Positions 1 through 64,000 of a stretch of 64,000 nt of DNA are shown here, piece by piece. The notes below the pieces were generated by a model. The model worked only from the letters and a program-made list of their open reading frames with translations, had not been told where the DNA came from and did not search any database. Source of the stretch: Teredinibacter franksiae. GTDB lineage: Bacteria > Pseudomonadota > Gammaproteobacteria > Pseudomonadales > Cellvibrionaceae. Positions within the stretch are counted from its first letter, which is position 1. Every line of letters begins with the position of its first letter. The stretch lies in contig NZ_JACJUV010000001.1 in assembly GCF_014218805.1 (NCBI RefSeq), positions 3,794,501-3,858,500 on the forward strand. Reading direction: 5' to 3'. Made by a program: the position numbers and the translations under genes.

Positions 1-1
1 A

Positions 2-1015
2 AAAATACGCGGCTTGATAGAGGTTGAAGGCAAACCTTCCGCGCAGTATAAAGCTGAATTTTTACAGGCTATGTTGTCGGTGAGTGGCTTACCTAGTCTA
101 GACATTGAACAAAGATCAAAAGACGATAAGTTAACCTACCATAAGTCTAAAAGTGCAGATAAAACAACCGAGAGGCTGGACGCCGTTGAGTTTTGTCAGC
201 GCTTGGCTCGTACACAGGCTGGCGTTACTCTGCTAGATTACAGTGAAGACAAAGCGCGGGTGATGATTCTTGACCTTGCCCGAAACCTGGAGTCTATATC
301 GACCGGCGCCACCTCTAATTTCAGGGTAAAGTCCCGTTTTCTCTCTTTAATAGCGGCAATTCCTCTGGTTGTGTTTTTTAATATTGATGCGATTCATATA
401 TTCCGTACTTATGCCGCTAACCCGGCCATAGCCGAGGCGGTTGCCGACATTGGTCACCAGGCAGAAGAGCGTTATATAGAAACGGCTCAAGCGCTGGAGA
501 CCGTAAAAACGGAGCTAGCCAACACCAATAATTCGGAGGGTAAAGTTGAGTTGGAGGCTTTGCTGAGTACAACACAATCGGGTGTAAAAAATATTAAAAC
601 ATCTTTGGCTGGGTTGAAGGAAGAAGGGGTGCCTATGGGGTGGCAGCATTTTCCGGGCTGCTTTTCTAATGCGAACAATGCGATAAAAGATATTCGCTGC
701 ACTCAAGGCGCTAAAGAAGCTGGGCCGCTTAAACTAGTGGCACAATGGGTAGGCTGGTTAATGGGCTTGGCGAGCGCTATATTTCTCATTGGCCAGGGAG
801 CCCCCTTCTGGTTCGAGATGTTTCAAAAAATAACCTGGTTAATGCAGGTGGCCAAAGGCTTGGGGTTGGGGCGTAAATTGGGTAAAGAGGTAGACCGAGC
901 TGAAGCTGAAGTACACAAAGAGCAGGCAATGAATGGTAGTAAAGCCATAGACCCAGTTGATGCGTTTATGGTGGCGGCCACAGCAAAAAAACTTGAACTG
1001 GCTGGGGAATCTTGA
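2..1015 (+). CDS. Hypothetical membrane protein, 5' end cut by the window
   Basis: The frame is open from base 2, so the gene enters from the left and the true start is not visible. The first possible in-window start is a TTG at 14. I do not recognise the family. Two hydrophobic stretches are visible, one near residues 112-132 (LSLIAAIPLVVFF) and one near 245-270 (VGWLMGLASAIFLIGQGAPF). The roughly 110 residues between them are polar, rich in Glu/Lys/Ala and probably helical. The N-terminal third is soluble and the C-terminal tail is charged. This suggests an inner-membrane protein with a sizeable loop. It ends 46 bases before the start of the next gene on the same strand, but nothing ties it to pectin use. 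Confidence 0.7.
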   Translation, partial: KIRGLIEVEGKPSAQYKAEFLQAMLSVSGLPSLDIEQRSKDDKLTYHKSKSADKTTERLDAVEFCQRLARTQAGVTLLDYSEDKARVMILDLARNLESISTGATSNFRVKSRFLSLIAAIPLVVFFNIDAIHIFRTYAANPAIAEAVADIGHQAEERYIETAQALETVKTELANTNNSEGKVELEALLSTTQSGVKNIKTSLAGLKEEGVPMGWQHFPGCFSNANNAIKDIRCTQGAKEAGPLKLVAQWVGWLMGLASAIFLIGQGAPFWFEMFQKITWLMQVAKGLGLGRKLGKEVDRAEAEVHKEQAMNGSKAIDPVDAFMVAATAKKLELAGES

Positions 1016-1061
1016 GAGAGTCCCTGCTTTGATTTTTTCACCTTTTAAGTGGTTAAATAAC

Positions 1062-1871
1062 ATGAAGAAACTTGTTGTGTCCTTGATGGCGGGCCTTGCG
1101 TTTACCGGTTGCGTCAATGTAAATGTTGCTAACGAAGAGCCCAAAACGGTAAGCGAGCCTTCCATGGCTCCAGTAACCACCGTATTCATGGCGGGTGATT
1201 CCACCATGTCCATTAAGCATCCTAAAGATTTTCCTGAAACCGGTTGGGGCGTGCCCTTTGCCACCTTTTTTGATGACACTGTTCGCATAGAGAATCGCGC
1301 AAAAAATGGCCGCAGCACCAAAACGTTTATAACGGAAGGGCGCTGGGGGAAAATTATGGATGAAGTAAAGCCCGGCGATTACGTATTTATTCAGTTCGGT
1401 CACAATGATGAGTCAATTAAAAAACAGGAACGCTACACAACACCGGAAGAATTTAAAATTAATCTCACACAGTTTATTCGTGAAACACGAGAAAAAAAGG
1501 CCAGCCCTATTTTATTGAGCCCCATTACGCGGCGTTATTTTGACGGCGACAGCATTAAGTTGACCCACAGTCACAGCCCAGTGGTGGTCGAAGTTGCCGA
1601 AGAGCAGGGCGTTGCTTTTATCGATATGGACCCATTAACCCGTGCCTATTTTGAAGAGATGGGTGATGAGGCCTCTACTTTACGTTTTATGCACATAAAA
1701 CCCAATTTGCACCCCAATTATCCCAATGGTGTTCGCGATAATACCCACACTAACCGTTTGGGCGCCCGTGAGATTGCACAATTGGTATTGGTGGAGTTGA
1801 AAAAAATGGACCACCCTCTGGTTGAGCGCTTGCGTACACCAGACCCTAAGCATCTAAAATTGACATATTAA
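1062..1871 (+). CDS. SGNH-hydrolase, CE12-type rhamnogalacturonan/pectin acetylesterase, probable lipoprotein
   Basis: Removes acetyl groups from pectic polymers (family knowledge). The SGNH blocks are visible: block I FMAGDSTMS with nucleophile Ser47, a block II region around NRAKNGRSTKTF, block III FGHND, and a C-terminal DNTHTN giving the Asp226-x-x-His229 pair. This order and the 269-residue length fit family CE12 (RhgT/YesT-like). The frame is open upstream to 957, but the ATG at 1062 is preferred because it begins a lipoprotein-like signal (MKKLVVSLMAGLAFTGC) and keeps the gene clear of its neighbour. It is followed after about 40 bases by a second secreted esterase, so the two were probably transcribed together. 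Substrate is inferred from family and from the pectinases downstream. Confidence 0.88.
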   Translation: MKKLVVSLMAGLAFTGCVNVNVANEEPKTVSEPSMAPVTTVFMAGDSTMSIKHPKDFPETGWGVPFATFFDDTVRIENRAKNGRSTKTFITEGRWGKIMDEVKPGDYVFIQFGHNDESIKKQERYTTPEEFKINLTQFIRETREKKASPILLSPITRRYFDGDSIKLTHSHSPVVVEVAEEQGVAFIDMDPLTRAYFEEMGDEASTLRFMHIKPNLHPNYPNGVRDNTHTNRLGAREIAQLVLVELKKMDHPLVERLRTPDPKHLKLTY

Positions 1872-1913
1872 TTAATTGAGGCGTACTTAACATTGTCGGG
1901 GCTTGTTAAAAAC

Positions 1914-2876
1914 ATGAAGTTGCATAACTTTATCGTTTTATTTTTCTGCGCAGTCGTTTCTATGGCTGCTCGCGCGGAAACTGCGTGTCATACGCAGGCG
2001 AGCCCAGCGAACGGCTACACCATCGAAGCTACATTCAATAAGCTCCAAAAAAAACACCCCGGTATTCAATTGCCGCAGGCGCCTACCGCCAAGTTAAATC
2101 GCTGGTGCAACCAGACGTATAAACAGGTGGAGGGCAGGTTGTTGGCCATGGATATATTTGCCCGAGCAGATCAAGCTGGCGTTGCGCCAGCATTGCTGTT
2201 GGTTCACGGCGGTGGTTGGCGCGCAGGAAGCCGCGATTTGTACCACACGCTTGCGGCTCGATTAGCCGAAAAAGGTTATGTGGTGGCAACGGCGAGCTAT
2301 CGCCTCGCAGGTGAAGCGAAATACCCCGCAGCGGTTTATGATATTCGTGACGCTGTGCGTTGGTTACGATTGAATGCTGAAAAATATGGCCTAGACCCTA
2401 AGCGCCTAGCGCTTGGGGGCGGGTCCGCTGGCGGGCAGATAGCCAGTTTGGTGGGGCTTACTAGCGGGCATTCAGAATTGGACCAATATAGCGCGCATAA
2501 CCCCGAGCTGGGTCAGGTGTCTGCTATCGTTAATATCGACGGTTTGTCGAGTTTTACCGTACCGCTGGCACTCAAGCACGAAAACGACCCACGTAAAAAA
2601 CCTTCATCGGCCGAAGCCTGGTTTGGCGGGCGTTACGAGGAACTTCCTGCAATATGGGTACAGGCATCTCCTTTGTCGTATGCCTCAGAGCAGTCCCCTC
2701 CTATGCTGTTTATAAACAGTAGCCGCCCACGCTTTTCGGCGGGTCAGAGCGAAGTAATTCAACGGCTGAAGCATAGCCAGGTTCAGGCCCTGCAAGGGGC
2801 GCCGCATTCCTTCTGGCTGTTCGAGCCATGGCTTACGCCAACCGTCGACTTTATCGACCGGTTCTTACGCAAGTAG
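1914..2876 (+). CDS. Secreted alpha/beta-hydrolase esterase (BD-FAE / acetylesterase-like)
   Basis: A carbohydrate-side-chain esterase of the alpha/beta-hydrolase fold. Visible elements are the oxyanion motif HGGGWRAGSRD, the nucleophile elbow GGGSAGGQ with Ser171, and a C-terminal APHSFWLF carrying the likely catalytic His. A signal peptide (MKLHNFIVLFFCAVVSMAARA) starts at the ATG at 1914; a TTG at 1893 in the same frame would place extra residues before it and is rejected. Length (320 residues) fits the BD-FAE-like and esterase/lipase families found in pectin and xylan loci. Position directly after a CE12 esterase suggests pectin deacetylation or removal of feruloyl groups, but the acyl group cannot be read from sequence. 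Confidence 0.82.
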   Translation: MKLHNFIVLFFCAVVSMAARAETACHTQASPANGYTIEATFNKLQKKHPGIQLPQAPTAKLNRWCNQTYKQVEGRLLAMDIFARADQAGVAPALLLVHGGGWRAGSRDLYHTLAARLAEKGYVVATASYRLAGEAKYPAAVYDIRDAVRWLRLNAEKYGLDPKRLALGGGSAGGQIASLVGLTSGHSELDQYSAHNPELGQVSAIVNIDGLSSFTVPLALKHENDPRKKPSSAEAWFGGRYEELPAIWVQASPLSYASEQSPPMLFINSSRPRFSAGQSEVIQRLKHSQVQALQGAPHSFWLFEPWLTPTVDFIDRFLRK

Positions 2877-2974
2877 GCTGTTACTTAAAAAAGCCCCGAA
2901 ATTGGCCTAGGCTGAGGAATAAGCCCTTATCGAGTTGATGTATAAGTGCCGAGATTCCCCCTCCCATTGCCGTT

Positions 2975-3886
2975 ATGCCTGCTGTTTTTAGTGTTGTCTT
3001 GCCCCTGTTGTGCACGCCAATAGTTGTATTGGTGTTGTAACCGCAGGCTCCAGTTTGAGTTTCTGGCGAGCGGTGCAGAAGGGCGCACTGGAAGCGGGGG
3101 CTGAATATGGCTACACCATACTTGTTCGCGGCCCTATGGAAGAGACTAATCAGGGCGCACAGATAGATATCGTAAAAAGTATGTTGGCTCGTGGTTGTGT
3201 TGGAATTGTTATTGCCCCAGCGTCGGTTGCGGTTGCCAATTACTTGAATCACTCGGACATGCCGGTTCTGGTGGTCTACATCGATCGCGATTATGGTGGT
3301 AAGCGTATGAGCGTGGTTAAAACTGAAAACTTCTGCGCGGGTGCTTTAGCCGGAGAAGGCATGGTAGCGCTATTACGCGGAAAAGGCCGTGTGGCACTAT
3401 TGCGTAATGATGCCGAAGTGATAACCACCAACGCTCGCGAAGAAGGCTTCCGTAAGGGGGCGACCGAGGGAGGGGCTGGATGTTTTACTGGAGGCTTACA
3501 TTGGTGTCACGGTTGGTGGTGCGCGCAGTAAGGCCTTCAAAGTAATTAATGGTGTGGAGGGGTTGGATGGTGTGTTTACCTCAAACGAACCCACTACTAT
3601 TGGAGCTCTCATCGCCCTCGAAAAGGTTAAGCGCTCCGATATTATTCATGTCGGTTTCTACGTAAGCAAGCAAATATTGGCGGGTGTTGAGTCGGGTAAA
3701 ATCCATGCTGTAATCTCTCAGCGGCCCGGAGAAATGGGTTATCTTGGGGTTGTGGGGTTGTGGGGTTGTGGGGTTGGCGGCCATGTTGAGCCATAGCGCC
3801 TACCTAGAGTTTGTCGATACCGGCGTTTTTTTGTCACTAAACAAAACCTTGATGATCCAGACCTTCAGGCAGGGCTGGCTCCTTGA
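2975..3886 (+). pseudogene. Decayed periplasmic sugar-binding protein (Peripla_BP_4 / ribose-binding type)
   Basis: The conceptual protein has the typical start of a sugar ABC-transporter binding protein (IGVVTAGSSLSFWRAVQKGA, then GVDI-like and IVIAPAS segments, then DRDYGG) but needs at least four frame changes. The signal-peptide frame (from about 2975) switches near 3005; the main frame switches near 3470 into LDVLLEAYIGVTVGGARSK; an 8-base TGGGGTTG run at 3744-3778 shifts it again; and a T7 run at 3824 separates FVDTGVFL from the last piece VTKQNLDDPDLQAGLAP, which ends in TGA at 3884-3886. This is a clear relic. Its place among pectinases suggests it once bound a pectin-derived sugar. 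No permease or ATPase genes are adjacent. Confidence 0.82.
3744..3778. repeat. Short tandem repeat TGGGGTTG x ~4
   Basis: About four consecutive copies of an eight-base unit (TGGGGTTG) lie inside the decayed sugar-binding protein gene. A unit that is not a multiple of three breaks the frame each time a copy is gained or lost. It marks one of the lesions of this pseudogene, probably produced by slipped-strand replication. Confidence 0.85.
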
Positions 3887-3955
3887 GCTATCCCCTGTTG
3901 AGTATTCTCTTTTTCCTAAGGCCTAAATAGCTACTACTTGTATGTTTAATGTCAT

Positions 3956-4167
3956 GCCAATAGTTAATTTGGCCAGACAATAATACAAAGCGAATGTAAT
4001 GCATACATCCCGATTTGGCCGGTATTTGCACGTATTGTCAGCTGTATGGCACTTTTCGGGCCGACTGGAGCACATTAAACATTATACTAAAGTCTAAGTT
4101 GGCCTAATTGTATTTCAAATGTTGGTGTGTCAGTATTGACCGAATTGCCTGAATTGGTAATGCCAAT
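3956..4167. promoter_or_regulatory. Upstream region of the CE8 gene with two CCAA/TTGG palindromes
   Basis: The 407 bases between the pseudogene and the CE8 gene hold no gene. They contain GCCAA-N8-TTGGC at 3956-3973 and a perfect ATTGG-TAATG-CCAAT palindrome at 4153-4167, 127 bases before the CE8 start. A near copy (ATTGGTAAGGCCAAA) lies before the PL9 gene. The arms resemble the known ExuR/UxuR operators of enterobacteria (ATTGG...CCAAT), which respond to hexuronates. Control of pectin genes by a GntR-type repressor is inferred; no such regulator gene is in the window. Confidence 0.45.
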
Positions 4168-4293
4168 AATTTTAAATATGGTAATCCCCGACCGGCTCGG
4201 AGTAAGAGTTCTGATGTATATTTCCGGGAGACTGGTTCCGCCGCGTCATTCTTATAACAGCTCGACAACTCAATAAATTTGGAGCGCAATTAG

Positions 4294-7200
4294 ATGAATT
4301 TACAAAAATTGCTATTAGCAACACTCGTGGGCAGCTCGATCGTTGCTTGTGGTGGTGGAGGCGACAACGGTCCCTCTCCTACGGCTGAACCTACGGCTGA
4401 ACCTACTCAGGAACCACAAACAGCTTGGACTTGCCCAGAAGGCGGAAGCTTATACTTTTGTGACGACTTTGAAGACGGCACATTTGATGATAAGTGGGAC
4501 GATCTGATTTCCACCTACGACTTGGCTGATCCCGGTGCGTTCGATATTCTTGATGAGGGTACCGAAATTGGTAAGTCATTGCGCTTCACTGCCGGTACAC
4601 GTGGGGGTGAACTCAAAGAGGGCGAGCTGATCCTAGTTAAGGCTTCTGAGTTCGGCGACGTACCCAATGATTATTTTGTTGAATACAAAATTCGCCCGCG
4701 CGCCAACGGCAATACGGGTAACAAATACCTTTACGGCATGATGCGTTACGAAGGCCAGCTACAGTGGTACTTCGGTGGTTTGAATATGCAGAATTCAAGC
4801 GCCTCTACACAGGTAGAAGCGGGTTTCATCGATACCGGTGCGGTTCAGCGTAGTCTACAAAAGAAGAAAGCGATTGAGTTGGGCACTGAAGGCGGCACCG
4901 ATGGTGACTGGCATACGGTTCGTACTGATGTTGTGGGCAGTACCTTAACGGCCTATTTAGACGGTGAAGAGCTGGGTAGCTGGGAAGATACCGGCAACAC
5001 CTATACCGCAGGCCCGGGTCTGATTGGTTTCTTTACTTATAACCGCTCCTTTGAAGTGGACTACGTTAAAGTGGGTGACCCCGCTGTGAAGCCTGTGCAG
5101 CTGAGCCTAGATTACGCCGATACCAGTTGGGTTTCTGCGGTTCGCGGCGACACCTTAACCACCAATGTAACCGCCATTCAAAGCGATGGCACTACAGCGG
5201 ATACCTTTACGGTTGCTTCAGCCGATGACACCGTGGTCTCGGTAGCGACTGACGCCAACGCCGTAACCCTAACACCAGTAGGTGCGGGTACTACCACCGT
5301 AACCTTCTCGGCAGGTTCTGACAGCAGCGTTCAGCGCACGTTGAATGTGCAAATTGAGCCAGCCTGGGATATGCCTACTACCGATTACGGCGATATTACC
5401 AGCGTGGTTTCACCGCTTTCCACCGGCGCTTACGCGGATACCGTCCTTACCATTGAATTCGACAGCGATGATGGCATCGCGTTGGGTACCACCGGTGAAG
5501 TGCGTATTTTTGATGCAACGGATACCTTAGTCGACCGCATTAAAGTGGCTGGTGAAACTGAAAACGTAGGCTTCTCTAGCGCGACAGGTGAGCGGCCTTT
5601 AAATACCTCATTGATCACCCTTGACGGCAGTACGCTTACCATCAAACCGCACAGCCAGGTTCTTGCCTATGACGCCGAATATACGGTTACCATCGGTCTG
5701 AATGTAGTGACCGGAGCTAAGCTCAATACGTCTGATTTCGATGGTTTGGGCGAATCTTCCGCTTGGACATTCACCACTAAAAGTGCTCCAGATGCAAATG
5801 CTACCGGGCTCAGTGTGGATGATGACGGCACTAGCGCCGATTTCCGCAGCCTCCAGGGTGCTTTGGATTGGGTGATGGAGAAGGCAGCGGGCGATGCCAC
5901 CTTTGTTGATACCGCCTTTACCATTAGCGTAGGGGAAGGTGTTTACGATGGTCTCTACTTCCTGAAAGGTAAAAACAACCTTACTATTGAAGGTGTTAAC
6001 GGAGACAACACGGCCAAGGGCGACAACGACCTCTACAACACAGCAGGCAAGACCGTGATTCAGGGTAAAAACTCTGAGGGCTTGAACGGCGGTAGTAGTG
6101 GGCGTGCACTGTTCTTAGTGGAAGGTGTGGATATGCTCACACTGGATTCTCTCACCCTGTACAACACACATGTACGCACGGGTAGCGGCGATCAGGCCGA
6201 AACCATTTACTTCAACTCTACATCTGGCCGACTGATAGCAACCAATGCACAGTTTATTTCAGAGCAGGACACCTTGTTGTTGAAGGGTTACAACTGGTTC
6301 CACAACAGCTTGGTAGCGGGTAACGTTGACTTCATATGGGGCTACAGTGTTGCCACCATCTTTGAAGCCAGTGAGATTCGTTCTTTGGGCGATTCAAAAG
6401 TGGGCACTGGAGAAAGTTCCGGTGGGTATCTTCTGCAGGCGCGTACCTCCAATGTGACAGACCCCGGTTTCGTATTCCTCGATTCCGAACTCACCTCTGG
6501 CGCAGGCCCTGTAGGCGTAACTATCACCACAGGTACAACGCATTTGGCGCGTTCCGGTGGAAGCAGCAGTTACTTTGATAACGTGACATTTGTGAACACC
6601 AAAATGGGTGATCATGTAGCCGATATCGGTTTTGCCTATGAAGGTATTAACAGCCAGCCAGCACCAAACCCTGCGGTAGCGGATGCAACTAGCGGTTGGA
6701 AAGAATTCAATAGCTTGGATGCGTCGGGCGCGACTTTGGATATGTCAGATCGTTGTGATAATGGAGACGGTAGCGGCAAGCCCGATAGCTGTTATGAATT
6801 AAGCCAGGCAGAGGTTGATGCAAACTATTGTAGTCGTGCGCAAATCTTCGCCAGCTTTGACAACGGCGCCGGTTGGGATCCATACCCAGAAGACGTGAGT
6901 GATGACGCTTGTTCTTTGCCTAATGCAGAAGCATGGAGTGGAGCCGCAATGCAGTTGGGTGGATCAACTTCAGGCATTAACGGCAGTATCGATGCGCAAA
7001 CGGATACGTCTGTAACCCTCACGGCAGAAGGCGGTAAGTTCGAAAGCAAGAAAACCTCCATGTATCTGGCGTCGCAAGACGTAACCGGTGATTTCACCAT
7101 CACGGCCAAAGTAAAGGCTGTTGGTACATTGCGTGAAAGCAGTAGTTACCAGTTCCCTGCCGGCTTGATGATGTGTGTTTGTGATGCAGCCTCGGCTACA

Positions 7201-7536
7201 AGCGAGCCATTGGCTAATGCCAGTATTCACGATATTACCGCCGATGCGAACGTGGATTTAATTGCAGGTTATGGGCATATTCTGGCAGCAGACGGCTCTT
7301 GGGGTAAAACCGGTAGTACAGCGGTGACTCCGGGCGACGACCTTTACCTGAAGTTGGTGCGCACTGGGCAGGATTATGCCGCATCGGTTTCAACCGATGG
7401 TGGTGTGACCTATTCTGGGCTGGGTGGTAGTACCTTTACCGCATTACCCGACACTATAAAGGTAGGTGTATTCGCTGCACCAAACGGATCAGGTGCTCAG
7501 GTCTTTACCTTTGAAGATATTCAAATCACGCAATAA
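4294..7536 (+). CDS. Modular pectin methylesterase lipoprotein (CE8)
   Basis: De-esterifies homogalacturonan, making it accessible to pectate lyases. Lipobox IVAC puts the lipid anchor on Cys19, followed by a Gly- and Pro-Thr-Glu-rich tether. Order of parts: a laminin-G/concanavalin-like beta-sandwich (about 45-265), a bacterial Ig-like domain (270-350), a second Ig-like domain ending SAWTFTTKS (365-500), the CE8 beta-helix (about 505-880) and a C-terminal beta-sandwich (about 900-1080). Both CE8 aspartates are visible: EQDTLL with Asp659 and GNVDFIWG with Asp679. The SD sequence GGAG lies before the ATG. A hairpin terminator follows. At 1080 residues it is far longer than a plain CE8 enzyme because of the added sandwich and Ig modules. 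Confidence 0.93.
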   Translation: MNLQKLLLATLVGSSIVACGGGGDNGPSPTAEPTAEPTQEPQTAWTCPEGGSLYFCDDFEDGTFDDKWDDLISTYDLADPGAFDILDEGTEIGKSLRFTAGTRGGELKEGELILVKASEFGDVPNDYFVEYKIRPRANGNTGNKYLYGMMRYEGQLQWYFGGLNMQNSSASTQVEAGFIDTGAVQRSLQKKKAIELGTEGGTDGDWHTVRTDVVGSTLTAYLDGEELGSWEDTGNTYTAGPGLIGFFTYNRSFEVDYVKVGDPAVKPVQLSLDYADTSWVSAVRGDTLTTNVTAIQSDGTTADTFTVASADDTVVSVATDANAVTLTPVGAGTTTVTFSAGSDSSVQRTLNVQIEPAWDMPTTDYGDITSVVSPLSTGAYADTVLTIEFDSDDGIALGTTGEVRIFDATDTLVDRIKVAGETENVGFSSATGERPLNTSLITLDGSTLTIKPHSQVLAYDAEYTVTIGLNVVTGAKLNTSDFDGLGESSAWTFTTKSAPDANATGLSVDDDGTSADFRSLQGALDWVMEKAAGDATFVDTAFTISVGEGVYDGLYFLKGKNNLTIEGVNGDNTAKGDNDLYNTAGKTVIQGKNSEGLNGGSSGRALFLVEGVDMLTLDSLTLYNTHVRTGSGDQAETIYFNSTSGRLIATNAQFISEQDTLLLKGYNWFHNSLVAGNVDFIWGYSVATIFEASEIRSLGDSKVGTGESSGGYLLQARTSNVTDPGFVFLDSELTSGAGPVGVTITTGTTHLARSGGSSSYFDNVTFVNTKMGDHVADIGFAYEGINSQPAPNPAVADATSGWKEFNSLDASGATLDMSDRCDNGDGSGKPDSCYELSQAEVDANYCSRAQIFASFDNGAGWDPYPEDVSDDACSLPNAEAWSGAAMQLGGSTSGINGSIDAQTDTSVTLTAEGGKFESKKTSMYLASQDVTGDFTITAKVKAVGTLRESSSYQFPAGLMMCVCDAASATSEPLANASIHDITADANVDLIAGYGHILAADGSWGKTGSTAVTPGDDLYLKLVRTGQDYAASVSTDGGVTYSGLGGSTFTALPDTIKVGVFAAPNGSGAQVFTFEDIQITQ

Positions 7537-7550
7537 CAACTGACGTGTTT

Positions 7551-7586
7551 GAAGGCCAGCAATATGTTGGCCTTCTTTGGTTTTAT
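7551..7586 (+). terminator. Hairpin terminator after the CE8 gene
   Basis: The stem GAAGGCCA...TGGCCTTC has a loop of about nine bases and is followed by TTTGGTTTTATT. It sits 15 bases after the CE8 stop and separates that gene from the PL1 gene. Confidence 0.7.
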
Positions 7587-7602
7587 TATTCGAGAAAATA
7601 TT

Positions 7603-9327
7603 ATGAACATTTCAAAAACACTTTTAGCTTTCACTGCATGTGCGGCCTTAGGGGCCTGTGGTGGTGGTTCATCGGGCAGCAACAACAGCTCGAGTTCGGT
7701 CGCCAGCTCATCCTCTTCCAGTAGTTCGAGTTCATCTAGCTCAAGCTCTTCTTCTAGTATTCCAGCCGGAGGCTCCGTCGACGGTGGCTTTGCCGGCTAC
7801 AACTTCAACATTACCGGTGGTGACGGTGGAAGCGTTTATACCGTTAACAATGGCCTCGACCTGATTAAAGTTTTGTCGGACGCCAGTGATGCCTCCAGCC
7901 CGGTAACCGTTTTTATTGACGGCGTTATTACCGATGTCAACTCGGGTGCTACCGGTAAATCAATCGATATTAAAGATATGGATAACGTATCGATTATTGG
8001 CGTGGCGGACCGAGGTGAGTTCGACGGTATCGGTATCAGTATTCGTCGTGCCAACAACATCATTATTCAGAACCTAAAAATTCATGAAGTGTTAACCTCC
8101 GGTAAAGATGCTATTTCTATCGAGGGTGATGATAACGGTACTACCACCAGTAATATCTGGATCGATCACAATGAACTTTACGGTAGCCTCGGGGTGAGTA
8201 AAGATTATTACGATGGCTTGCTCGACAGTAAAAGCGAAGCCGAAAATATCACTATTTCTTACAACTACCTGCACGACCATTGGAAAGCGTCCCTTCATGG
8301 TAGTGGTGATACCGATAGCGGCGACCGCAATATTACCTTTCATCACAACTACTTCGAAAACCTAGAGTCACGTGTGCCGCTATTTCGTTTTGGCACTGGC
8401 CATATTTATAACAACTATTACAAAGATGTACGTTCTACGGCTATTAACTCACGCATGGGCGCGGAAATTTTAGTGGAGAACAATGTTTTTGAAAATGTAC
8501 AAAACCCAATAGTATCGTTTTACTCCAGTCAAATTGGTTTTTGGAATTCTGTGGGTAATGAATTTACCAGCACAAACTGGACTACCCCCGATGCGGACGA
8601 AGCCACGGCTGGGCCAGACGGTGTAACCGGTTCTGATGCAACCATTGCCGTGCCATACGCCTACACGCTGGACCCTATTGCGGGTTTAAAAGATCAGGTT
8701 GTGGCTAATGCGGGTGTTGGTGTAATAGACCAGAGTGGTTTGACTATTCCAGACCCCGAAACGCCCATTGGCAGTGTTCCAACCCAAGAACCTATTGTGC
8801 CCGGTGACGTGGCCTTACCGTACAGTGAAGACTTTGCGGCTACCGATGCCGATGCGTTTTTCACCGCGGCGTATCGCGACCTTACCGGCGCGTCTGGCGG
8901 CAGTGCGCCAATGTATCATCGGGTTACCGGTACGGTAGCAATCGCCTCTGGGGAAATCACCATTACGGCTGGTCGGGTATCCATTGGTAACACTACGCCT
9001 GCTGTAGTAACAACCGCAACCGATGCGGCAACGACCGGTGTATTAAGCCTAAACGCGGCTTATCAGGTTTCGTTTAAAGTGGTGAGCGTTGGCGGTACTA
9101 CCACTAAGAAGTTTATGTTGTACGTGGACAACAATACCGCCGATAGTAAGGCGTCAATTCACGGGGGTGACTCGAAGTTTTACTCCGTGGCTTTGGCCGA
9201 CCTCACCCCTGGCGCAACGGTAGTGGTGCCTGGTTTGGTAGCCACGAATAGTTCGTTTATTACCCTAAGAACTGAGAGTGATGCAACCATCACTCTTGAT
9301 GATCTTGTTATAGAAGCGGTACAGTAA
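7603..9327 (+). CDS. Pectate lyase, family PL1, lipoprotein with polyserine linker
   Basis: Cleaves de-esterified homogalacturonan by beta-elimination with calcium. The start at 7603 gives a lipoprotein signal (MNISKTLLAFTACAALGAC); the frame opens upstream at 7549, but that stretch overlaps the terminator. After the lipid anchor comes a polyserine linker of about 25 residues, then the PL1 parallel beta-helix: IWIDHNELYG, YDGLLDSKSEAENITISYN, LHDHWKASLHGSGD, HHNYFENLESRVPLFRFGTGH, where Arg257 in SRVPLFR is the expected catalytic base. The last 170 residues form a separate beta-sandwich (from LPYSEDFAATDAD), a probable carbohydrate-binding domain. It likely acts beside the CE8 lipoprotein on the outer membrane. 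A strong terminator follows. Confidence 0.93.
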   Translation: MNISKTLLAFTACAALGACGGGSSGSNNSSSSVASSSSSSSSSSSSSSSSSSIPAGGSVDGGFAGYNFNITGGDGGSVYTVNNGLDLIKVLSDASDASSPVTVFIDGVITDVNSGATGKSIDIKDMDNVSIIGVADRGEFDGIGISIRRANNIIIQNLKIHEVLTSGKDAISIEGDDNGTTTSNIWIDHNELYGSLGVSKDYYDGLLDSKSEAENITISYNYLHDHWKASLHGSGDTDSGDRNITFHHNYFENLESRVPLFRFGTGHIYNNYYKDVRSTAINSRMGAEILVENNVFENVQNPIVSFYSSQIGFWNSVGNEFTSTNWTTPDADEATAGPDGVTGSDATIAVPYAYTLDPIAGLKDQVVANAGVGVIDQSGLTIPDPETPIGSVPTQEPIVPGDVALPYSEDFAATDADAFFTAAYRDLTGASGGSAPMYHRVTGTVAIASGEITITAGRVSIGNTTPAVVTTATDAATTGVLSLNAAYQVSFKVVSVGGTTTKKFMLYVDNNTADSKASIHGGDSKFYSVALADLTPGATVVVPGLVATNSSFITLRTESDATITLDDLVIEAVQ

Positions 9328-9348
9328 CGATAAATAACAGCACTACAA

Positions 9349-9380
9349 GCGAACTGGCTTACGGCCGGTTCGCTTTTTTT
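9349..9380 (+). terminator. Rho-independent terminator after PL1
   Basis: GCGAACTGGC-TTAC-GGCCGGTTCGC followed by seven T. It lies 21 bases after the PL1 stop codon. Confidence 0.9.
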
Positions 9381-9756
9381 ATGCCTCAAGTAAAATCAAA
9401 AAAGGCGGCTTTCATTCGAGAAATGAAGTTTGCTATGTTGATGTCACTTTAAAAGCTCCCATGCATGTCGGTTTAGTGGCCACTGAACAACCCATGATGT
9501 CGAAAGGAAACGCCGCATTACCGTTTTTAATAAACAGCGCCTACAATAAAAGTGCCGTTCAGTTTTAAACTTCATCTCTGTTAGCTTCATCGCTATTAAT
9601 TACACCGCTATTAACTACACTGGTTGTGGGCTTGGTAATCATCTATTTCCCAATTGGCTGTGTGCTATCAATAGCATAAACAGTAAAAGGCTCAGATCTA
9701 TTTGTTTGTCGCCCAGTTATACCCCTGTAATTACTGGGCATACATTGGTTCAATTC
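9381..9756. other. Intergenic region between PL1 and the first solute-binding-like gene
   Basis: No gene is supported. A stop-free run of about 37 codons (9452-9568, KAPMHVGLVATEQPMMSKGN...) reads like the end of a lost coding sequence but has no start and no recognised family. The rest is AT-rich and presumably contains the promoter of the following gene. Confidence 0.4.
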
Positions 9757-10695
9757 ATGCGACAGCACTGTTTGCAACGGGTTTGTTTCCGGCGAAAAAA
9801 CCGTTATTTATGCCTGTTATGCCTCCTTCTGTGCTGGGTTTCGCTATGCTATTCCGAGCAGAAGCCCGAAGTTATGCACTATCGTTACTGGGATTGGGGT
9901 ACGACGCCCAAGCGCGATGACTACCAATATGCGCTGCTACAGCTAATTCTGGATAAGACTCAAGCCTCCCATGGCCCCTATCTGTTAACGCGTGAAATTC
10001 GCAGTTATAGCACCGCGAGGGTGCGACGAGAGATTAATCGCGGCAATGTTATTAATGTACGTGTCGGCCCATGGCGACCGATTGCTGCAAAAAAAGATGT
10101 TGCAGCCGAAGTTAACAGAAGTATCGATATTCCCATTGCGCGTAATTTGTTGGGTTATCGGCGCCTGCTCATTCGCAGCGCCGACTACAACAAGTTTAAT
10201 AATCTAACCGGTGAAGAGCAGCTAAAAAAATGGGTGCTTGGGCAAGGTAAAGGTTGGGAAGAGGTAAAATTCTACCGAGCCGCAGGCTACAACGTTATGG
10301 ACAACGGTAATTTGGAGACGATGTTCTCAATGTTATCGGTTGGGCGGTTCGACTACATCGCCATGAGCGTGATTGAGGTGAAATCGGTTTTAGATAATAC
10401 AAGGCACCATGCACCGCGATTCACCTTAGCACCCAAAATATTTATCTACTACCCACTGCCCATTGTTTACCATGTGAGTATGGACAGGAAGGACCTAGCC
10501 GAGCGTATTGAGGTCGGCCTTAAGGCGGCCAAAAAGGATGGAAGCTGGGATGCACTCTTGCACCACTACTTTGACGGGGAAATAACCCTAATAAAACAAA
10601 AAAATGCGGTTTTTTATACCTTGAAAAACCACCTACTACCTAAAGATTTCAAATTGGAAAAGCCGTTCTTCGAACACCCGAACCGGGGTGAATAA
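9757..10695 (+). CDS. Secreted solute-binding-like protein (SBP_bac_3-type), orphan
   Basis: A 312-residue protein with an N-terminal export signal (a basic stretch then LCLLCLLLCWVSLCYS) and the look of an extracellular solute-binding protein of the polar amino acid/SBP_bac_3 type: YALLQLILDKTQ, then LLIRSADY, then an alpha/beta C-terminal lobe ending in ...AERIEVGLKAAKKDGSWDALLHHYF, a typical last-helix motif of this fold. The frame starts with TTG at 9706; the ATG at 9757 gives a better signal and is chosen. No permease or ATPase gene is near. It shares layout and motifs with the gene at 11529, so the two are paralogues flanking the isomerase gene. A role as a sensor or binding protein is inferred, not shown. 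Confidence 0.7.
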   Translation: MRQHCLQRVCFRRKNRYLCLLCLLLCWVSLCYSEQKPEVMHYRYWDWGTTPKRDDYQYALLQLILDKTQASHGPYLLTREIRSYSTARVRREINRGNVINVRVGPWRPIAAKKDVAAEVNRSIDIPIARNLLGYRRLLIRSADYNKFNNLTGEEQLKKWVLGQGKGWEEVKFYRAAGYNVMDNGNLETMFSMLSVGRFDYIAMSVIEVKSVLDNTRHHAPRFTLAPKIFIYYPLPIVYHVSMDRKDLAERIEVGLKAAKKDGSWDALLHHYFDGEITLIKQKNAVFYTLKNHLLPKDFKLEKPFFEHPNRGE

Positions 10696-10731
10696 CGACT
10701 TTCCATTGCACGGCTTGTGTGAGCCTGCGGA

Positions 10732-11370
10732 CTACGCAGCGAGTACAGATTTCACAAACGCTTCAATGTCGGCGTCCTGGCCGTTTTCAAAAAAGCAGGA
10801 TTGGAAGCGCTCACCGGAAACCGCGTGCTTGACTAGCTCGGGGTCGATGGCCTTCATTCCATCAAGGAAAGGCTTAGTGGTGGCGTCTTTTATGCTATTT
10901 AGAATACCGGCATTAGTCACCTGAGACTCTTTGCGCTCAGGGGGGTAACCTTGGCCCTTCGCACCGGTAAAGGCCTTTTCAAAGATGTAGCGAACATTTA
11001 GCTCTGCGCCCCAGCCAAAGCCCTTGGCAAAAGGTAGAGCAAGCGCGTTACCGTTGTTAATTTGAGCAAACAGGTAAGCGTCTGCGGGGTCGATACAATA
11101 ACCACATGCAACACCGGGGTATGCGTTCAGTGACATCAGTGCGCCCTGGCCTGTGCCGCAACCGGCCACAACAAAGTCTACTGCCTTAGAGTTAAGCAGT
11201 AGCCCGGCAATAATACCGAGGTGGATATAGGTAAGGCGGTGATCGTTATCGCCGTCCATTCCCACGTTGAAAACACTGTGATCCAAGTCTGAGGCAACGG
11301 TGTTTAATTGTTCCAGCACAATCGGGTTTTTGGCCGCTTGACTGAACTCATTCATCAGGGCAATTTTCAT
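10732..11370 (-). CDS. RpiB/LacA/LacB-family sugar isomerase, candidate DhuI-type keto-uronate isomerase
   Basis: The protein has the RpiB-family nucleotide-like fold and the Cys-containing active-site loop VAGCGTGQG (Cys71). At 212 residues it is longer than ribose-5-phosphate isomerase B (about 150), with a C-terminal extension of some 60 residues. In pectin and glycosaminoglycan degraders a long RpiB relative, DhuI, converts the 4-deoxy-5-keto uronate released by unsaturated-uronyl hydrolases, replacing KduI (family knowledge). Location between a PL1 and a GH105 gene fits that job well. It is transcribed against its neighbours, from a good SD (GGAG) in a 158-base gap it shares with the gene at 11529. 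A pentose-phosphate role cannot be excluded. Confidence 0.75.
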   Translation of the reverse strand: MKIALMNEFSQAAKNPIVLEQLNTVASDLDHSVFNVGMDGDNDHRLTYIHLGIIAGLLLNSKAVDFVVAGCGTGQGALMSLNAYPGVACGYCIDPADAYLFAQINNGNALALPFAKGFGWGAELNVRYIFEKAFTGAKGQGYPPERKESQVTNAGILNSIKDATTKPFLDGMKAIDPELVKHAVSGERFQSCFFENGQDADIEAFVKSVLAA

Positions 11371-11528
11371 GAAACAACTCCTATCAACAAAAAGCCGCGA
11401 TTATAGGTATTGCCAGGCTCGCGGGCAAACGGGTCAGGACAAAAATCATTGGTTTTTGATCTAAGGTGCTTGTTCTGGGGTTTGTCGGTTCGACTTTACG
11501 CTTAGGATTATTGCGTTATGCTTAACCA

Positions 11529-12476
11529 ATGGTCAAATCAATCGTTCAATTCCTTTTGGTCTACCTGCTCTTTGGCTCTGCCAGTGCTTGTGAGCTATTG
11601 CCAGACCAAAACCAGCCCGTTATCAATTTCCCCCATAAGTTTAAAGAGAACCTCAAGGAGCAGGGCTATGTTTTTAGCCTGCTACGCCTCGCATTACAGA
11701 AAACTGAAGTCGATTATGGCCCCTGTCGCGCTCATTTGGTAATGAACGCATTGCCGGTTAAGCGCACGGAAATGTACCTAGAAGGCGGCGACTTACTGCA
11801 AGTGGTAGACCTATCCATACGCGCCGACCGAACTGAACGGTTTTTGGTGGTACCGGTTCCTCTGTATAAAGGCCTGGCAGGCAACCGCATATTCCTTATT
11901 CGTAAAGGCGAAAGCGCTAAGTTCGCAGACATACAAAATGTGGGAAGCCTGAAAAGGTTGTCGGCTGGTCAAGGTGAAAAATGCGTGGACACTAGCATAT
12001 TGCGTGCGAATGGCCTCACGGTTAAAACCACCGCAAATATCGACTCGCTGATTGATATGCTCACGCACAAGCGCTTTGACTATTCCCCCCGAGGTGCAGC
12101 CGAAATATTTTCTGAAATAAACATTTATGGTGAATATGCAATAGAAGTTGAACCTGCGCTAATGATCACTTACCCCTTTATGACAGCCTTCCACTTGAAT
12201 AAGCAACAAACAAAGCTGGCGGAGCGCTTGAGCGTGGGATTGGATCGAGCCATTGATGATGGTGCGTTAGATAAGCTGTTCTATGCCCACACCACAACCC
12301 GTTCGGTTTTGACAGACTATAATTTTTCTGGTCGCCGAATTATTCCTTTGTGCAACCCTAATATTCCCGATTGGGTGCCCCTCGAAGACGACAGGTACTG
12401 GATACGGCCCTGGCCTGCCACAATAAAACGTCGCGAGCCCTGTGGCGATACCGGTAAAATCTTACTTGGGAACTAA
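11529..12476 (+). CDS. Secreted solute-binding-like protein, paralogue of the gene at 9757
   Basis: A 315-residue exported protein (signal MVKSIVQFLLVYLLFGSASA, then Cys-rich start CELLPDQNQ). It follows the same plan as the 9757 product: FSLLRLALQKTEVDYGPC, NRIFLIRKGES, LSAGQGEKCVDTSIL, IDSLIDMLTHKRFDYSPRG and the C-terminal KLAERLSVGLDRAIDDGALDKLFY. This is an SBP_bac_3-like two-lobed binding protein without a partner transporter. The C-terminal 50 residues are rich in Pro, Trp and Arg and are not typical of the family. The ATG at 11529 is preferred over an out-of-frame ATG at 11518. It is divergent from the isomerase gene, which suggests shared control. Confidence 0.7.
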   Translation: MVKSIVQFLLVYLLFGSASACELLPDQNQPVINFPHKFKENLKEQGYVFSLLRLALQKTEVDYGPCRAHLVMNALPVKRTEMYLEGGDLLQVVDLSIRADRTERFLVVPVPLYKGLAGNRIFLIRKGESAKFADIQNVGSLKRLSAGQGEKCVDTSILRANGLTVKTTANIDSLIDMLTHKRFDYSPRGAAEIFSEINIYGEYAIEVEPALMITYPFMTAFHLNKQQTKLAERLSVGLDRAIDDGALDKLFYAHTTTRSVLTDYNFSGRRIIPLCNPNIPDWVPLEDDRYWIRPWPATIKRREPCGDTGKILLGN

Positions 12477-12684
12477 TCGTTTACCTATACGGTTATTGCC
12501 GGCTGAATGCTCACCCCGAATCAGAAAATGATGCCGCTAAAGGCAGTTACGCGTATTTCCAGTAACATAGCTTGTTTATGGCAATGGTCAGTTTCCGAAT
12601 AAAAATAGTGAGTGGCGGTTGATTGTTTTTTTTCGTAAGGTAATGGCTGGCTGCGGAATTATTATGAAATGGGAGAGTTAATGA

Positions 12685-13857
12685 ATGAATGGTGTAAAAA
12701 TTACTCTGTTGTTAGTAGGGGTTTTGTTTTTTTCTGCGAGCGCATTCCCCGCAGGCAAGGGCGTGGGAGAGGCCTTTTCTGATGCCATAATTCAGCGTTA
12801 CCAGCCGACAATAGATGCAGTAACGCACCACGGTTGGGATCATTCCAATAGTGTAGTGTTGCATGGTATGGAAAAAGTATACAAAAATACCGGCAAAAAA
12901 GCTTATGTGACCTATATAAAACGCTATGCCGATGCGTTTATAAATGCCGATGGCAGCATTACCGGCCTGCTCACAACCTTGGACGGCATTAACCCTGGTG
13001 TGAACTGTTTGTTTTTATATGAAGAAACCGGCGATAAAAAATACCTAAAAGCCGCGCAAAATATGCGCGACTATTTGTTGGGTGAAAAATCGCCTTTCAA
13101 CAAAACGCCCGATGGTGCTTACTGGCATAAAAACAACTCAAAATATACCAATGTGTCATCAGTCGATGGTTTGTATATGGTGCAGCCGTTTTTAACGCGC
13201 TATGGGGTTATTGCGAATGATGCGCAAGCCATAGATACCGCTGTAGAACAAATATTATTGGTGTCTGAACGCTCGTTCAACATTAAATTTAATTTGCCTT
13301 TTCATGCTTGGAATTACGACAAAACTAAACCTTGGGCTAATCCCATTACGGGCACGTCCAGCCAGTTTTGGTCGCGGGCCTCGGGCTGGTACGCCATGGC
13401 GTTGGTGGATGTGCTGGCCGTCTTGCCCAAAGAACATCCGGGTTATTCAAAAATAGTTTACCTGTATAAAAATTTGGCTAAAGGCTTGAAAGCGGTACAA
13501 AACCCAGCCAATGGCTACTGGTACCAAGTGTTAGATGCCGTGGGTAAAAAAGATAACTACCCCGAGGCGAGCAGTACCGGCATGATCGTTTACGCTTTAC
13601 AAAAAGGCGTGGATTTAAAAATACTGGACAAAAGCTACAGCAATGTTGCACAAAAAGGCTGGCAGGCACTGCAAGCAGATATAACCACCTATAAAGACGG
13701 CGGCCCACAAATTAATTCTGTTGCACCGGGAATGGGCAGTCAGAATAGTTATGAAGATTATGTCGCTATTCGGCCTGTTAGTATTCCGGCGCCAGAGGGC
13801 AAGCAGCATATGCACGGCTACATGGCCATACTCATGGCGGCTTCGGTAATGGAATAA
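12685..13857 (+). CDS. Unsaturated rhamnogalacturonyl/galacturonyl hydrolase, GH105
   Basis: Hydrolyses the unsaturated uronic acid from the ends left by pectate or rhamnogalacturonan lyases. A signal peptide (MNGVKITLLLVGVLFFSASAFPA) makes this copy exported, probably periplasmic. Family motifs: GWDHSNSVVLHGMEKVYKNTG, LTTLDGINPG, SSVDGLYMVQPF with Asp161 as the likely catalytic residue (equivalent to YteR Asp143), HAWNYDKTKPWANPITGTSS, FWSRASGWYAMALVDVL and the end motif HMHGYMAILMA. Length 390 is normal. SD GGGAGAG lies before the ATG; an ATG four bases upstream is out of frame. Its product would feed the isomerase encoded at 10732. Confidence 0.93.
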   Translation: MNGVKITLLLVGVLFFSASAFPAGKGVGEAFSDAIIQRYQPTIDAVTHHGWDHSNSVVLHGMEKVYKNTGKKAYVTYIKRYADAFINADGSITGLLTTLDGINPGVNCLFLYEETGDKKYLKAAQNMRDYLLGEKSPFNKTPDGAYWHKNNSKYTNVSSVDGLYMVQPFLTRYGVIANDAQAIDTAVEQILLVSERSFNIKFNLPFHAWNYDKTKPWANPITGTSSQFWSRASGWYAMALVDVLAVLPKEHPGYSKIVYLYKNLAKGLKAVQNPANGYWYQVLDAVGKKDNYPEASSTGMIVYALQKGVDLKILDKSYSNVAQKGWQALQADITTYKDGGPQINSVAPGMGSQNSYEDYVAIRPVSIPAPEGKQHMHGYMAILMAASVME

Positions 13858-14068
13858 TAGATTTCCGCACTTATCGTTGTGCATTCCGGCGGGTACCGCT
13901 CGCTGGTCTGTTCCGGCCTAGACCAAAATCCTCTGAGTGTCTGTGTTTTAACCCTTCCTTGGGGGTGTATAAAACTGCCAATTTCCACCATCGGTATGGT
14001 TACCAAATAAGTAATTTAATACTTTTTGTTATCTTTACAGCGGCGTGTGGTGGGCGTACCCTAGCACT

Positions 14069-14083
14069 ATTGGTAAGGCCAAA
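14069..14083. promoter_or_regulatory. ATTGGTAAGGCCAAA site upstream of PL9
   Basis: The 407-base gap between the GH105 and PL9 genes contains no gene. This site matches 13 of 15 bases of the palindrome upstream of the CE8 gene (ATTGGTAATGCCAAT) and lies 182 bases before the PL9 start. A weaker relative, GGTATGGTTACC, lies near 13993. Possible shared operator for a hexuronate-responsive repressor; inference only. Confidence 0.4.
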
Positions 14084-14264
14084 CTGCGTTGGCTGGTATA
14101 ACACTGATGTATCGTTATACGCTTATTGATAAACCAAGCCCGTAGTCCGAACCCTTCCCCTCGAGTGGGCTTGAGCAGAAAAAAATAAAAAACTGCGTTT
14201 ATATTTCTTGCACGCTCTGGTGTGCGCACAATAGCAACTAACTGGTTTATTAGAGGACGCTCTC

Positions 14265-17069
14265 ATGCCCGTAAACACTTCATTTCGGCGGAAATGTGTG
14301 AATGCCGTTATTGGCTCGCTATTTCTATCTTGCTTGGTTTCTCAGGCCCACAGTTTGACGTGCGATTACGCTGTATCTAACGACTGGGGTTCTGGTTTTA
14401 CCGCCAATATGACGGTAACAAACGATTCCTCTTCCACCATCAGTAATTGGCAAGTAAATTGGCAGCATGCCAGCGGCACAACATTAGCTAGTGTATGGGG
14501 GGCGAATTACACTGGGTCTAACCCTTATGTGGCAACGCCTGCAGCCTGGAATTTATCCCTCGCGGCGGGTAGCTCGGTCAGTTTTGGCATTCAGGGAAAC
14601 GGCGACGACTCCAGCGCAACCGTTTTAGGGTGTTCGGCCGACGGCACCAGTAATTCAAGTTCCAGCAGCAGCTCCTCTTCAAGCTCCAGCAGCTCCAGTT
14701 CTTCCTCAAGTTCCAGCTCTTCTTCGAGTTCCAGCTCTTCTTCGAGTTCCAGCAGTTCTTCTAGCAGCTCGTCTTCCGTGCAAGCGAATAACACGGTCAC
14801 CATCCAGGAAGATGAGGCAGGCTTTTGCGGTGTTGATGGCTCCATAGACACCAACAACGCAGGTTTTACCGGTAGTGGCTTTGCTAATACCGACAATGCC
14901 AACGCAACCGGCATTGATTGGGCGGTGAGTGGCGACGCAGGTACTTATACCGTGCGCTGGCGCTTTGCCAATGGTTCTACCACCAATCGTTCTGGTGTAT
15001 TGAGCTCAAACGGAGCAAGCCTATCCACAGAAGACCTTGTGGGTACTGGCGGTTGGACAACCTGGGCAACCACCTCGGTTAACTTGAGTCTTGCCGGTGG
15101 TTATAAAGCCTTACGCCTACAGGCCAATCAGAGTGCGGGCCTTGGTAACGTAGATTACATCGAAATTACTGGCCCTAACGTAGTGGTAGCATCGTGTGAT
15201 GGACCGGGCACATCGTCTAGTAGCAGCTCATCTAGCAGCAGCTCCAGTTCTTCCAGTAGCTCCAGTTCTTCCAGCAGTAGCAGCTCTTCCAGTAGCTCTA
15301 GCAGCAGTAGCTCCAGTTCTTCCAGCAGCAGCTCTGTTCCTTCGTCCAGTAGTAGCTCAAGTTCTAGCTCCTCAAGCAGCGTAATGTCTGTACTTACCCT
15401 GCAAGAAGAAAGCGCCGGTTTCTGTTCAGTTGATGGTGATTCTTCCGAAAGCTCCAATGCCGGTTTCACCGGAATCGGCTACGCCAATACGGATAACGCA
15501 AACGGCACAAGTATCGTATGGAGCGTAAATGCCGCAACTAGCGATAACTATAAACTGGAATTCCGCTTTGCCAACGGCGGCAGTGCGTCTCGCCCCGGTG
15601 AATTAACCATTAATGCGGGCAGTGGCGGTATTTATACAGTAGACCTTGCAGCAACCGGTGGCTGGACAAGCTGGCAAACGGTAGTGGTGTATGTGGATTT
15701 AGTGCAGGGTGAAAACACCCTTGAGCTAACGGCAACTACCAGCAGTGGGCTGGCGAATGTTGATTACCTGAGTATTGAAGGTGTTAACCTTTCTGCGGGT
15801 GATTGTGGTGGCAGCTCCTCTAGCTCCAGCTCTTCTTCTAGTTCCAGCTCCAGTTCCAGCTCGTCCGACCCCTATGTAACAGGCTGTGGAACCGAGAGCA
15901 GTAACATTACCGCTTCACGTACCTACTACGTAACACCGACCGGCTCTAGCAACGGCAGTAGCTTTAACTCGCCTATGAGCTTGAATGCAGCACTTTCGGC
16001 TGTGGGTGCTGGTGAAATGATATTGCTGCAACCGGGTACCTACCGTGTTGCATACAGTGCAGGGTCGAAAAATACAATTACCCTTTCTAAATCGGGTAAC
16101 AGTGGTGCCGAAATAAAAATGGTGGCAGCCAACTGTGGTCGCGCGGTTATCGATTTCCAATTCCCTGACAACACCTGGGTGCAAAATTCCTACGGTTTCC
16201 ACCTAACCGGTAACTACTGGTTCTTTAAAGGTATAGACATAACGCGTGCAGGTTATCAGGGCGTGTATGTTATTGGCGCAAACAACACCTTCGAAAACTG
16301 CGCGTTCTACAATAACCGCAACACCGGCTTAGAAATAAACAAAGGCGGTTCATACACCACGGTCATTAACTCCGATGCCTACCGCAACTACGACCCTAAA
16401 AAATTCGGCAGCATGGCCGATGGATTTGGGCCCAAACAAACCCAAGGCCCCGGCAACACGTTTTATGGTTGCCGCGCGTGGGAAAACTCCGATGATGGCT
16501 TCGACATGTACGACAGTCCCGAAGTGGTAACGGTAGAAAAAAGCTGGGCCTTCCGCAACGGTGTAGATGTATGGGGTTATGGTGACTTCGCGGGTAATGG
16601 TAACGGCTTTAAAATGGGCGGAAATGCGATAGCGGCCAATAATCGTATTACCCAGTCGGTTGCTTTTGGTCACCCAAACAAAGGTTTTGACCAAAACCAC
16701 AACACGGGAAGCGTTACGGTGATGAACTGTACCTCCTACAATAATGGCTTGGATTATGGTTTTGGTGGCGACCTAGATTCCGGTCATCAACTTTACTTCC
16801 GCAACAATGTTTCCATTAGTGGAACCGCCGACGTACAAAACGCCGACTCACGTAACAACTCGTGGGACATAAGCGTAACCGCAAACAGCTCAGACTTTGA
16901 AAGCCTGAACCTAAACAACGCAACGGTAGCCCGCAACCCAGACGGTACCCTGCCGAACAATGGCCTATTCCGCTTAAATGCCAACAGCGATTTAATTGAT
17001 GCTGGTGTAAACGTGGGCTTGCCCTACCAAGGAAATGCACCAGACCTTGGTGCTTTTGAGAAGCAATAA
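14265..17069 (+). CDS. Modular pectate lyase: CBM2 - CBM35 - CBM35 - PL9
   Basis: Secreted pectate lyase of 934 residues. After a signal peptide come a CBM2-like module (about 30-125, starting CDYAVSNDWGSGFTANMTV), a polyserine linker, a CBM35 (about 170-310, DEAGFCGVDGSIDTNN, WRFANG), a second linker, another CBM35 (about 375-505), a third linker and the PL9 beta-helix (about 530-934). Taking Dickeya Pel9A as guide, the calcium-binding aspartates line up at a constant offset of 510: Asp719 in MADGFGPK, Asp743, Asp744 and Asp747 in NSDDGFDMYD; the catalytic lysine lines up as Lys783 in NGFKMGG. All are present, so the enzyme should be active. CBM2 usually binds crystalline cellulose or xylan, so it likely holds the lyase on plant cell walls. 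A terminator follows. Confidence 0.94.
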   Translation: MPVNTSFRRKCVNAVIGSLFLSCLVSQAHSLTCDYAVSNDWGSGFTANMTVTNDSSSTISNWQVNWQHASGTTLASVWGANYTGSNPYVATPAAWNLSLAAGSSVSFGIQGNGDDSSATVLGCSADGTSNSSSSSSSSSSSSSSSSSSSSSSSSSSSSSSSSSSSSSSSSSVQANNTVTIQEDEAGFCGVDGSIDTNNAGFTGSGFANTDNANATGIDWAVSGDAGTYTVRWRFANGSTTNRSGVLSSNGASLSTEDLVGTGGWTTWATTSVNLSLAGGYKALRLQANQSAGLGNVDYIEITGPNVVVASCDGPGTSSSSSSSSSSSSSSSSSSSSSSSSSSSSSSSSSSSSSSSSSVPSSSSSSSSSSSSSVMSVLTLQEESAGFCSVDGDSSESSNAGFTGIGYANTDNANGTSIVWSVNAATSDNYKLEFRFANGGSASRPGELTINAGSGGIYTVDLAATGGWTSWQTVVVYVDLVQGENTLELTATTSSGLANVDYLSIEGVNLSAGDCGGSSSSSSSSSSSSSSSSSSDPYVTGCGTESSNITASRTYYVTPTGSSNGSSFNSPMSLNAALSAVGAGEMILLQPGTYRVAYSAGSKNTITLSKSGNSGAEIKMVAANCGRAVIDFQFPDNTWVQNSYGFHLTGNYWFFKGIDITRAGYQGVYVIGANNTFENCAFYNNRNTGLEINKGGSYTTVINSDAYRNYDPKKFGSMADGFGPKQTQGPGNTFYGCRAWENSDDGFDMYDSPEVVTVEKSWAFRNGVDVWGYGDFAGNGNGFKMGGNAIAANNRITQSVAFGHPNKGFDQNHNTGSVTVMNCTSYNNGLDYGFGGDLDSGHQLYFRNNVSISGTADVQNADSRNNSWDISVTANSSDFESLNLNNATVARNPDGTLPNNGLFRLNANSDLIDAGVNVGLPYQGNAPDLGAFEKQ

Positions 17070-17086
17070 CCCCGCTTCTCTAAAAC

Positions 17087-17117
17087 AAAAGGCCGGGCGA
17101 TCCCCGGCCTTTTTTTA
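17087..17117 (+). terminator. Rho-independent terminator after PL9
   Basis: GGCCGGG-CGAT-CCCCGGCC flanked by A-rich sequence and followed by a T run. It starts 18 bases after the stop codon. Confidence 0.92.
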
Positions 17118-17328
17118 TGCACAAGGAAGTGCTAATGCCGTGAAGGCCAGGGATGGTCGAGAGCGGCGATGCACAAGGAAGTGCTAATGCCGTGAAGGCC
17201 AGGGATGGTCGAGAGCGGCGATGCACAAGGAAGTGCTAATGCCGTGAAGGCCAGGGGCAGCTCAATTGCATCCCTGCAATCGCTGCATTAGTGCTTTCCT
17301 GCACGTCATGGTCGAGAGCGGCGATGCA
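17117..17328. repeat. 52-base tandem repeat, about 2.7 copies, with a broken extra copy
   Basis: Copies begin at 17117, 17169 and 17221, each starting ATGCACAAGGAAGTGCTAAT and containing CCAGGGATGGTCGAGAGCGG. The third copy is interrupted after CCAGGG (17256) by about 50 bases that include TGCATTAGTGCTTTCCTGCA, close to an inverted version of the unit start. The unit end ATGGTCGAGAGCGGCGATGCA then reappears at 17308-17328. No coding meaning is apparent. Confidence 0.9.
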
Positions 17329-17610
17329 TTCTTCAAAGTTAAATTCGAATCATGCTCGCTACTATGTGCAGGGGTTCGGGATAATGTTAAAACCCTTACG
17401 CACCTCCGATTCAGTCACTCCCATGAACGCGGTAGTCTAGTATCGAAACAGTGTGCGCAAACCTATAGCCCCGTAGGTAGGCTAGAGCAAAGCCTCTGTG
17501 CTCAAAATACCAAAATAATTCAATGTGCCTTTTGCCACCGTTATACCGCGGGTGAAACCGATATAAGTGTATATACTGAATAGGTTCACTTAATCAACGG
17601 CAATCATCTA
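17329..17610. other. Intergenic region before the WYL regulator
   Basis: About 280 bases with no supported gene. A 105-codon open frame across 17266-17583 has no family resemblance, runs through the repeat and is not accepted. The region should hold the promoter of the WYL gene; no clear motif was identified. Confidence 0.4.
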
Positions 17611-18570
17611 ATGGATAAATTCGACCGCTTCCAACAACTGCATCGTTTATTCCGCTCACGAAAAAGACCTATTCCTATAAATGAGATAGCCACCAAGCTC
17701 GAATGCTCCGAAGGCACTGCAAAAAGACTCATAAACCAATTGCGAGACTATTGGCAGGCGCCGCTTGAATACAGCAAAGAGCACAATGGTTGGTATTACG
17801 AATCAACATTATTAAAAAGCTTCGAGCTACCCGGCTTGTGGCTTACGGCGGAAGAATTACAATCACTAACCGCGCTGCTACACCTAATAGAAAATATGAG
17901 CGAAGGGGTGCTAAATAGCGAGTTGAGCGTAGTAGAAAAAAGCATCCACAAGCTAATAGGTGCGCGCGGCATTAATTCTGCAGAAATAACACAGCGCATA
18001 AAATATTTACCCATGGCCAAGCGCCATACAAATCATCATATTTACACGGCAGTAGCCGATGCCCTTATTCAGCGAAAACAACTCACTATTGTGTATCGCG
18101 ATTACCACAACAAAAAAACCACTCGTACCCTTAGTCCTCAAACGCTAGTGTACTACCGCGAAAACTGGCATCTAGATGCCTGGTGCCATTTACGCAACGA
18201 ACTGCGCACCTTCTCCATTTCGCGAATAGAAAGGCTAGAAAAAGAAAAGCAAAAAGCCAAAGCTATTCCCGAACAGCAACTGGCAGAGCACTTTGCCAGC
18301 AGCTTTGGCCTGTTTGCGGGCAAAGCCAAACACACAGCCAAACTTCGCTTTTATCCGGAAGTTGCCCGAGAAATTGCCAGCCAGCAGTGGCACCCAGAAC
18401 AAGAGGGTGAATGGAAAAATAAAAATTACCTATTAACTATACCCTACAGCCACGATGCTGAATTGGTAATGGAAATACTCAAATACGGCAATAACGTAGA
18501 AGTTTTGGCGCCTGCGGCCTTAAAAGGGCGTGTAAAAGATAAATTAAAGGGCGCGCTGCAATACTATTGA
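17611..18570 (+). CDS. WYL-domain transcriptional regulator next to the cas genes
   Basis: A DNA-binding regulator of 319 residues. The N-terminal helix-turn-helix is visible (IPINEIATKLECSEGTAKRL, about residues 21-42), and a WYL domain lies in the middle (LTIVYRDYHNKKTTRTLSP, then YYRENWHLDAWCHLRNELRTFSISRIERLE). A C-terminal WCX-like extension ends in ...LVMEILKYGNNVEVLAPAALKGRVKDKLKGA. WYL domains are thought to sense nucleic-acid-like ligands, and WYL regulators commonly accompany CRISPR-Cas and phage-defence loci (established association). It ends 104 bases before cas1 on the same strand, so it is a likely regulator of this system. Whether it represses or activates cannot be told from sequence. 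Confidence 0.88.
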   Translation: MDKFDRFQQLHRLFRSRKRPIPINEIATKLECSEGTAKRLINQLRDYWQAPLEYSKEHNGWYYESTLLKSFELPGLWLTAEELQSLTALLHLIENMSEGVLNSELSVVEKSIHKLIGARGINSAEITQRIKYLPMAKRHTNHHIYTAVADALIQRKQLTIVYRDYHNKKTTRTLSPQTLVYYRENWHLDAWCHLRNELRTFSISRIERLEKEKQKAKAIPEQQLAEHFASSFGLFAGKAKHTAKLRFYPEVAREIASQQWHPEQEGEWKNKNYLLTIPYSHDAELVMEILKYGNNVEVLAPAALKGRVKDKLKGALQYY

Positions 18571-18674
18571 TGAGTAAAGTGGGTTTGACGTAAATCACTG
18601 GATATATCGCCAGTTTATGTTTTGCTGTAGTGGGCATGTAAGCTAGGTGTAATTAACCTATTGGGGCCAGATAA

Positions 18675-19637
18675 ATGGAAGATTTCTCGCCATCAGATTT
18701 AAAAGCCATCCTTCATTCGAAAAGGGCAAACCTCTATTACCTAGAGCATTGCCGCGTAATGCAAAAAGATGGCCGGGTACTCTATTTAAAAGAAGCCAAG
18801 CAAGAAAACCAGTACTGGAATATCCCCATAGCCAATACCACTGTCGTAATGCTGGGCACGGGCACATCCATTACCCAAGCGGCGGTGAGAATGCTTTCGC
18901 AGGCGGGCGTGCTACTTGGTTTTTGTGGCGGGGGTGGCTCACCGCTTTATATGGGCTGCGAAATTGAATGGATGACCGCTCAAAGTGAATACCGTCCCAC
19001 GCAATACTTACAAGGCTGGGTGAGCTTTTGGTTTGACGACAGCAAGCGGTTGGCCGCAGCAAAACACCTGCAGCAAGCAAGAATAAATTACCTACTTACC
19101 ACCTGGGCCAAAGACAAAGACCTGAAAAGTGAAGGCCTGAATGTGCAAGACATCGATGTGCAAAACGCATTGGATGTATTTAAGGTGCGAACTGAGCGCG
19201 CCCAAACCTCTAGCGAATTATTACTTACCGAAGCTCAGCTCACTAAAACCCTTTACAAATACGTAGCCCAAAGAACCGACTTCGCCGATTTTAGCCGCGA
19301 ACGAGACGGTACCGACAAAGCCAATGCCTTTTTAAACCACGGTAACTACCTAGCCTACGGCCTTGCCGCAACCGCACTCTGGGTACTGGGCATACCCCAC
19401 GGCTTTGCCGTTATGCACGGTAAAACACGCAGGGGTGCTTTAGTGTTTGACGTGGCCGACCTAATAAAAGACGCAATCGTACTGCCCTGGGCGTTTGTGT
19501 GCGCAAAGGAAAACGCCACAGAGCAGGAGTTCCGCCAGCAAATACTGCAAAGCTTTACCAACCATAAAGCGCTGGATTGCATGTTTGACCAAGTGAAGGC
19601 CATTGCGTTGGGTGGTAGTGAGGAGCAGGGAATATGA
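18675..19637 (+). CDS. cas1: Cas1, type I-F integrase
   Basis: The metal-dependent endonuclease that, with Cas2, integrates new spacers. The protein has 320 residues, close to the 324 of Pseudomonas aeruginosa Cas1. The catalytic set aligns: Glu186 in LLLTEAQLTK, His248 in FAVMHGKTRRG, and Asp259/Asp262 in FDVADLIKD, keeping the 11 and 14 residue spacing of PaCas1 (His254, Asp265, Asp268). The N-terminal half has the I-F features LKAILHSKRANLYYLEHCRV and LGTGTSITQAAVRMLSQAGVLLGFCGGGG. In standard I-F loci cas2-3 follows directly; here a convergent vapBC pair of about 570 bases separates them. The gene appears intact. Confidence 0.97.
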   Translation: MEDFSPSDLKAILHSKRANLYYLEHCRVMQKDGRVLYLKEAKQENQYWNIPIANTTVVMLGTGTSITQAAVRMLSQAGVLLGFCGGGGSPLYMGCEIEWMTAQSEYRPTQYLQGWVSFWFDDSKRLAAAKHLQQARINYLLTTWAKDKDLKSEGLNVQDIDVQNALDVFKVRTERAQTSSELLLTEAQLTKTLYKYVAQRTDFADFSRERDGTDKANAFLNHGNYLAYGLAATALWVLGIPHGFAVMHGKTRRGALVFDVADLIKDAIVLPWAFVCAKENATEQEFRQQILQSFTNHKALDCMFDQVKAIALGGSEEQGI

Positions 19638-19650
19638 ATGGTAAAAAGGA

Positions 19651-20019
19651 TCAGTTTTCCAAAAACGCCAGCTGTAGTGCCAAGGCAATACTGTGTAAGC
19701 GTTTGTCACGGGCCCACAGTTGGCAGTTTGGGGTAAGCGTACAGCCCGCCAGTAAATGCATATCGACCCAGCCAACCCCCTTACCCATAAGGTTATGTTT
19801 TTCCAGAAAATACAGGGTTTCTTCTTCACTGGCCGTTGCAGTAGAGGGCAGGTTGCGAAGTAACTCAAGCACCTGCGCACGGTTGTGCATATGACCACAG
19901 GCCAGCTCACCTATAACCATAGGGTGAATACTCACCAACCCCTGCTGCAACAACTGGCCAAGGCGGTGATCACCTTGGCGAAAATGGTCCACCCATACGG
20001 AAGTGTCCACCAGTACCAT
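19651..20019 (-). CDS. vapC: VapC-type PIN-domain toxin
   Basis: A 122-residue PIN-domain ribonuclease. The acidic active-site residues are visible: Asp5 in MVLVDTSVWVDHF, Glu in MVIGELACGH, and the C-terminal pair in GWVDMHLLAG and LWARDKRLHSIA. VapC toxins cut tRNA or rRNA and stop translation unless held by VapB (family knowledge). Its start overlaps the VapB stop by one base (TAATG), the usual coupled order antitoxin then toxin. It lies tail to tail with cas1, 13 bases apart, and back to back with cas2-3 through vapB. The catalytic set looks complete. Confidence 0.93.
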   Translation of the reverse strand: MVLVDTSVWVDHFRQGDHRLGQLLQQGLVSIHPMVIGELACGHMHNRAQVLELLRNLPSTATASEEETLYFLEKHNLMGKGVGWVDMHLLAGCTLTPNCQLWARDKRLHSIALALQLAFLEN

Positions 20020-20219
20020 TACTCAGCGGGCTCAGAGCGGCGGCGAGGTGTTAGCGATAACGTAGGCTCACAGCCCCCCAGTTGCGCCAAGCGCAGCGCG
20101 CTTTCACGGGCAATCAGCGCTTTTAACCCTTCCCGCATAAGGGCGGTTTTTTCCTTAACACCGGTTAACTGTACGGCTTTGGCGTACAGCTCGTCGTCGA
20201 TATTCAGCGTGGTTCGCAT
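20019..20219 (-). CDS. vapB: VapB-type antitoxin
   Basis: A 66-residue antitoxin with the N-terminal DNA-binding strand MRTTLNIDDELYAKAVQLTG and helix KTALMREGLKALIARESA, as in the VapB family found with this VapC type (type II TA). The C-terminal tail (LAQLGGCEPTL...) would wrap the toxin. A good SD (AGGGG) precedes the ATG. It starts in a 114-base divergent gap shared with cas2-3, where a perfect 9-base inverted repeat lies directly upstream and is a likely autoregulatory operator. Since cas2-3 is transcribed away from the same gap, VapB could also influence cas2-3 expression; that is inference. Confidence 0.92.
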   Translation of the reverse strand: MRTTLNIDDELYAKAVQLTGVKEKTALMREGLKALIARESALRLAQLGGCEPTLSLTPRRRSEPAE

Positions 20220-20230
20220 GGTTAAGCCCC

Positions 20231-20265
20231 TAAGGCATCATATTAGGCATCATTGTATGCCTAAT
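20231..20265. promoter_or_regulatory. Probable VapBC operator between vapB and cas2-3
   Basis: A perfect inverted repeat ATTAGGCAT-N6-ATGCCTAAT at 20242-20265 is preceded by a further half-site TAAGGCATCA at 20231-20240. It starts 12 bases upstream of the vapB start codon and lies within the 114-base divergent gap shared with cas2-3. Such repeats are the usual VapB(C) operators (family knowledge). Confidence 0.75.
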
Positions 20266-20272
20266 AACGTAA

Positions 20273-20302
20273 AAAGCCAGCCTACGTTTTGTGGGCTGGC
20301 TT
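20273..20302 (-). terminator. Hairpin with T-run on the minus strand, upstream of vapB
   Basis: AGCCAGCC...GGCTGGCT with an 11-base loop. Read on the minus strand it is followed by TTTTTACG, so it can stop transcription running antisense from cas2-3 into vapB. On the plus strand it lies in the cas2-3 leader, 33 bases before the start codon, without a T-run. Confidence 0.55.
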
Positions 20303-20333
20303 GCTGCCTGTTCGGCGAGGGGGAGCTGGCGTC

Positions 20334-23288
20334 ATGATGGTCACCTTCATCTCTCAATGCGAAAAGAAAGCCCTGAGTAAAACCCGCCGAGTACTAGACG
20401 CATTCGCCAACCGCATTGGCGATAACACCTGGCAAACGGTAATAACCGATGATGGCCTGCTCACAGTAAAAAAGATGTTGCGCAGAACAGCCTCTAAAAA
20501 TACAGCCGTGAGCTGCCATTGGGTGCGTTCGCGGTCTAGAAGTCAGTTTTTGTGGGTGGTGGGGAATAAAAGGAAGTTTGATATTGAGGGGCGAGTGCCG
20601 GTGAATACAACTGAAAAAGAGGTTCCAATGGATATTGTTAGAGAAAAACCAATAAAAGGGATGCTGTACGCCAATACTCACTTACAGCGTTTGGATCACC
20701 ACTTATTCGCGGTGGGGTATATCGCAGAGCAGCTCTATTTACGGTACTACCCAAACGATAAAGTAAGGGCGACGACAATGCTTATTGCGGGTTGCCTTCA
20801 TGATATTGGAAAAATAGATCCTGAATTCCAGGCGTGGGCAGTAAAGGACAAAAATAAATCGTTTATCGCTGAAGACGGGCAGCATATTGAAGAAGCTAAA
20901 TTTAACTTTGAAAAGCACCCTCGGCACAATGAGATATCGCTGGCACTCTATGCATTACTTGATGATAGTGCTATTAAATCAGTCAACGGGGAAAATAAAA
21001 AGCGTATAAAGCACGCAATTTTTTGGCACCATGCCAAACCATTTCGCCCTAAAGGTGGGTTCGAAACTGTTGGAGATATCTACAGAACACTCGACAAAAA
21101 TGTAAAGGGTAAGGCATGGACGTGTGTGGTTGAAAAATCGACGGAGCTAATCGAAAAAGTTTGTGAGCTTGATTCGGAATACCGCGACACGACGGAAAGC
21201 ATGCTGAGTCGTAGTGTGCTCTTCTCAGTAGACCCAGAAAAAATTTGGGATGTTGAAAGCCTTCAAGTACCAGATTACAAAGAGTATCGGCCATGTGAAC
21301 AGTTGGACGACTATAGATATCAAACACGTAGCAATGCCGTTAACAATCAATTAAGAGCATGTCTGATTACCGCGGATAGGTGGGTTTCAAGCTTATCGGC
21401 CAATGACTTGGCAAGCGCGATTAAACATAAAGCACTTGACGATCTTCTAACAGAAAAAGCAGAACAGAATGGATTAATTCCGGATTCAAATTTGGAGTCA
21501 CACATCGCCGACTGTTTGCGCACCTTTCCTCGCGATAAACGCGGTGATATGCAATCCGAAACGGCGCAAAAATTGTCAGGTAACTCCGACAGGGTTGGTG
21601 TTCTAGCTGGGGCTGCCGGTTGTGGTAAAACAAAAATAGCATTGGAGTGGGCAAAACTTCGCGGAGCCAAACAAATATTATGGGTGTGTCCACGTGTACA
21701 AATTTGCCAAGGTCTGTTTGCAGAATTGAGCAATTCGGATACGCCCTACTTACCCAATGCAACAATTGAGCTGCACACGGGTGAATTTAAGTGTGTAAAT
21801 ACGTATGACAAAGAAACAGACGAAAGTGATTATTTTAGTGGCGATATAGTTATCACAACTATAGATCAACTATTGAATACAGTAATTAGCCATACCAAGG
21901 CTGATAGTTTACTGAATTACCTCGGTGCTCATATCGTATTCGACGAATTTCATGAATATATCAACATGCCTGCATTTAGTCTGTTGTTTGCGGAGTTGGT
22001 GGCTTCTCGGAACGAGTTGGCGGGTGGGTGCAATGCACTTTTGGTTTCGGCAACACCACACTATCTCTACCTAGATGAACTGTTAGAGTTAGATAAACAC
22101 TATGACGTAGTGGAAATGCCATCCTTTAATCCATGTAAATATCAATTTCAATTTTTCACTTACGACGAAAATAAGCATGATGAGAGAAATCCCCTTTATC
22201 AGCCAGTGGAAAGCGGGACATTTGTAATTAGCAATACAGCGATCACAGCACAAAAGAGTTTTGTCCAGAATCAACATTCAGAAAATGCAGTTTTACTGCA
22301 TTCGAAATATAAAAAGAGCGACAAGAGGGAGTTGTTTGAAAGCGTATACGAATCATTTTGTCGTAGCGGAGCGAAGCAATATGACGTGCTGAGAAGTGGC
22401 CCCATTGTTCAGGCATCTCTCAATATTACCAGTAAACAGATGGTGTCTGAGGTTTGTAATGCGGAGAACAACCTGCAGCGACTGGGTCGTTTGGATCGTT
22501 TTGGCTCCAATCTTGATGGTGTAAATAAATATATTATCGCCATTCCGGATACGCTAAAAAACAAGAAGAGAACCGGGCGTGTCGCTCGGTTCATGAGTTC
22601 GACCAATATTCTCTCATCCGCATTAGCCTGGCATGAGTTTTTACTAGAGGCAACGGATGAAGGCGAAAAAGTATTGACGCTTCCCGAGATCTATTCAATT
22701 TACAGGGATTTTTACGAAAATCTAACATCACAAAAATGTATTGCTGAAGATCTAGTCGCCGCCATGAAAAAAAGTGTAGAAGTAATTGCAAATAAAGCAT
22801 CAGAACCAAAGGTGATTGCTAGGAGTAAAAAGGCCCATAATCAACGCGCAAAAATTAGCAAAATCTCAATGCGGGGTGATAGCCGATTTGTGCAGATGGC
22901 AGTGTGCGATTTAGGCGGGTTTCCTGATGTGTCGTTTTTGGAAGAATATGCTTACAGAATACCCATTTCCGAGTCAGATACCGTAGACAACCTTACTTCC
23001 TCGTCCGAACTGATTCAGGGTTATGGTGATAGTTCGAAAAATCTACTGGCCCACATGCACAAAAAACATCACAACATAATGGGTGGTAAAAAATCATATA
23101 AAGATTTTGTTCTATTGAACGAAGCAGTAGACGCAGAGTTTCCCGTGTTTTTAAGTTATACCCCTAATGATTTGTTGGCTGTGGGTGGAGAGGCTGCTCG
23201 CCATAGCGAAGCTATTTACTATGGGATATGTGATAAACAGCCTATCGGCGCAATTTCAATTAAGCAATTCAATAACCAAAAGGACTAA
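20334..23288 (+). CDS. cas3: Cas2-3 fusion: adaptation subunit plus HD nuclease-helicase of type I-F
   Basis: A Cas2 domain (about 1-90, VTFISQCEKKALSKTRRVLDAF) is fused to Cas3, a fusion typical of I-F. The HD nuclease is visible in QRLDHHLFAVGYIAEQL and GCLHDIGKID (His156-Asp157). Helicase motifs are GAAGCGKTK (Walker A Lys432), DEFH at 537-540, SATP, and QRLGRLDRFG. The protein unwinds and degrades target DNA after recruitment by Cascade, and works with Cas1 during spacer acquisition. The frame opens at 20289, but the ATG at 20334 is chosen because it begins the Cas2 fold and follows the SD GAGGGGGAG; another ATG is at 20337. About 984 residues, slightly shorter than many I-F Cas2-3 proteins. 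All motifs appear intact. Confidence 0.96.
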   Translation: MMVTFISQCEKKALSKTRRVLDAFANRIGDNTWQTVITDDGLLTVKKMLRRTASKNTAVSCHWVRSRSRSQFLWVVGNKRKFDIEGRVPVNTTEKEVPMDIVREKPIKGMLYANTHLQRLDHHLFAVGYIAEQLYLRYYPNDKVRATTMLIAGCLHDIGKIDPEFQAWAVKDKNKSFIAEDGQHIEEAKFNFEKHPRHNEISLALYALLDDSAIKSVNGENKKRIKHAIFWHHAKPFRPKGGFETVGDIYRTLDKNVKGKAWTCVVEKSTELIEKVCELDSEYRDTTESMLSRSVLFSVDPEKIWDVESLQVPDYKEYRPCEQLDDYRYQTRSNAVNNQLRACLITADRWVSSLSANDLASAIKHKALDDLLTEKAEQNGLIPDSNLESHIADCLRTFPRDKRGDMQSETAQKLSGNSDRVGVLAGAAGCGKTKIALEWAKLRGAKQILWVCPRVQICQGLFAELSNSDTPYLPNATIELHTGEFKCVNTYDKETDESDYFSGDIVITTIDQLLNTVISHTKADSLLNYLGAHIVFDEFHEYINMPAFSLLFAELVASRNELAGGCNALLVSATPHYLYLDELLELDKHYDVVEMPSFNPCKYQFQFFTYDENKHDERNPLYQPVESGTFVISNTAITAQKSFVQNQHSENAVLLHSKYKKSDKRELFESVYESFCRSGAKQYDVLRSGPIVQASLNITSKQMVSEVCNAENNLQRLGRLDRFGSNLDGVNKYIIAIPDTLKNKKRTGRVARFMSSTNILSSALAWHEFLLEATDEGEKVLTLPEIYSIYRDFYENLTSQKCIAEDLVAAMKKSVEVIANKASEPKVIARSKKAHNQRAKISKISMRGDSRFVQMAVCDLGGFPDVSFLEEYAYRIPISESDTVDNLTSSSELIQGYGDSSKNLLAHMHKKHHNIMGGKKSYKDFVLLNEAVDAEFPVFLSYTPNDLLAVGGEAARHSEAIYYGICDKQPIGAISIKQFNNQKD

Positions 23289-23291
23289 ATT

Positions 23292-24236
23292 GTGGAAAAA
23301 GTAACAGGTATTAAAAGCGTAGATTTCAAAATTACTGCGAAAGGGCATGGTGTTGTTAACTGGAATGGACCAACCAATCTCGCACAGGAAAATGGCAACA
23401 CGGTAGATAATCATACTTTACCGAAATTGCGTGGGTACTCCAATTTATCTGGAAGAGTAAAGGAAACTGGATATAAATACCGAAAGGAACCAACGGACAT
23501 TAATTTTAAAGAAACCCCTCTTTATATAAGTCAAAACTGTATTCGCCATCACCTTTTTAGGGAACAAGCATTCGACATACATTACGCTAAGAAATCTAAT
23601 TTGCAAAAGGTATTAGCTTCTATTACCGGTTTGGTACGTGGTTACGTAGTTCCTGCCACTCAAAACAAGCGAACAAGTCCGTTGTTAATGGAGGATTTTG
23701 TAGATCAGCTTGGAAATGGAAATTTTGAGCAGTTCGGTCAAGCTGGAGAAAGGGATAGTTCATCATTTTACTCAAAAACCACCTTCGGGGATACGGAATA
23801 CAAATCGTTCGGGTCTATTAGTATTGAGCAGTTACAATTCATTTCTTTAGATAAGAAATTTGACCGCGAAGCAATAGAAATTAAGGAAGGTCAAGGTGAA
23901 GAAGTCGCTCGAGCAGTGACACAGTTTATTCAGTCGTTGAATCCTCAGTTTCAAGCTGAGGCTCTATTTCACCCGAACTATATACGCAAGGGTACTATAT
24001 TTGAAGAAGGTGAAGTTGGCATCCTTCTCAATGACGACGCGATCCAAGTTTTGATTCAGCATATGCTTGACCGAATTGGCAATTTATCGATCCGTCAAGC
24101 AAAATCCTATATGTATGTCGATGAGGTTGTTGTCGATTACAATGATAGTAGCCGAATGATGCGTATAAAAAGCGATAAAGGTTCAATTTCGGAAGAAAAA
24201 GCTAATGATTATGCTGTCTATTTCTATGCGAAGTAG
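23292..24236 (+). CDS. cas7fv: Cas7fv, crRNA-backbone subunit of the minimal I-F2 Cascade
   Basis: A 314-residue protein that should polymerise along the crRNA spacer. The sequence has the signature of Cas7fv of Shewanella putrefaciens CN-32 type I-Fv as I remember it: [93 protein letters not shown] and [18 protein letters not shown]. Standard I-F Cas7 (Csy3) does not look like this. It starts at GTG three bases after the cas2-3 stop, with SD AAGGA, so it is co-transcribed with cas2-3. Family placement is from recognised motifs, not from a search. Confidence 0.92.
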
Positions 24237-24247
24237 GGGGGTGTTCG

Positions 24248-25258
24248 ATGAGAATTACAATAGAATATGAAGCCTCATGGCGAAATTCCTTTCTCGACCC
24301 CGCGACCAGTAATAATGAGGCTTTGCCGAAAGAGGGGAGAAAATTTATCGGCTCAATGACCAAATTGAAGAATGCTGAAAACTATATTAGCAGGCATGTT
24401 ACGGTTGATACGGTTATGGGTATTTTGAATAGATTGGTGGGAGACCAAAGGAAACTATACCAGGCCCGATCAAGTAATAACTATTATTTTCGGTATGTTG
24501 AATCGAAGATTAAATTTGAAGACAAACCAGAATACATCAATAGTGAAATTGTCTTCATTCGCAATATTTCCGGTAGCACCGATCAGAATTCGTATACTGG
24601 TATGGTTAATAATCATGACCCTATATTCACTTCTGACTATTCTCGTGAATTCTGGTCGATTCTCGCAATGGATTTTCAAGAGCTATGCCTATTTATTACC
24701 AATGGGTCGAAATTTAATAAAACTATTGAGTTGAATCCACTAGTTATTATTGACCGTCTAGAAGAGATTCATAAAATGAAATCTGTACTAAACGAGAGTC
24801 ACGTTTTTACGGCCCATAAGGTTTTGTCTGAGTCGTTCGAGAAGTTCAAAGGCCTAAATAATAAAGGAGAAGTGCTACCGATAAGCTTATATTGTTCCTC
24901 GCTGTATTTGCAGCTTGACCGTTTGGGTGGTGCCTACAATATGGATACTGCCAAAACAAAGTCTGGTGGGTTAAGTGGAGTTTCAAATAATGGATTTACA
25001 AAAAAGGATTTTATGAACAGATATACCACTGGCGACAAGAAAAAAATATGGGGGAACCCGTATATGCGCGAAAATTTCGTAAAAGGCGAAGGGCGATCTA
25101 GGCAATTGTTAACAAAGGCCAGTGGAAAGCTTGTAATAAATATAGATATTGATCGAGAGCAGGCGAAAAAATTACAGAGTGATATCGAATACGCCGGCGT
25201 ATCAAGCTTCTATCTTGGTAAAAAAGGCCTTGCCTATATTTCAGATATGCGGATCTAG
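24248..25258 (+). CDS. cas5fv: Cas5fv, 5'-handle and PAM-reading subunit of I-F2 Cascade
   Basis: A 336-residue protein in the position and of the size of Cas5fv of Shewanella putrefaciens CN-32. In that system Cas5fv caps the 5' handle, reads the GG PAM and takes over functions of the missing large subunit Cas8f (established). Visible features: a RAMP-like start RITIEYEASWRNSFLDP, a glycine-rich patch SGGLSGVSNNGFTKKDFMNRYTTG, and the C-terminal INIDIDREQAKKLQSDIEYAGVSSFYLGKKGLAYI. SD GGGGGG lies just before the ATG; the gap to cas7fv is 11 bases and to cas6f 8 bases. Assignment rests on gene order and length more than on recognised motifs. Confidence 0.87.
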   Translation: MRITIEYEASWRNSFLDPATSNNEALPKEGRKFIGSMTKLKNAENYISRHVTVDTVMGILNRLVGDQRKLYQARSSNNYYFRYVESKIKFEDKPEYINSEIVFIRNISGSTDQNSYTGMVNNHDPIFTSDYSREFWSILAMDFQELCLFITNGSKFNKTIELNPLVIIDRLEEIHKMKSVLNESHVFTAHKVLSESFEKFKGLNNKGEVLPISLYCSSLYLQLDRLGGAYNMDTAKTKSGGLSGVSNNGFTKKDFMNRYTTGDKKKIWGNPYMRENFVKGEGRSRQLLTKASGKLVINIDIDREQAKKLQSDIEYAGVSSFYLGKKGLAYISDMRI

Positions 25259-25266
25259 GAGTTAAA

Positions 25267-25818
25267 ATGGATACCTACATAGACATTACCTTAAAACCAG
25301 ACTCGGAGAAACCGTCAAACTGGGTGCTAAACGAAGCCTACACAAAATTTCACCAATTTCTCTGGGAACTTAAGGTCAACGATATAGGCGTGAGTTTTCC
25401 GGGCTACAGAGTTACATTGGGAAGTATTTTACGTCTACATTCTAATCATTCTTCTCTCAATAAAATTGCTGATGGAAAATGGTTGGGACGCTCGAGCGAT
25501 AACGTCACTATTTCTAAACTTCAGCAGGTGCCCATAAACACCAAGCACCGAACAGTGTCCCGTAAACAATCCAATATGAGTGAATCCAAGCTCAAACGCA
25601 TACTCAAGCGTGGCTCGATTACTGAGATGGAAGCGAAAGCCTATCGCGCAAAAATGTTTGCAAGTGGCTTGGATAACCCTTACGTGGAATTGGTGAGTGC
25701 ATCCAATGGCAATAGGCATCGCCGTTATATCGAATTCGGCGAATTGCAGGATACGCCAGTGGAAGGGGTGTTTGACTTCTTCGGCCTTTCAAAAACAGCT
25801 ACTGTCCCTTGGTTTTAG
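25267..25818 (+). CDS. cas6f: Cas6f (Csy4), crRNA-processing endonuclease
   Basis: The 183-residue endonuclease that cuts the repeat hairpin and stays bound to the 3' end of each crRNA. It begins with the Csy4 pattern MDTYIDITLKPDSE. The likely catalytic His is in YTKFHQFLWEL (equivalent to Csy4 His29), the hairpin-binding arginine-rich helix is SESKLKRILKRG, and the end motif is FDFFGLSKTATVPWF. The matching RNA hairpin, stem CTGCC/GGCAG with a GCACA loop, is present in every repeat of the adjacent array. Last gene of the operon, 8 bases after cas5fv with SD GGAG, followed by a terminator. Confidence 0.96.
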   Translation: MDTYIDITLKPDSEKPSNWVLNEAYTKFHQFLWELKVNDIGVSFPGYRVTLGSILRLHSNHSSLNKIADGKWLGRSSDNVTISKLQQVPINTKHRTVSRKQSNMSESKLKRILKRGSITEMEAKAYRAKMFASGLDNPYVELVSASNGNRHRRYIEFGELQDTPVEGVFDFFGLSKTATVPWF

Positions 25819-25829
25819 TATTTGCCTAA

Positions 25830-25862
25830 ATACCCGTACGCTACTAGCTGCGGGTTTTTTTC
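25830..25862 (+). terminator. Terminator after cas6f
   Basis: ACCCG...CGGGT stem with a wobble-extended arm, followed by seven T, 13 bases after the cas6f stop codon. Confidence 0.75.
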
Positions 25863-26220
25863 CTATTCAATTTTTTATAGTTGTTCATCTAGCTTGCTCT
25901 GGTGCAAATTCAGAAATGGGCGTTACCCTCCTCAGGGGATTTCTGCTCAATGCTACGTTTAAATACCTCCATAGCTATATCAAGCTTGCCGCGACCGATA
26001 ACTATCTTGTATGTATTTCGCAGGAAGAAAGGCTTGATAAGCCGAGCTACAGGGCAAAAGTAGAGCCTGGTTGCACTATAACGATACTGAAACGGGAGAT
26101 CTCTGTTCATTTGCCATGGGAGCAGAGGTAGCTTCCGTTTATTTGACCGATGCGATAAGACTATAGAGCCCGTTGGGGCTCAAATAGCGGTAAGTCGCGT
26201 GCGAGTCAAATTTTTAGGTA
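25863..26220. other. Intergenic region between the cas operon and the leader
   Basis: No gene is supported. Open frames exist on both strands (66 codons on the minus strand, 25910-26110; 144 on the plus strand running over from cas6f), but neither resembles a known family nor has a convincing start. It may be the outer part of the CRISPR leader or remains of a lost gene. Confidence 0.4.
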
Positions 26221-26355
26221 TAACACCAATAAAAAGTGCTCTTTAAAAAAGCGTTTATAAATCAATAAGTTACACGAACACGGAAAAGTATAGGTAAAAC
26301 GGCGTTTTTTACCGTAAGTGTTTGTTGTAACTTACTTTTTTGGATTAAACTTGTA
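26221..26355 (+). promoter_or_regulatory. CRISPR leader with an IHF site and nested inverted repeats
   Basis: AT-rich sequence next to the first repeat. AATCAATAAGTTA at 26260-26272 is a perfect match to the IHF consensus WATCAANNNNTTR, 84 bases before the first repeat. An imperfect inverted repeat joins TAAGTTACACGAACAC (26266-26281) to GTGTTTGTTGTAACTTA (26318-26334), and inside it lies GGTAAAA-N5-TTTTTTACC (26293-26313). IHF bending of the leader is needed for type I-F spacer acquisition (established in Pectobacterium). A promoter for the array must be here, but no strong -35/-10 pair stands out. Confidence 0.78.
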
Positions 26356-29300
26356 GTTCACTGCCGCACAGGCAGCTTAGAAATCTTTAATCAAGATATG
26401 ACGAACAGTCGCAAGGTTCACTGCCGCACAGGCAGCTTAGAAAGAAGGGGCTGTTTGTTTTATCGAAACCATCCAGTTCACTGCCGCACAGGCAGCTTAG
26501 AAATTTGTCAGCCGCGCGAAATAAGCTCTTCAATAGTTCACTGCCGCACAGGCAGCTTAGAAAATTGCTGTTTGAGAATGGCACATTGAATAGGAGTTCA
26601 CTGCCGCACAGGCAGCTTAGAAATATATACAGTCCCATCAACAGCCGTATCTGACGTTCACTGCCGCACAGGCAGCTTAGAAAGTTACCGTTCCAACCGA
26701 GCTATTAATGATAACGTTCACTGCCGCACAGGCAGCTTAGAAAATCGGTTGACCCCGGGGTAACCGTCATACCATGTTCACTGCCGCACAGGCAGCTTAG
26801 AAAAATATGGCAAGCAAAGCCAAAAAATCAAGCTCGTTCACTGCCGCACAGGCAGCTTAGAAATCGAAGTAATCCATTGCCCGATAAATCAACGCGTTCA
26901 CTGCCGCACAGGCAGCTTAGAAATCTTATAATTACCGAGACTCTTTGCTTGGATAGTTCACTGCCGCACAGGCAGCTTAGAAATCTTGTTCCGGCTGGTA
27001 GGCGCTCAGGCAAAAGTTCACTGCCGCACAGGCAGCTTAGAAATGCTACAAGCCCATAACCGCGTGGTATAGCAAGTTCACTGCCGCACAGGCAGCTTAG
27101 AAAAGTAGGTAAGCCAAAGTAATCGCCAAGGCTGCGTTCACTGCCGCACAGGCAGCTTAGAAAAAAAGAAATTAAGCGCTACTATACAGACCGATGTTCA
27201 CTGCCGCACAGGCAGCTTAGAAAACCACATGTACGGCTCGGCCTTTAAGCATAACGTTCACTGCCGCACAGGCAGCTTAGAAAGCTCGAAATTGACTGGT
27301 AATAGCTGCCATCACGTTCACTGCCGCACAGGCAGCTTAGAAATTAGCTATTCGGGTATGAGTGAGTGCGCAGCAGTTCACTGCCGCACAGGCAGCTTAG
27401 AAAGGGTCTAAAATATACGACTTTAGGTCTTGCATGTTCACTGCCGCACAGGCAGCTTAGAAAAGTCCCCCGCCGCGTGGTAGCGAGTATTAACAGTTCA
27501 CTGCCGCACAGGCAGCTTAGAAAAAATAATCGTTTTCTATCAAATTAATAATGTAGTTCACTGCCGCACAGGCAGCTTAGAAATTCCACGTTGCGGAGGG
27601 GACGTTCTCCGTAAAGTTCACTGCCGCACAGGCAGCTTAGAAATACATATAACGCTAACGGACAAAAGACGATATGTTCACTGCCGCACAGGCAGCTTAG
27701 AAAAGAATCAACGCAACACAGAATATCAACGCAACGTTCACTGCCGCACAGGCAGCTTAGAAAAGAACTCAGCAGACCAGGAGGAGTCAGCGTTTGTTCA
27801 CTGCCGCACAGGCAGCTTAGAAAATCAGCTCCAATAGATACTGTCGCGCCCACTGGTTCACTGCCGCACAGGCAGCTTAGAAATATCCACATCTCCTCTC
27901 CCTTAGCTACTTCTGGTTCACTGCCGCACAGGCAGCTTAGAAATCAGTAGGGTAAAAACCCTCAAGATAAACCTCGTTCACTGCCGCACAGGCAGCTTAG
28001 AAAGCAATGCCAGCATTCAACAATCCAGCCCTCCTGTTCACTGCCGCACAGGCAGCTTAGAAAAATTGCCCTGAGTTTGTCAAAGGGTACGAAGCGTTCA
28101 CTGCCGCACAGGCAGCTTAGAAATTGTCTTGGCATGATTTAAGCATAGATGCAGCGTTCACTGCCGCACAGGCAGCTTAGAAAGCTATACAAGCCCATTT
28201 TTATTGGCTGTGGCTGTTCACTGCCGCACAGGCAGCTTAGAAAGCAGAAAGACGCGCGGCCGTAGTTGTGAGTGAGTTCACTGCCGCACAGGCAGCTTAG
28301 AAATCTTTTCGGGACGTTCTTATAATCTCCCACGCGTTCACTGCCGCACAGGCAGCTTAGAAAATATAACTAGCTCCTGTTGAATATGTGCTTAGGTTCA
28401 CTGCCGCACAGGCAGCTTAGAAAAACCAGCGATAACGGAGGGGGCTACGGCCCCAGTTCACTGCCGCACAGGCAGCTTAGAAATTTTGTTGGCTGGACTT
28501 GTGGATTTTCACTTGGTTCACTGCCGCACAGGCAGCTTAGAAAAGATACAGTAAGTATGCGCGGTTCAGCGAATCGTTCACTGCCGCACAGGCAGCTTAG
28601 AAAACACTTTCACGGAGTTGGTAACATGAAAACATGTTCACTGCCGCACAGGCAGCTTAGAAATATGGATTAAATTAACTAAAGAAAGGTGATGGGTTCA
28701 CTGCCGCACAGGCAGCTTAGAAATTATTTAACCAGCCGTACAGCCGGCTGAAATAGTTCACTGCCGCACAGGCAGCTTAGAAATCGTTGGCCTTCGCCTT
28801 GATAGCATTCATCAGGTTCACTGCCGCACAGGCAGCTTAGAAATTGAGTTGTACGACAGGGCCCGATACGTGGCGGTTCACTGCCGCACAGGCAGCTTAG
28901 AAAACTACGTGGCAGCGCGGGGGGCGTTTATATGCGTTCACTGCCGCACAGGCAGCTTAGAAAATATGCCGCCATTGCCGCTTGCCTTGGAAGTTGTTCA
29001 CTGCCGCACAGGCAGCTTAGAAATTTCCCGTCTTTTAGATCGTATGCGAGGCTCAGTTCACTGCCGCACAGGCAGCTTAGAAAGATAAAAGTTACTGTTG
29101 CCCCGGTTGCATTACGTTCACTGCCGCACAGGCAGCTTAGAAATTTTCAATCTGGCCGCCAAACGAAGTTTTTGCGTTCACTGCCGCACAGGCAGCTTAG
29201 AAAAAAAGCCGTAAGTGGTGAAAGTATTTTTGCCCGTTCACTGCCGCACAGGCAGCTTAGAAATGCGAGCGTTGTTACTGCCCATCCCGATTTGAGTTCA

Positions 29301-30703
29301 CTGCCGCACAGGCAGCTTAGAAAAGTGGTTCGAATACCTCGTTAGGAAATAGCGCGTTCACTGCCGCACAGGCAGCTTATAAATTCCTCATACTGAAGCA
29401 TATCAAAAGCTTGATGTTCACTGCCGCACAGGCAGCTTAGAAACATCATGGATAACATGTATCTCGATACATTTTGTTCACTGCCGCACAGGCAGCTTAG
29501 AAAACGCACTTGGCGCTAATTCGCGCGCCAGTCCGGTTCACTGCCGCACAGGCAGCTTAGAAAAGCCCGGTTAGATCGTCCTGAATAACCATTTCGTTCA
29601 CTGCCGCACAGGCAGCTTAGAAATAGTTACAGATCGTCTAGTCAGATCGATATTGGTTCACTGCCGCACAGGCAGCTTAGAAAGTTATGCCTGTGGCCTG
29701 TACGGTCTTAACGTTGTTCACTGCCGCACAGGCAGCTTAGAAAGTACCCGGAATGATCGACCACTTTTAAAAAAAGTTCACTGCCGCACAGGCAGCTTAG
29801 AAAGCAGGAAAATGGGACGAAACTATGGAAAAAATGTTCACTGCCGCACAGGCAGCTTAGAAATAGGTGACGGTGATGGCGGTAATGCAACAGCAGTTCA
29901 CTGCCGCACAGGCAGCTTAGAAATTGAACCCCATCGTGCCGAGTGTGATACCAAAGTTCACTGCCGCACAGGCAGCTTAGAAAGCAACGGGCGCAGCATC
30001 CACGATTGTAGACGGGTTCACTGCCGCACAGGCAGCTTAGAAATAACGCGAGTATTGAATTCGTATCGATTGATGGTTCACTGCCGCACAGGCAGCTTAG
30101 AAATGTTAATGTCATCATTGTCCTTCTCCAAAAAAGTTCACTGCCGCACAGGCAGCTTAGAAAGTACCCGCACGCGAAAATCAATCTTTCGGAGTGTTCA
30201 CTGCCGCACAGGCAGCTTAGAAATCAACCAGTGCATACTCGCCTAGCTGGATGTCGTTCACTGCCGCACAGGCAGCTTAGAAAGAAAACTGCATTTTAGT
30301 GCGTATAAATGAAGAGTTCACTGCCGCACAGGCAGCTTAGAAACCAGGACGGGACGCCACTGACCCGGAGCGGGTGTTCACTGCCGCACAGGCAGCTTAG
30401 AAAGCAGGTAGAAGCGTGGTCGGGGACACGTTTATGTTCACTGCCGCACAGGCAGCTTAGAAAATTGACGCGGCTACACTCGACCGTTTTTGTATGTTCA
30501 CTGCCGCACAGGCAGCTTAGAAAATATCCACACGCGAAAATCAATCTTTCGGAGTGTTCACTGCCGCACAGGCAGCTTAGAAACCTAAAATCGCGCAATA
30601 ATCGCCGTTTGGCAAGTTCACTGCCGCACAGGCAGCTTAGAAAATCACCAAAATCAACGCCCTGACCCACTAACAGTTCACTGCTGCACAGGCACCCATC
30701 TTC
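26356..30703 (+). CRISPR. Type I-F CRISPR array: 72 spacers, 28-base repeat, fixed 60-base period
   Basis: Repeats of 28 bases begin at 26356 and recur every 60 bases without any change of phase to 30676, giving 73 repeats and 72 spacers, all of 32 bases. Each repeat starts GTTCA, holds the hairpin CTGCC-GCACA-GGCAG and ends CTTAGAAA, as in type I-F. The copy at 29356 reads CTTATAAA. The last copy (30676) has CTGCTGCAC and a diverged 3' half, so the trailer is at the right and the leader at the left; newest spacers are therefore near 26384. Two old spacers (30164-30195 and 30524-30555) are near identical. Open frames across the array are by-products of the period. Confidence 0.99.
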
Positions 30704-30724
30704 AAAAAAGTGCACCACCTATGC

Positions 30725-30805
30725 TCAAACTACTTGATTTGTGGCTTCTAGGGATATCGATTGCTTCCCTGAGCGGGGCATAGCTCGTTCCTTGAGGTTT
30801 TTCAT
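30725..30805 (-). pseudogene. RAYT (Y1 transposase) N-terminal remnant abutting the CRISPR trailer
   Basis: A 26-codon frame (MKNLKERAMPRSGKQSIS, then LEATNQVV) reads like the N-terminus of REP-associated tyrosine transposases (PR..QISLEAT pattern). At the DNA level GTGGCTTCTAGGG...GCGGGGCATAGCTC matches the corresponding part of the better RAYT relic at 45.95-46.0 kb. It begins about 20 bases after the last degenerate CRISPR repeat. Too short to be functional. Confidence 0.5.
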
Positions 30806-30903
30806 GCTGTGATAATACACAGTAGTATTTGCTGGGTTTAAGTGTTTTTGGTGTTGTTAGGGCCACAGTGTTACCTGTGGCTTGGGAGAGAATCACATAA
30901 TGC

Positions 30904-31704
30904 CTAAACAGGCTTAATCGCCTCTATAGTGGCCGAAAGCACACAATCCGCCAAACGGCTACCCTCCATCCAGTCACTAATGTACTCCTTACTTTCATCC
31001 TTGGGTTTTATGACAACATCCAAAAACCCGGCCTCTTTAAGCATTAGCTCAATCGCTTTAACGGTGGATGCGCCGGTTGTACAGTCGGCATAAAGAGCCA
31101 TATCATCTTTCAGATACTGAGGTATTTCTGCGCTAGTAACGATGTCCGATATCGCCAGGCGGCCACCAGGCTTGAGTACGCGGTAGGCTTCGTCAAACAC
31201 CTTGGTTTTTTCTGGGGAAAGGTTGATTACACAGTTGGAGATAATAACGTCTACAGAAGCATCTGCCACGGGTAGGTTTTCGATTTCGCCCAAACGAAAT
31301 TCCACATTCGCTTGACCGGCCTCTTCGGCGATGGCACGGGCCTTGCTGATCATCGATGGAGTCATATCCACCCCAATTACCTTGCCGGTTTCACCCACTT
31401 CTTCAACTGCAAGAAAACTATCGAATCCAGCGCCGGCGCCCAGGTCCAGCACTGTTTCGCCGGCCCTTAAAGAAGCGATGGCTCTGGGGTTGCCGCAACC
31501 CAGGCCTAGATTGGAATCTTCGGGTACCCGGTTTACTTCGTCATCGGAATAACCGATTTCTACGGAACGTGCTTTCGCAGTAGTGGCGGTATTACCGCAG
31601 CAGGCGTTCTTTGAAGTACAACAACCGGCCAGCTCACCTTCGGCAATTTTTCCGTAAAGTTCGCGAACCGATTGGCGAATTGTATCGTTGGCTACTTGAG
31701 TCAT
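30904..31704 (-). CDS. arsM: ArsM, arsenite S-adenosylmethionine methyltransferase
   Basis: Methylates arsenite for detoxification. A 266-residue class I methyltransferase: SAM-binding motif VLDLGAGAGFDSFLA, VIGVDMTPSMISKAR, the acidic loop GEIENLPVADASVDVIISNCVINLSPEK, and motif RVLKPGGRLAISDIV. Family cysteines are in CCTSKNACCG near the N-terminus, LGLGCGNP, SNCVINL and ADCTTGAST. Good SD (AGGAAA) before the ATG. Divergent from an ECF sigma gene across a 191-base gap. No other ars gene is seen. Confidence 0.92.
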   Translation of the reverse strand: MTQVANDTIRQSVRELYGKIAEGELAGCCTSKNACCGNTATTAKARSVEIGYSDDEVNRVPEDSNLGLGCGNPRAIASLRAGETVLDLGAGAGFDSFLAVEEVGETGKVIGVDMTPSMISKARAIAEEAGQANVEFRLGEIENLPVADASVDVIISNCVINLSPEKTKVFDEAYRVLKPGGRLAISDIVTSAEIPQYLKDDMALYADCTTGASTVKAIELMLKEAGFLDVVIKPKDESKEYISDWMEGSRLADCVLSATIEAIKPV

Positions 31705-31895
31705 AATCGTTTCCTAAAAAGTGTGTTTACATTGGTTACACTCTTAAAGACGCAGTTATAGCGAAAAAGACGCAGTGTTTACGGGAAATGACACAACTGA
31801 AAAATAATATGCGACCAAGCGGCGGCTTTTACGTCTATACCTTTGTGGGTCGAGAAAAAAGCCCGGCAATTGAGAACCAGAGAAAATTTACACCT

Positions 31896-32453
31896 ATGAC
31901 CAATGCTTGTGACGATCTAGCCGAAGCCTTTAAACGCACAGAAGACCGACTGCGTGGCTACCTACGTAAACGCTTGCCGCAAGACAGTCAGGTAGACGAT
32001 GTGCTACAAGATGTATTACTTAAGGCCCTGGAATCACTTTATAAGGGCCAAACCATTGACAACCACTACGGCTGGCTGCAGGTGGCAACACGTACCACCC
32101 TTGCGGACTATTATCGAGCACGTAAATCTCACGAAACATTGGATGACACTATACCCGAACAACTTGGCGACGATCTGGACCGCCATCAGGAACTTTCCTC
32201 TTGCCTTAGTCCCATGATCGAGCAATTACCCGATCATTATCGCAACACCCTTCGTGCATTGGACCTTCAAGGTAAAAAACAACAGGAATTGGCGAACACC
32301 GAGGGAGTTTCCGTTTCAGCAATCAAAAGCCGCGCTTCGAGGGGAAGGAAATTACTAAAACAGCAGCTGATGGACTGCTGTCATATTTCAATAGAAAATG
32401 GCCTGGTGAGTGATTTTTACAAACGAGAGGCTTGCGGGTGCAAGGAGCGCTAA
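31896..32453 (+). CDS. ECF RNA polymerase sigma factor, SigZ-like
   Basis: A 185-residue extracytoplasmic-function sigma factor. Region 2 is visible as LRGYLRKRLPQDSQVDDVLQDVLLKAL and WLQVATRTTLADYYRARK; region 4 as IEQLPDHYRNTLRALDLQGKKQQELANTEGVSVSAIKSRASRGRKLLKQQL. The Cys-rich tail (DCCHISIENG...EACGCKER) is characteristic of SigZ-type factors and could bind a metal or metalloid. The frame is open from 31788, but the ATG at 31896 starts the family-typical N-terminus. Divergent from arsM, so arsenic or redox control of that gene is a reasonable inference. No anti-sigma gene follows. Confidence 0.87.
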   Translation: MTNACDDLAEAFKRTEDRLRGYLRKRLPQDSQVDDVLQDVLLKALESLYKGQTIDNHYGWLQVATRTTLADYYRARKSHETLDDTIPEQLGDDLDRHQELSSCLSPMIEQLPDHYRNTLRALDLQGKKQQELANTEGVSVSAIKSRASRGRKLLKQQLMDCCHISIENGLVSDFYKREACGCKER

Positions 32454-32855
32454 CGCCATAAAATTATGCGTGAACGGTCCATGCGTCTGAATATTTCCCC
32501 CACGCCTCTGGTTACCAGCACCCCTAGCTGTACATTGACCAAAATTATCAAACGCGATGCTTCGTGAAATTTCGCGAAAAATAGGACAGGGTATAAATAG
32601 AGCAGGCAGTTTGAGAAAAAGTACAGCGGAATAGTTAGTAGATTTGTAGGCTAGGTTTTTTTGGTCGTCGTCATCTGTTTTTTGAGTGGCCGATAAGAGT
32701 TTTGATAGTAGCGTTATCGATAGCAGCCAACCCTCTATTCCTGCAAATAAACCCTGTTTATGCATTCACAGGGTTTACCTACCGGGAGTGGTCTCCACGG
32801 TAAGGCGTACTGGTGGTTTACCAAAGCATTAACGTGAAAAACGGCGATTTCTCCG
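32454..32855. other. Intergenic region after the sigma gene
   Basis: No gene is supported. AAACCCTG...CAGGGTTT (32749-32776) forms a hairpin without a clear T-run. From about 32790 the sequence begins to resemble the stretch upstream of the esterase gene at 46.05 kb and then becomes nearly identical to it. Confidence 0.5.
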
Positions 32856-33127
32856 CTAGATGGGTGTACGCACATCAGTTTTATGGCCTTTTCCGCCAAA
32901 GCCTGCATGTATCGGTTTTTATTTGGCCCGGTTGGTGATAAAAAGCCCCCACCTGTTTGTAGTTTGAAATCTCGCTTCTTAGCCTCTCAGAATAGTGTTC
33001 CATCCAAGTTGCTTCTTGTATTTAGTGTATTTTTTAAAAATGAAAGTGTACCTATGGAGCCATAAAAATAACGATTTGGAGAACCATCAAAATGCACAAA
33101 AAATTTATTCATGTTTGCTTAGCCTTT
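32856..33127 (+). repeat. Truncated duplicate of the 5' region of the CE3 esterase gene
   Basis: Nearly identical to 46119-46390, with about a dozen differences in 270 bases by eye. It carries the upstream region, the SD sequence and the first 11 codons (MHKKFIHVCLA at 33092) of the esterase, then runs into a RAYT relic and stops (MHKKFIHVCLAFFIEQRL). Both copies keep an intact 60-codon frame upstream of the esterase start (32883-33065 here). The copy is a promoter-plus-leader fragment without an enzyme. Confidence 0.93.
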
Positions 33128-33640
33128 TTCATCGAGCAACGCTTGTGATTTAAACCGGCGCTGACCAACATGGATGTTGGAAATGCAGGTTTTGCAGGAG
33201 CAAAAACCTGTCCAGAAGCGTCCTGTACATTGATCTTCGGCGTTTGCCATACGGGCAATGGGCTCGTTTAAGGCCCACATCCAGCGGCTGATATTGGCCA
33301 GTTCAAGCCGCCATTGATCCAGCTTTTCTTTAACAGCAAGCCATTGGGCCTCGTCGAGCGGTTCACTTTTTGCAAACTTCTGAGTTAAGAGGGTGCCCTT
33401 GTAAAGCTTGTGCCAGCGTTCGCATACTTCTAGGTCCGTTAGGCTTTGGGCTTCAGCCATATTGATGTGTAGCACCACATGGTGGTGGTTGCTTATTACG
33501 GAATAGGCACAGACATCAATACAGAAGACTTCTCCTAGGAACAGAATACGGTCTTCAACCCATTGACGGCAAGTGGTAGTGTAGGTGCCCGAGTAAGGAT
33601 ATCCGAGTGAAAATACCAGTAGGGTATCGGGGCTGATCCG
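33119..33640 (-). pseudogene. RAYT / Y1-transposase relic
   Basis: Read on the minus strand, the frame gives CRQWVEDRILFLGEVF, IDVCAYSVISNHHHVVLHIN, LTDLEVCERWHKLYKGTLLTQKF, WMWALNEPIARMANAEDQCTGRFW and RRFKSQALLDE. This is a REP-associated tyrosine transposase with its HUH histidines (NHHH). The catalytic-Tyr end is missing, an insertion of about 16 residues (FCSCKTCISNIHVGQR) separates CTGRFW from RFKSQALLDE, and the N-terminal third beyond about 33640 is scrambled. Its 3' end is joined to the duplicated esterase fragment. Confidence 0.85.
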
Positions 33641-34036
33641 TTAATTCTAGACGCAACTAGGTTTGGCATCGGAAGAGTTGTAGACGGAATGCAGACCTCT
33701 GGTGGAGAGGGCTTCACTGTTAAGGTTGATAGTACCTACCGAAATGAAACCCATTGACAGATTTTCCCCACGCTTTATCTTTATCAAGAAATCATCAAAA
33801 AATGTCGTTCAAATGACTTGCAAGTTTTTTTAGTCGCCCAATAAGGTAGACGTTGAAAAACAAAAGCGCAAGATAAACGTGTATTCAGACAAGTAAATAT
33901 GCCTGCGCTTGTGTAATTTTACACACCGTACATTTACTAAGAGTCGTGTGTAACGTGTCAATAAGTTAGAGCTTGTTTTTATTCTCGTTACCCTGGCAAT
34001 TGAAGGATTGCCGACATTTTTGTGGAGGATACTGCA
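33641..34036. other. Intergenic region before the patatin-like gene
   Basis: No gene is supported. The left part may hold further RAYT debris. The right part is AT-rich and should include the promoter of the patatin-like gene. Confidence 0.4.
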
Positions 34037-35164
34037 ATGAAAGAGCATCTTGGAAGCGTGGTCGGTTTTGCTTTGGGTGGTTTGGCAGGGAATAACGCTC
34101 ATGGGGCTGGCTTCTTGAGTGCTGCCTTAAAACATCATGTCACGCCTAAGCTAATCACCTGTACTTCTGGCCAAATTTACTGGGTTTACAAATATCTCAA
34201 GGCTTTATGTGGCGATATACCAGAAGATGCATTGAGAAAAGAATATACCCGCGATGACAAGCCTCTAAATCAATCGGTATTGGCATGGATCGAGCTATTC
34301 AAAATGGGGTTAAGTGGGAAAGAAAACAAATTTCGTCCTGTTTATCCTCATGAAATGGCCTTGGACTTTTTCGACAACTGGTCCAGTGCGATCGTTAAAT
34401 ACCTTCGAGATCTATCCGAAGGCAATGCTAATATTGTGCCTCTTCATACCGATTTGTTTAAAGTACTCCCTTCGCGAACACTAGTTTCGACGTTTCCAGA
34501 CATTTTTTTTGATGATATTGCAAATACATTTCTAACCAATGACGAAATAGGCCTTTGTTTCAACTGTTATGATCCAAAGCGGGGTATCGAAATTGTGTAT
34601 TGCAATGAGCTGGCTAGAACCCTAATTGGTGTTGATTATGGTGCGGGTAAAGAGCAGAGAGTGAACACTGTTTATTTGCCTATTACGGCCAATGCCGTGC
34701 GTGAGGGGTTGTGGTTGTATGAGTACGGCAGGCCGGGCAAGCTACGAGCGATAGATGGCGCTTATTACCGTGGGGTGATGCTCAGTGAACTAAAATCTGT
34801 CGACAAAATATATGTCGCTCGTCCGATAAATTATCAATGGATTGGCGAGTACCCAACGGACAAATATGGGTTGATGGATCTAAAAACGGAAGTGAATTTT
34901 AATGGCGCTTATGTTGGCGAAAAAGATAAGATTATGCTGATAAATAAGTTGGTTAAAAAGGGAGATTTACCCGAAAGCCAATATCACACTATTAAATTAA
35001 TTGAACTCGAGATGCAGGAGCAAAGGGGCTACTTCGGCTATGTAAAAGAGTCTTTAAAAGTATTTGATAAGGCCTGCGAGCAGGCAGAATGGGAATTTTC
35101 GCCGCAAGGGGCTCATCCTACTCCCTTAAAGTCTGAACTAAAGCACCGCCCGTACACGCACTAA
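34037..35164 (+). CDS. Patatin-like phospholipase family protein
   Basis: A 375-residue cytosolic-looking protein (no signal) with the patatin layout: a glycine-rich oxyanion segment GFALGGLAGNNAHGAGFLSAAL, a nucleophile region ITCTSGQIYW (Ser44), and a C-terminal dyad Asp240 in AIDGAYYRG. Patatins are Ser-Asp acyl hydrolases. The elbow CTSGQ departs from the usual G-x-S-x-G, so activity is uncertain, but Ser and Asp are both kept. The ATG at 34037 follows an SD (GGAGG); a GTG at 34022 is in frame. Stand-alone gene with a terminator. Patatins also occur as effectors of defence systems; here no partner cyclase is visible. Confidence 0.75.
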   Translation: MKEHLGSVVGFALGGLAGNNAHGAGFLSAALKHHVTPKLITCTSGQIYWVYKYLKALCGDIPEDALRKEYTRDDKPLNQSVLAWIELFKMGLSGKENKFRPVYPHEMALDFFDNWSSAIVKYLRDLSEGNANIVPLHTDLFKVLPSRTLVSTFPDIFFDDIANTFLTNDEIGLCFNCYDPKRGIEIVYCNELARTLIGVDYGAGKEQRVNTVYLPITANAVREGLWLYEYGRPGKLRAIDGAYYRGVMLSELKSVDKIYVARPINYQWIGEYPTDKYGLMDLKTEVNFNGAYVGEKDKIMLINKLVKKGDLPESQYHTIKLIELEMQEQRGYFGYVKESLKVFDKACEQAEWEFSPQGAHPTPLKSELKHRPYTH

Positions 35165-35205
35165 CGCTTTGTTGTGGTCAGTTTTAGCTTATTGATAAAT
35201 GCAAG

Positions 35206-35236
35206 AAGCCCCGGGCAGCAATGGCTGGGGTTTTTC
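35206..35236 (+). terminator. Terminator after the patatin-like gene
   Basis: AGCCCC...GGGGTTTTT hairpin about 45 bases after the stop codon. Confidence 0.7.
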
Positions 35237-35589
35237 TATTTCAATGTTTGGTTTAGGGCGAATGTAGCTGTTTGATCTCGGCATCGTGTCTTTTGGTATT
35301 CCTTTGTTGTGTATAAACAGGTGCGCCAGAAAAAAGTGAAGCCAACAATAGTAACCTGCTGCCGCTATAGGATTTGCTATTCATTGTGACGCCAGTTTCT
35401 ACTCACTTGCTTTGCTCACCCTTGCTCTCCAAAGCCTCTAACGAGGACATTTAAAATGACATCCACGCCGTGGCTGTATACCACAGTAAACGGTGCATGA
35501 AATACTTTTCTAAAAATGCAAAACCAAGGCGATTTGGTTGCGCACCTTTAAGCTGAAAATCTTATCGGGCAGGAAGCGAATAATCAGCA
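35237..35589. other. Intergenic region, nothing recognised
   Basis: About 350 bases with no supported gene or clear signal before the next RAYT relic. Confidence 0.4.
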
Positions 35590-35770
35590 AGCCTATTCGA
35601 GTGTTCTACGACAACTATTTTGTCCGGTCGGCGTATCAAAGCCACGGAGAAACGCGGGGTGTGCTCAACTAGAGGTACATGACTGTAGGGCTCAGAAGCC
35701 AATGAAAGATGGAGTGTGGCTTCTGAGCCCATCTATTGCTTTCGCGGGGGCGATACATGGCCCATTCATT
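35590..35770 (-). pseudogene. Strongly decayed RAYT N-terminal remnant
   Basis: TATCAAAGCCACGGAGAAACG at 35625-35645 parallels the RRAFLCGFDA-coding part of the relic at 45.88 kb, and GGCTTCTGAGCCC...GGGGGCGATACATGGC parallels its start region. An inverted repeat GGCTCAGAAGCC/GGCTTCTGAGCC (about 35681-35725) lies inside. Multiple frame breaks; short and degenerate, so the call is tentative. Confidence 0.45.
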
Positions 35771-35869
35771 AAAAGACTTTATAGATTGTAATGCTCGGTG
35801 GTATCTTGTCGAATTAAAAATGCTTACAATGGCGTCAAAATATATCTGAAAATTTAGCGGCCCTAGGAC

Positions 35870-36514
35870 CTATTCATTATGAGTCATGGGCGATCCAGAA
35901 TTGATCAATAGATTATCTGGAATACTGATGTAAGTTTGATGAAAATCTTCGTCCATAATGAGTCCCGAAAATTGGGTTACGATTTTTGTATTACCCTCGT
36001 AAATGTGAAGTGACACTCCACGCCCCATACCACCTGATTCAATAACAAAATAGTGATAGTTGTCTCGACTAAACGAAAAGTAATTTTCATGGACTCGACC
36101 TGTCTGCTTCTGAAAATTTTTGAATGGTTTTTCTTGGGTCGCCATATTCTCCAGCTCAATAGTATTCGTAGTGCCATATCGATAAATTAGTGCACTGTTA
36201 TCCATTCGTAAGCAAAGTGATACCAATTTTGGGGTGGCCTCCAGTTTATATGCGGTTCCGTCTTTAGGGCTAACATTAGCATTTTTCATTCTTGCAGTGA
36301 GATACACGTTTTCGCCTGTACGACAAAGGTGTGCTACTGGTGATTCTGGTAATTGTGCGCTGGGTTCGGTGTTGGAATTATATGGTATGGTGACAGCTTT
36401 CAGTTTTTCGGCAACAGGCTTGGTTGCATTCACATCAGAGATCGGTTGTTCTTTTTGGCAGGCACATGTAATTACGGCTGCCAGAACAGCAAGTCCTGTT
36501 TTTGTTGATTTCAT
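35870..36514 (-). CDS. Hypothetical lipoprotein
   Basis: A 214-residue protein of no recognised family. It starts with a lipoprotein-type signal (MKSTKTGLAVLAAVITCAC, lipid Cys at 19), followed by a Pro/Thr/Lys-rich stretch and then a beta-rich domain with two cysteines (HLCRTGENVYLTARM and LVSLCLRMDNSALIYRYG) and an end such as GGMGRGVSLHIYEGNTKIVTQFSG. Cys spacing suggests one disulphide in the periplasm or at the cell surface. Neighbours give no functional hint. The frame and signal make it a convincing gene. Confidence 0.75.
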   Translation of the reverse strand: MKSTKTGLAVLAAVITCACQKEQPISDVNATKPVAEKLKAVTIPYNSNTEPSAQLPESPVAHLCRTGENVYLTARMKNANVSPKDGTAYKLEATPKLVSLCLRMDNSALIYRYGTTNTIELENMATQEKPFKNFQKQTGRVHENYFSFSRDNYHYFVIESGGMGRGVSLHIYEGNTKIVTQFSGLIMDEDFHQTYISIPDNLLINSGSPMTHNE

Positions 36515-36743
36515 AGGGGTTCTCTACTGATTTTTTGGGGGAACATAGAAGGTGGGCGATAAAACCAGTTCTACTATGGCAGTTTTCGGTAGGCGCTCTA
36601 AAGCGACAAATCATGAAATGTCAGCTTTTATACCTTGATGATCGACGTTCCAGTCTATTTTTAGTGCGGAAAAAACGCCATTTTTTTCTGTTGATGGAAA
36701 TGGTTTTCATGATTATAGGCCCGCAAGGACTGTGGTATAAAGG

Positions 36744-36778
36744 TCAATTCACCCGAATACTGTATTCAGGTGAATTGA
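36744..36778. repeat. 35-base near-perfect palindrome
   Basis: The arms begin TCAATTCACC and end GGTGAATTGA, meeting at a single central base with 16 of 17 pairs matching. It lies in the gap between the lectin gene stop (36900) and the lipoprotein gene start (36514), both on the minus strand. It could be a terminator for the lectin gene or an operator for the lipoprotein gene. Confidence 0.8.
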
Positions 36779-36899
36779 TTTATTTTGTCTAACCTTGCTC
36801 ACCGTTTTACCTGATTATTTACTGTGAGTGTCACCAAATGTTCACAATTTTTCTAGTGATAAAGTCGATAGATTTCTGAATATCTTTCAAACATTGTTG

Positions 36900-37268
36900 T
36901 CATTTATTAACGGAGGCGGGTGGAGTACATCCACAGACAGACATTTTTCCTGGCTCTGTAGTTGCCCAGTTGCCACTCCAAGTCACTTTGGCTAACCGGG
37001 TTGGGCACTTTCTTTTTGCGTCGTTATTGTTCCAAATAGGACCAACGGGAATGTCCGCACCAGCCGTAGTACCACAAGCGGACATTTTCCCCGCTTTTGT
37101 CGTTACCCATTGACCGTTCCAGGTTAAGCCGGAGCACACTGCGGGGCACTTGGACTGCGCATCACTGTTGCTCCAAATGGGCCCAGCATTAATGTCGACA
37201 GCTAACGCATTGCCGCTTATGGCAAGGGTAATGGTTGCAGGGAGCAAAATTCTAAAAATAAAATTCAT
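36900..37268 (-). CDS. Secreted MVL-type mannan-binding lectin, two repeats
   Basis: A 122-residue exported protein: signal peptide ending ISGNALA, then two homologous repeats of about 45 residues (roughly 26-66 and 71-113), each with the pattern GPIWxNxDAxxKCP...W.G.WxTTxxGKMSxCG. This is the repeat pattern of the oligomannose-binding lectin MVL from Microcystis viridis (mannan-binding protein family). Two cysteines per repeat suggest disulphides in the secreted form; the mature protein is almost only these repeats, about the size of MVL. It likely binds high-mannose glycans outside the cell. Role (adhesion, antagonism or host interaction) is not readable. SD GAGAGG lies before the ATG. Confidence 0.85.
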   Translation of the reverse strand: MNFIFRILLPATITLAISGNALAVDINAGPIWSNSDAQSKCPAVCSGLTWNGQWVTTKAGKMSACGTTAGADIPVGPIWNNNDAKRKCPTRLAKVTWSGNWATTEPGKMSVCGCTPPASVNK

Positions 37269-39293
37269 TCAAAAATAACCTCTCGGTAGTAGGGTGCTTG
37301 GTTGAGAATACTCACTTTGTTGTCGCAGACTATTCACTATAAGTGCTCGCTTTCTGGTTCTTCGCTGAAAAGGCTTGTGCCTAAAAGCAACTGTATACGA
37401 TTTCGATAATCAGTTATTTAAAGGGGTGGATCAACAAGTACAAGTGTAGTCGAGTCCGTTGCTACTACACGCGCTTTGGATTGCCTGTGAAACTCCGAAA
37501 GTGTAGCGCGTTTTGCAAGTTTAGAGTCGAATGCTCTATTTATCGGCTTTGTTTGGTCTCGCACAACTATGACCTCAATTTGTTCATTTTCGCTTTCATT
37601 TGTGTATCACAATACCGGCGCTAGGCTTAACAATAGCTGAATATCTCAACCAGCTACGCCATCGTAGGCCCTATAGATAGCCATTACAGGGTAGGCTAGG
37701 CGCATACGTGCATACAGAATGCCTCACCTAGGTACACACGTTGTACCGTCACTATTTGGCCTCTTTTATACAAGTGCCGCCAACCCCTATCATCTTATAT
37801 ACAAGAGTCCGCCGCGTCATGGTTTCATCACCCGCTTACTATGGGATAGATAGCCCGCATTAGCGGTTTTTTTCCGAAAAATGGTGGTTTTGGCGAAACC
37901 CACACTTGAGCTTCCATTGCGGCGACCCGTGCTCGCTAAAGCAGTGGTGTGCTAACCACGATAATAGTCCACCAGAATAAACACACTCAAATTCGCGTAG
38001 AACACTGAACACAAGTGGTACTTGGTTACTCGATGAGCTGGAGCTGCATTGTTTTACGATTTGCCAATCTCGATTGCGATATAACGGATCCGATACATAA
38101 ATTACCTCGCAACCCAAACCACGCTCTACTATCCGGGGCGGGGGTGAAAGGGTACAAGGTGCGTTTTTTGTTGCGATGAAAGTAATCTATTGGCGTGAAA
38201 TCCTAAGCCCTAGTAACCGGGTTTCAATTCTTTTAAATAGACAGCAAGGGTTTCCGATGATTGGGTACGGTTAGGCAAATTTGGAGGCGTAGGAAAAAGT
38301 AAGACCGAGTCCAAGCCAGTATTAACTGGGAGTTGGTTTCTCCCCATGCGTCCGCACAAAGAGAAATTGTTGTTTCCGGTGCGCGTGCATTACATCGTAT
38401 TCAGGTAAGTACTAAAGACCACTTTTGTGGAATCCAAAGAAAGCTTAGATGCGTTATAGTTTAAAATCAATGTGTTATCAGTATTCCGCCTTCTGGGTTT
38501 CACCGAAAGCTGAACATGGCGGTATTGAATTTAAAAAGATAGCGGCCATAGTACACGCTCTGGCCTACAGGAAAATGATTTGGCGCACCATATTCATTCA
38601 AACGAGGTAAAACAAAACGCAAGAGTATGGAAGAGTTATGTGTTGCGTAACAACGTTGTAAACAAAAAACTGATTACTAGTGATAAGCTAGGAGAAGACA
38701 CGCTTAAGCGATTTGCTATCTACCCAGGAATGGTTGCGCAAAAAAATAGCAACGGTTTTGCCGGAATGAAGTAATCCTATGCCGGACCAACACTATCAAA
38801 AATGCAATAAGTAGATTGGTAACGCTATTTTTATAATGAATGGCGCCATCCGATAACCTGCGGTACATTGAGGGCGGACCGCTTCAACCTTTTATAAGGT
38901 AGTTCCGTTGGCAATGATTGTTGAGTAATGGCACCCAAAATTCACTTTCTAGGGGAGGCGGTGCGAATGGTTACCCACTATAAACAACCCCTGAAATACC
39001 GTAACAATTAGCGCTATTCCTTTCACCATGGAATTCTTGAACTGGTGCCATTTATTCTATCTCTCGTATAATTGAAAATTCGCTAGTGTAGACCACGTTT
39101 TTTGCGACGTAGGAAACCTTCCGTTTGAGAGGCCTTAATGGCAGAGCAGCTCCAATCCTTGATAGAATAAGTGGGTTTCATGAGTACTACGTGCGATGCA
39201 TTGGCCCGATGAGCACATCCAATAATAATAGATACCAATAAAATCTCACGTTTTACCTTCTTTAAATAGATTTATAAAAACCGGTAAAGGAAT
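37269..39293. other. Two kilobases of degenerate sequence without an intact gene
   Basis: No intact gene is supported. Fragments noted: about 45 bases at 37689-37735 resemble the RAYT segment at 45.79-45.84 kb; a CCGC-ATTA-GCGG hairpin with T7 at 37855-37873; a minus-strand stretch with a short polyserine run (see 37860-38117); and small open frames at 38451 (46 codons) and 38580 (64 codons) with no family resemblance. The right end should contain the CE6 promoter. Confidence 0.5.
37860..38117 (-). pseudogene. Possible fragment of a polyserine-linked secreted enzyme
   Basis: An 85-codon frame with ...DWQIVKQCSSSSSSNQVPLVF. The serine run is coded by AGCTCCAGCTCATCGAG, the same codon pattern as the linkers of the real enzymes in this window. 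No start, signal or recognised domain. Probably a relic; low certainty. Confidence 0.25.
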
Positions 39294-40970
39294 ATGAATA
39301 AAAACGTATCACGGCTCACTACGGGTCTATTGGCCTTCGCACTCGCTTTGGTTGCACATGCTGAACCAGACCCAAATTTCCACATCTACCTCGCCTTGGG
39401 TCAGTCTAATATGCAAGGTGCCGCACATATGCCGGATGAGCTCATCCAGCATCCCCGCGTTCAAGTTCTGCAAAGCGAAAACTGCTCCGAACACAACCAT
39501 GGCTACGGCTACTGGCGAGATCATTTCCAGCCTGTTTCCCGCTGTAAATCTGGCGACCGTCCAAAACCAGATGGCAGCTCTGGCCCTATTGGCCTTAGCC
39601 CTGTTGATACTTTCGCTACCATCTTGGCTAACGCAGCAGACCCAAATGTAACTATAGGCTTAGTGGGTACTGCCTACGGTGGTTCCAAGATTGAAGCCCA
39701 TCTACCTAATTGCGCTGATTACGGCGCCTGTGCTCCGCCTTATGGCAGCGTTAATGGCGCGCCAGTTGTCAGCGGCACCACGCCGCTTTACCAATGGACA
39801 TTAGAGTTGGCAAAACAAGCGCAAGAAGTAGGCGTTATCAAGGGTTTTATCTTTCATCATGGAGAAAGTAACGCAGGCCAACAGGTCTGGGTAAATCATG
39901 TAGAAAGCTACGTAAGCAGTTTGCGTCGCGATTTAGACCTTAATCCAGACGAAGTTCCTTTTATTGCCGGTGAATTACCTCGCACTGGTTGTTGTTCTGG
40001 CCATAACGTTTTGGTTAGACAGCTACCTAACGTTATTGAGAACGCACACTGGGTATCTTCTGGCCCAATGCCGGACGGCACAGTTCTGGGCGACCGCGGC
40101 GATGGTTTGCACTGGAGTACTTTCTCTGTAGTCGAAATGGGCAAGCGTTATGCGGCAAAAATGCTGGAGCTCAATGGTAGTTCCAGCCCTAGCAGCTCAT
40201 CAAGCAGCAGTAGTTCGTCATCGAGCAGTGGCAACAGTACAGTGTTTGAACTGGAAGCGCTCTCAGGTGCCAGTAGCTTTTCTCCATTCTCCGTACAAAA
40301 TGACGGTAGTGCTTCTGGAGGTCAATTCATCGTTTGGCCAGATAATGGTAACGATATGTTAAGCGCCGCATCAAACAGCGCCATAGGGCAAATTCAAATT
40401 CCGTTCTCTCTCTCGCAAACGGCTGACGTTACCTTTCATATTCAGGTAAATATGAGCAACGCCAATAACGACTCCTTTTATTACAAACTGGATAACGGCG
40501 CCTGGAGTACGCAGAACAACGAAGCAACGTCTGGCTGGAGGGTTTTAACACCCGCAAGTTACTACAGTGTTTCTGCCGGTACACATAGCCTTAGTATTCT
40601 CCGTAGAGAAGATGGCACAAAGCTGGATTATATAAGCCTTACTCCCTCCACAGGCGTGTTAACTTTTGGCAGCAGTTCGAGTAGCTCCAGCTCTTCGAGT
40701 AGCTCCAGCTCTTCGAGTAGCTCCAGCTCTTCGAGTAGTTCTAGCTCTTCGAGTAGTTCTAGCGGCGGTAACGAAAATTGTATAGGTGTAGCCGTATATC
40801 CAAACTGGACAGCAAAAGACTGGGAAGGCGGAAATTACAACCACGCCAACGCCGGAGACCAAATGCAGTATGAGGGCAAGCGGTATCAAGCAAACTGGTA
40901 CACTAACACTGTTCCAGGCAGTGATTACTCCTGGACCCTGCTTGGTAATTGCGGTGCTAGCGCCAAATAA
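39294..40970 (+). CDS. Acetylxylan esterase CE6 with two binding modules
   Basis: Deacetylates xylan outside the cell. After a signal peptide (MNKNVSRLTTGLLAFALALVAHA) comes a SASA/CE6 domain (about 25-300) with GQSNMQGAA (nucleophile Ser38), FHHGESN and DGLHWS (catalytic His). A polyserine linker leads to a beta-sandwich module of about 130 residues (FELEALSG...PFSVQNDGSASGG...LDNGAWSTQNN...RREDGTKLD), which resembles CBM6/CBM35 folds and recurs in the GH10 and SGNH enzymes here. A second linker built of an 18-base DNA repeat leads to a C-terminal CBM5/12-type module (VYPNWTAKDWEGGNYNHANAGD...WTLLGNCG). SD AAGGA precedes the ATG. All catalytic motifs are intact. Confidence 0.9.
   Translation: MNKNVSRLTTGLLAFALALVAHAEPDPNFHIYLALGQSNMQGAAHMPDELIQHPRVQVLQSENCSEHNHGYGYWRDHFQPVSRCKSGDRPKPDGSSGPIGLSPVDTFATILANAADPNVTIGLVGTAYGGSKIEAHLPNCADYGACAPPYGSVNGAPVVSGTTPLYQWTLELAKQAQEVGVIKGFIFHHGESNAGQQVWVNHVESYVSSLRRDLDLNPDEVPFIAGELPRTGCCSGHNVLVRQLPNVIENAHWVSSGPMPDGTVLGDRGDGLHWSTFSVVEMGKRYAAKMLELNGSSSPSSSSSSSSSSSSSGNSTVFELEALSGASSFSPFSVQNDGSASGGQFIVWPDNGNDMLSAASNSAIGQIQIPFSLSQTADVTFHIQVNMSNANNDSFYYKLDNGAWSTQNNEATSGWRVLTPASYYSVSAGTHSLSILRREDGTKLDYISLTPSTGVLTFGSSSSSSSSSSSSSSSSSSSSSSSSSSSSSSSGGNENCIGVAVYPNWTAKDWEGGNYNHANAGDQMQYEGKRYQANWYTNTVPGSDYSWTLLGNCGASAK
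40671..40763 (+). repeat. 18-base tandem repeat coding a polyserine linker
   Basis: The unit AGTAGCTCCAGCTCTTCG repeats about four to five times, with late copies carrying TTCT in place of CTCC. It codes only serine, so changes in copy number alter linker length without frame loss. Confidence 0.9.
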
Positions 40971-41412
40971 TTCCTACCCCAGTGTGATGTAAGGGTAGTA
41001 TTCACATTAGAAAGCTGGGCGATTTAACCTTTAAAAATGCTGGTCACTAATTGTAGCGGCCAGCAGCTTACCTACTCGATTATCGAGAACGTTGAGAAAT
41101 TCATAACTTCGAAGCTTAACGGTTTACGCTTACCACCCAAGAAAAAAATGAGTTTCCACTTAAGGTTAGGTAAGTGTTTGCATCTTATAAACCGTTGTAA
41201 TCCTAAGCCCGCTCTTTAGCAGCGTTGCAGATGCCAGTAAATCCGTGTTTGAAGGTGGTATTCAATAGCTCTCTGATTCAAGAATTTGCACTGCAATTGC
41301 TAAATGAACGCATACTTGCATGTAAAAACTAGGGAGGGCAGAGCTCCTTCTGTCGCAACTTTACCCATTTTGACTGTGACTTTTCCGCAACCAAAAAATA
41401 GCCAACCCACTA
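40971..41412. other. Intergenic region between two convergent genes
   Basis: About 440 bases between the CE6 gene and the end of the CadC-like gene. No gene is supported; a 60-codon frame at 41037 has no family resemblance. No strong terminator hairpin was found. Confidence 0.4.
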
Positions 41413-43578
41413 TTACTCTAAATAAAGCTCAACTACTTCTTTCTTCGCGGATACCACAAAAGTAAAAAGAATATTTCCCCTGTGAATGTCTGATAGATAA
41501 AGAACATCCTTGTGCATTTTACCCAGCACTGAAAAGTTGTTGGTGCTTAAGTTATATGACCATAATTGATTTTCGCGATTAATTGCGTAAATCATATTAT
41601 CACTTAAGACAAACTTTTTTTGGTTAATCCCTTGTCCATACAATTCTTTTATAAGCAGATCTTCCACGATACCAGGGCGCCAGAATTGTTTCATCTTATC
41701 CATGTAGATAATTTGGCCGTCATCCGTTTTTTGCGCCCATTTAACATCCTTATTGTTGATGACTTCTATGTCTCTTCCAATTAGATTTACTTCGGCAAGC
41801 GTGTCTACGCCATCTATTCTTAACAAGAGTAGTGCGGTGTTGGTTTCGCTATCCCACTGAAACAATTGGCGGACCGCATAGGGTAGTAAATAGTTCTTTT
41901 CACTGCCGTCGAGAAAAACCTGTGTAATACTACTGTTGGCGTTAACCAAAAGGCTTTGGCCATCCGCTGCCCAGTTTAACCCGTGTATAAAAGTATCCAT
42001 CGGAAACTGGCTAACTTTTCTTAATTCGTTTTCGCCGCTAAGCCATATCTGCGCGTCACCAGAACGGGTAGAGTTAAACGCAATCAAATTACCGCCGGGT
42101 TGATACGCCGCATCCGCTTCCCGCGAGATCGACCGAGCGATACTTGGATAGGCTTCGTTAACCGTGTCTAATGGCAGCGTATTGGCTACGGGAGGCGGGT
42201 TTAGTGTAGATGATGCAATGTCGGTATCGAAGCGACCTTTTATCGCAAGCGCTCGCTTTCCATTGGGATGGAATTTAGGCGTACTCATGGGTTCGTCTAA
42301 GGGTAAATCAATTTTCGCAACCTGACCGGTGTAAGACAAGGTGAACAGTTGTCGGCCCGTGCTAAAAATAAGCTGTTTTTCTAAGGAGGAAAAGTTAGGG
42401 CCAATATTTCGATCTTTGGGCACTTCGTCTGGGTAGTCTATCGGGTGGCTAGATATGACTTTTCCGTTGGGTGTCAGCAGGTCCAAATAATGTTGATTGT
42501 CTTCATGTCGGCTGGTTGTCGCGATGAGCCTTTCGCTAATCGAGTAATCAAAAATACCTAAAGCTCTATCGTCGGGGGCGTATAGCACCTCACTTGTATT
42601 GCTATTTGTTGAATACTTGATTAGCCGCCAGCGGTTGGACACCTTTTGCATCAATGCAATATTACTATTGTCTAGCCAAACGGGCTTTTTAATTGTAGAG
42701 CTTTGACAACGTAATAGCACATTCGGTGATTGTGGGCGTTGTAAAGCTTTCTGGAAATCCACATGCATCAAGTTATAGCACGCGTCTTTTTTTTCGGGTT
42801 TTGTGCAATCTTGTGTGGCGATAAAGACTAGGTTTTTGCCGTCTGGAGACAAACTATGGCGGCCGTATGAGCCCCAGTTTTCGGTTAACAGCACCTCTTT
42901 CTCGGTATGAATATTTCGCGCCCAAAGGCTGTTAGCACACATTTTTTCGAGATAACGACTAAAAATAATAAACTGACCATCTGCAGAATAAGTGGGGGAA
43001 AACTCCTTATTATCTGTAGCGGTGATGGCTTGTAATTTGTAAAAGGTGAGTTGAGTGCTGTGTGCTGGTAGATAGAAGCTAGTTGCAAGTCCTCCTAAGG
43101 CAAGTAGTAATACAATTGCCGCCAGTGGGACTAAATAGCGCTTTCTAATTCTATGGCGTTGTGTGGAATTTTTCGTCGTGTGATTCAGGCGAGTTGTCGC
43201 GTTTTGGGAAGATATGTTCCTTTCTTGTTGCGCGGGTGTCTCTAGGGCGACTGACTCGTCGTCTGACCAAGTAACTTCACTCTCTAGGCTATAACCCTGC
43301 TTGGCATGCGTTTTTATATGCAATTGTGTCTTTCGGTCGTCACCTAAAATCTTTCTAAGTTGAGCGATGCTTCTTTGCAATGTGTTGGGCGTAACGAGGG
43401 TATCGGGCCAGATTTGGTCCAGTAGCTCATCTTGGCTCACCACTTTGCGGGGGTGTTTCGCAAGATACGTTAAAACTGCCAGTGCTTTTGGCGCGATGGT
43501 GTGCGTTTGTTCATTAAGGGAGATTTGATTCCTAGATAAATCGACAAAAAAGTCACCCACCCAATAACGTGAAAACAT
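41413..43578 (-). CDS. CadC-like membrane transcription regulator with beta-propeller sensor
   Basis: A one-component regulator of 721 residues. The N-terminus is an OmpR/ToxR-type winged helix (about 1-105: YWVGDFFVDLSRNQISL, IAPKALAVLTYLAKHPRKVVSQDELLDQIWPDTLVTPNTLQRSIAQLRKILGDD). A single membrane span (about 147-169, LVPLAAIVLLLALGGLATSFYL) leads to a large periplasmic WD40/TolB-like propeller with repeats of the FSPTYSADGQFIIFSR and LSPDGKNLVFIA kind. The design matches CadC/ToxR regulators that sense periplasmic signals and bind DNA directly. It is divergent from an esterase/PD40 gene pair over a 244-base gap and probably controls that pair. Confidence 0.88.
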   Translation of the reverse strand: MFSRYWVGDFFVDLSRNQISLNEQTHTIAPKALAVLTYLAKHPRKVVSQDELLDQIWPDTLVTPNTLQRSIAQLRKILGDDRKTQLHIKTHAKQGYSLESEVTWSDDESVALETPAQQERNISSQNATTRLNHTTKNSTQRHRIRKRYLVPLAAIVLLLALGGLATSFYLPAHSTQLTFYKLQAITATDNKEFSPTYSADGQFIIFSRYLEKMCANSLWARNIHTEKEVLLTENWGSYGRHSLSPDGKNLVFIATQDCTKPEKKDACYNLMHVDFQKALQRPQSPNVLLRCQSSTIKKPVWLDNSNIALMQKVSNRWRLIKYSTNSNTSEVLYAPDDRALGIFDYSISERLIATTSRHEDNQHYLDLLTPNGKVISSHPIDYPDEVPKDRNIGPNFSSLEKQLIFSTGRQLFTLSYTGQVAKIDLPLDEPMSTPKFHPNGKRALAIKGRFDTDIASSTLNPPPVANTLPLDTVNEAYPSIARSISREADAAYQPGGNLIAFNSTRSGDAQIWLSGENELRKVSQFPMDTFIHGLNWAADGQSLLVNANSSITQVFLDGSEKNYLLPYAVRQLFQWDSETNTALLLLRIDGVDTLAEVNLIGRDIEVINNKDVKWAQKTDDGQIIYMDKMKQFWRPGIVEDLLIKELYGQGINQKKFVLSDNMIYAINRENQLWSYNLSTNNFSVLGKMHKDVLYLSDIHRGNILFTFVVSAKKEVVELYLE

Positions 43579-43822
43579 CGATGTACTTACCCTTAAGTGA
43601 GTTGCCAGTGAATTGTATTAAAGCGTAATAGCCTGAGACTAACATAGCTTCGAATTAAAAATAAGGCTAAGGCCTTAAGTGATTGATAAATAAACGATTT
43701 TTGTCGTCAGAGCAACGTCATCCAAAAGTCATAAGAACGTCAGGAGTTTTACAGCCCGTTAGTTTAGATTGACCGCGTGACCCGCTAGATATACCCGTTA
43801 TAACCCCACAGGCTTAGCCCAA

Positions 43823-44698
43823 ATGAATAGATACTTAGTGTTGATTGTGTTGTCTCTTGCTGTTTTTTCAGTTTTTTCAGATTTTGTAGGTGCCGAGGTA
43901 GGTGAGCGGCAGTTATACGAAATGCCTAGAACGCAGGTTATACCTATTCAAGACTCCCAATTTGATCGGCAGTATGAACTCTATATCAAGCTGCCAGAGG
44001 GGTATGACGAGAACAGCAAAAAAGAATACCCGGTAATCTATTTTACGGATGCTGTTTGGCATATCGATATGTTATCCGCTTGCACGGAATACCTGATGAA
44101 AGACGTTGTTTTGGTTGGGATATCCTGGCAGAAGGACATCAACGGAGACTTAATGAAAGAGCGCGGGGCGCATGTAAGTAGATTTCGAGATTATTCAATA
44201 CGGAAGTCCTCTAACCTAGAGCGACAAGCCAAATATCAATTTGGGCAGGCCAACCATCATCTAAATTTTATTCGTAACGATGTGATTAAGTATGTCGAAA
44301 ACAGCTACAGAATCGATCCCAATAACCGCACATATTTTGGGTATTCAATGGGCGGAAAATTTGGTGCCTATATATTGCTAACGCAACCTGAAACCTTTAA
44401 AAACTATATTTTTGGTAGTCCTTCGCTTAAAGGCGAATTTTCCATTATTTCCGAGCTTACATCGAATACGGTGCCAAAAAGAAAACCGTTTAATGCCAAT
44501 GTTTTTGTGTCCTATGGCTCAGAAGAGAAGGTGTTGGGCGAGTATGTCGATAAATTCATAGGAATACTCAGAGCTAAAAACGATAAGAATTTGTACTTAA
44601 TGCATGTGGTGGTAGAGGGCGATCATCAGGCTGCGTTTCCTATGACTGGCGTACGCAGTATATCTTGGTTATCAGGATTAACAATGGATAAGGAATAA
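43823..44698 (+). CDS. Secreted esterase, alpha/beta-hydrolase of the putative-esterase (IroE/Fes-like) family
   Basis: A 291-residue exported hydrolase with a signal peptide (MNRYLVLIVLSLAVFSVFSDFVGA). Layout of the putative-esterase family: RQYELYIKLPEGYD, YPVIYFTDAVWH, nucleophile elbow FGYSMGGKFG with Ser175, and a C-terminal VVEGDHQAAFP with the catalytic His. Such enzymes include feruloyl-type carbohydrate esterases and siderophore esterases; the substrate is open. It ends three bases before the PD40 gene, so the two form an operon, divergent from the CadC-like regulator. Confidence 0.82.
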   Translation: MNRYLVLIVLSLAVFSVFSDFVGAEVGERQLYEMPRTQVIPIQDSQFDRQYELYIKLPEGYDENSKKEYPVIYFTDAVWHIDMLSACTEYLMKDVVLVGISWQKDINGDLMKERGAHVSRFRDYSIRKSSNLERQAKYQFGQANHHLNFIRNDVIKYVENSYRIDPNNRTYFGYSMGGKFGAYILLTQPETFKNYIFGSPSLKGEFSIISELTSNTVPKRKPFNANVFVSYGSEEKVLGEYVDKFIGILRAKNDKNLYLMHVVVEGDHQAAFPMTGVRSISWLSGLTMDKE

Positions 44699-44701
44699 AC
44701 C

Positions 44702-45577
44702 ATGAACCGTATTTGCATTTTTCCATTGCTTTTTATTCTGGTTGTGAGTAGCAGTAGTTATAGCCAAAATGGACTTTCAAACCTGAAAGGCCCGTACTTA
44801 GGCCAAAAACCACCAGGTTTAACGCCTGAACCTTTTGCTCCAGGTATTGTCACGACAGAAAACTGGGAATACGGAGGTACCTTCACGCCCGATTTGAATG
44901 AATTCTACTTTATTCGAGAAGTCGGAGCGGGTGACAAAAAAAGAAAAATGGAATTTGTTGTTATAAAAAATATTAACAGTAAATGGCACATTTCCGTTGT
45001 ATCACCAAGAGTGGGGCAACCCGTTATTTCACCCGATGGTAAGACCATGCATTTGGGTAAGAAGTATAAAAATCGCACTAAGGACGGGTGGTCGGAGATA
45101 AAAAGACTTGGCTCTCCTTTTGATGAAATCCGCATCATGCGCCTTACCGCTTCGTCTATAGGCACCTATGTTTTTGATGAGGTTTCTAAGGATGGCGATG
45201 GTGTGCTGCGTTATTCACGATTAGTGGGCGGCAAGCGTGAAGCGCCAAAAGCGCTTGGTGAAAAGATTAACGCAGGAAGATGGAATGCTCATCCATTTAT
45301 TGCACCCGATGAATCCTACATTATCTGGGATGGCAGAAGAGAGGGTGGCTATGGAAGTTCTGATATTTATATCAGTTTTCGGCAGAAAGATGGTTCATGG
45401 GGGGATGCGATTAACTTGGGAGACAACATAAACACCGAATCTTGGGAGGCGGCTGCAAGTGTCACTCCGGATGGGAAGTATCTTTTTTTCAACAGAAAGA
45501 TGGACACAGAAAAAAATGGAAATGTAGACATGTTCTGGGTGGACGCGAAATATTTGGACACGCTAAGGCTTAAATAG
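44702..45577 (+). CDS. Secreted PD40/TolB-like beta-propeller protein
   Basis: A 291-residue exported protein: signal peptide MNRICIFPLLFILVVSSSSYS, then propeller repeats of PD40 type (EYGGTFTPDLNEFYFIRE, GQPVISPDGKTMHLGKK, AHPFIAPDESYIIWDGRREGGYGSSDIYIS, AAASVTPDGKYLFFNRK). No catalytic motif is visible, so it is probably a binding or scaffold protein. It follows the esterase gene by three bases. The sensor domain of the divergent CadC-like regulator is also a propeller, which may mean that regulator and protein recognise related ligands (inference). Confidence 0.8.
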   Translation: MNRICIFPLLFILVVSSSSYSQNGLSNLKGPYLGQKPPGLTPEPFAPGIVTTENWEYGGTFTPDLNEFYFIREVGAGDKKRKMEFVVIKNINSKWHISVVSPRVGQPVISPDGKTMHLGKKYKNRTKDGWSEIKRLGSPFDEIRIMRLTASSIGTYVFDEVSKDGDGVLRYSRLVGGKREAPKALGEKINAGRWNAHPFIAPDESYIIWDGRREGGYGSSDIYISFRQKDGSWGDAINLGDNINTESWEAAASVTPDGKYLFFNRKMDTEKNGNVDMFWVDAKYLDTLRLK

Positions 45578-45644
45578 TAGTCCCATACCAAACGTATTCA
45601 TGAAAATAGAAACAGCTGCGACGAGGCGGAGTCTGGAATGGCGG

Positions 45645-46001
45645 GTGATTGGTCTTCTGAAAATGCTTGAGTTAGGAGGAGGCCCTTGTAAAGCTTGTGC
45701 CTGCGCTCACATACTTCTCGGTCAGTCAGGCTTTGGGCTTTACCTATATTGATGAGTAGCACCACATGGTGTTACTCATTATGGCTTAGGCACATACGTC
45801 AATGCAGAAGACCTCACCTAAAAATAGAATGGGGCCTTCAAGCCGTTGACGGCGGTATTCGTATTCGTTGCCCGTTAGCGCATCAAAGCCGCAGAGAAAC
45901 GCACGGCGTAGGTAGCCAAAGCCGAATGGCAATAGGGTGTGGCTTCTAGGGGTGTTTGTTACTTCCTTGGGCGGGGCATGGCTTATTCTTCGTTCCTCCA
46001 A
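45645..46001 (-). pseudogene. RAYT / Y1-transposase relic upstream of the CE3 esterase gene
   Basis: The minus strand codes the RAYT N-terminus (MEERRISHAPPKEVTNTPRS, then YLRRAFLCGFDALTGNEYEYRRQ, ILFLGEVFCIDVCA), hits a stop where the HUH segment should follow, then continues in another frame as INIGKAQSLTDREVCERRHKLYKGLLLTQAF. At least one stop and one frameshift; the C-terminal half is absent. It ends where the region duplicated at 32.86 kb approaches. The relics at 30.7, 33.1 and 35.6 kb are related. Confidence 0.85.
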
Positions 46002-46118
46002 TTTCGTTACGCCGGAATAATACAGAATGGTATTTTATTGATATCAGGTGTTGGTGTGGGTGATGTCTTAGCTTGGTGGTTTGCCCAAGTAATAGCGTGA
46101 TAGACCTCCATTTCTTCG

Positions 46119-46390
46119 CTAGATGGGTGTACGCACATCAGTTTTATGGTGTTTTTCGTCAAAGCCTGCATGTATCGGTTTTTATTTGGCCCGGTTGGTG
46201 ATAAAAAGCCCCCGCCTGTTGGTAGTCTGAAATCTCGTTTCTTAGCCTCTCAGAACAGTGTTCCATCCAAGTTGCTTCTTGTATTTAGTGTATTTTTTAA
46301 AAATGAAAGTATACCCATGGAGCCATAAAAACAACGATTTGGAGAACCATCAAAATGCACAAAAAATTTATTCATGTTTGCTTAGCCTTT
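46119..46390 (+). repeat. Source copy of the duplicated esterase 5' region
   Basis: Upstream region, SD and first 11 codons of the CE3 esterase gene; the near copy is at 32856-33127. A 60-codon open frame (46146-46328) occupies most of it and ends 26 bases before the esterase start. Its two versions differ at five residues, with about as many silent as replacement changes, so coding status is undecided. Confidence 0.92.
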
Positions 46391-47824
46391 TCACTCCTTT
46401 TTTCTACCCTATTATTCACTGCGGCCTCGCAGGCACAAATTCGTATTATGCCGTTGGGCGACTCTATTACCGGTAGCCCCGGTTGTTGGCGTGCCTACTT
46501 GTGGAACGATTTGGTCGATGCCGGTTATACCGATATTGATATGGTGGGCTCTTTGGGTGCCCAAGGGTGTGGCATTGATTACGACGGCGATAACGAAGGG
46601 CACGGCGGAATTTTGGCAACCAATATGGCCAACGCTGGGCAGTTAACACCTTGGTTGGAGCAGTCTAACCCCGCCATTGTGATGATGCACCTGGGTACTA
46701 ACGATGTCTGGAGTGGTCGCTCTACAGCGGTGACGTTAGATGCGTTTACAACCCTAGTGGGCGAAATGCGCGCGAATAATGCCAGTATGATCATTATGGT
46801 TGCGCAGATTATTCCCATGGACCCTAATGGTTCTTGTATGGGCTGTGACCTGCCGGTGATTGAGCTGAATGCCGCTATTCCAGGTTGGGCGGCGGGCCTT
46901 AGTACGCAAGCATCACCCATTATTGTGGTAGATGTTTGGGCCGGCTTTGATGCGGTAAATGATACCTACGACGGTGTTCACCCTAATGATGCGGGTAACC
47001 TAAAAATTGCGGCTTCTTGGTTTACTCCGCTGACTCAGGTGCTGGATGGCAATATCAGCAGTTCTTCTAGTTCTCCTAGCTCCTCCAGCTCGTCTTCGAG
47101 CAGTTCCAGCAGTAGTTCTTCCAGTTCTAGCTCTAACAGTTCCAGCAGTTCGTCCAGTAGTTCTAGTGCGGGCGGTGGTAGCTGTGAGGGTGCGAACGTG
47201 TACCCCAATTGGACCGCTAAAGATTGGTCTGGTGGTGATTATAACCATGCCAGTGCTGGCGATCAGCTGGTATATTCGGATACTTTGTATCAAGCCAATT
47301 GGTACACTAAAACTGTGCCGGGTAGTGATGCTTCTTGGACAACGATTGGCGCTTGCGGTGTAAATTCTAGTTCCTCAAGTAGCTCTAGTTCATCTAACAG
47401 CAGTTCGAGCTCTTCTAGTAGCTCCAGCTCTTCCTCCAGTATTAGCTCAAGTTCTTCCAGTAGCTCTAGTTCTTCCTCCAGTATTAGCTCAAGTTCTTCC
47501 AGTAGCTCTAGCTCTTCCTCTAGCATTAGCTCAAGTTCTTCTAGTAGCAGTAGTTCAGACGCTGGCGATTGCGCTGAAGTAAGGTCTGGCGGTCAGTCTG
47601 GCAGTTTGGGTACTAGCAGTGCCTTTTGTTTCCGCACGCAAGACACTGTGTACGGTTGGGGTGCCTCGAACTTTTCTGGGCGCAGTATTTCTGTAACCGT
47701 TAATGGTTCGGGTACGGCTATAACGTCGCTCGGTGGGGTTTTACCGGCGAAGGCCGCCGGTGATTATTACCACTTCGATGTCAGCGCAGGGGATTACCCT
47801 TGGGCATCGGTCTATTGGTGGTAG
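46355..47824 (+). CDS. SGNH esterase (CE3-type acetylxylan esterase) with CBM5/12 and an unknown C-terminal domain
   Basis: A secreted esterase of 489 residues. Signal peptide (MHKKFIHVCLAFSLLFSTLLFTAASQA), then a CE3-type SGNH domain (about 28-230): IMPLGDSITGSPG (Ser37), GILATNMANAG, MMHLGTNDVWSG, YDGVHPND. A polyserine linker, a CBM5/12-type module (VYPNWTAKDWSGGDYNHASAGD), a long linker with a 42-base internal repeat (Ser runs broken by Ile), and a final domain of about 85 residues (CAEVRSGGQSGSLG...SVYWW) that I do not recognise; two Cys and many aromatics suggest a binding module. SD GGAG lies upstream. The first 36 bases and upstream region are duplicated at 33.1 kb. A terminator follows. 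Confidence 0.9.
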   Translation: MHKKFIHVCLAFSLLFSTLLFTAASQAQIRIMPLGDSITGSPGCWRAYLWNDLVDAGYTDIDMVGSLGAQGCGIDYDGDNEGHGGILATNMANAGQLTPWLEQSNPAIVMMHLGTNDVWSGRSTAVTLDAFTTLVGEMRANNASMIIMVAQIIPMDPNGSCMGCDLPVIELNAAIPGWAAGLSTQASPIIVVDVWAGFDAVNDTYDGVHPNDAGNLKIAASWFTPLTQVLDGNISSSSSSPSSSSSSSSSSSSSSSSSSSNSSSSSSSSSSAGGGSCEGANVYPNWTAKDWSGGDYNHASAGDQLVYSDTLYQANWYTKTVPGSDASWTTIGACGVNSSSSSSSSSSNSSSSSSSSSSSSSSISSSSSSSSSSSSSISSSSSSSSSSSSSISSSSSSSSSSDAGDCAEVRSGGQSGSLGTSSAFCFRTQDTVYGWGASNFSGRSISVTVNGSGTAITSLGGVLPAKAAGDYYHFDVSAGDYPWASVYWW

Positions 47825-47862
47825 TGTAATTCTTTAGACCGTATTTGTATTTTGTTCGAGAA

Positions 47863-47889
47863 GCCCAAAGTTTTTCTTTGGGCATTTTC
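47863..47889 (+). terminator. Terminator after the CE3 gene
   Basis: GCCCAAAG-TTTTT-CTTTGGGC followed by ATTTTCG, about 40 bases after the stop codon. Confidence 0.8.
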
Positions 47890-48689
47890 GTTGGCGTACA
47901 AGCATGCATACTTTTGGTGTTCTCTATTTTTAAACCAGTAGAAGTGGCTGTGTTATTACTGGCTTCGTGGCTACGGGTTCAGTGCAGTTTCGGTGACGCG
48001 TATGGCAGATTTTTCGCAGATGCCTACAAGCGATTGGGGCGGGGACATTGAGTGTTTTTACTGTTACCTCGAGTTAATAAATTAGGCGGTATGAGCACTA
48101 ATACAAGTGTTTAATAGCTCCTCCCTCCACGCCTCAAAATATGTTAGCTGAGGTTGCACGGTACATTATGAGGCTAGCCGCAGGTATGTGCTTCTTTTTT
48201 CTATTGGGCATGCTATAGGGTGGTGCTGTTGAAATGGTAGGCTGGCTTTGTATCGCTAGTTTAGCTTTTAGCGCAACGTTCTGGACTATCGAGTAAAAAC
48301 AGGAGGCAAACCGATTTGCAGTGATAAGTAAGAGTGTGGATGCCCTTGGCCCTCGTCAGAACGCCTTTGAGAGGTCGTTAGTATTAGGCTGAATTCAAAA
48401 AGTTGTTAAAATTAGTCGATTAACGCCAATAAAACGGTGGCGGGGAGCCGCTTTTTTCGGTAGTTTGGCTGCGATACAGGGCGTGGTCGTATCTTACTGG
48501 CCTTCAATATTCCGTTAAGTAATTAAAAGCACATAAGAATAATAATAGTTGAGTGTTTTATTGGATTTCAATTATGCAGAAAGCATCGAAATACTTTTAT
48601 AGAAGTGTAAGTATTTGATCGCTTGTCTTGCTTTTACAAAACTACGTAATCTTCTCAGCTGTAGGTGCTCGTCTAGTGGTGAAAACACA
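47890..48689. other. Intergenic region upstream of the AraC pair
   Basis: About 800 bases without a supported gene. A 68-codon frame at 47845-48051 begins inside the terminator and is not accepted. The region should hold the promoter of the AraC pair. No operator could be assigned. Confidence 0.4.
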
Positions 48690-49859
48690 ATGTTGACGTT
48701 TTATAAAAAATCGATAGGGCTATTTGTGATGCTGATGATTGTCAGCGCGCTCATTGCTGGGTATTGCTATAACAAAGCGTTGCTGGAAGTGAACTTGTTG
48801 CCGCGTATAAATAGTATTTACCCATGGAATCTTCAGTCTTTCAGCGACGATGTGTTGGGTGGGGTGTCGACTACTCGGTTTATCGAATCAAATAATTTAA
48901 TCCGTTATCAATACAAAGTTATTGATAAGGTGAAATTTCCGTACGCGGGTGGAATGATATCCTTTGGAATGAAAGATAATGAGGAGCGTATTGTTGATTT
49001 TAGTCGATATTCTGCAATTTCCTTTTCTGTAAGATGTGAGGAGTCAAATGAAATGACTTTTCATTTGCATAGCTTTGATTCTGAGGTTACTCGTAAGGAT
49101 GATATTATGAGTTATCGAATTGCGGTTAGAGATTTTAGTTGTGAGCCGGAGGAATCAAAAATTACAATTGATTTAAACCACTTGGTTGTTCCACATTGGT
49201 GGTTAAAGAAGTGGAATAGACCTATAACCGACACACATTATTGGCTAGATAAAACCAGAGCTTTTTCTTTTGATAATGATGACCGCGGACCGCTAAATGT
49301 TGAGCTGGAAACGCGTATAACGACTGTCGTTTTACACGGACGGGATGTGGTTTACCTTTGGGTGGGTTCATCAATATTGTTGTTTTTATGGTTGGGTTTT
49401 TTTATTGTAATATTAAAGCTCTATACAAAGCATATTGAGAGCGAGGTTAACGGTAGGTTGTCGAGATCTAAATCGAGAATTGCTTACCAAAAACTGTCGC
49501 TGGGCTCTCGCAAAGACAAGGAAAAAATGCAGTTAATCCAGTTTATGGAAAAGGAGTTTTCGAACGCTGATTTGAGCCTTGAGTACACCATGGCCCAATT
49601 GGGCCTGAGCCGTACTAAAATAAACGAGTTGTTGAGGTCCGAGTCGGGTTTAACCTATACGGGCTACTTGAATAGATTAAGACTGACGGAGGCTTCCATG
49701 CAGCTATCAATTGACTCTTCTCGGGAAATCTCCGAAATTGCCTACGCCGTTGGGTATAGCAATGTTTCGTACTTTAACCGTCTGTTTAGAGTTGAATTTG
49801 GTTGCACACCTCGCATATTTAAAGAGCTTTACTCAACCTGCGAAAACCAGTCGCTGTAA
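48690..49859 (+). CDS. Membrane-bound AraC-family regulator (first of pair)
   Basis: A 389-residue regulator with a membrane span near the N-terminus (SIGLFVMLMIVSALIAGYCY), a periplasmic domain of about 190 residues (YPWNLQSFSDDVLGG, FHLHSFDSEVTRKDD, VVPHWWLKKWNR), a second span (VVYLWVGSSILLFLWLGFFIVIL) and a cytoplasmic C-terminal AraC DNA-binding domain (FMEKEFSNADLSLEYTMAQLGLSRTKINELLRSESGLTYTGYLNRLRL, EISEIAYAVGYSNVSYFNRLFRVEFGCTPR). The frame opens at 48615, but the ATG at 48690 starts just before the first span. The periplasmic part resembles a carbohydrate-binding sandwich. It overlaps the next gene by one base (TAATG), indicating coupled translation. Confidence 0.85.
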   Translation: MLTFYKKSIGLFVMLMIVSALIAGYCYNKALLEVNLLPRINSIYPWNLQSFSDDVLGGVSTTRFIESNNLIRYQYKVIDKVKFPYAGGMISFGMKDNEERIVDFSRYSAISFSVRCEESNEMTFHLHSFDSEVTRKDDIMSYRIAVRDFSCEPEESKITIDLNHLVVPHWWLKKWNRPITDTHYWLDKTRAFSFDNDDRGPLNVELETRITTVVLHGRDVVYLWVGSSILLFLWLGFFIVILKLYTKHIESEVNGRLSRSKSRIAYQKLSLGSRKDKEKMQLIQFMEKEFSNADLSLEYTMAQLGLSRTKINELLRSESGLTYTGYLNRLRLTEASMQLSIDSSREISEIAYAVGYSNVSYFNRLFRVEFGCTPRIFKELYSTCENQSL

Positions 49860-51022
49860 TGGTTATTTTTTTTAAGCAACTCGTTGTTACCTTCGCTTCT
49901 CTCATTTTGTTTTCCGGGTTGTGGGGGGGGTACTGTTTTTATAGGTACAATATAAAGAGTGGTCTTCTTCCTTCAGAAAGTAGTTCTTTTCCTTGGGTGT
50001 TTCTTGGTTTAACGGATACGCTAAATGGCGGAAGCTCGGCTATCTCCATGAAAGACTCTAGCCAATACATTGACTACTCCTATGTGCTAACCGATGACGT
50101 TAAGTACCCCTTTGTGACGGCGATGATCGTATTTTCTGATTCGGGCGAGAATTATATTAATCTAAGCCGTTATACCAGTCTTACTATTCGGATTAAATGT
50201 AGCACTGAGAATATTTTGGCTTTTAATTTGCACAGTTACGACGCGAAGGTTACTGAGAAATCCAACCTAGACAGTTACCGAATATCGGAGTTCTGGTTTT
50301 CGTGTAGCCCCGAATGGCAAGATGTCGCAATAGATTTACACCATTTACATGTGCCTGCGTGGTGGTTGGATTTGTTTAACCAGAAAAATTCAGACCAGGC
50401 GTATCAGCTCGAAAAAGTGCATGCCATCTCTTTTGCCGCATCTCGCCAGGGCCCTATCGATACCCTTGCTCAGGTGAGCATAAACAAAATCGGCTTGGAG
50501 GGTGTTGATCAGAGATTCTTATGGTTGTATCTGGTTACTACGGTGCTGTTTTGGTTATTAGGTATCGGTTGGCTGGTGAAGCGTTACACGGTGGCTTTAA
50601 TTCAGATTGTTGAAAACAAGGCTGTTATAAATCGGCCGATCGTGGCTCATGAGCATTTGTCTAATGAGCCTAGAGCCGTAAACACTCAAGTGGGCCAAAT
50701 ATTGGACTTTATGGCTGTTGAATATTGTAATTCTGACATGAGCTTGGAGTTTGTTACTACGCAGTTGGGCATTAACCGAAACACTTTAAATAAACTGCTA
50801 AAGAGCGAGCTGGGATTAACCTTCAATGCATACCTTAATAAGCTTAGGCTGGTGGAGGCGGCGCGTATTCTCTCTAAAAATGAGGAAACGTCCGTTTCTG
50901 AGCTGGCCTACAGTCTGGGTTATAACAACGTCACCTACTTCAACAGGTTGTTTAAACAGTTGCACGGTTGTACACCGAAACAAATGAAAACTACAGCAGA
51001 GGCTGAGCCAATACAGCAGTAG
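49859..51022 (+). CDS. Membrane-bound AraC-family regulator (second of pair)
   Basis: A 387-residue paralogue of the preceding gene with the same plan: N-terminal span (FFKQLVVTFASLILFSGLWGGYCF), periplasmic domain (FPWVFLGLTDTLNGG, FNLHSYDAKVTEKSN, HVPAWWLDLFNQ), second span (LWLYLVTTVLFWLLGIGWLV), and AraC domain (DMSLEFVTTQLGINRNTLNKLLKSELGLTFNAYLNKLRLVEAARIL, SVSELAYSLGYNNVTYFNRLFKQLHGCTPKQ). Conserved periplasmic motifs (HSYDAKV versus HSFDSEV) show recent duplication. The two may form a heteromer or sense related glycans. Downstream lies the GH10 gene, preceded by two TTGCACAA direct repeats that are candidate binding sites. Confidence 0.85.
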   Translation: MVIFFKQLVVTFASLILFSGLWGGYCFYRYNIKSGLLPSESSSFPWVFLGLTDTLNGGSSAISMKDSSQYIDYSYVLTDDVKYPFVTAMIVFSDSGENYINLSRYTSLTIRIKCSTENILAFNLHSYDAKVTEKSNLDSYRISEFWFSCSPEWQDVAIDLHHLHVPAWWLDLFNQKNSDQAYQLEKVHAISFAASRQGPIDTLAQVSINKIGLEGVDQRFLWLYLVTTVLFWLLGIGWLVKRYTVALIQIVENKAVINRPIVAHEHLSNEPRAVNTQVGQILDFMAVEYCNSDMSLEFVTTQLGINRNTLNKLLKSELGLTFNAYLNKLRLVEAARILSKNEETSVSELAYSLGYNNVTYFNRLFKQLHGCTPKQMKTTAEAEPIQQ

Positions 51023-51048
51023 AAAGCGTGGTTTGGCGAAATTTTCGG

Positions 51049-51088
51049 TTGCACAAATTGCATAATCTATTGAAATATTTGCACAATT
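51049..51088. promoter_or_regulatory. Direct repeat TTGCACAAATT / TTGCACAATT, candidate AraC operator
   Basis: Two copies start at 51049 and 51079, 30 bases apart (about three helical turns), just after the AraC pair and 282-321 bases before the GH10 start. AraC-type regulators bind direct half-sites on one face of the helix. The 347-base gap contains no gene. Assignment to these regulators is inference. Confidence 0.45.
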
Positions 51089-51369
51089 CAATCATTTCTT
51101 TGGTTACTGGCAAACAGAATCGGTGAGCTGTCTACAATGCGGTAGTCCGTCCAGATCCCCCGTGTGGCGGATGAGTTCGCCACTCAGTTTAAGCGCCAAA
51201 TAATTGTAATAAGTGGCAATAGCGAATTCATCCAGGCCTTTATTTTCGTGTTTTACCCCTTCCGTGCCTGTCGATCTGGGCTGTGCCTGTCTGTTGACTG
51301 TTTTTTTAAAGTAAAGCCTGTAGACAGAAATAAATATAAAACACACCTTCTCTACTTCGGAGCTAGATT

Positions 51370-54300
51370 ATGAATAAATTCGCAAAAGCCGCGATACCGT
51401 GGATTGCAGGCACCTTGGTGTCTCTGTCACTTCCACAGTTTGCTGGCGCACAAAACGTGCAGTTTGTCGGTAATATCACTACTAACGGTAGTGTAAGGTC
51501 CGATTTTTTAGACTACTGGGACCAAATTACACCAGAAAACGAGGGTAAATGGGGCTCAGTTGAAAAGTCTCGCGACAACTATAGTTGGGGTGGCCAAGAC
51601 GCCGCTTATAACTTTGCAAAGGCGAATGGCATTCCCTTTAAGGCGCATACGTTGGTCTGGGGCAGTCAGTACCCAAACTGGATTAACAACTTAAGTAATT
51701 CAGAAAAAGCCGAAGAAATTGAAGAGTGGATTCGCGACTACTGTAATCGCTACCCCGATACCGACATTATTGACGTAGTAAATGAAGCAACCCCCGGCCA
51801 CGCGCCGGCAAATTTTGCCAAAGACGCATTTGGCGATAACTGGATTATTAAGTCTTTTCAGTTGGCTAGGCAATATTGCCCCAATGCCACACTGGTTTTG
51901 AATGATTACAACGTATTGATATGGAATACCGATGAATTTATTCAAATGGCGCAACCGGCTATTAATGCAGGTGTTGTTGATGCGCTTGGCTTGCAGGCAC
52001 ACGGTTTGCAAAGTAAATCTGGCTCTGAATTGAAGTCAACGCTAGATCGCATTGCTAACCTTGGGTTGCCTATTTATATTTCTGAATACGATGTACAAAG
52101 TACAGACGATCAAGCGCAATTGCGTATGATGCAAGACCAATTCCCTGTGTTCTATAACCACCCAAGCGTGGTGGGTATTACTTTTTGGGGGTATGTTGTG
52201 GGTGCCACTTGGCGAGAAGGTACTGGCTTAATTCAAAGTAACGGTTCTTTCCGCCCAGCCATGACTTGGTTGATGGACTACTTGGATAATAACCCTGGAA
52301 GTTCGTCGTCTTCATCAAGCGTGTCTTCTTCTAGCTCTTCTTCATCTAGTTCTTCTACCGGTAACGGAAGTAGTTTAATGGTAGAGCTGGAAAACCTTTC
52401 AGGCAGTAATAATTTCTCTCCGTTTTCGGTACAGAACGATGGCAGTGCCTCTGGCGGCCAGTATGTGGTTTGGCCTAATAATGGTACTCAGATAGTGAGT
52501 TCGCCTTCTGATTCTGAATCCGGTCAGGTGCAGGTTGGTTTTACTTTGTCTCAATCGTCGAATGTTGAATTTCAGATTCGAGCGAATATGGCCAATGGCG
52601 ACGATGATTCTTTTTACTATAAGTTAGATAATGGTTCTTGGGGTACTCAAAATAACCAGTCCACTTCTGACTGGGGCACCTTAACGCCAGCAAGTTTCTC
52701 AAACGTGTCGGCGGGCTCCCATACGCTGCATATTTTGCGTCGTGAAGATGGTGCCAAGCTAGATACCGTTACCCTGCTTGCGTCGTCTGGCAGTATTTCA
52801 GGTGGTACGGGTAGTAGTAGCTCTAGTTCTAGCTCATCCAGTTCTAGCTCTAGTTCAAGCTCATCCAGTTCTAGTTCCAGCTCATCCAGTTCCAGTAGTG
52901 TTTCATCCTCCAGTTCTAGCGTTAGCTCATCTAGCAGTTCAACGGGTAACGGTAGTTGTGATGGTGTGAATGAGTATCCAAACTGGACATCGAAAGACTG
53001 GTCTGGCGGTGCCTATAATCACGCAGAAGGCGGCGACCGCATGGTTTATCAGGGCGTTCTCTATGAGGCTAACTGGTACACTAACTCAGTGCCCGGTAGC
53101 GATGGCACTTGGACAACCATTGGTGCCTGTGGCGCCATTAGCTCCAGCTCGTCCTCCAGTGTGAGCTCAAGCTCCTCGTCTGTGAGTTCTTCTAGTTCGT
53201 CTTCCAGCAGTGTAAGCTCCAGCTCCTCATCTGTAAGCTCTTCCAGCTCCTCATCAAGCTCGTCTTCCAGCTCCTCATCAAGCACTCCTGGTGGTGATCT
53301 TGTTATTGAAGAAAATCAAACCGGGTTCTGTTCGGTTGACGGTTCTGTCGATAGCAATAATTCTGGCTATACAGGAAGCGGTTTTGCTAATACCGATAAT
53401 GCCGCTGGTAAGCGCGTTATTTGGCGAGTAAATGCACCCTATGCCAGTAGTTTTGGTCTGGAATGGCGTTATGCTAACGGCTCCACCACTAATCGTGTGG
53501 GTAGCGTTACGGTTAATGGTTCCTCTCAGGGTAATGTGGACTTCCCCGGCACTGGCTCTTGGTCCAGCTGGACGATGGCCACCACAATGGTCAACTTGAA
53601 TGCGGGCGTCAATGATATCGTATTGGAATCCGGTATTAGCGAAGGCTTAGGTAATATCGATTCACTTGGTAATCAGGGTGGCGGCTTAACGGCGGCGAAC
53701 TGTAACGGCTCATCAAGTTCTTCGAGCTCCTCAAGTAGTTCGTCATCCAGTTCTAACTCGTCAAGTAGTTCCTCTTCGAGCAGTTCGTCCTCTTCTACTC
53801 CTTCGGGTAATACCGTTCGTTACCGCGTTATTAACACCACCGATATAGGCGCCGACCCGGACGACGAACAGTCATTGGTTCGTCAACTGGTCATGTCTAA
53901 TGAGTATGACATTGAGGGCATTATCACGACGACCGGTTGTTGGAAAAAAACGACCAGTAATACCGGCGCAGTGGATCGTATTCTTAACGCCTACAGCCAA
54001 GCTTACCCAAACCTTAGCAAGCATGCCGATGGTTTCCCAACTCCTCAGTACCTAGACTCCATTAATGTGATGGGGCAGCGCGGTTATGGTATGGGCGATG
54101 TAGGTTCCGGTAAGGATAGTGCGGGTTCCAACCTTATTATTAACGCGGTTGATAAAAATGACCCACGCCCGGTGTGGGCGACCTGTTGGGGCGGATGTAA
54201 CACCATTGCTCAGGCGTTGTGGCGTGTTAAAAATGACCGTTCCCAGTCCGAAGTTAATGAGTTTGTCAGTAAGCTGCGGGTATTTGATATTTTGGGTCAG

Positions 54301-54510
54301 GGCGACGACGGTAACTGGATAGCTAAAACCTTCCCTAACTTGAAGTACATTCGTGCCACGCAAGTTTACAACAGCTGGGCACCCCCAAAGGCGGCAGTTA
54401 TATCAGAGAGATTCAGAGCCACGGCCCATTGGGTTCTGTGTATCCAGACACTGTATGGTCAACCGAAGGGGATAGCCCATCGTTTATGTATTTGCGTAAT
54501 CCCGCGTTGA
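51370..54510 (+). CDS. Modular GH10 endo-xylanase fused to an Sde182-like nucleoside-hydrolase domain (frame breaks near 54384)
   Basis: Secreted xylanase. Signal peptide, then the GH10 barrel (about 28-316) with acid/base Glu139 in DVVNEATPG and nucleophile Glu239 in IYISEYDVQ. It is followed by a polyserine linker, the CBM6/35-like module shared with the CE6 enzyme (about 340-475), linker, CBM5/12-type module (EYPNWTSKDWSGGAYNHAEGGD), linker, CBM35 (about 645-770), linker, and from about 815 the DUF1593/Sde182 nucleoside-hydrolase-like domain (INTTDIGADPDDEQSLVRQL, WATCWGGCNTIAQALW). After YNSWAPPK the frame runs out in 40 residues of nonsense, while the rest of the domain continues in the -1 frame (next feature). 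SD GGAG lies before the ATG. Xylanase activity should be unaffected by the break. Confidence 0.93.
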   Translation: MNKFAKAAIPWIAGTLVSLSLPQFAGAQNVQFVGNITTNGSVRSDFLDYWDQITPENEGKWGSVEKSRDNYSWGGQDAAYNFAKANGIPFKAHTLVWGSQYPNWINNLSNSEKAEEIEEWIRDYCNRYPDTDIIDVVNEATPGHAPANFAKDAFGDNWIIKSFQLARQYCPNATLVLNDYNVLIWNTDEFIQMAQPAINAGVVDALGLQAHGLQSKSGSELKSTLDRIANLGLPIYISEYDVQSTDDQAQLRMMQDQFPVFYNHPSVVGITFWGYVVGATWREGTGLIQSNGSFRPAMTWLMDYLDNNPGSSSSSSSVSSSSSSSSSSSTGNGSSLMVELENLSGSNNFSPFSVQNDGSASGGQYVVWPNNGTQIVSSPSDSESGQVQVGFTLSQSSNVEFQIRANMANGDDDSFYYKLDNGSWGTQNNQSTSDWGTLTPASFSNVSAGSHTLHILRREDGAKLDTVTLLASSGSISGGTGSSSSSSSSSSSSSSSSSSSSSSSSSSSSSVSSSSSSVSSSSSSTGNGSCDGVNEYPNWTSKDWSGGAYNHAEGGDRMVYQGVLYEANWYTNSVPGSDGTWTTIGACGAISSSSSSSVSSSSSSVSSSSSSSSSVSSSSSSVSSSSSSSSSSSSSSSSTPGGDLVIEENQTGFCSVDGSVDSNNSGYTGSGFANTDNAAGKRVIWRVNAPYASSFGLEWRYANGSTTNRVGSVTVNGSSQGNVDFPGTGSWSSWTMATTMVNLNAGVNDIVLESGISEGLGNIDSLGNQGGGLTAANCNGSSSSSSSSSSSSSSSNSSSSSSSSSSSSSTPSGNTVRYRVINTTDIGADPDDEQSLVRQLVMSNEYDIEGIITTTGCWKKTTSNTGAVDRILNAYSQAYPNLSKHADGFPTPQYLDSINVMGQRGYGMGDVGSGKDSAGSNLIINAVDKNDPRPVWATCWGGCNTIAQALWRVKNDRSQSEVNEFVSKLRVFDILGQGDDGNWIAKTFPNLKYIRATQVYNSWAPPKAAVISERFRATAHWVLCIQTLYGQPKGIAHRLCICVIPR

Positions 54511-55061
54511 ACGACGCAGAAAAGCTTGATCAAGGTAGTTGGGGTGGTCGTTTCAAGACCAGCAAGTCTGCGAACATTAAGGGAATGGAATGCATGAACA
54601 GTGGGGCATACAACACCCATTACATGCATGGCAATACCTCCGAAGGTTCCAACGCGATTAAGAAGTGGAAGGTAGGGTATGACAACGACTTCCAGGCGCG
54701 TATGGATTGGGCAATTAACAGCAACTACTCTTCGGCGAACCATCATCCCAGAATTGTGATTAACAATAATGCGGATGAAGCTGTGATGTATCTGAATGCG
54801 TCTTCCGGTTCCAGCGTTAGCTTAAATGCTAATGGCTCCAGCGATCCAGACGGCGACAATTTGAGCTACGCCTGGTCGTACTACAGCGAGCCCAGTTCTT
54901 ACGGCGGTTCGGTGACGATCAACAATAGTTCTTCGTCTAACGCTACGGTACAGGTTCCGTCAAATGCCAGTGGCAGAAGTATTCACGTTATTTTAACGCT
55001 GCGTGACAACGGTTCACCTAACCTCTATGAGTATCGACGCGTAGTCATTAACGTTCAGTAG
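54384..55061 (+). CDS. C-terminal continuation of the GH10-Sde182 protein in the -1 frame
   Basis: This frame resumes exactly where the upstream protein goes astray: GGSYIREIQSHGPLGSVYP, then SFMYLRNPALNDAEKLDQGSWGGRF and an Ig-like Sde0182 C-terminal domain (ASSGSSVSLNANGSSDPDGDNLSYAWSYY...VVINV). It has no start of its own before an internal ATG or GTG and no signal peptide. At the joint the 0-frame codons CCA AAG form the heptamer C-CCA-AAG in the phase required for -1 slippage; a lost C in a C6 run (now C5) would explain it equally. The reading is therefore either programmed frameshifting, a real mutation or an assembly error. A terminator follows. Confidence 0.8.
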   Translation, partial: PKGGSYIREIQSHGPLGSVYPDTVWSTEGDSPSFMYLRNPALNDAEKLDQGSWGGRFKTSKSANIKGMECMNSGAYNTHYMHGNTSEGSNAIKKWKVGYDNDFQARMDWAINSNYSSANHHPRIVINNNADEAVMYLNASSGSSVSLNANGSSDPDGDNLSYAWSYYSEPSSYGGSVTINNSSSSNATVQVPSNASGRSIHVILTLRDNGSPNLYEYRRVVINVQ

Positions 55062-55129
55062 AGTAGTGGGTAAATACCGTTGTTGACGATTTTTGCCGCG
55101 GGATAACAGTGGCAAAGATTAAATCTGAA

Positions 55130-55162
55130 TAGCGATGGGATTACCCCATCGCTATTTTTTTT
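55130..55162 (+). terminator. Terminator after the GH10-Sde182 gene
   Basis: AGCGATGGG-ATTA-CCCCATCGCT followed by eight T, about 70 bases after the stop in the -1 frame. Its position after 55061 supports treating both frames as one transcription unit. Confidence 0.9.
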
Positions 55163-55615
55163 GCTAAAAAAATGCATAAAAAAGAACAGATGCGTTTTAT
55201 TTTAGCCGTCTAACGTTAATGTTTTGTCCTACTTTGAACGCTATGCTCGTTCATGGAATGCGGAGTACAAGCTATTGAGCCTCTGTTTTTGGAGGCCAGT
55301 TTTTATGGCTACAAATACGCAATGGATTAGTTTGGCCGATTAAAGCCGCTTTATTGGGTTTTAATCGAAAAAAGACAGCCTAACAAAACTATTAGTAAAA
55401 GAGCGAAATAGCGAAGTAGAAAAAACAAGGCAATACATGATGAATGCCATATTGGTTTTCAATACGATGAAAACGCATAGGCTTCGTACTAGCAAAAAAT
55501 TTCTGACGGTACGACCGATTCAGTCTTGGTCGATAAAAAATATAGTTTTGCGATTTTAGCTCTCGCGTGAATGAATTAAATAGTAGCTAAACAATTAATT
55601 TCAGGAGCAACTATC
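55163..55615. other. Intergenic region before the CBM2-SGNH gene
   Basis: About 450 AT-rich bases with no supported gene; presumably promoter and leader of the following gene, which has a good SD (AGGAG). Confidence 0.4.
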
Positions 55616-57871
55616 ATGAGTATTACCGGTATAAAAAAATTGGGACTGGCGACATTGCTAGGGCTTGGCCTGCTTGGCCAAGGGGCTGCAGCGCAAACAG
55701 CAGATTGTTCATATACTATCGCCGACAATTGGGGTAGCGGCGGTGTTGCCAATATTGATATTACCAATGTGAGTTCCAGTGTAATAAATGGCTGGACGGT
55801 AAGCTGGGCCTACGAAAACGACTCGCTTAGTGGCGGTTGGAACGCACTAATCGATGAAGAAAATTATCCGACCTACAGCGCTTCAAACGTAGGCTGGAAT
55901 GGTAGCATTCAGCCCGGGCAAACGGTGTCTTTTGGTTTGCAGCTCAACATTGTAGGCAGTGCCGACCTTCCAGAGGTAACCGGTAGTATTTGTGGTGGCA
56001 CGGGGCCGTCTTCCAGTTCTAGCCGTTCGTCAAATTCCAGTAGTTCTTCTAGCGCTTCCTTTAGTTCCAGCTCCAGCTCCAGCTCCAGTTCCAGTTCCAG
56101 TTCCAGTTCCAGCTCCAGCTCCAGTTCCAGTTCCAGTTCCAGTTCCAGTTCCAGCTCCAGCTCCAGCTCCAGCTCCAGCTCCAGCTCCAGCTCCAGCTCT
56201 TCGAGTAATTCCAGCTCACCTGCCGGCCCCACTTTGTTTATAGAGTTGGAAGACTTCGCTGATCAGGACGCCTTCTACCCCTTTAGTGTACAAAGTGATT
56301 CAGCGACCTCTGGTGGTGAATACATTGTTTGGCCAGATGGTGGCGATCAGCTTCTTAGTGCTGGTTCGGATAACGAAGACGGTAGGCTGGCAATCGACTT
56401 CAGTCTTTCGCAAACCACCAATGTGCAGTTTGGCATAAGCGTAAATATGCCAAATGGCAACAACGACTCCTTCTACTTTAAACTGGATAACAATACTTGG
56501 AATACTCAGAACAACCAGAGCACATCTGGCTGGGCCACATTAACGCCTTCGGTTTTTAGTAATGTACCGGGCGGTGATCACACCTTGTGGATACAGCGCC
56601 GCGAAGATGGTGCCGGCTTGGATAGTGTTACTTTAAGCGTATCTTCGGGTAGTATCAGTGGCGACACTGGCAATGCCAGTTCAAGCTCCAGCTCCTCAAG
56701 TTCGAGTTTCTCCAGTTCAAGCTCCAGCTCCTCAAGTTCAAGTAATGGAAACGAACAGCCGGTTATAGCCATTAATGCCGGTGGGCCACAAACTTCTTTC
56801 GAAGGCACAGAATACATTGCCGATCGCCATTCATTTGGCGGTAGCACTAGCACCACTTCAGACCCAATCAGTGGTGTTACAGAAGGCACCCTGTTCCAAA
56901 GCGAGCGTTACGGCAGTTTCAGTTACCAAGTACCGGTGACTAACGCCACATACTCTATCGAATTACATTTTGCAGAGATTTTTCAGACCGTAGCCGGTAC
57001 ACGTTCGTTTAACGTTGAAGTAGAAGGCGATCAGGTATTGTTCAGTGTGGATCTGGTTACATTGGCGGGTCACGACGGTGCCTATACCTACCGTGTGGAC
57101 AACGTCAATGTTAATGATGGCACTCTGGATATTCGCTTGGAATCCCTTGTTGATAATGGCACTTTGAGTGGCTTTGCTATTGCATCATCTAACGGCGGCA
57201 ACTATGTCGAGCCGTCGAACAGGCCCTTCACATTTCATCCCATTGGTGATTCCACAACTGAAGCCTATGAACTGGAGAGCGCATGGCGTTATTGGTTATG
57301 GGAAGGCTTAGAGGGCACTAACGTATCAGTGGACTTCGTTGGTAGTCGCCGAGGCACCAATATGGGTACCAACTTCAGTGATAACGATTGGGATATAGAC
57401 CATGACGGACATACCAGCGCAACGGCTTCACAAGTATTAAACGGTGGGCTTCCTCACGGACATTCAGGGAGCCTCAAAGTGTGGGCTCCCGTTTACCAAG
57501 CTGATATTGCCGTTATTTACCTTGGTACCAATGACATACGGCAGGGCCGATCGACCCAAGCCATTATCGATACCTTTAAATCGATTATTGCAGAATTGCG
57601 GGCTGCTAATAGTGGTGTAGACATTGTGGTAACTCAAATTCCCTATTGGAATTACGGAGCGTATGGCGGTAACAAGAATGCGGTCGACGCACTAAACGCT
57701 GCAATTCCCAGCCTTGCCGGGCTTGCGACGATTGAATCGAAAGTAGAAATTGTTGACCTCAATAGTAATTACTCTCTTGGCGATCATCGCGATGGTATTC
57801 ACCCCAATGAGAGTGGTGCCAAGAAAATTGCAGAACGATTACTGCCTGTGGTATTAAATTTAATGCGGTAA
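55616..57871 (+). CDS. Modular SGNH esterase: CBM2 - CBM6/35-like - malectin - SGNH
   Basis: A 751-residue secreted esterase. Signal peptide (to GQGAAAQ), CBM2-like module (about 25-125, CSYTIADNWGSGGVANIDI), a polyserine linker of about 70 residues coded by near-pure six-base repeats, the sandwich module shared with CE6 and GH10 (about 202-345), a shorter linker, a malectin/CBM57-like domain (about 380-530, IAINAGGPQTSF, YSIELHFAEIF), and the C-terminal SGNH domain (about 538-751): FHPIGDSTTEA (Ser546), GGLPHGHSG, IYLGTNDIRQGRST, DGIHPNESG. The catalytic domain is C-terminal, the reverse of the CE3 gene at 46.4 kb. Likely acts on acetylated hemicellulose. All catalytic blocks are intact. Confidence 0.9.
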   Translation: MSITGIKKLGLATLLGLGLLGQGAAAQTADCSYTIADNWGSGGVANIDITNVSSSVINGWTVSWAYENDSLSGGWNALIDEENYPTYSASNVGWNGSIQPGQTVSFGLQLNIVGSADLPEVTGSICGGTGPSSSSSRSSNSSSSSSASFSSSSSSSSSSSSSSSSSSSSSSSSSSSSSSSSSSSSSSSSSSSSSSSSNSSSPAGPTLFIELEDFADQDAFYPFSVQSDSATSGGEYIVWPDGGDQLLSAGSDNEDGRLAIDFSLSQTTNVQFGISVNMPNGNNDSFYFKLDNNTWNTQNNQSTSGWATLTPSVFSNVPGGDHTLWIQRREDGAGLDSVTLSVSSGSISGDTGNASSSSSSSSSSFSSSSSSSSSSSNGNEQPVIAINAGGPQTSFEGTEYIADRHSFGGSTSTTSDPISGVTEGTLFQSERYGSFSYQVPVTNATYSIELHFAEIFQTVAGTRSFNVEVEGDQVLFSVDLVTLAGHDGAYTYRVDNVNVNDGTLDIRLESLVDNGTLSGFAIASSNGGNYVEPSNRPFTFHPIGDSTTEAYELESAWRYWLWEGLEGTNVSVDFVGSRRGTNMGTNFSDNDWDIDHDGHTSATASQVLNGGLPHGHSGSLKVWAPVYQADIAVIYLGTNDIRQGRSTQAIIDTFKSIIAELRAANSGVDIVVTQIPYWNYGAYGGNKNAVDALNAAIPSLAGLATIESKVEIVDLNSNYSLGDHRDGIHPNESGAKKIAERLLPVVLNLMR
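56060..56205 (+). repeat. Six-base microsatellite coding a polyserine linker
   Basis: About 24 near-perfect copies of TCCAGT/TCCAGC in a row. All copies code Ser-Ser, so gain or loss changes linker length only. It is the purest of the linker repeats in this window. Confidence 0.93.
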
Positions 57872-57989
57872 TAATGAGGTGATCTGAGCTGCTTACTGTG
57901 CGAAGCAGTGAAGTGCCGAAAAAAGTGTTGAACAAAAGTAAGGACGTAACACTCTCGGGTTCCGATTGGCTTAGGGCTCGAGAGCTGAG

Positions 57990-58165
57990 GGTTCGCTTCT
58001 AGTGAATCAAGATAGTCCGTGACCTTCTCTGATTTATGTACAGGATGTCCATCAACGATGAGTATGACGGGGTGGTTGCGGCATTTTTGGAAACTTTTTA
58101 AGCATTTAATACCTTTATTCGCATTAAATTTTTCGTCAAAAACGTAATACTAAAAAGCCACCCTT
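57990..58165 (-). pseudogene. IS630-family transposase fragment
   Basis: The minus strand reads YYVFDEKFNANKGIKCLKSF, then HPVILIVDGHPVHKSEKVTDYL, the DDE segment of IS630-type transposases (LIVDGHPVHKS is diagnostic). A stop precedes it and similarity ends soon after, so only about 55 codons survive. It lies between the SGNH gene and the GH43 gene and overlaps the GH43 terminator. No terminal repeats were found. Confidence 0.75.
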
Positions 58166-58209
58166 GTTCGATACCGCTGAGGTCTCATATTGAGACGCTC
58201 TTGGGTGGA
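58152..58209 (-). terminator. Terminator after the GH43 gene
   Basis: On the minus strand CCACCC...GGGTGG, with an internal GTCTC/GAGAC hairpin, is followed by CTTTTTAG. It begins 12 bases after the GH43 stop codon. Confidence 0.65.
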
Positions 58210-58220
58210 ATCTGTTGGCG

Positions 58221-59822
58221 CTATTTCTCTAAATAGTTAAACCAGTTAAAGCTTGCAGTGTTATTGCTGGCCTTGCCATTACTGGTTGCCACCATACCTG
58301 CGTAGGGGCCATTAAATCCGCCTGCGGCTTCGTCAGAAAGAACGCTCATGTCTTGTTGTTCACCAATGTTTTTTAACCTGTACTTAGATTCGCCGTATCT
58401 GAATTGCAGAATGCGGCCGTTGGCCTTGGCTTGTAGCACAACGATGTCTTTTTGGTAAGCTACTCTGGCAATTTCAGTCTTTTCGCCCTTTAAGTATTTA
58501 GTAATGACAAGTGCGTCTTTTTCTTTTGCAAACAGGAAGTGGCACTTACTGCTTCGATAAAGTGTAAGCCCAGCTTGTTCATTGGTGTTGGTGGTGCTGA
58601 AATTTAGGCTGGTTGTAGCGGTAAATGCATGGGCTTCTATTCGACGAGCAACTAGAGATGGAGTGGTGAGCGTGTGGAGGGTCTCCTCTCTTACCTCAAG
58701 CACTAGGTTGTCGCCATCCAATTTGTACCAATTTGTGTGAGGAGTGCGAAGAAAATTCCATTCTAGCCCAAGCGCATTTTCGGTGAATTCATCCCGCGCG
58801 GGTTTTTTCTTAAGTGGCGACCATGGCAGGTTGGGCCGCTGCTGTTGCATTAATACTTTGCCAATACCGGGGTTGAAAATGGGTGTTTTGCCTTCGAATG
58901 TTACGGGTGTTAGAAAGGTTTCGCGGGCGAGCAGGGTGGCGCCGTCTACGTAGCGCTTGCCCAGCATTACCGCCCACCAGTCGCCTTTTTGTGTTTGCAC
59001 GATGTCGGCGTGGCCTACGGAGTGAATGGGGTAGTCTCGCCCTAGGTGCCGATGGGTTAATACGGGGTTTACTTGGTCGGCAACGTAGGGCCCCCAAATA
59101 GTATCGCTGTGATGAACGGTAACCGAATGGTTATAGCCGGTGCCGCCTTCGGCCACCATCAATAAGTAGTGGCCATTAATGTTGTATAGGTGTGGGCCTT
59201 CTGTCCATACGGCATTGTTGGCGTGGCCAAAGGTGAGCTGCTTTCTTGGGCCTACCAGCTTGCCTTGTTGGGTATTTAGTTCCTGCAGCCATACGCCTTG
59301 CTGGTCTTTCCAGGCCTGTTTTCCGGAAAGATTGCCGTGGCCTACATAGTAGGCTTTACCGTCTGTGTCCCACATGAGTGAAGGGTCTATGCCGGGGGCG
59401 TCTAACCATACGGGGTCAGACCAGGGGCCAGCAGGGTTTTCGGCGGTGATATAAAAATTGCCGCCGCGCTCACATTGCACACAGGTGGTAATAAGGTAAA
59501 ACAATCCTTGGTGATGGCGAATGGTAACCGCAAATATGCCCATGTAATCGGCTAGGCCTTGCTGCAGGTTTAGCTGCTGTGGGCGGTGTAGGCCGTGGCC
59601 AATTAACTCCCAGTTCACGAGGTCTTTACTGTGGTGAATAGGCATGCCGGGAAACCACTCAAAGGTGGAGTTAACCATGTAGTAGTCTTCGCCTACCCGC
59701 ACAATGGAGGGGTCTGGGTGGTAGCCGGGCAGTATGGGGTTGGTATAGGTGTCTTTAGCCATAACCAGGGTGGAGAGCAGGGTGGCTACAAGTAGGAATA
59801 ACGTTTTTATACGGGTGGTCAT
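58221..59822 (-). CDS. GH43 beta-xylosidase / alpha-L-arabinofuranosidase
   Basis: Releases xylose or arabinose from xylo-oligosaccharides. A 533-residue exported enzyme (signal ending LVMA). The GH43 five-bladed propeller (about 24-320) has its three acids: Asp37 in GYHPDPSIV (base), Asp146 in GIDPSLMW (pKa modulator) and Glu208 in VWTEGPH (acid). The remaining 200 residues are a beta-sandwich (DEFTENALGLEWNFLRTPH...), the typical C-terminal domain of long GH43 beta-xylosidases. It is transcribed opposite to the xylan esterases but fits the same pathway as the last hydrolytic step. Which of the two activities dominates cannot be told. Confidence 0.93.
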   Translation of the reverse strand: MTTRIKTLFLLVATLLSTLVMAKDTYTNPILPGYHPDPSIVRVGEDYYMVNSTFEWFPGMPIHHSKDLVNWELIGHGLHRPQQLNLQQGLADYMGIFAVTIRHHQGLFYLITTCVQCERGGNFYITAENPAGPWSDPVWLDAPGIDPSLMWDTDGKAYYVGHGNLSGKQAWKDQQGVWLQELNTQQGKLVGPRKQLTFGHANNAVWTEGPHLYNINGHYLLMVAEGGTGYNHSVTVHHSDTIWGPYVADQVNPVLTHRHLGRDYPIHSVGHADIVQTQKGDWWAVMLGKRYVDGATLLARETFLTPVTFEGKTPIFNPGIGKVLMQQQRPNLPWSPLKKKPARDEFTENALGLEWNFLRTPHTNWYKLDGDNLVLEVREETLHTLTTPSLVARRIEAHAFTATTSLNFSTTNTNEQAGLTLYRSSKCHFLFAKEKDALVITKYLKGEKTEIARVAYQKDIVVLQAKANGRILQFRYGESKYRLKNIGEQQDMSVLSDEAAGGFNGPYAGMVATSNGKASNNTASFNWFNYLEK

Positions 59823-60088
59823 GGCTATAACTCTCGGCTGCCTAGGGGAGTAGGTTGAAATGATACTGTTTTTTTTTGTGCCTTGTATACCAGTCGGGCT
59901 TTTCGGTAGGGCCTGGGCAGGTGTGTAAGCGATTCGGCATTGGGCCGTGTGGTAGAAGTTTGCGGTGCTTGGGGGGGCATGAAATTAGGTAGAAATCTTT
60001 ATTACTGCGATTATAGGTGAGCTAGTCGGTAGCTGAGTACTTGGCGTAATTGTGCCGTATTGCCTACGTTTTATCCGCTAGGGGTACA

Positions 60089-62119
60089 TTAAAAATTGAA
60101 AGAATAGCGGAGTGATAGTTCGCGCCCACGATTGCTTAGCCCTTGCGTTAATACTTGGCCTTGCGGTGGGGTTAAATAGTTTTTATCCATGAGGTTTTTA
60201 AAAATAAGGCTTAATTTATGTTTGCGGTTAAAGCTGTAGTCGAGGCGTGAGTGGAAGAGGCTGCAGCCGTCAACGTCTAAGCGCCCGTTAGGTGAGTCCA
60301 TAATTCTTGCTGAGTTGTATTGCGCCGATAAATGCCATTGCCATTGTTTGTGGTGGTAGTTCAAACGTATAGATGCAAGATTATCGGCCTGCCGAAACTG
60401 GGAGGCCGGTAATTCTGTGAGTAGGGTAATGTTGCTGTGAAGCTGCCAGTAAGTATTCAGCCAAAGGCTGAACTCGCTCTCGATACCTTTAGTGCTTTGC
60501 TTGGTCTTTCGGTTTACAAAGGTGCGGGTAGTGTCGATAAAGTCTTGTTCTATAGCATGACTAATGCGGTTAAGGAAAAGTGACGTGGCGAAATGAAACT
60601 TCCCCTTACTGAATAACCAATTAATCTCACGCGTGCTTACGGTTTCTGGCTCCAGGTTTGGGTTGCCCAGAAGCGTGTTGTTATCGGTAAAGTGAAGCTC
60701 ATTGGTAGTGGGGGCACGAAAAGCCTCACCGTATAAAAATTTAAGGGAGTGATGCTGGCCTAGTTGCCAGGTTAACGCTGCCCGCGGGCTTAGTGAGCTT
60801 TTAATTTCTGTGTAGTGATCGTAACGGCCACCCAGTACTATCTCAACATTGGCTGAGGCTTGAAGTAAGGTTTGCAGAAAACCACCATAGACTTCGTATT
60901 GAGATTTTTCGGCAATAGTTGTGGCGTGAGTATTTGTTTCGCCTAGGTACTCTATGGGAAATAGGTCCAAATTGAAATTTGTATTTAAATTCGATTCGTC
61001 TTGCGATACGTGTCGGTATTCAATCCCGCCCTGAAAACTAAGGGTTTCTTTGGCTACCCAGTTACTATACACATTAACGGTTCTGGAATTCTCAGACTGC
61101 TGCAGGTGAGCTCGCAGCGGTTCATTGCTGGGGGGTACGCTGCCGCCGTAGGCGTAGGAGAAACCGGCTGGTGCGAGCTGAGTGTTAGGCCTGTATTGAT
61201 TGTTTGTAAGGTTCGCATGCAGCTCAAAGTCGAGTTGCCCCAGTTGGGCGGCATGTTTTGCACTGAAATGGTAATGGCTGTTTTCGGTGGTGTTTTCTTT
61301 GCCCCCCAAGTGTTCTACTACGTAGTATTGCTCTGTGTTTCGCTGCTGGTAAACGGCTTCTATTTGGGTTTTGTGGTTTCCCACCATGAGGCGAATATCA
61401 TTCTTGGCCTGTTTGTCTGGAATGGCTTCGAGGGTTTGAGAATACATATTTTCTAAGCTAAAGGTTTCGCCTGGGTCTTGCTCGGTAATAATCGATATAT
61501 CGGCAGCCCATTCATAAAAAGCAGTATTTGCTAGTACGCTTACTTGTGTTCGATTGTTGTCGGACAATTCCAGTTGTACGTTATTTTCGCCGGTAACCGT
61601 ATCGATATTGATCACACCCATAAACGCGTTGGAACCATAAAGTGCAGAGCCGGGCCCTCGAATGAATTCAACTTTAGCGATGTTGTTTAAGAGAATACCG
61701 GGTGTAGCCAAGGCACCATCGGAGTGGCGGTTGTAGCGTACACCGTTTATCAGAATAAGCACTTCCCTGCTAGACGTACCGACTCTTCTACCGCGCGATG
61801 AGTGGTAATACTCGTCGGCGGCTTCAGCTTGCCTAAAGCTTTGGAAGCCCGGAACAAAGTTCATCAGTTCATGCAGGTAGTGCACCGGCATTGTGGCAAT
61901 TTGAGCGCGGGTATAGACCGTCATTGAGGAGGGCGCGGTTTTCAACGTTTTGCGCGTGCGTGTAGAGCTGGATACTTCTATGGACGTTAGTTCTTGCAGG
62001 CTGAGCGATAGGAGTTTGTTTTCGGCGTGCGCACTGAAGCTGAACGCCAGTATGGCTACTGCCGAAAATAGAGTGGCCGTTTGAATGCGAATGGTTCGCT
62101 TGGTCCGAATGCGCGTCAT
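60089..62119 (-). CDS. TonB-dependent outer-membrane receptor
   Basis: A 676-residue TonB-dependent receptor. After a signal (ending FSFSAHA) comes the plug domain (TAPSSMTVYTRAQIATMPVHYLHELMNFVPGFQSFRQ, RGRRVGTSSREVLILINGVRYN, VEFIRGPGSALYGSNAFMGVINI), then a 22-strand barrel ending in the aromatic outer-membrane signature LSLRYSFNF. A TTG at 62149 is in frame, but the ATG at 62119 is preferred. The N-terminal element SLQELTSIEVSS resembles receptors annotated as siderophore/vitamin B12-like or polysaccharide-use receptors. Next to GH43 it may import xylan oligosaccharides, but a metal-chelate substrate is equally possible. Confidence 0.9.
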   Translation of the reverse strand: MTRIRTKRTIRIQTATLFSAVAILAFSFSAHAENKLLSLSLQELTSIEVSSSTRTRKTLKTAPSSMTVYTRAQIATMPVHYLHELMNFVPGFQSFRQAEAADEYYHSSRGRRVGTSSREVLILINGVRYNRHSDGALATPGILLNNIAKVEFIRGPGSALYGSNAFMGVINIDTVTGENNVQLELSDNNRTQVSVLANTAFYEWAADISIITEQDPGETFSLENMYSQTLEAIPDKQAKNDIRLMVGNHKTQIEAVYQQRNTEQYYVVEHLGGKENTTENSHYHFSAKHAAQLGQLDFELHANLTNNQYRPNTQLAPAGFSYAYGGSVPPSNEPLRAHLQQSENSRTVNVYSNWVAKETLSFQGGIEYRHVSQDESNLNTNFNLDLFPIEYLGETNTHATTIAEKSQYEVYGGFLQTLLQASANVEIVLGGRYDHYTEIKSSLSPRAALTWQLGQHHSLKFLYGEAFRAPTTNELHFTDNNTLLGNPNLEPETVSTREINWLFSKGKFHFATSLFLNRISHAIEQDFIDTTRTFVNRKTKQSTKGIESEFSLWLNTYWQLHSNITLLTELPASQFRQADNLASIRLNYHHKQWQWHLSAQYNSARIMDSPNGRLDVDGCSLFHSRLDYSFNRKHKLSLIFKNLMDKNYLTPPQGQVLTQGLSNRGRELSLRYSFNF

Positions 62120-62587
62120 AGGGGTTATTTTTTTATTCTGGCCTAGCAACCGTTTGTGTTAAGCCACGCTAAATCAGGCGTTAACCGAGATGCTGTATTT
62201 GTACTTATGTCATTCCCATGGGCCTTAGTCTAGTACAGCTCTTCACAACATGGCGCAAAAAATGAATATAGCAGTAACGTTAGAACTTTCGTGGCGCAAA
62301 ACATTCGTTTTCCTCTCGGGATTTCTAGTTTATGTTCACCACCGTCGTGGTCCCGTGGACGGTATGCGCATATATGGACGCATTGATGGGGGTTTAGTGG
62401 ATTAGCGTTGGTTTGTCCGCCAAAAGCAAATTTTTACAACCCTGTTTGATCTGTATCATACTGGCCTACAGAATTAAAGCTGATGGCGCAGTGAATGTAA
62501 GCGTTGCCAATTACGCTGTATATTCGCTGTGATGCTTTTTGGGGGGGGTCTTTAATCCAACAATAATAAAATTAGAACAAAAGGGTT
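62120..62587. promoter_or_regulatory. Divergent promoter region with an FNR/Anr-like box
   Basis: About 470 bases between the TonB receptor and the SCO1 gene. TTGATCTGTATCAT at 62447-62460 matches the FNR/Anr consensus TTGAT-N4-ATCAA at nine of ten positions and lies 127 bases upstream of the SCO1 start. No gene is supported here. Confidence 0.5.
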
Positions 62588-63268
62588 ATGGTACTTCGAA
62601 AGCGCTTGGGGCTTGCAGTCCTTGGCATGCTTGGCTTTACTTGTGTTTGTAGTCAGGCAGAACCTATTTCTAGCCATACAGCTGGGGCTACCGCGGTTTA
62701 TCCCGCAGTAGAAACATCTGATGCTTCCAGCCTAATCCCAACGGTTAGTTTTCTCAGTAATTTTGCTGGGTTAACCTTGGTGAATCAGAACGACGTGTTG
62801 TTCGATCCGCACGCGCTTACGCGCACGGTTGTTCTGTTCAGTTTTATTTTTACCCATTGCTCATCGGTTTGTCCCACGCAAACACGGTCGTTGCTGGAGG
62901 TGCGAAATCAGCTTCCCCAAGATGTTCGCGAGCAAGTACATTTTGTTTCGATGTCCATCGACCCGCAGCGGGATTCCCCCGAAGTATTAAATAAATTTGT
63001 TCTCATGCAAAAAGCCGATGACCGCGCATGGAATTTTTTAACCGGCGATCCGGCTGAAATCGCTAGGCTTACCGAGCGCTTACATTTTTTTGATGAGCTG
63101 GGTGAGGGTTTGAATAGTAAGCCCCAAATCCATCGAACCTCCCTTTGGTTGGTTGATAAAAAAGGCCGCATGTTGCAGCGCTATAAGGGCGACCCAGTGG
63201 ACAAAGAAAGAATCGTTCGTGAGCTGATAGCGATTTTTTCTGAACAACTGCCTATGAGTTTTCCGTAG
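62588..63268 (+). CDS. SCO1/SenC-family copper chaperone
   Basis: A 226-residue membrane-targeted thioredoxin-fold protein that delivers copper to cytochrome c oxidase or serves in redox defence (family knowledge). The copper ligands are visible: Cys91 and Cys95 in FTHCSSVCPTQ (CxxxCP) and the distal His in KPQIHRTSLWLVDKKGR. Motif FVSMSIDPQRDSPEVL is standard. A signal/anchor occupies residues 1-24. An FNR-like box upstream fits oxygen control. No cytochrome oxidase genes are visible nearby, so it is an isolated copy. Confidence 0.92.
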   Translation: MVLRKRLGLAVLGMLGFTCVCSQAEPISSHTAGATAVYPAVETSDASSLIPTVSFLSNFAGLTLVNQNDVLFDPHALTRTVVLFSFIFTHCSSVCPTQTRSLLEVRNQLPQDVREQVHFVSMSIDPQRDSPEVLNKFVLMQKADDRAWNFLTGDPAEIARLTERLHFFDELGEGLNSKPQIHRTSLWLVDKKGRMLQRYKGDPVDKERIVRELIAIFSEQLPMSFP

Positions 63269-63289
63269 CGGCACACTAACTCGGCGGTC

Positions 63290-63530
63290 TTGACGAATGG
63301 TGATGTGGTGGTTGCCGGTGGTACTACCTACGGTAAATGCCACCGCTGTAAATCAGCTGGTTTACAATAATACTTTGGATCAAGCTAGCTGGTATACCAA
63401 CACGCCAGCCGGTAGAGATGCCTCTTGGAAAAACCTAGGTACCTGTGGTGGAATATCGATTTCTAGCCGTTCGATTGTTTTCAACAAGCTCTAGCCGTTT
63501 GCCAAGCTCCAGTTCTTCGAGCTTTTTTTG
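63290..63530 (+). pseudogene. Fragment of a CBM5/12 module with decayed polyserine linker
   Basis: QLVYNNTLDQASWYTNTPAG, then DASWKNLGTCGG matches the second half of the CBM5/12 modules in the CE6, CE3 and GH10 enzymes (YQANWYTNTVPGSD..W..LG.CG). It is followed by a linker that now breaks frame (ISISSRSIVFNKL; the other frame gives SSSRLPSSSSSSF). No catalytic domain or start is attached. A relic of another modular enzyme. Confidence 0.8.
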
Positions 63531-64000
63531 TGTTTGGCGCATGCATACGTTTCTAACTGCCATTTGCGCTTCGTGTGACGCAATTGGGTTCGTCAGGCCA
63601 CAAGTGCTGATTTGGTCACATCAGATCGTCCTAATCATAATCCTAATTAGAATTGGTAAGTCTAATTCCATTTTGATGTATAAAATTGGCTTTACACTGT
63701 TCTGGTCAATGCGTATCCTTTCTCAGCAGTATTTCTTGCCTTCGTTACCGCTATATTGGGTGAAGATAGTGAAACCGAATGGCAGTTGCGCGATATAAAA
63801 ATAATGATTTGCAGCGTCCAATAACAATTCAAAAACATGACTCAAACGTTGAGTCCGATCAGTCGGTTAGTTTGTTCAATACAAATAAGTTAGCTAAATG
63901 TTTCTCAGCGGCCGTTCGCTTTGGCTTGTTTGGGGCGTTACGTTAAAGCGTTGTGCTTAAAAAATAAAACTGTCTGTATGCAGAAAAGACCTTAGGCCTC
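63531..64000. other. Right-hand end, no gene recognised
   Basis: About 470 bases with no supported gene. A 117-codon frame across 63445-63798 starts in the decayed linker and is not accepted as a gene. Confidence 0.4.

Follow-up and report, generated by a model that had tools for sequence, protein, structure and literature searches.

Cas genes and CRISPR array

The window analysed here, the whole stretch of 64,000 nucleotides from Teredinibacter franksiae, contains a CRISPR array which, judged by profile matches of its neighbours, is adjoined on its left side by a minimal type I-Fv (I-F2) cas set. The features are listed below, including the two spacers with which this analysis is concerned.

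18675..19637, + strand: cas1 (Cas1f), TIGR03637 470.5 bits (cut-off 150), PADLOC Cas1fv 593 bits
20289..23288, + strand: cas3fv, PADLOC Cas3fv 1388.9 bits
23292..24236, + strand: cas7fv, NF040577 474.7 bits (cut-off 200)
24248..25258, + strand: cas5fv, PADLOC Cas5fv 488.7 bits, without NCBIfam match
25267..25818, + strand: cas6f / csy4, TIGR02563 168.1 bits (cut-off 36.25)
26156..26355, + strand: putative leader, an AT-rich stretch (65%, computed) ahead of repeat 1
26356..30643, + strand: CRISPR array, 72 repeats of 28 nt and 71 spacers of 32 nt
30164..30195, + strand: spacer 64 (version A), by its position the more recent of the two
30524..30555, + strand: spacer 70 (version B), by its position the earlier of the two
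30644..30703, + strand: trailer end, with a 72nd spacer (30644-30675) and a decayed terminal repeat (30676-30703)

PADLOC recognised Cas5fv, Cas7fv and Cas6f, and Cas7fv and Csy4 exceeded their NCBIfam cut-offs, placing the system in type I-Fv. The N-terminal part of Cas3fv matches the I-F Cas3f model, with residues 16-112 aligned to model positions 1-97, and a large subunit (Csy1/Cas8f) was not found among the nine + strand ORFs tested between 14265 and 26131. The minimal Cas5fv/Cas7fv/Cas6f set and the 32-nt spacers are shared with the I-Fv system of Shewanella putrefaciens CN-32, as described in passages of PMC4605320 and PMC7266957, and a GG PAM on the target strand may be a further common trait; that system belongs to a different host. 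A WYL-domain protein adjoining cas1 (17611-18570; PADLOC WYL, 135 bits) is possibly a regulator of the CRISPR locus.

The array is built on the repeat GTTCACTGCCGCACAGGCAGCTTAGAAA, which is conserved to a single substitution in the 2016 bases of the 72 repeats, located in repeat 51 at 29356. The cas genes and the 65% AT content at the left, compared with 56% in the 200 bases to the right of the array, together with the decayed repeat beginning at 30676, place the leader at the left and the trailer at the right, in agreement with the orientation proposed in an earlier note on this DNA. Assuming insertion at the leader end, spacer 64 is therefore younger than spacer 70. Among 61 genomes from the family, five have repeats of this kind, the present genome included. 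Cas7fv was detected in one of 19 relatives, the present genome itself, so that no sister array is available to date the captures. By eye, spacer 23 (27704-27735) contains an internal repeat, ATCAACGCAACA and ATCAACGCAAC, perhaps taken from a repeated stretch of an invader.

The sibling spacers and their target gene

Spacers 64 and 70 are both 32 nt long and identical at bases 8-32, differing only by transitions at bases 1 (G/A), 4 (C/T) and 7 (G/A), exactly as the earlier note had described. The remaining pairs among the 71 spacers, compared in both orientations, share a longest common word of 11 nt and have a smallest Hamming distance of 15; this comparison omitted the 72nd spacer (30644-30675), preceding the decayed last repeat, which has at most 10 nt in common with any of the 71. 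On both strands there is a frame in which the three changes leave the peptide unaltered, + frame 1 reading YPHAKINLSE and - frame 2 reading SERLIFACGY, which bears out the codon argument of that note as far as translation goes. Three random substitutions would all be silent in the coding frame with P = 0.044 if only transitions are drawn and 0.015 for any change, and would be silent in at least one fully covering frame of the six with P = 0.10 (transitions) or 0.048 (any). The silence of the changes is by itself weak evidence, and since the pattern alone is only moderately unusual, the codon argument requires a test from outside the array.

Such a test was provided by the predicted peptide. 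With CC placed ahead, both spacers translate as P-YPHAKINL-SE, and viral contigs were scanned with a codon-degenerate YPHAKINL pattern of which the PAM formed no part. Seven loci were recovered, and five of them carry the identical site in a gene for an SprT-like metalloprotease; four of these five read G-P-YPHAKINL and have CC immediately ahead of spacer base 1, the position expected for a type I-F PAM. The fifth SprT-like locus (L007) has GA, with Glu, at that position and is identical to spacer 70 over bases 1-25, its protein matching PF10263 at 33.8 bits (cut-off 25.6) as well as phrog_6361. The other two loci (L005 and L008) were rejected as targets, their frames being 23 and 41 codons long and the peptide lying at a different place. 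The L008 contig carries both this chance-looking YPHAKINL in a short frame and an SprT-type site elsewhere, for which coincidence is the only explanation offered. The minus-strand reading SERLIFACGY was discarded as a rival frame, its peptide pattern returning 0 loci.

A second pattern, GPYPHAK, returned 18 loci, comprising the four with CC already known and 14 new ones, and 13 of the 14 new loci have HExxH upstream in frame. Similar genes are present in 162 records of phages and in 66 of plasmids. The P-YPHAKINL-SE of both spacers fits the G-x-YPHA motif that is conserved among the SprT-like metalloproteases of phages, a family (PF10263, phrog_6361) that includes a protein of Methylophilales phage Venkman EXVC282S and whose G-P-YPHAKINL the spacers encode in frame; a source gene with the Ser-Glu continuation is not among the family members found. 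Two genomes of one genus, the sole matches among 293 genomes of the order, have SprT-like genes with GPFPHG in place of GPYPHA (L105 and L106), possibly within prophages.

The specificity of the likeness was assessed by comparing 264 stop-free translations of the 71 spacers, each with CC prefixed, with 90 SprT proteins. The peptides of spacers 64 and 70 gave the best match at E 6e-7, the runner-up reaching 7e-4 over five residues. Because some of the loci behind the 90 proteins had been picked by spacer-derived patterns, the control was repeated with 70 proteins from contigs not fetched by such a pattern, although this set still descends from alignment A1, made from the first hits. Spacers 64 and 70 again led, at E 8e-5 against 6e-4 for the runner-up, a small lead, with YPHAKINLSE aligned to YPHAKLDLSD as the best alignment.

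Searches for the protospacer itself were negative. An exact 32-nt protospacer of either version was found nowhere outside the array in all the collections searched, nor were two invaders each matching one of the spacers. The exact shared 23-mer and a degenerate pattern of the type P-YPHAK-x-N-x-S-E/D each gave 0 loci in IMG/VR, and P-YPHAKINL-SE gave 0 in GTDB contigs. Short blastn recovered no full protospacer in phages and, for version A only, none in plasmids; the best phage match, in a 'structural protein' gene of Salinibacter phage M1EM-1 (89.3% over 28 bases, E 0.08), was taken as chance, as was RYPHAALNLSD in a short frame (L145). Within the genome of T. franksiae the shared 25-mer occurs only at the two array places and a protein search for SprT found none, and in eight genomes of the genus, this one included, the spacer sequences occur at up to 3 mismatches in the array only.

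It is improbable that the spacers came from another gene or element and resemble the SprT motif by chance. This reading draws on the missing exact protospacer of both versions, on a match that spans nine residues, with Ser-Glu following YPHAKINL in none of the seven loci of that scan, and on the two loci in short frames at another place. Opposed to it are the five of seven loci that fall at one place in one gene family, four of them with the PAM in register, and the empty result for the peptide of the opposite strand. Homology shows the reading frame and the gene family, and the probable target of the spacers is an SprT-like metalloprotease gene. The expectation of a protein-coding target in the + frame is thereby supported through the homologous site in phage SprT-like protease genes. 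The searches for invaders gave the site, the frame and the CC register in relatives, and the full protospacer of neither version.

Architecture of the site and the PAM

Sites of the form G-x-Y-[P/H]-H following HExxH were collected from 98 of the 121 loci scanned, giving 90 distinct sites, with YPH in all 90 and YPHA in 77. CC lies ahead of the site in 25 of the 90, made up of 13 of 13 from the GPYPHAK scan, 4 of 7 loci from the YPHAKINL scan and 8 of 70 others. The GPYPHAK pattern demanded GGNCC, so its 13 CC sites are biased; the main PAM argument is unaffected, as it rests on the YPHAKINL scan, which had no PAM in its pattern. Where the residue ahead of the site is Pro, its codon begins with the PAM CC and is completed by spacer base 1 as the silent third base; spacer bases 4 and 7 occupy the third positions of the Tyr and Pro codons in the G-P-Y-P-H-A motif.

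The two versions differ in how their first seven bases are distributed among relatives. The version A heptamer occurs at 4 of the 90 sites, with CC at all four, three of which come from the scan that demanded GGNCC. The version B heptamer also occurs at 4 of the 90, and none has CC (two GA, two AA); this counts against the simple story for version B, or its phage is so far unsampled. The GG PAM proposed earlier was thus found in the predicted frame at the four SprT sites of the YPHAKINL scan that carry CC, but at none of the sites with the B heptamer.

Two further spacers bear on the PAM through distant relatives of their targets. Spacer 52 (29444-29475) matches 29 of 32 bases of a Microviridae major capsid gene (MH572472), with CC directly ahead and in frame with a Pro codon, a match that supports the predicted CC PAM and the side on which it lies. 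Spacer 57 (29744-29775), likewise at 29 of 32 bases, matches the end of another microvirus major capsid gene (MK249171), across its final codons and stop codon, with GC ahead. One of these matches is for CC and one against. From the match of spacer 52, the host probably meets microviruses.

Origin of the two spacers

Spacers 64 and 70 are very probably separate captures by the type I-Fv system, both made at one PAM-anchored site in the SprT-like gene that two related phages carried. The grounds for independent capture are demonstrated in the preceding sections and in the array itself, comprising the homology-based reading frame and gene family, the register of the PAM in relatives, the array's polarity and the lack of duplicated neighbours. 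The two spacers share one register and their differences follow the codons of the target gene, bases 1, 4 and 7 being silent in the SprT frame. The protein would be constrained at the G-P-Y-P-H-A motif, so that phage versions would differ silently only; the two source phages would have been encountered at different times, each with CC ahead of the site. The proposal of independent captures from related invaders is thus well supported by the homologous SprT site, with duplication disfavoured.

An origin by in-array duplication of a single repeat-spacer unit, one copy of which then gained three substitutions, is very unlikely here, even though the base rates of one published reconstruction favour duplication over reacquisition (in the part of PMC11472070 used here, the 805 duplication candidates included 695 duplications, as against 8 reacquisitions and 7 independent insertions): the neighbours are unlike on both sides (63 against 69, 65 against 71), the rate of one substitution per 2016 repeat bases gives P = 5e-6 (upper bound 5e-4) for at least three in the 64 bases of the pair, and none of the three changes alters the peptide in the reading frame of a gene family that could be identified. 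Neither duplicated neighbouring units nor an identical copy is present, the copies differing at three bases. We judge the pattern of the pair to outweigh the published base rates, and duplication with mutation, the origin that the earlier note had named as fatal to its reading, is disfavoured by the unlike neighbours and the low substitution rate of the repeats.

Granting independent capture, the two captures may be connected in different ways. Nearly an even chance is given to two phage lineages, or mosaics with a joint near base 7, met in turn, the site being resampled by chance or preference without any escape. Both 5' heptamers occur at the site, in different SprT genes, and a recombination joint also places all differences at one end. 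If n spacers stem from one 40-kb kind of phage, the expected number of same-site pairs is between 0.009 (n = 10) and 0.5 (n = 71); the higher of these values, however, presuppose that a single kind of phage supplied the majority of the spacers, when spacers 52 and 57 suggest microviruses, and the clustering of differences in the seed is left to recombination or luck.

Escape followed by recapture is a substantial possibility, if short of even. Here the crRNA of spacer 70 would have selected a silent seed variant, and the mismatched target would have yielded spacer 64 at the same PAM, perhaps by priming. Spacer 70 is the older by position, and if the source of the newer spacer is taken as target, the older spacer has seed mismatches at 1, 4 and 7. 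These differences occupy the first three of the 11 codon-third positions, an arrangement expected in 1 of 165 cases by chance when counted post hoc, and all lie within the type I seed, positions 1-5 and 7-8, as given in a passage of PMC5965380. In type I-F, priming clusters new spacers near the primed site, according to parts of PMC4117759 and PMC5059440, and the authors of a report on Legionella type I-C pairs (PMC5071653) interpreted them in the same way. Passages of PMC4605320/PMC7266957 further report that replacement of 10 PAM-adjacent bases abolishes I-Fv interference, and for Sulfolobus an excerpt of PMC6452263 states that spacers with a perfect match are on average located closer to the leader.

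Several observations weigh against escape and recapture. A single seed change may suffice, three not being required; the B heptamer was never found with CC; and priming or seed mapping in I-Fv is not described in the passages of PMC4605320 and PMC7266957 drawn on here. The intervening spacers 65-69 had no match at E up to 0.05 in a local blastn of the 71 spacers against the fetched loci, from which L001, L002 and L121-L140 were omitted; 15-base matches of spacers 12, 22 and 59 in that search were taken as chance. The suggestion that a variant escaped the older spacer and was captured again therefore fits the order of the spacers and the position of the differences in the seed, but two phages in turn, or mosaicism, fit these equally. 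The fuller picture of a phage under CRISPR pressure at an unchangeable protein motif, able to make silent seed changes only while the host renews its memory at the same PAM, is regarded as unlikely.

The closest known case is the type I-C array of Legionella pneumophila ST222 with spacers against LME-1, where, in the sections of PMC5071653 consulted, older and newer spacers likewise stand in one array and the older carry PAM or seed mismatches, leading the authors to suggest escape and primed recapture. Those target sites overlap and the subtype is another one, whereas the present pair shares one site in the same register and has only silent differences; the Legionella invader is known and matched perfectly by the newer spacers, whereas here the source phage is not in hand. 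Among the matches listed in the open-access literature, no sibling spacer pair targeting SprT was recognised by title or start of abstract. With this precedent in Legionella I-C, the kind of event is already known, and the pair appears to be a clear example of it.

For T. franksiae, the pair appears to record that related phages were met more than once. Spacers that recur in an array are mostly classed as duplications, and codon phase, gene-family identity and PAM register together can tell recapture from duplication without the phage in hand. The analysis also names the probable invader gene, an SprT-like protease whose conserved motif provides the PAM through a Pro codon, and the pair offers two defined targets for silent seed escape in a minimal I-Fv system. 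If escape and recapture is true, renewal at the same site would have taken place in I-Fv, a subtype for which the passages of PMC4605320 and PMC7266957 used here describe no primed adaptation, and the array would document, as it happened in nature, escape through synonymous changes in the seed and the renewal of a spacer at one site.
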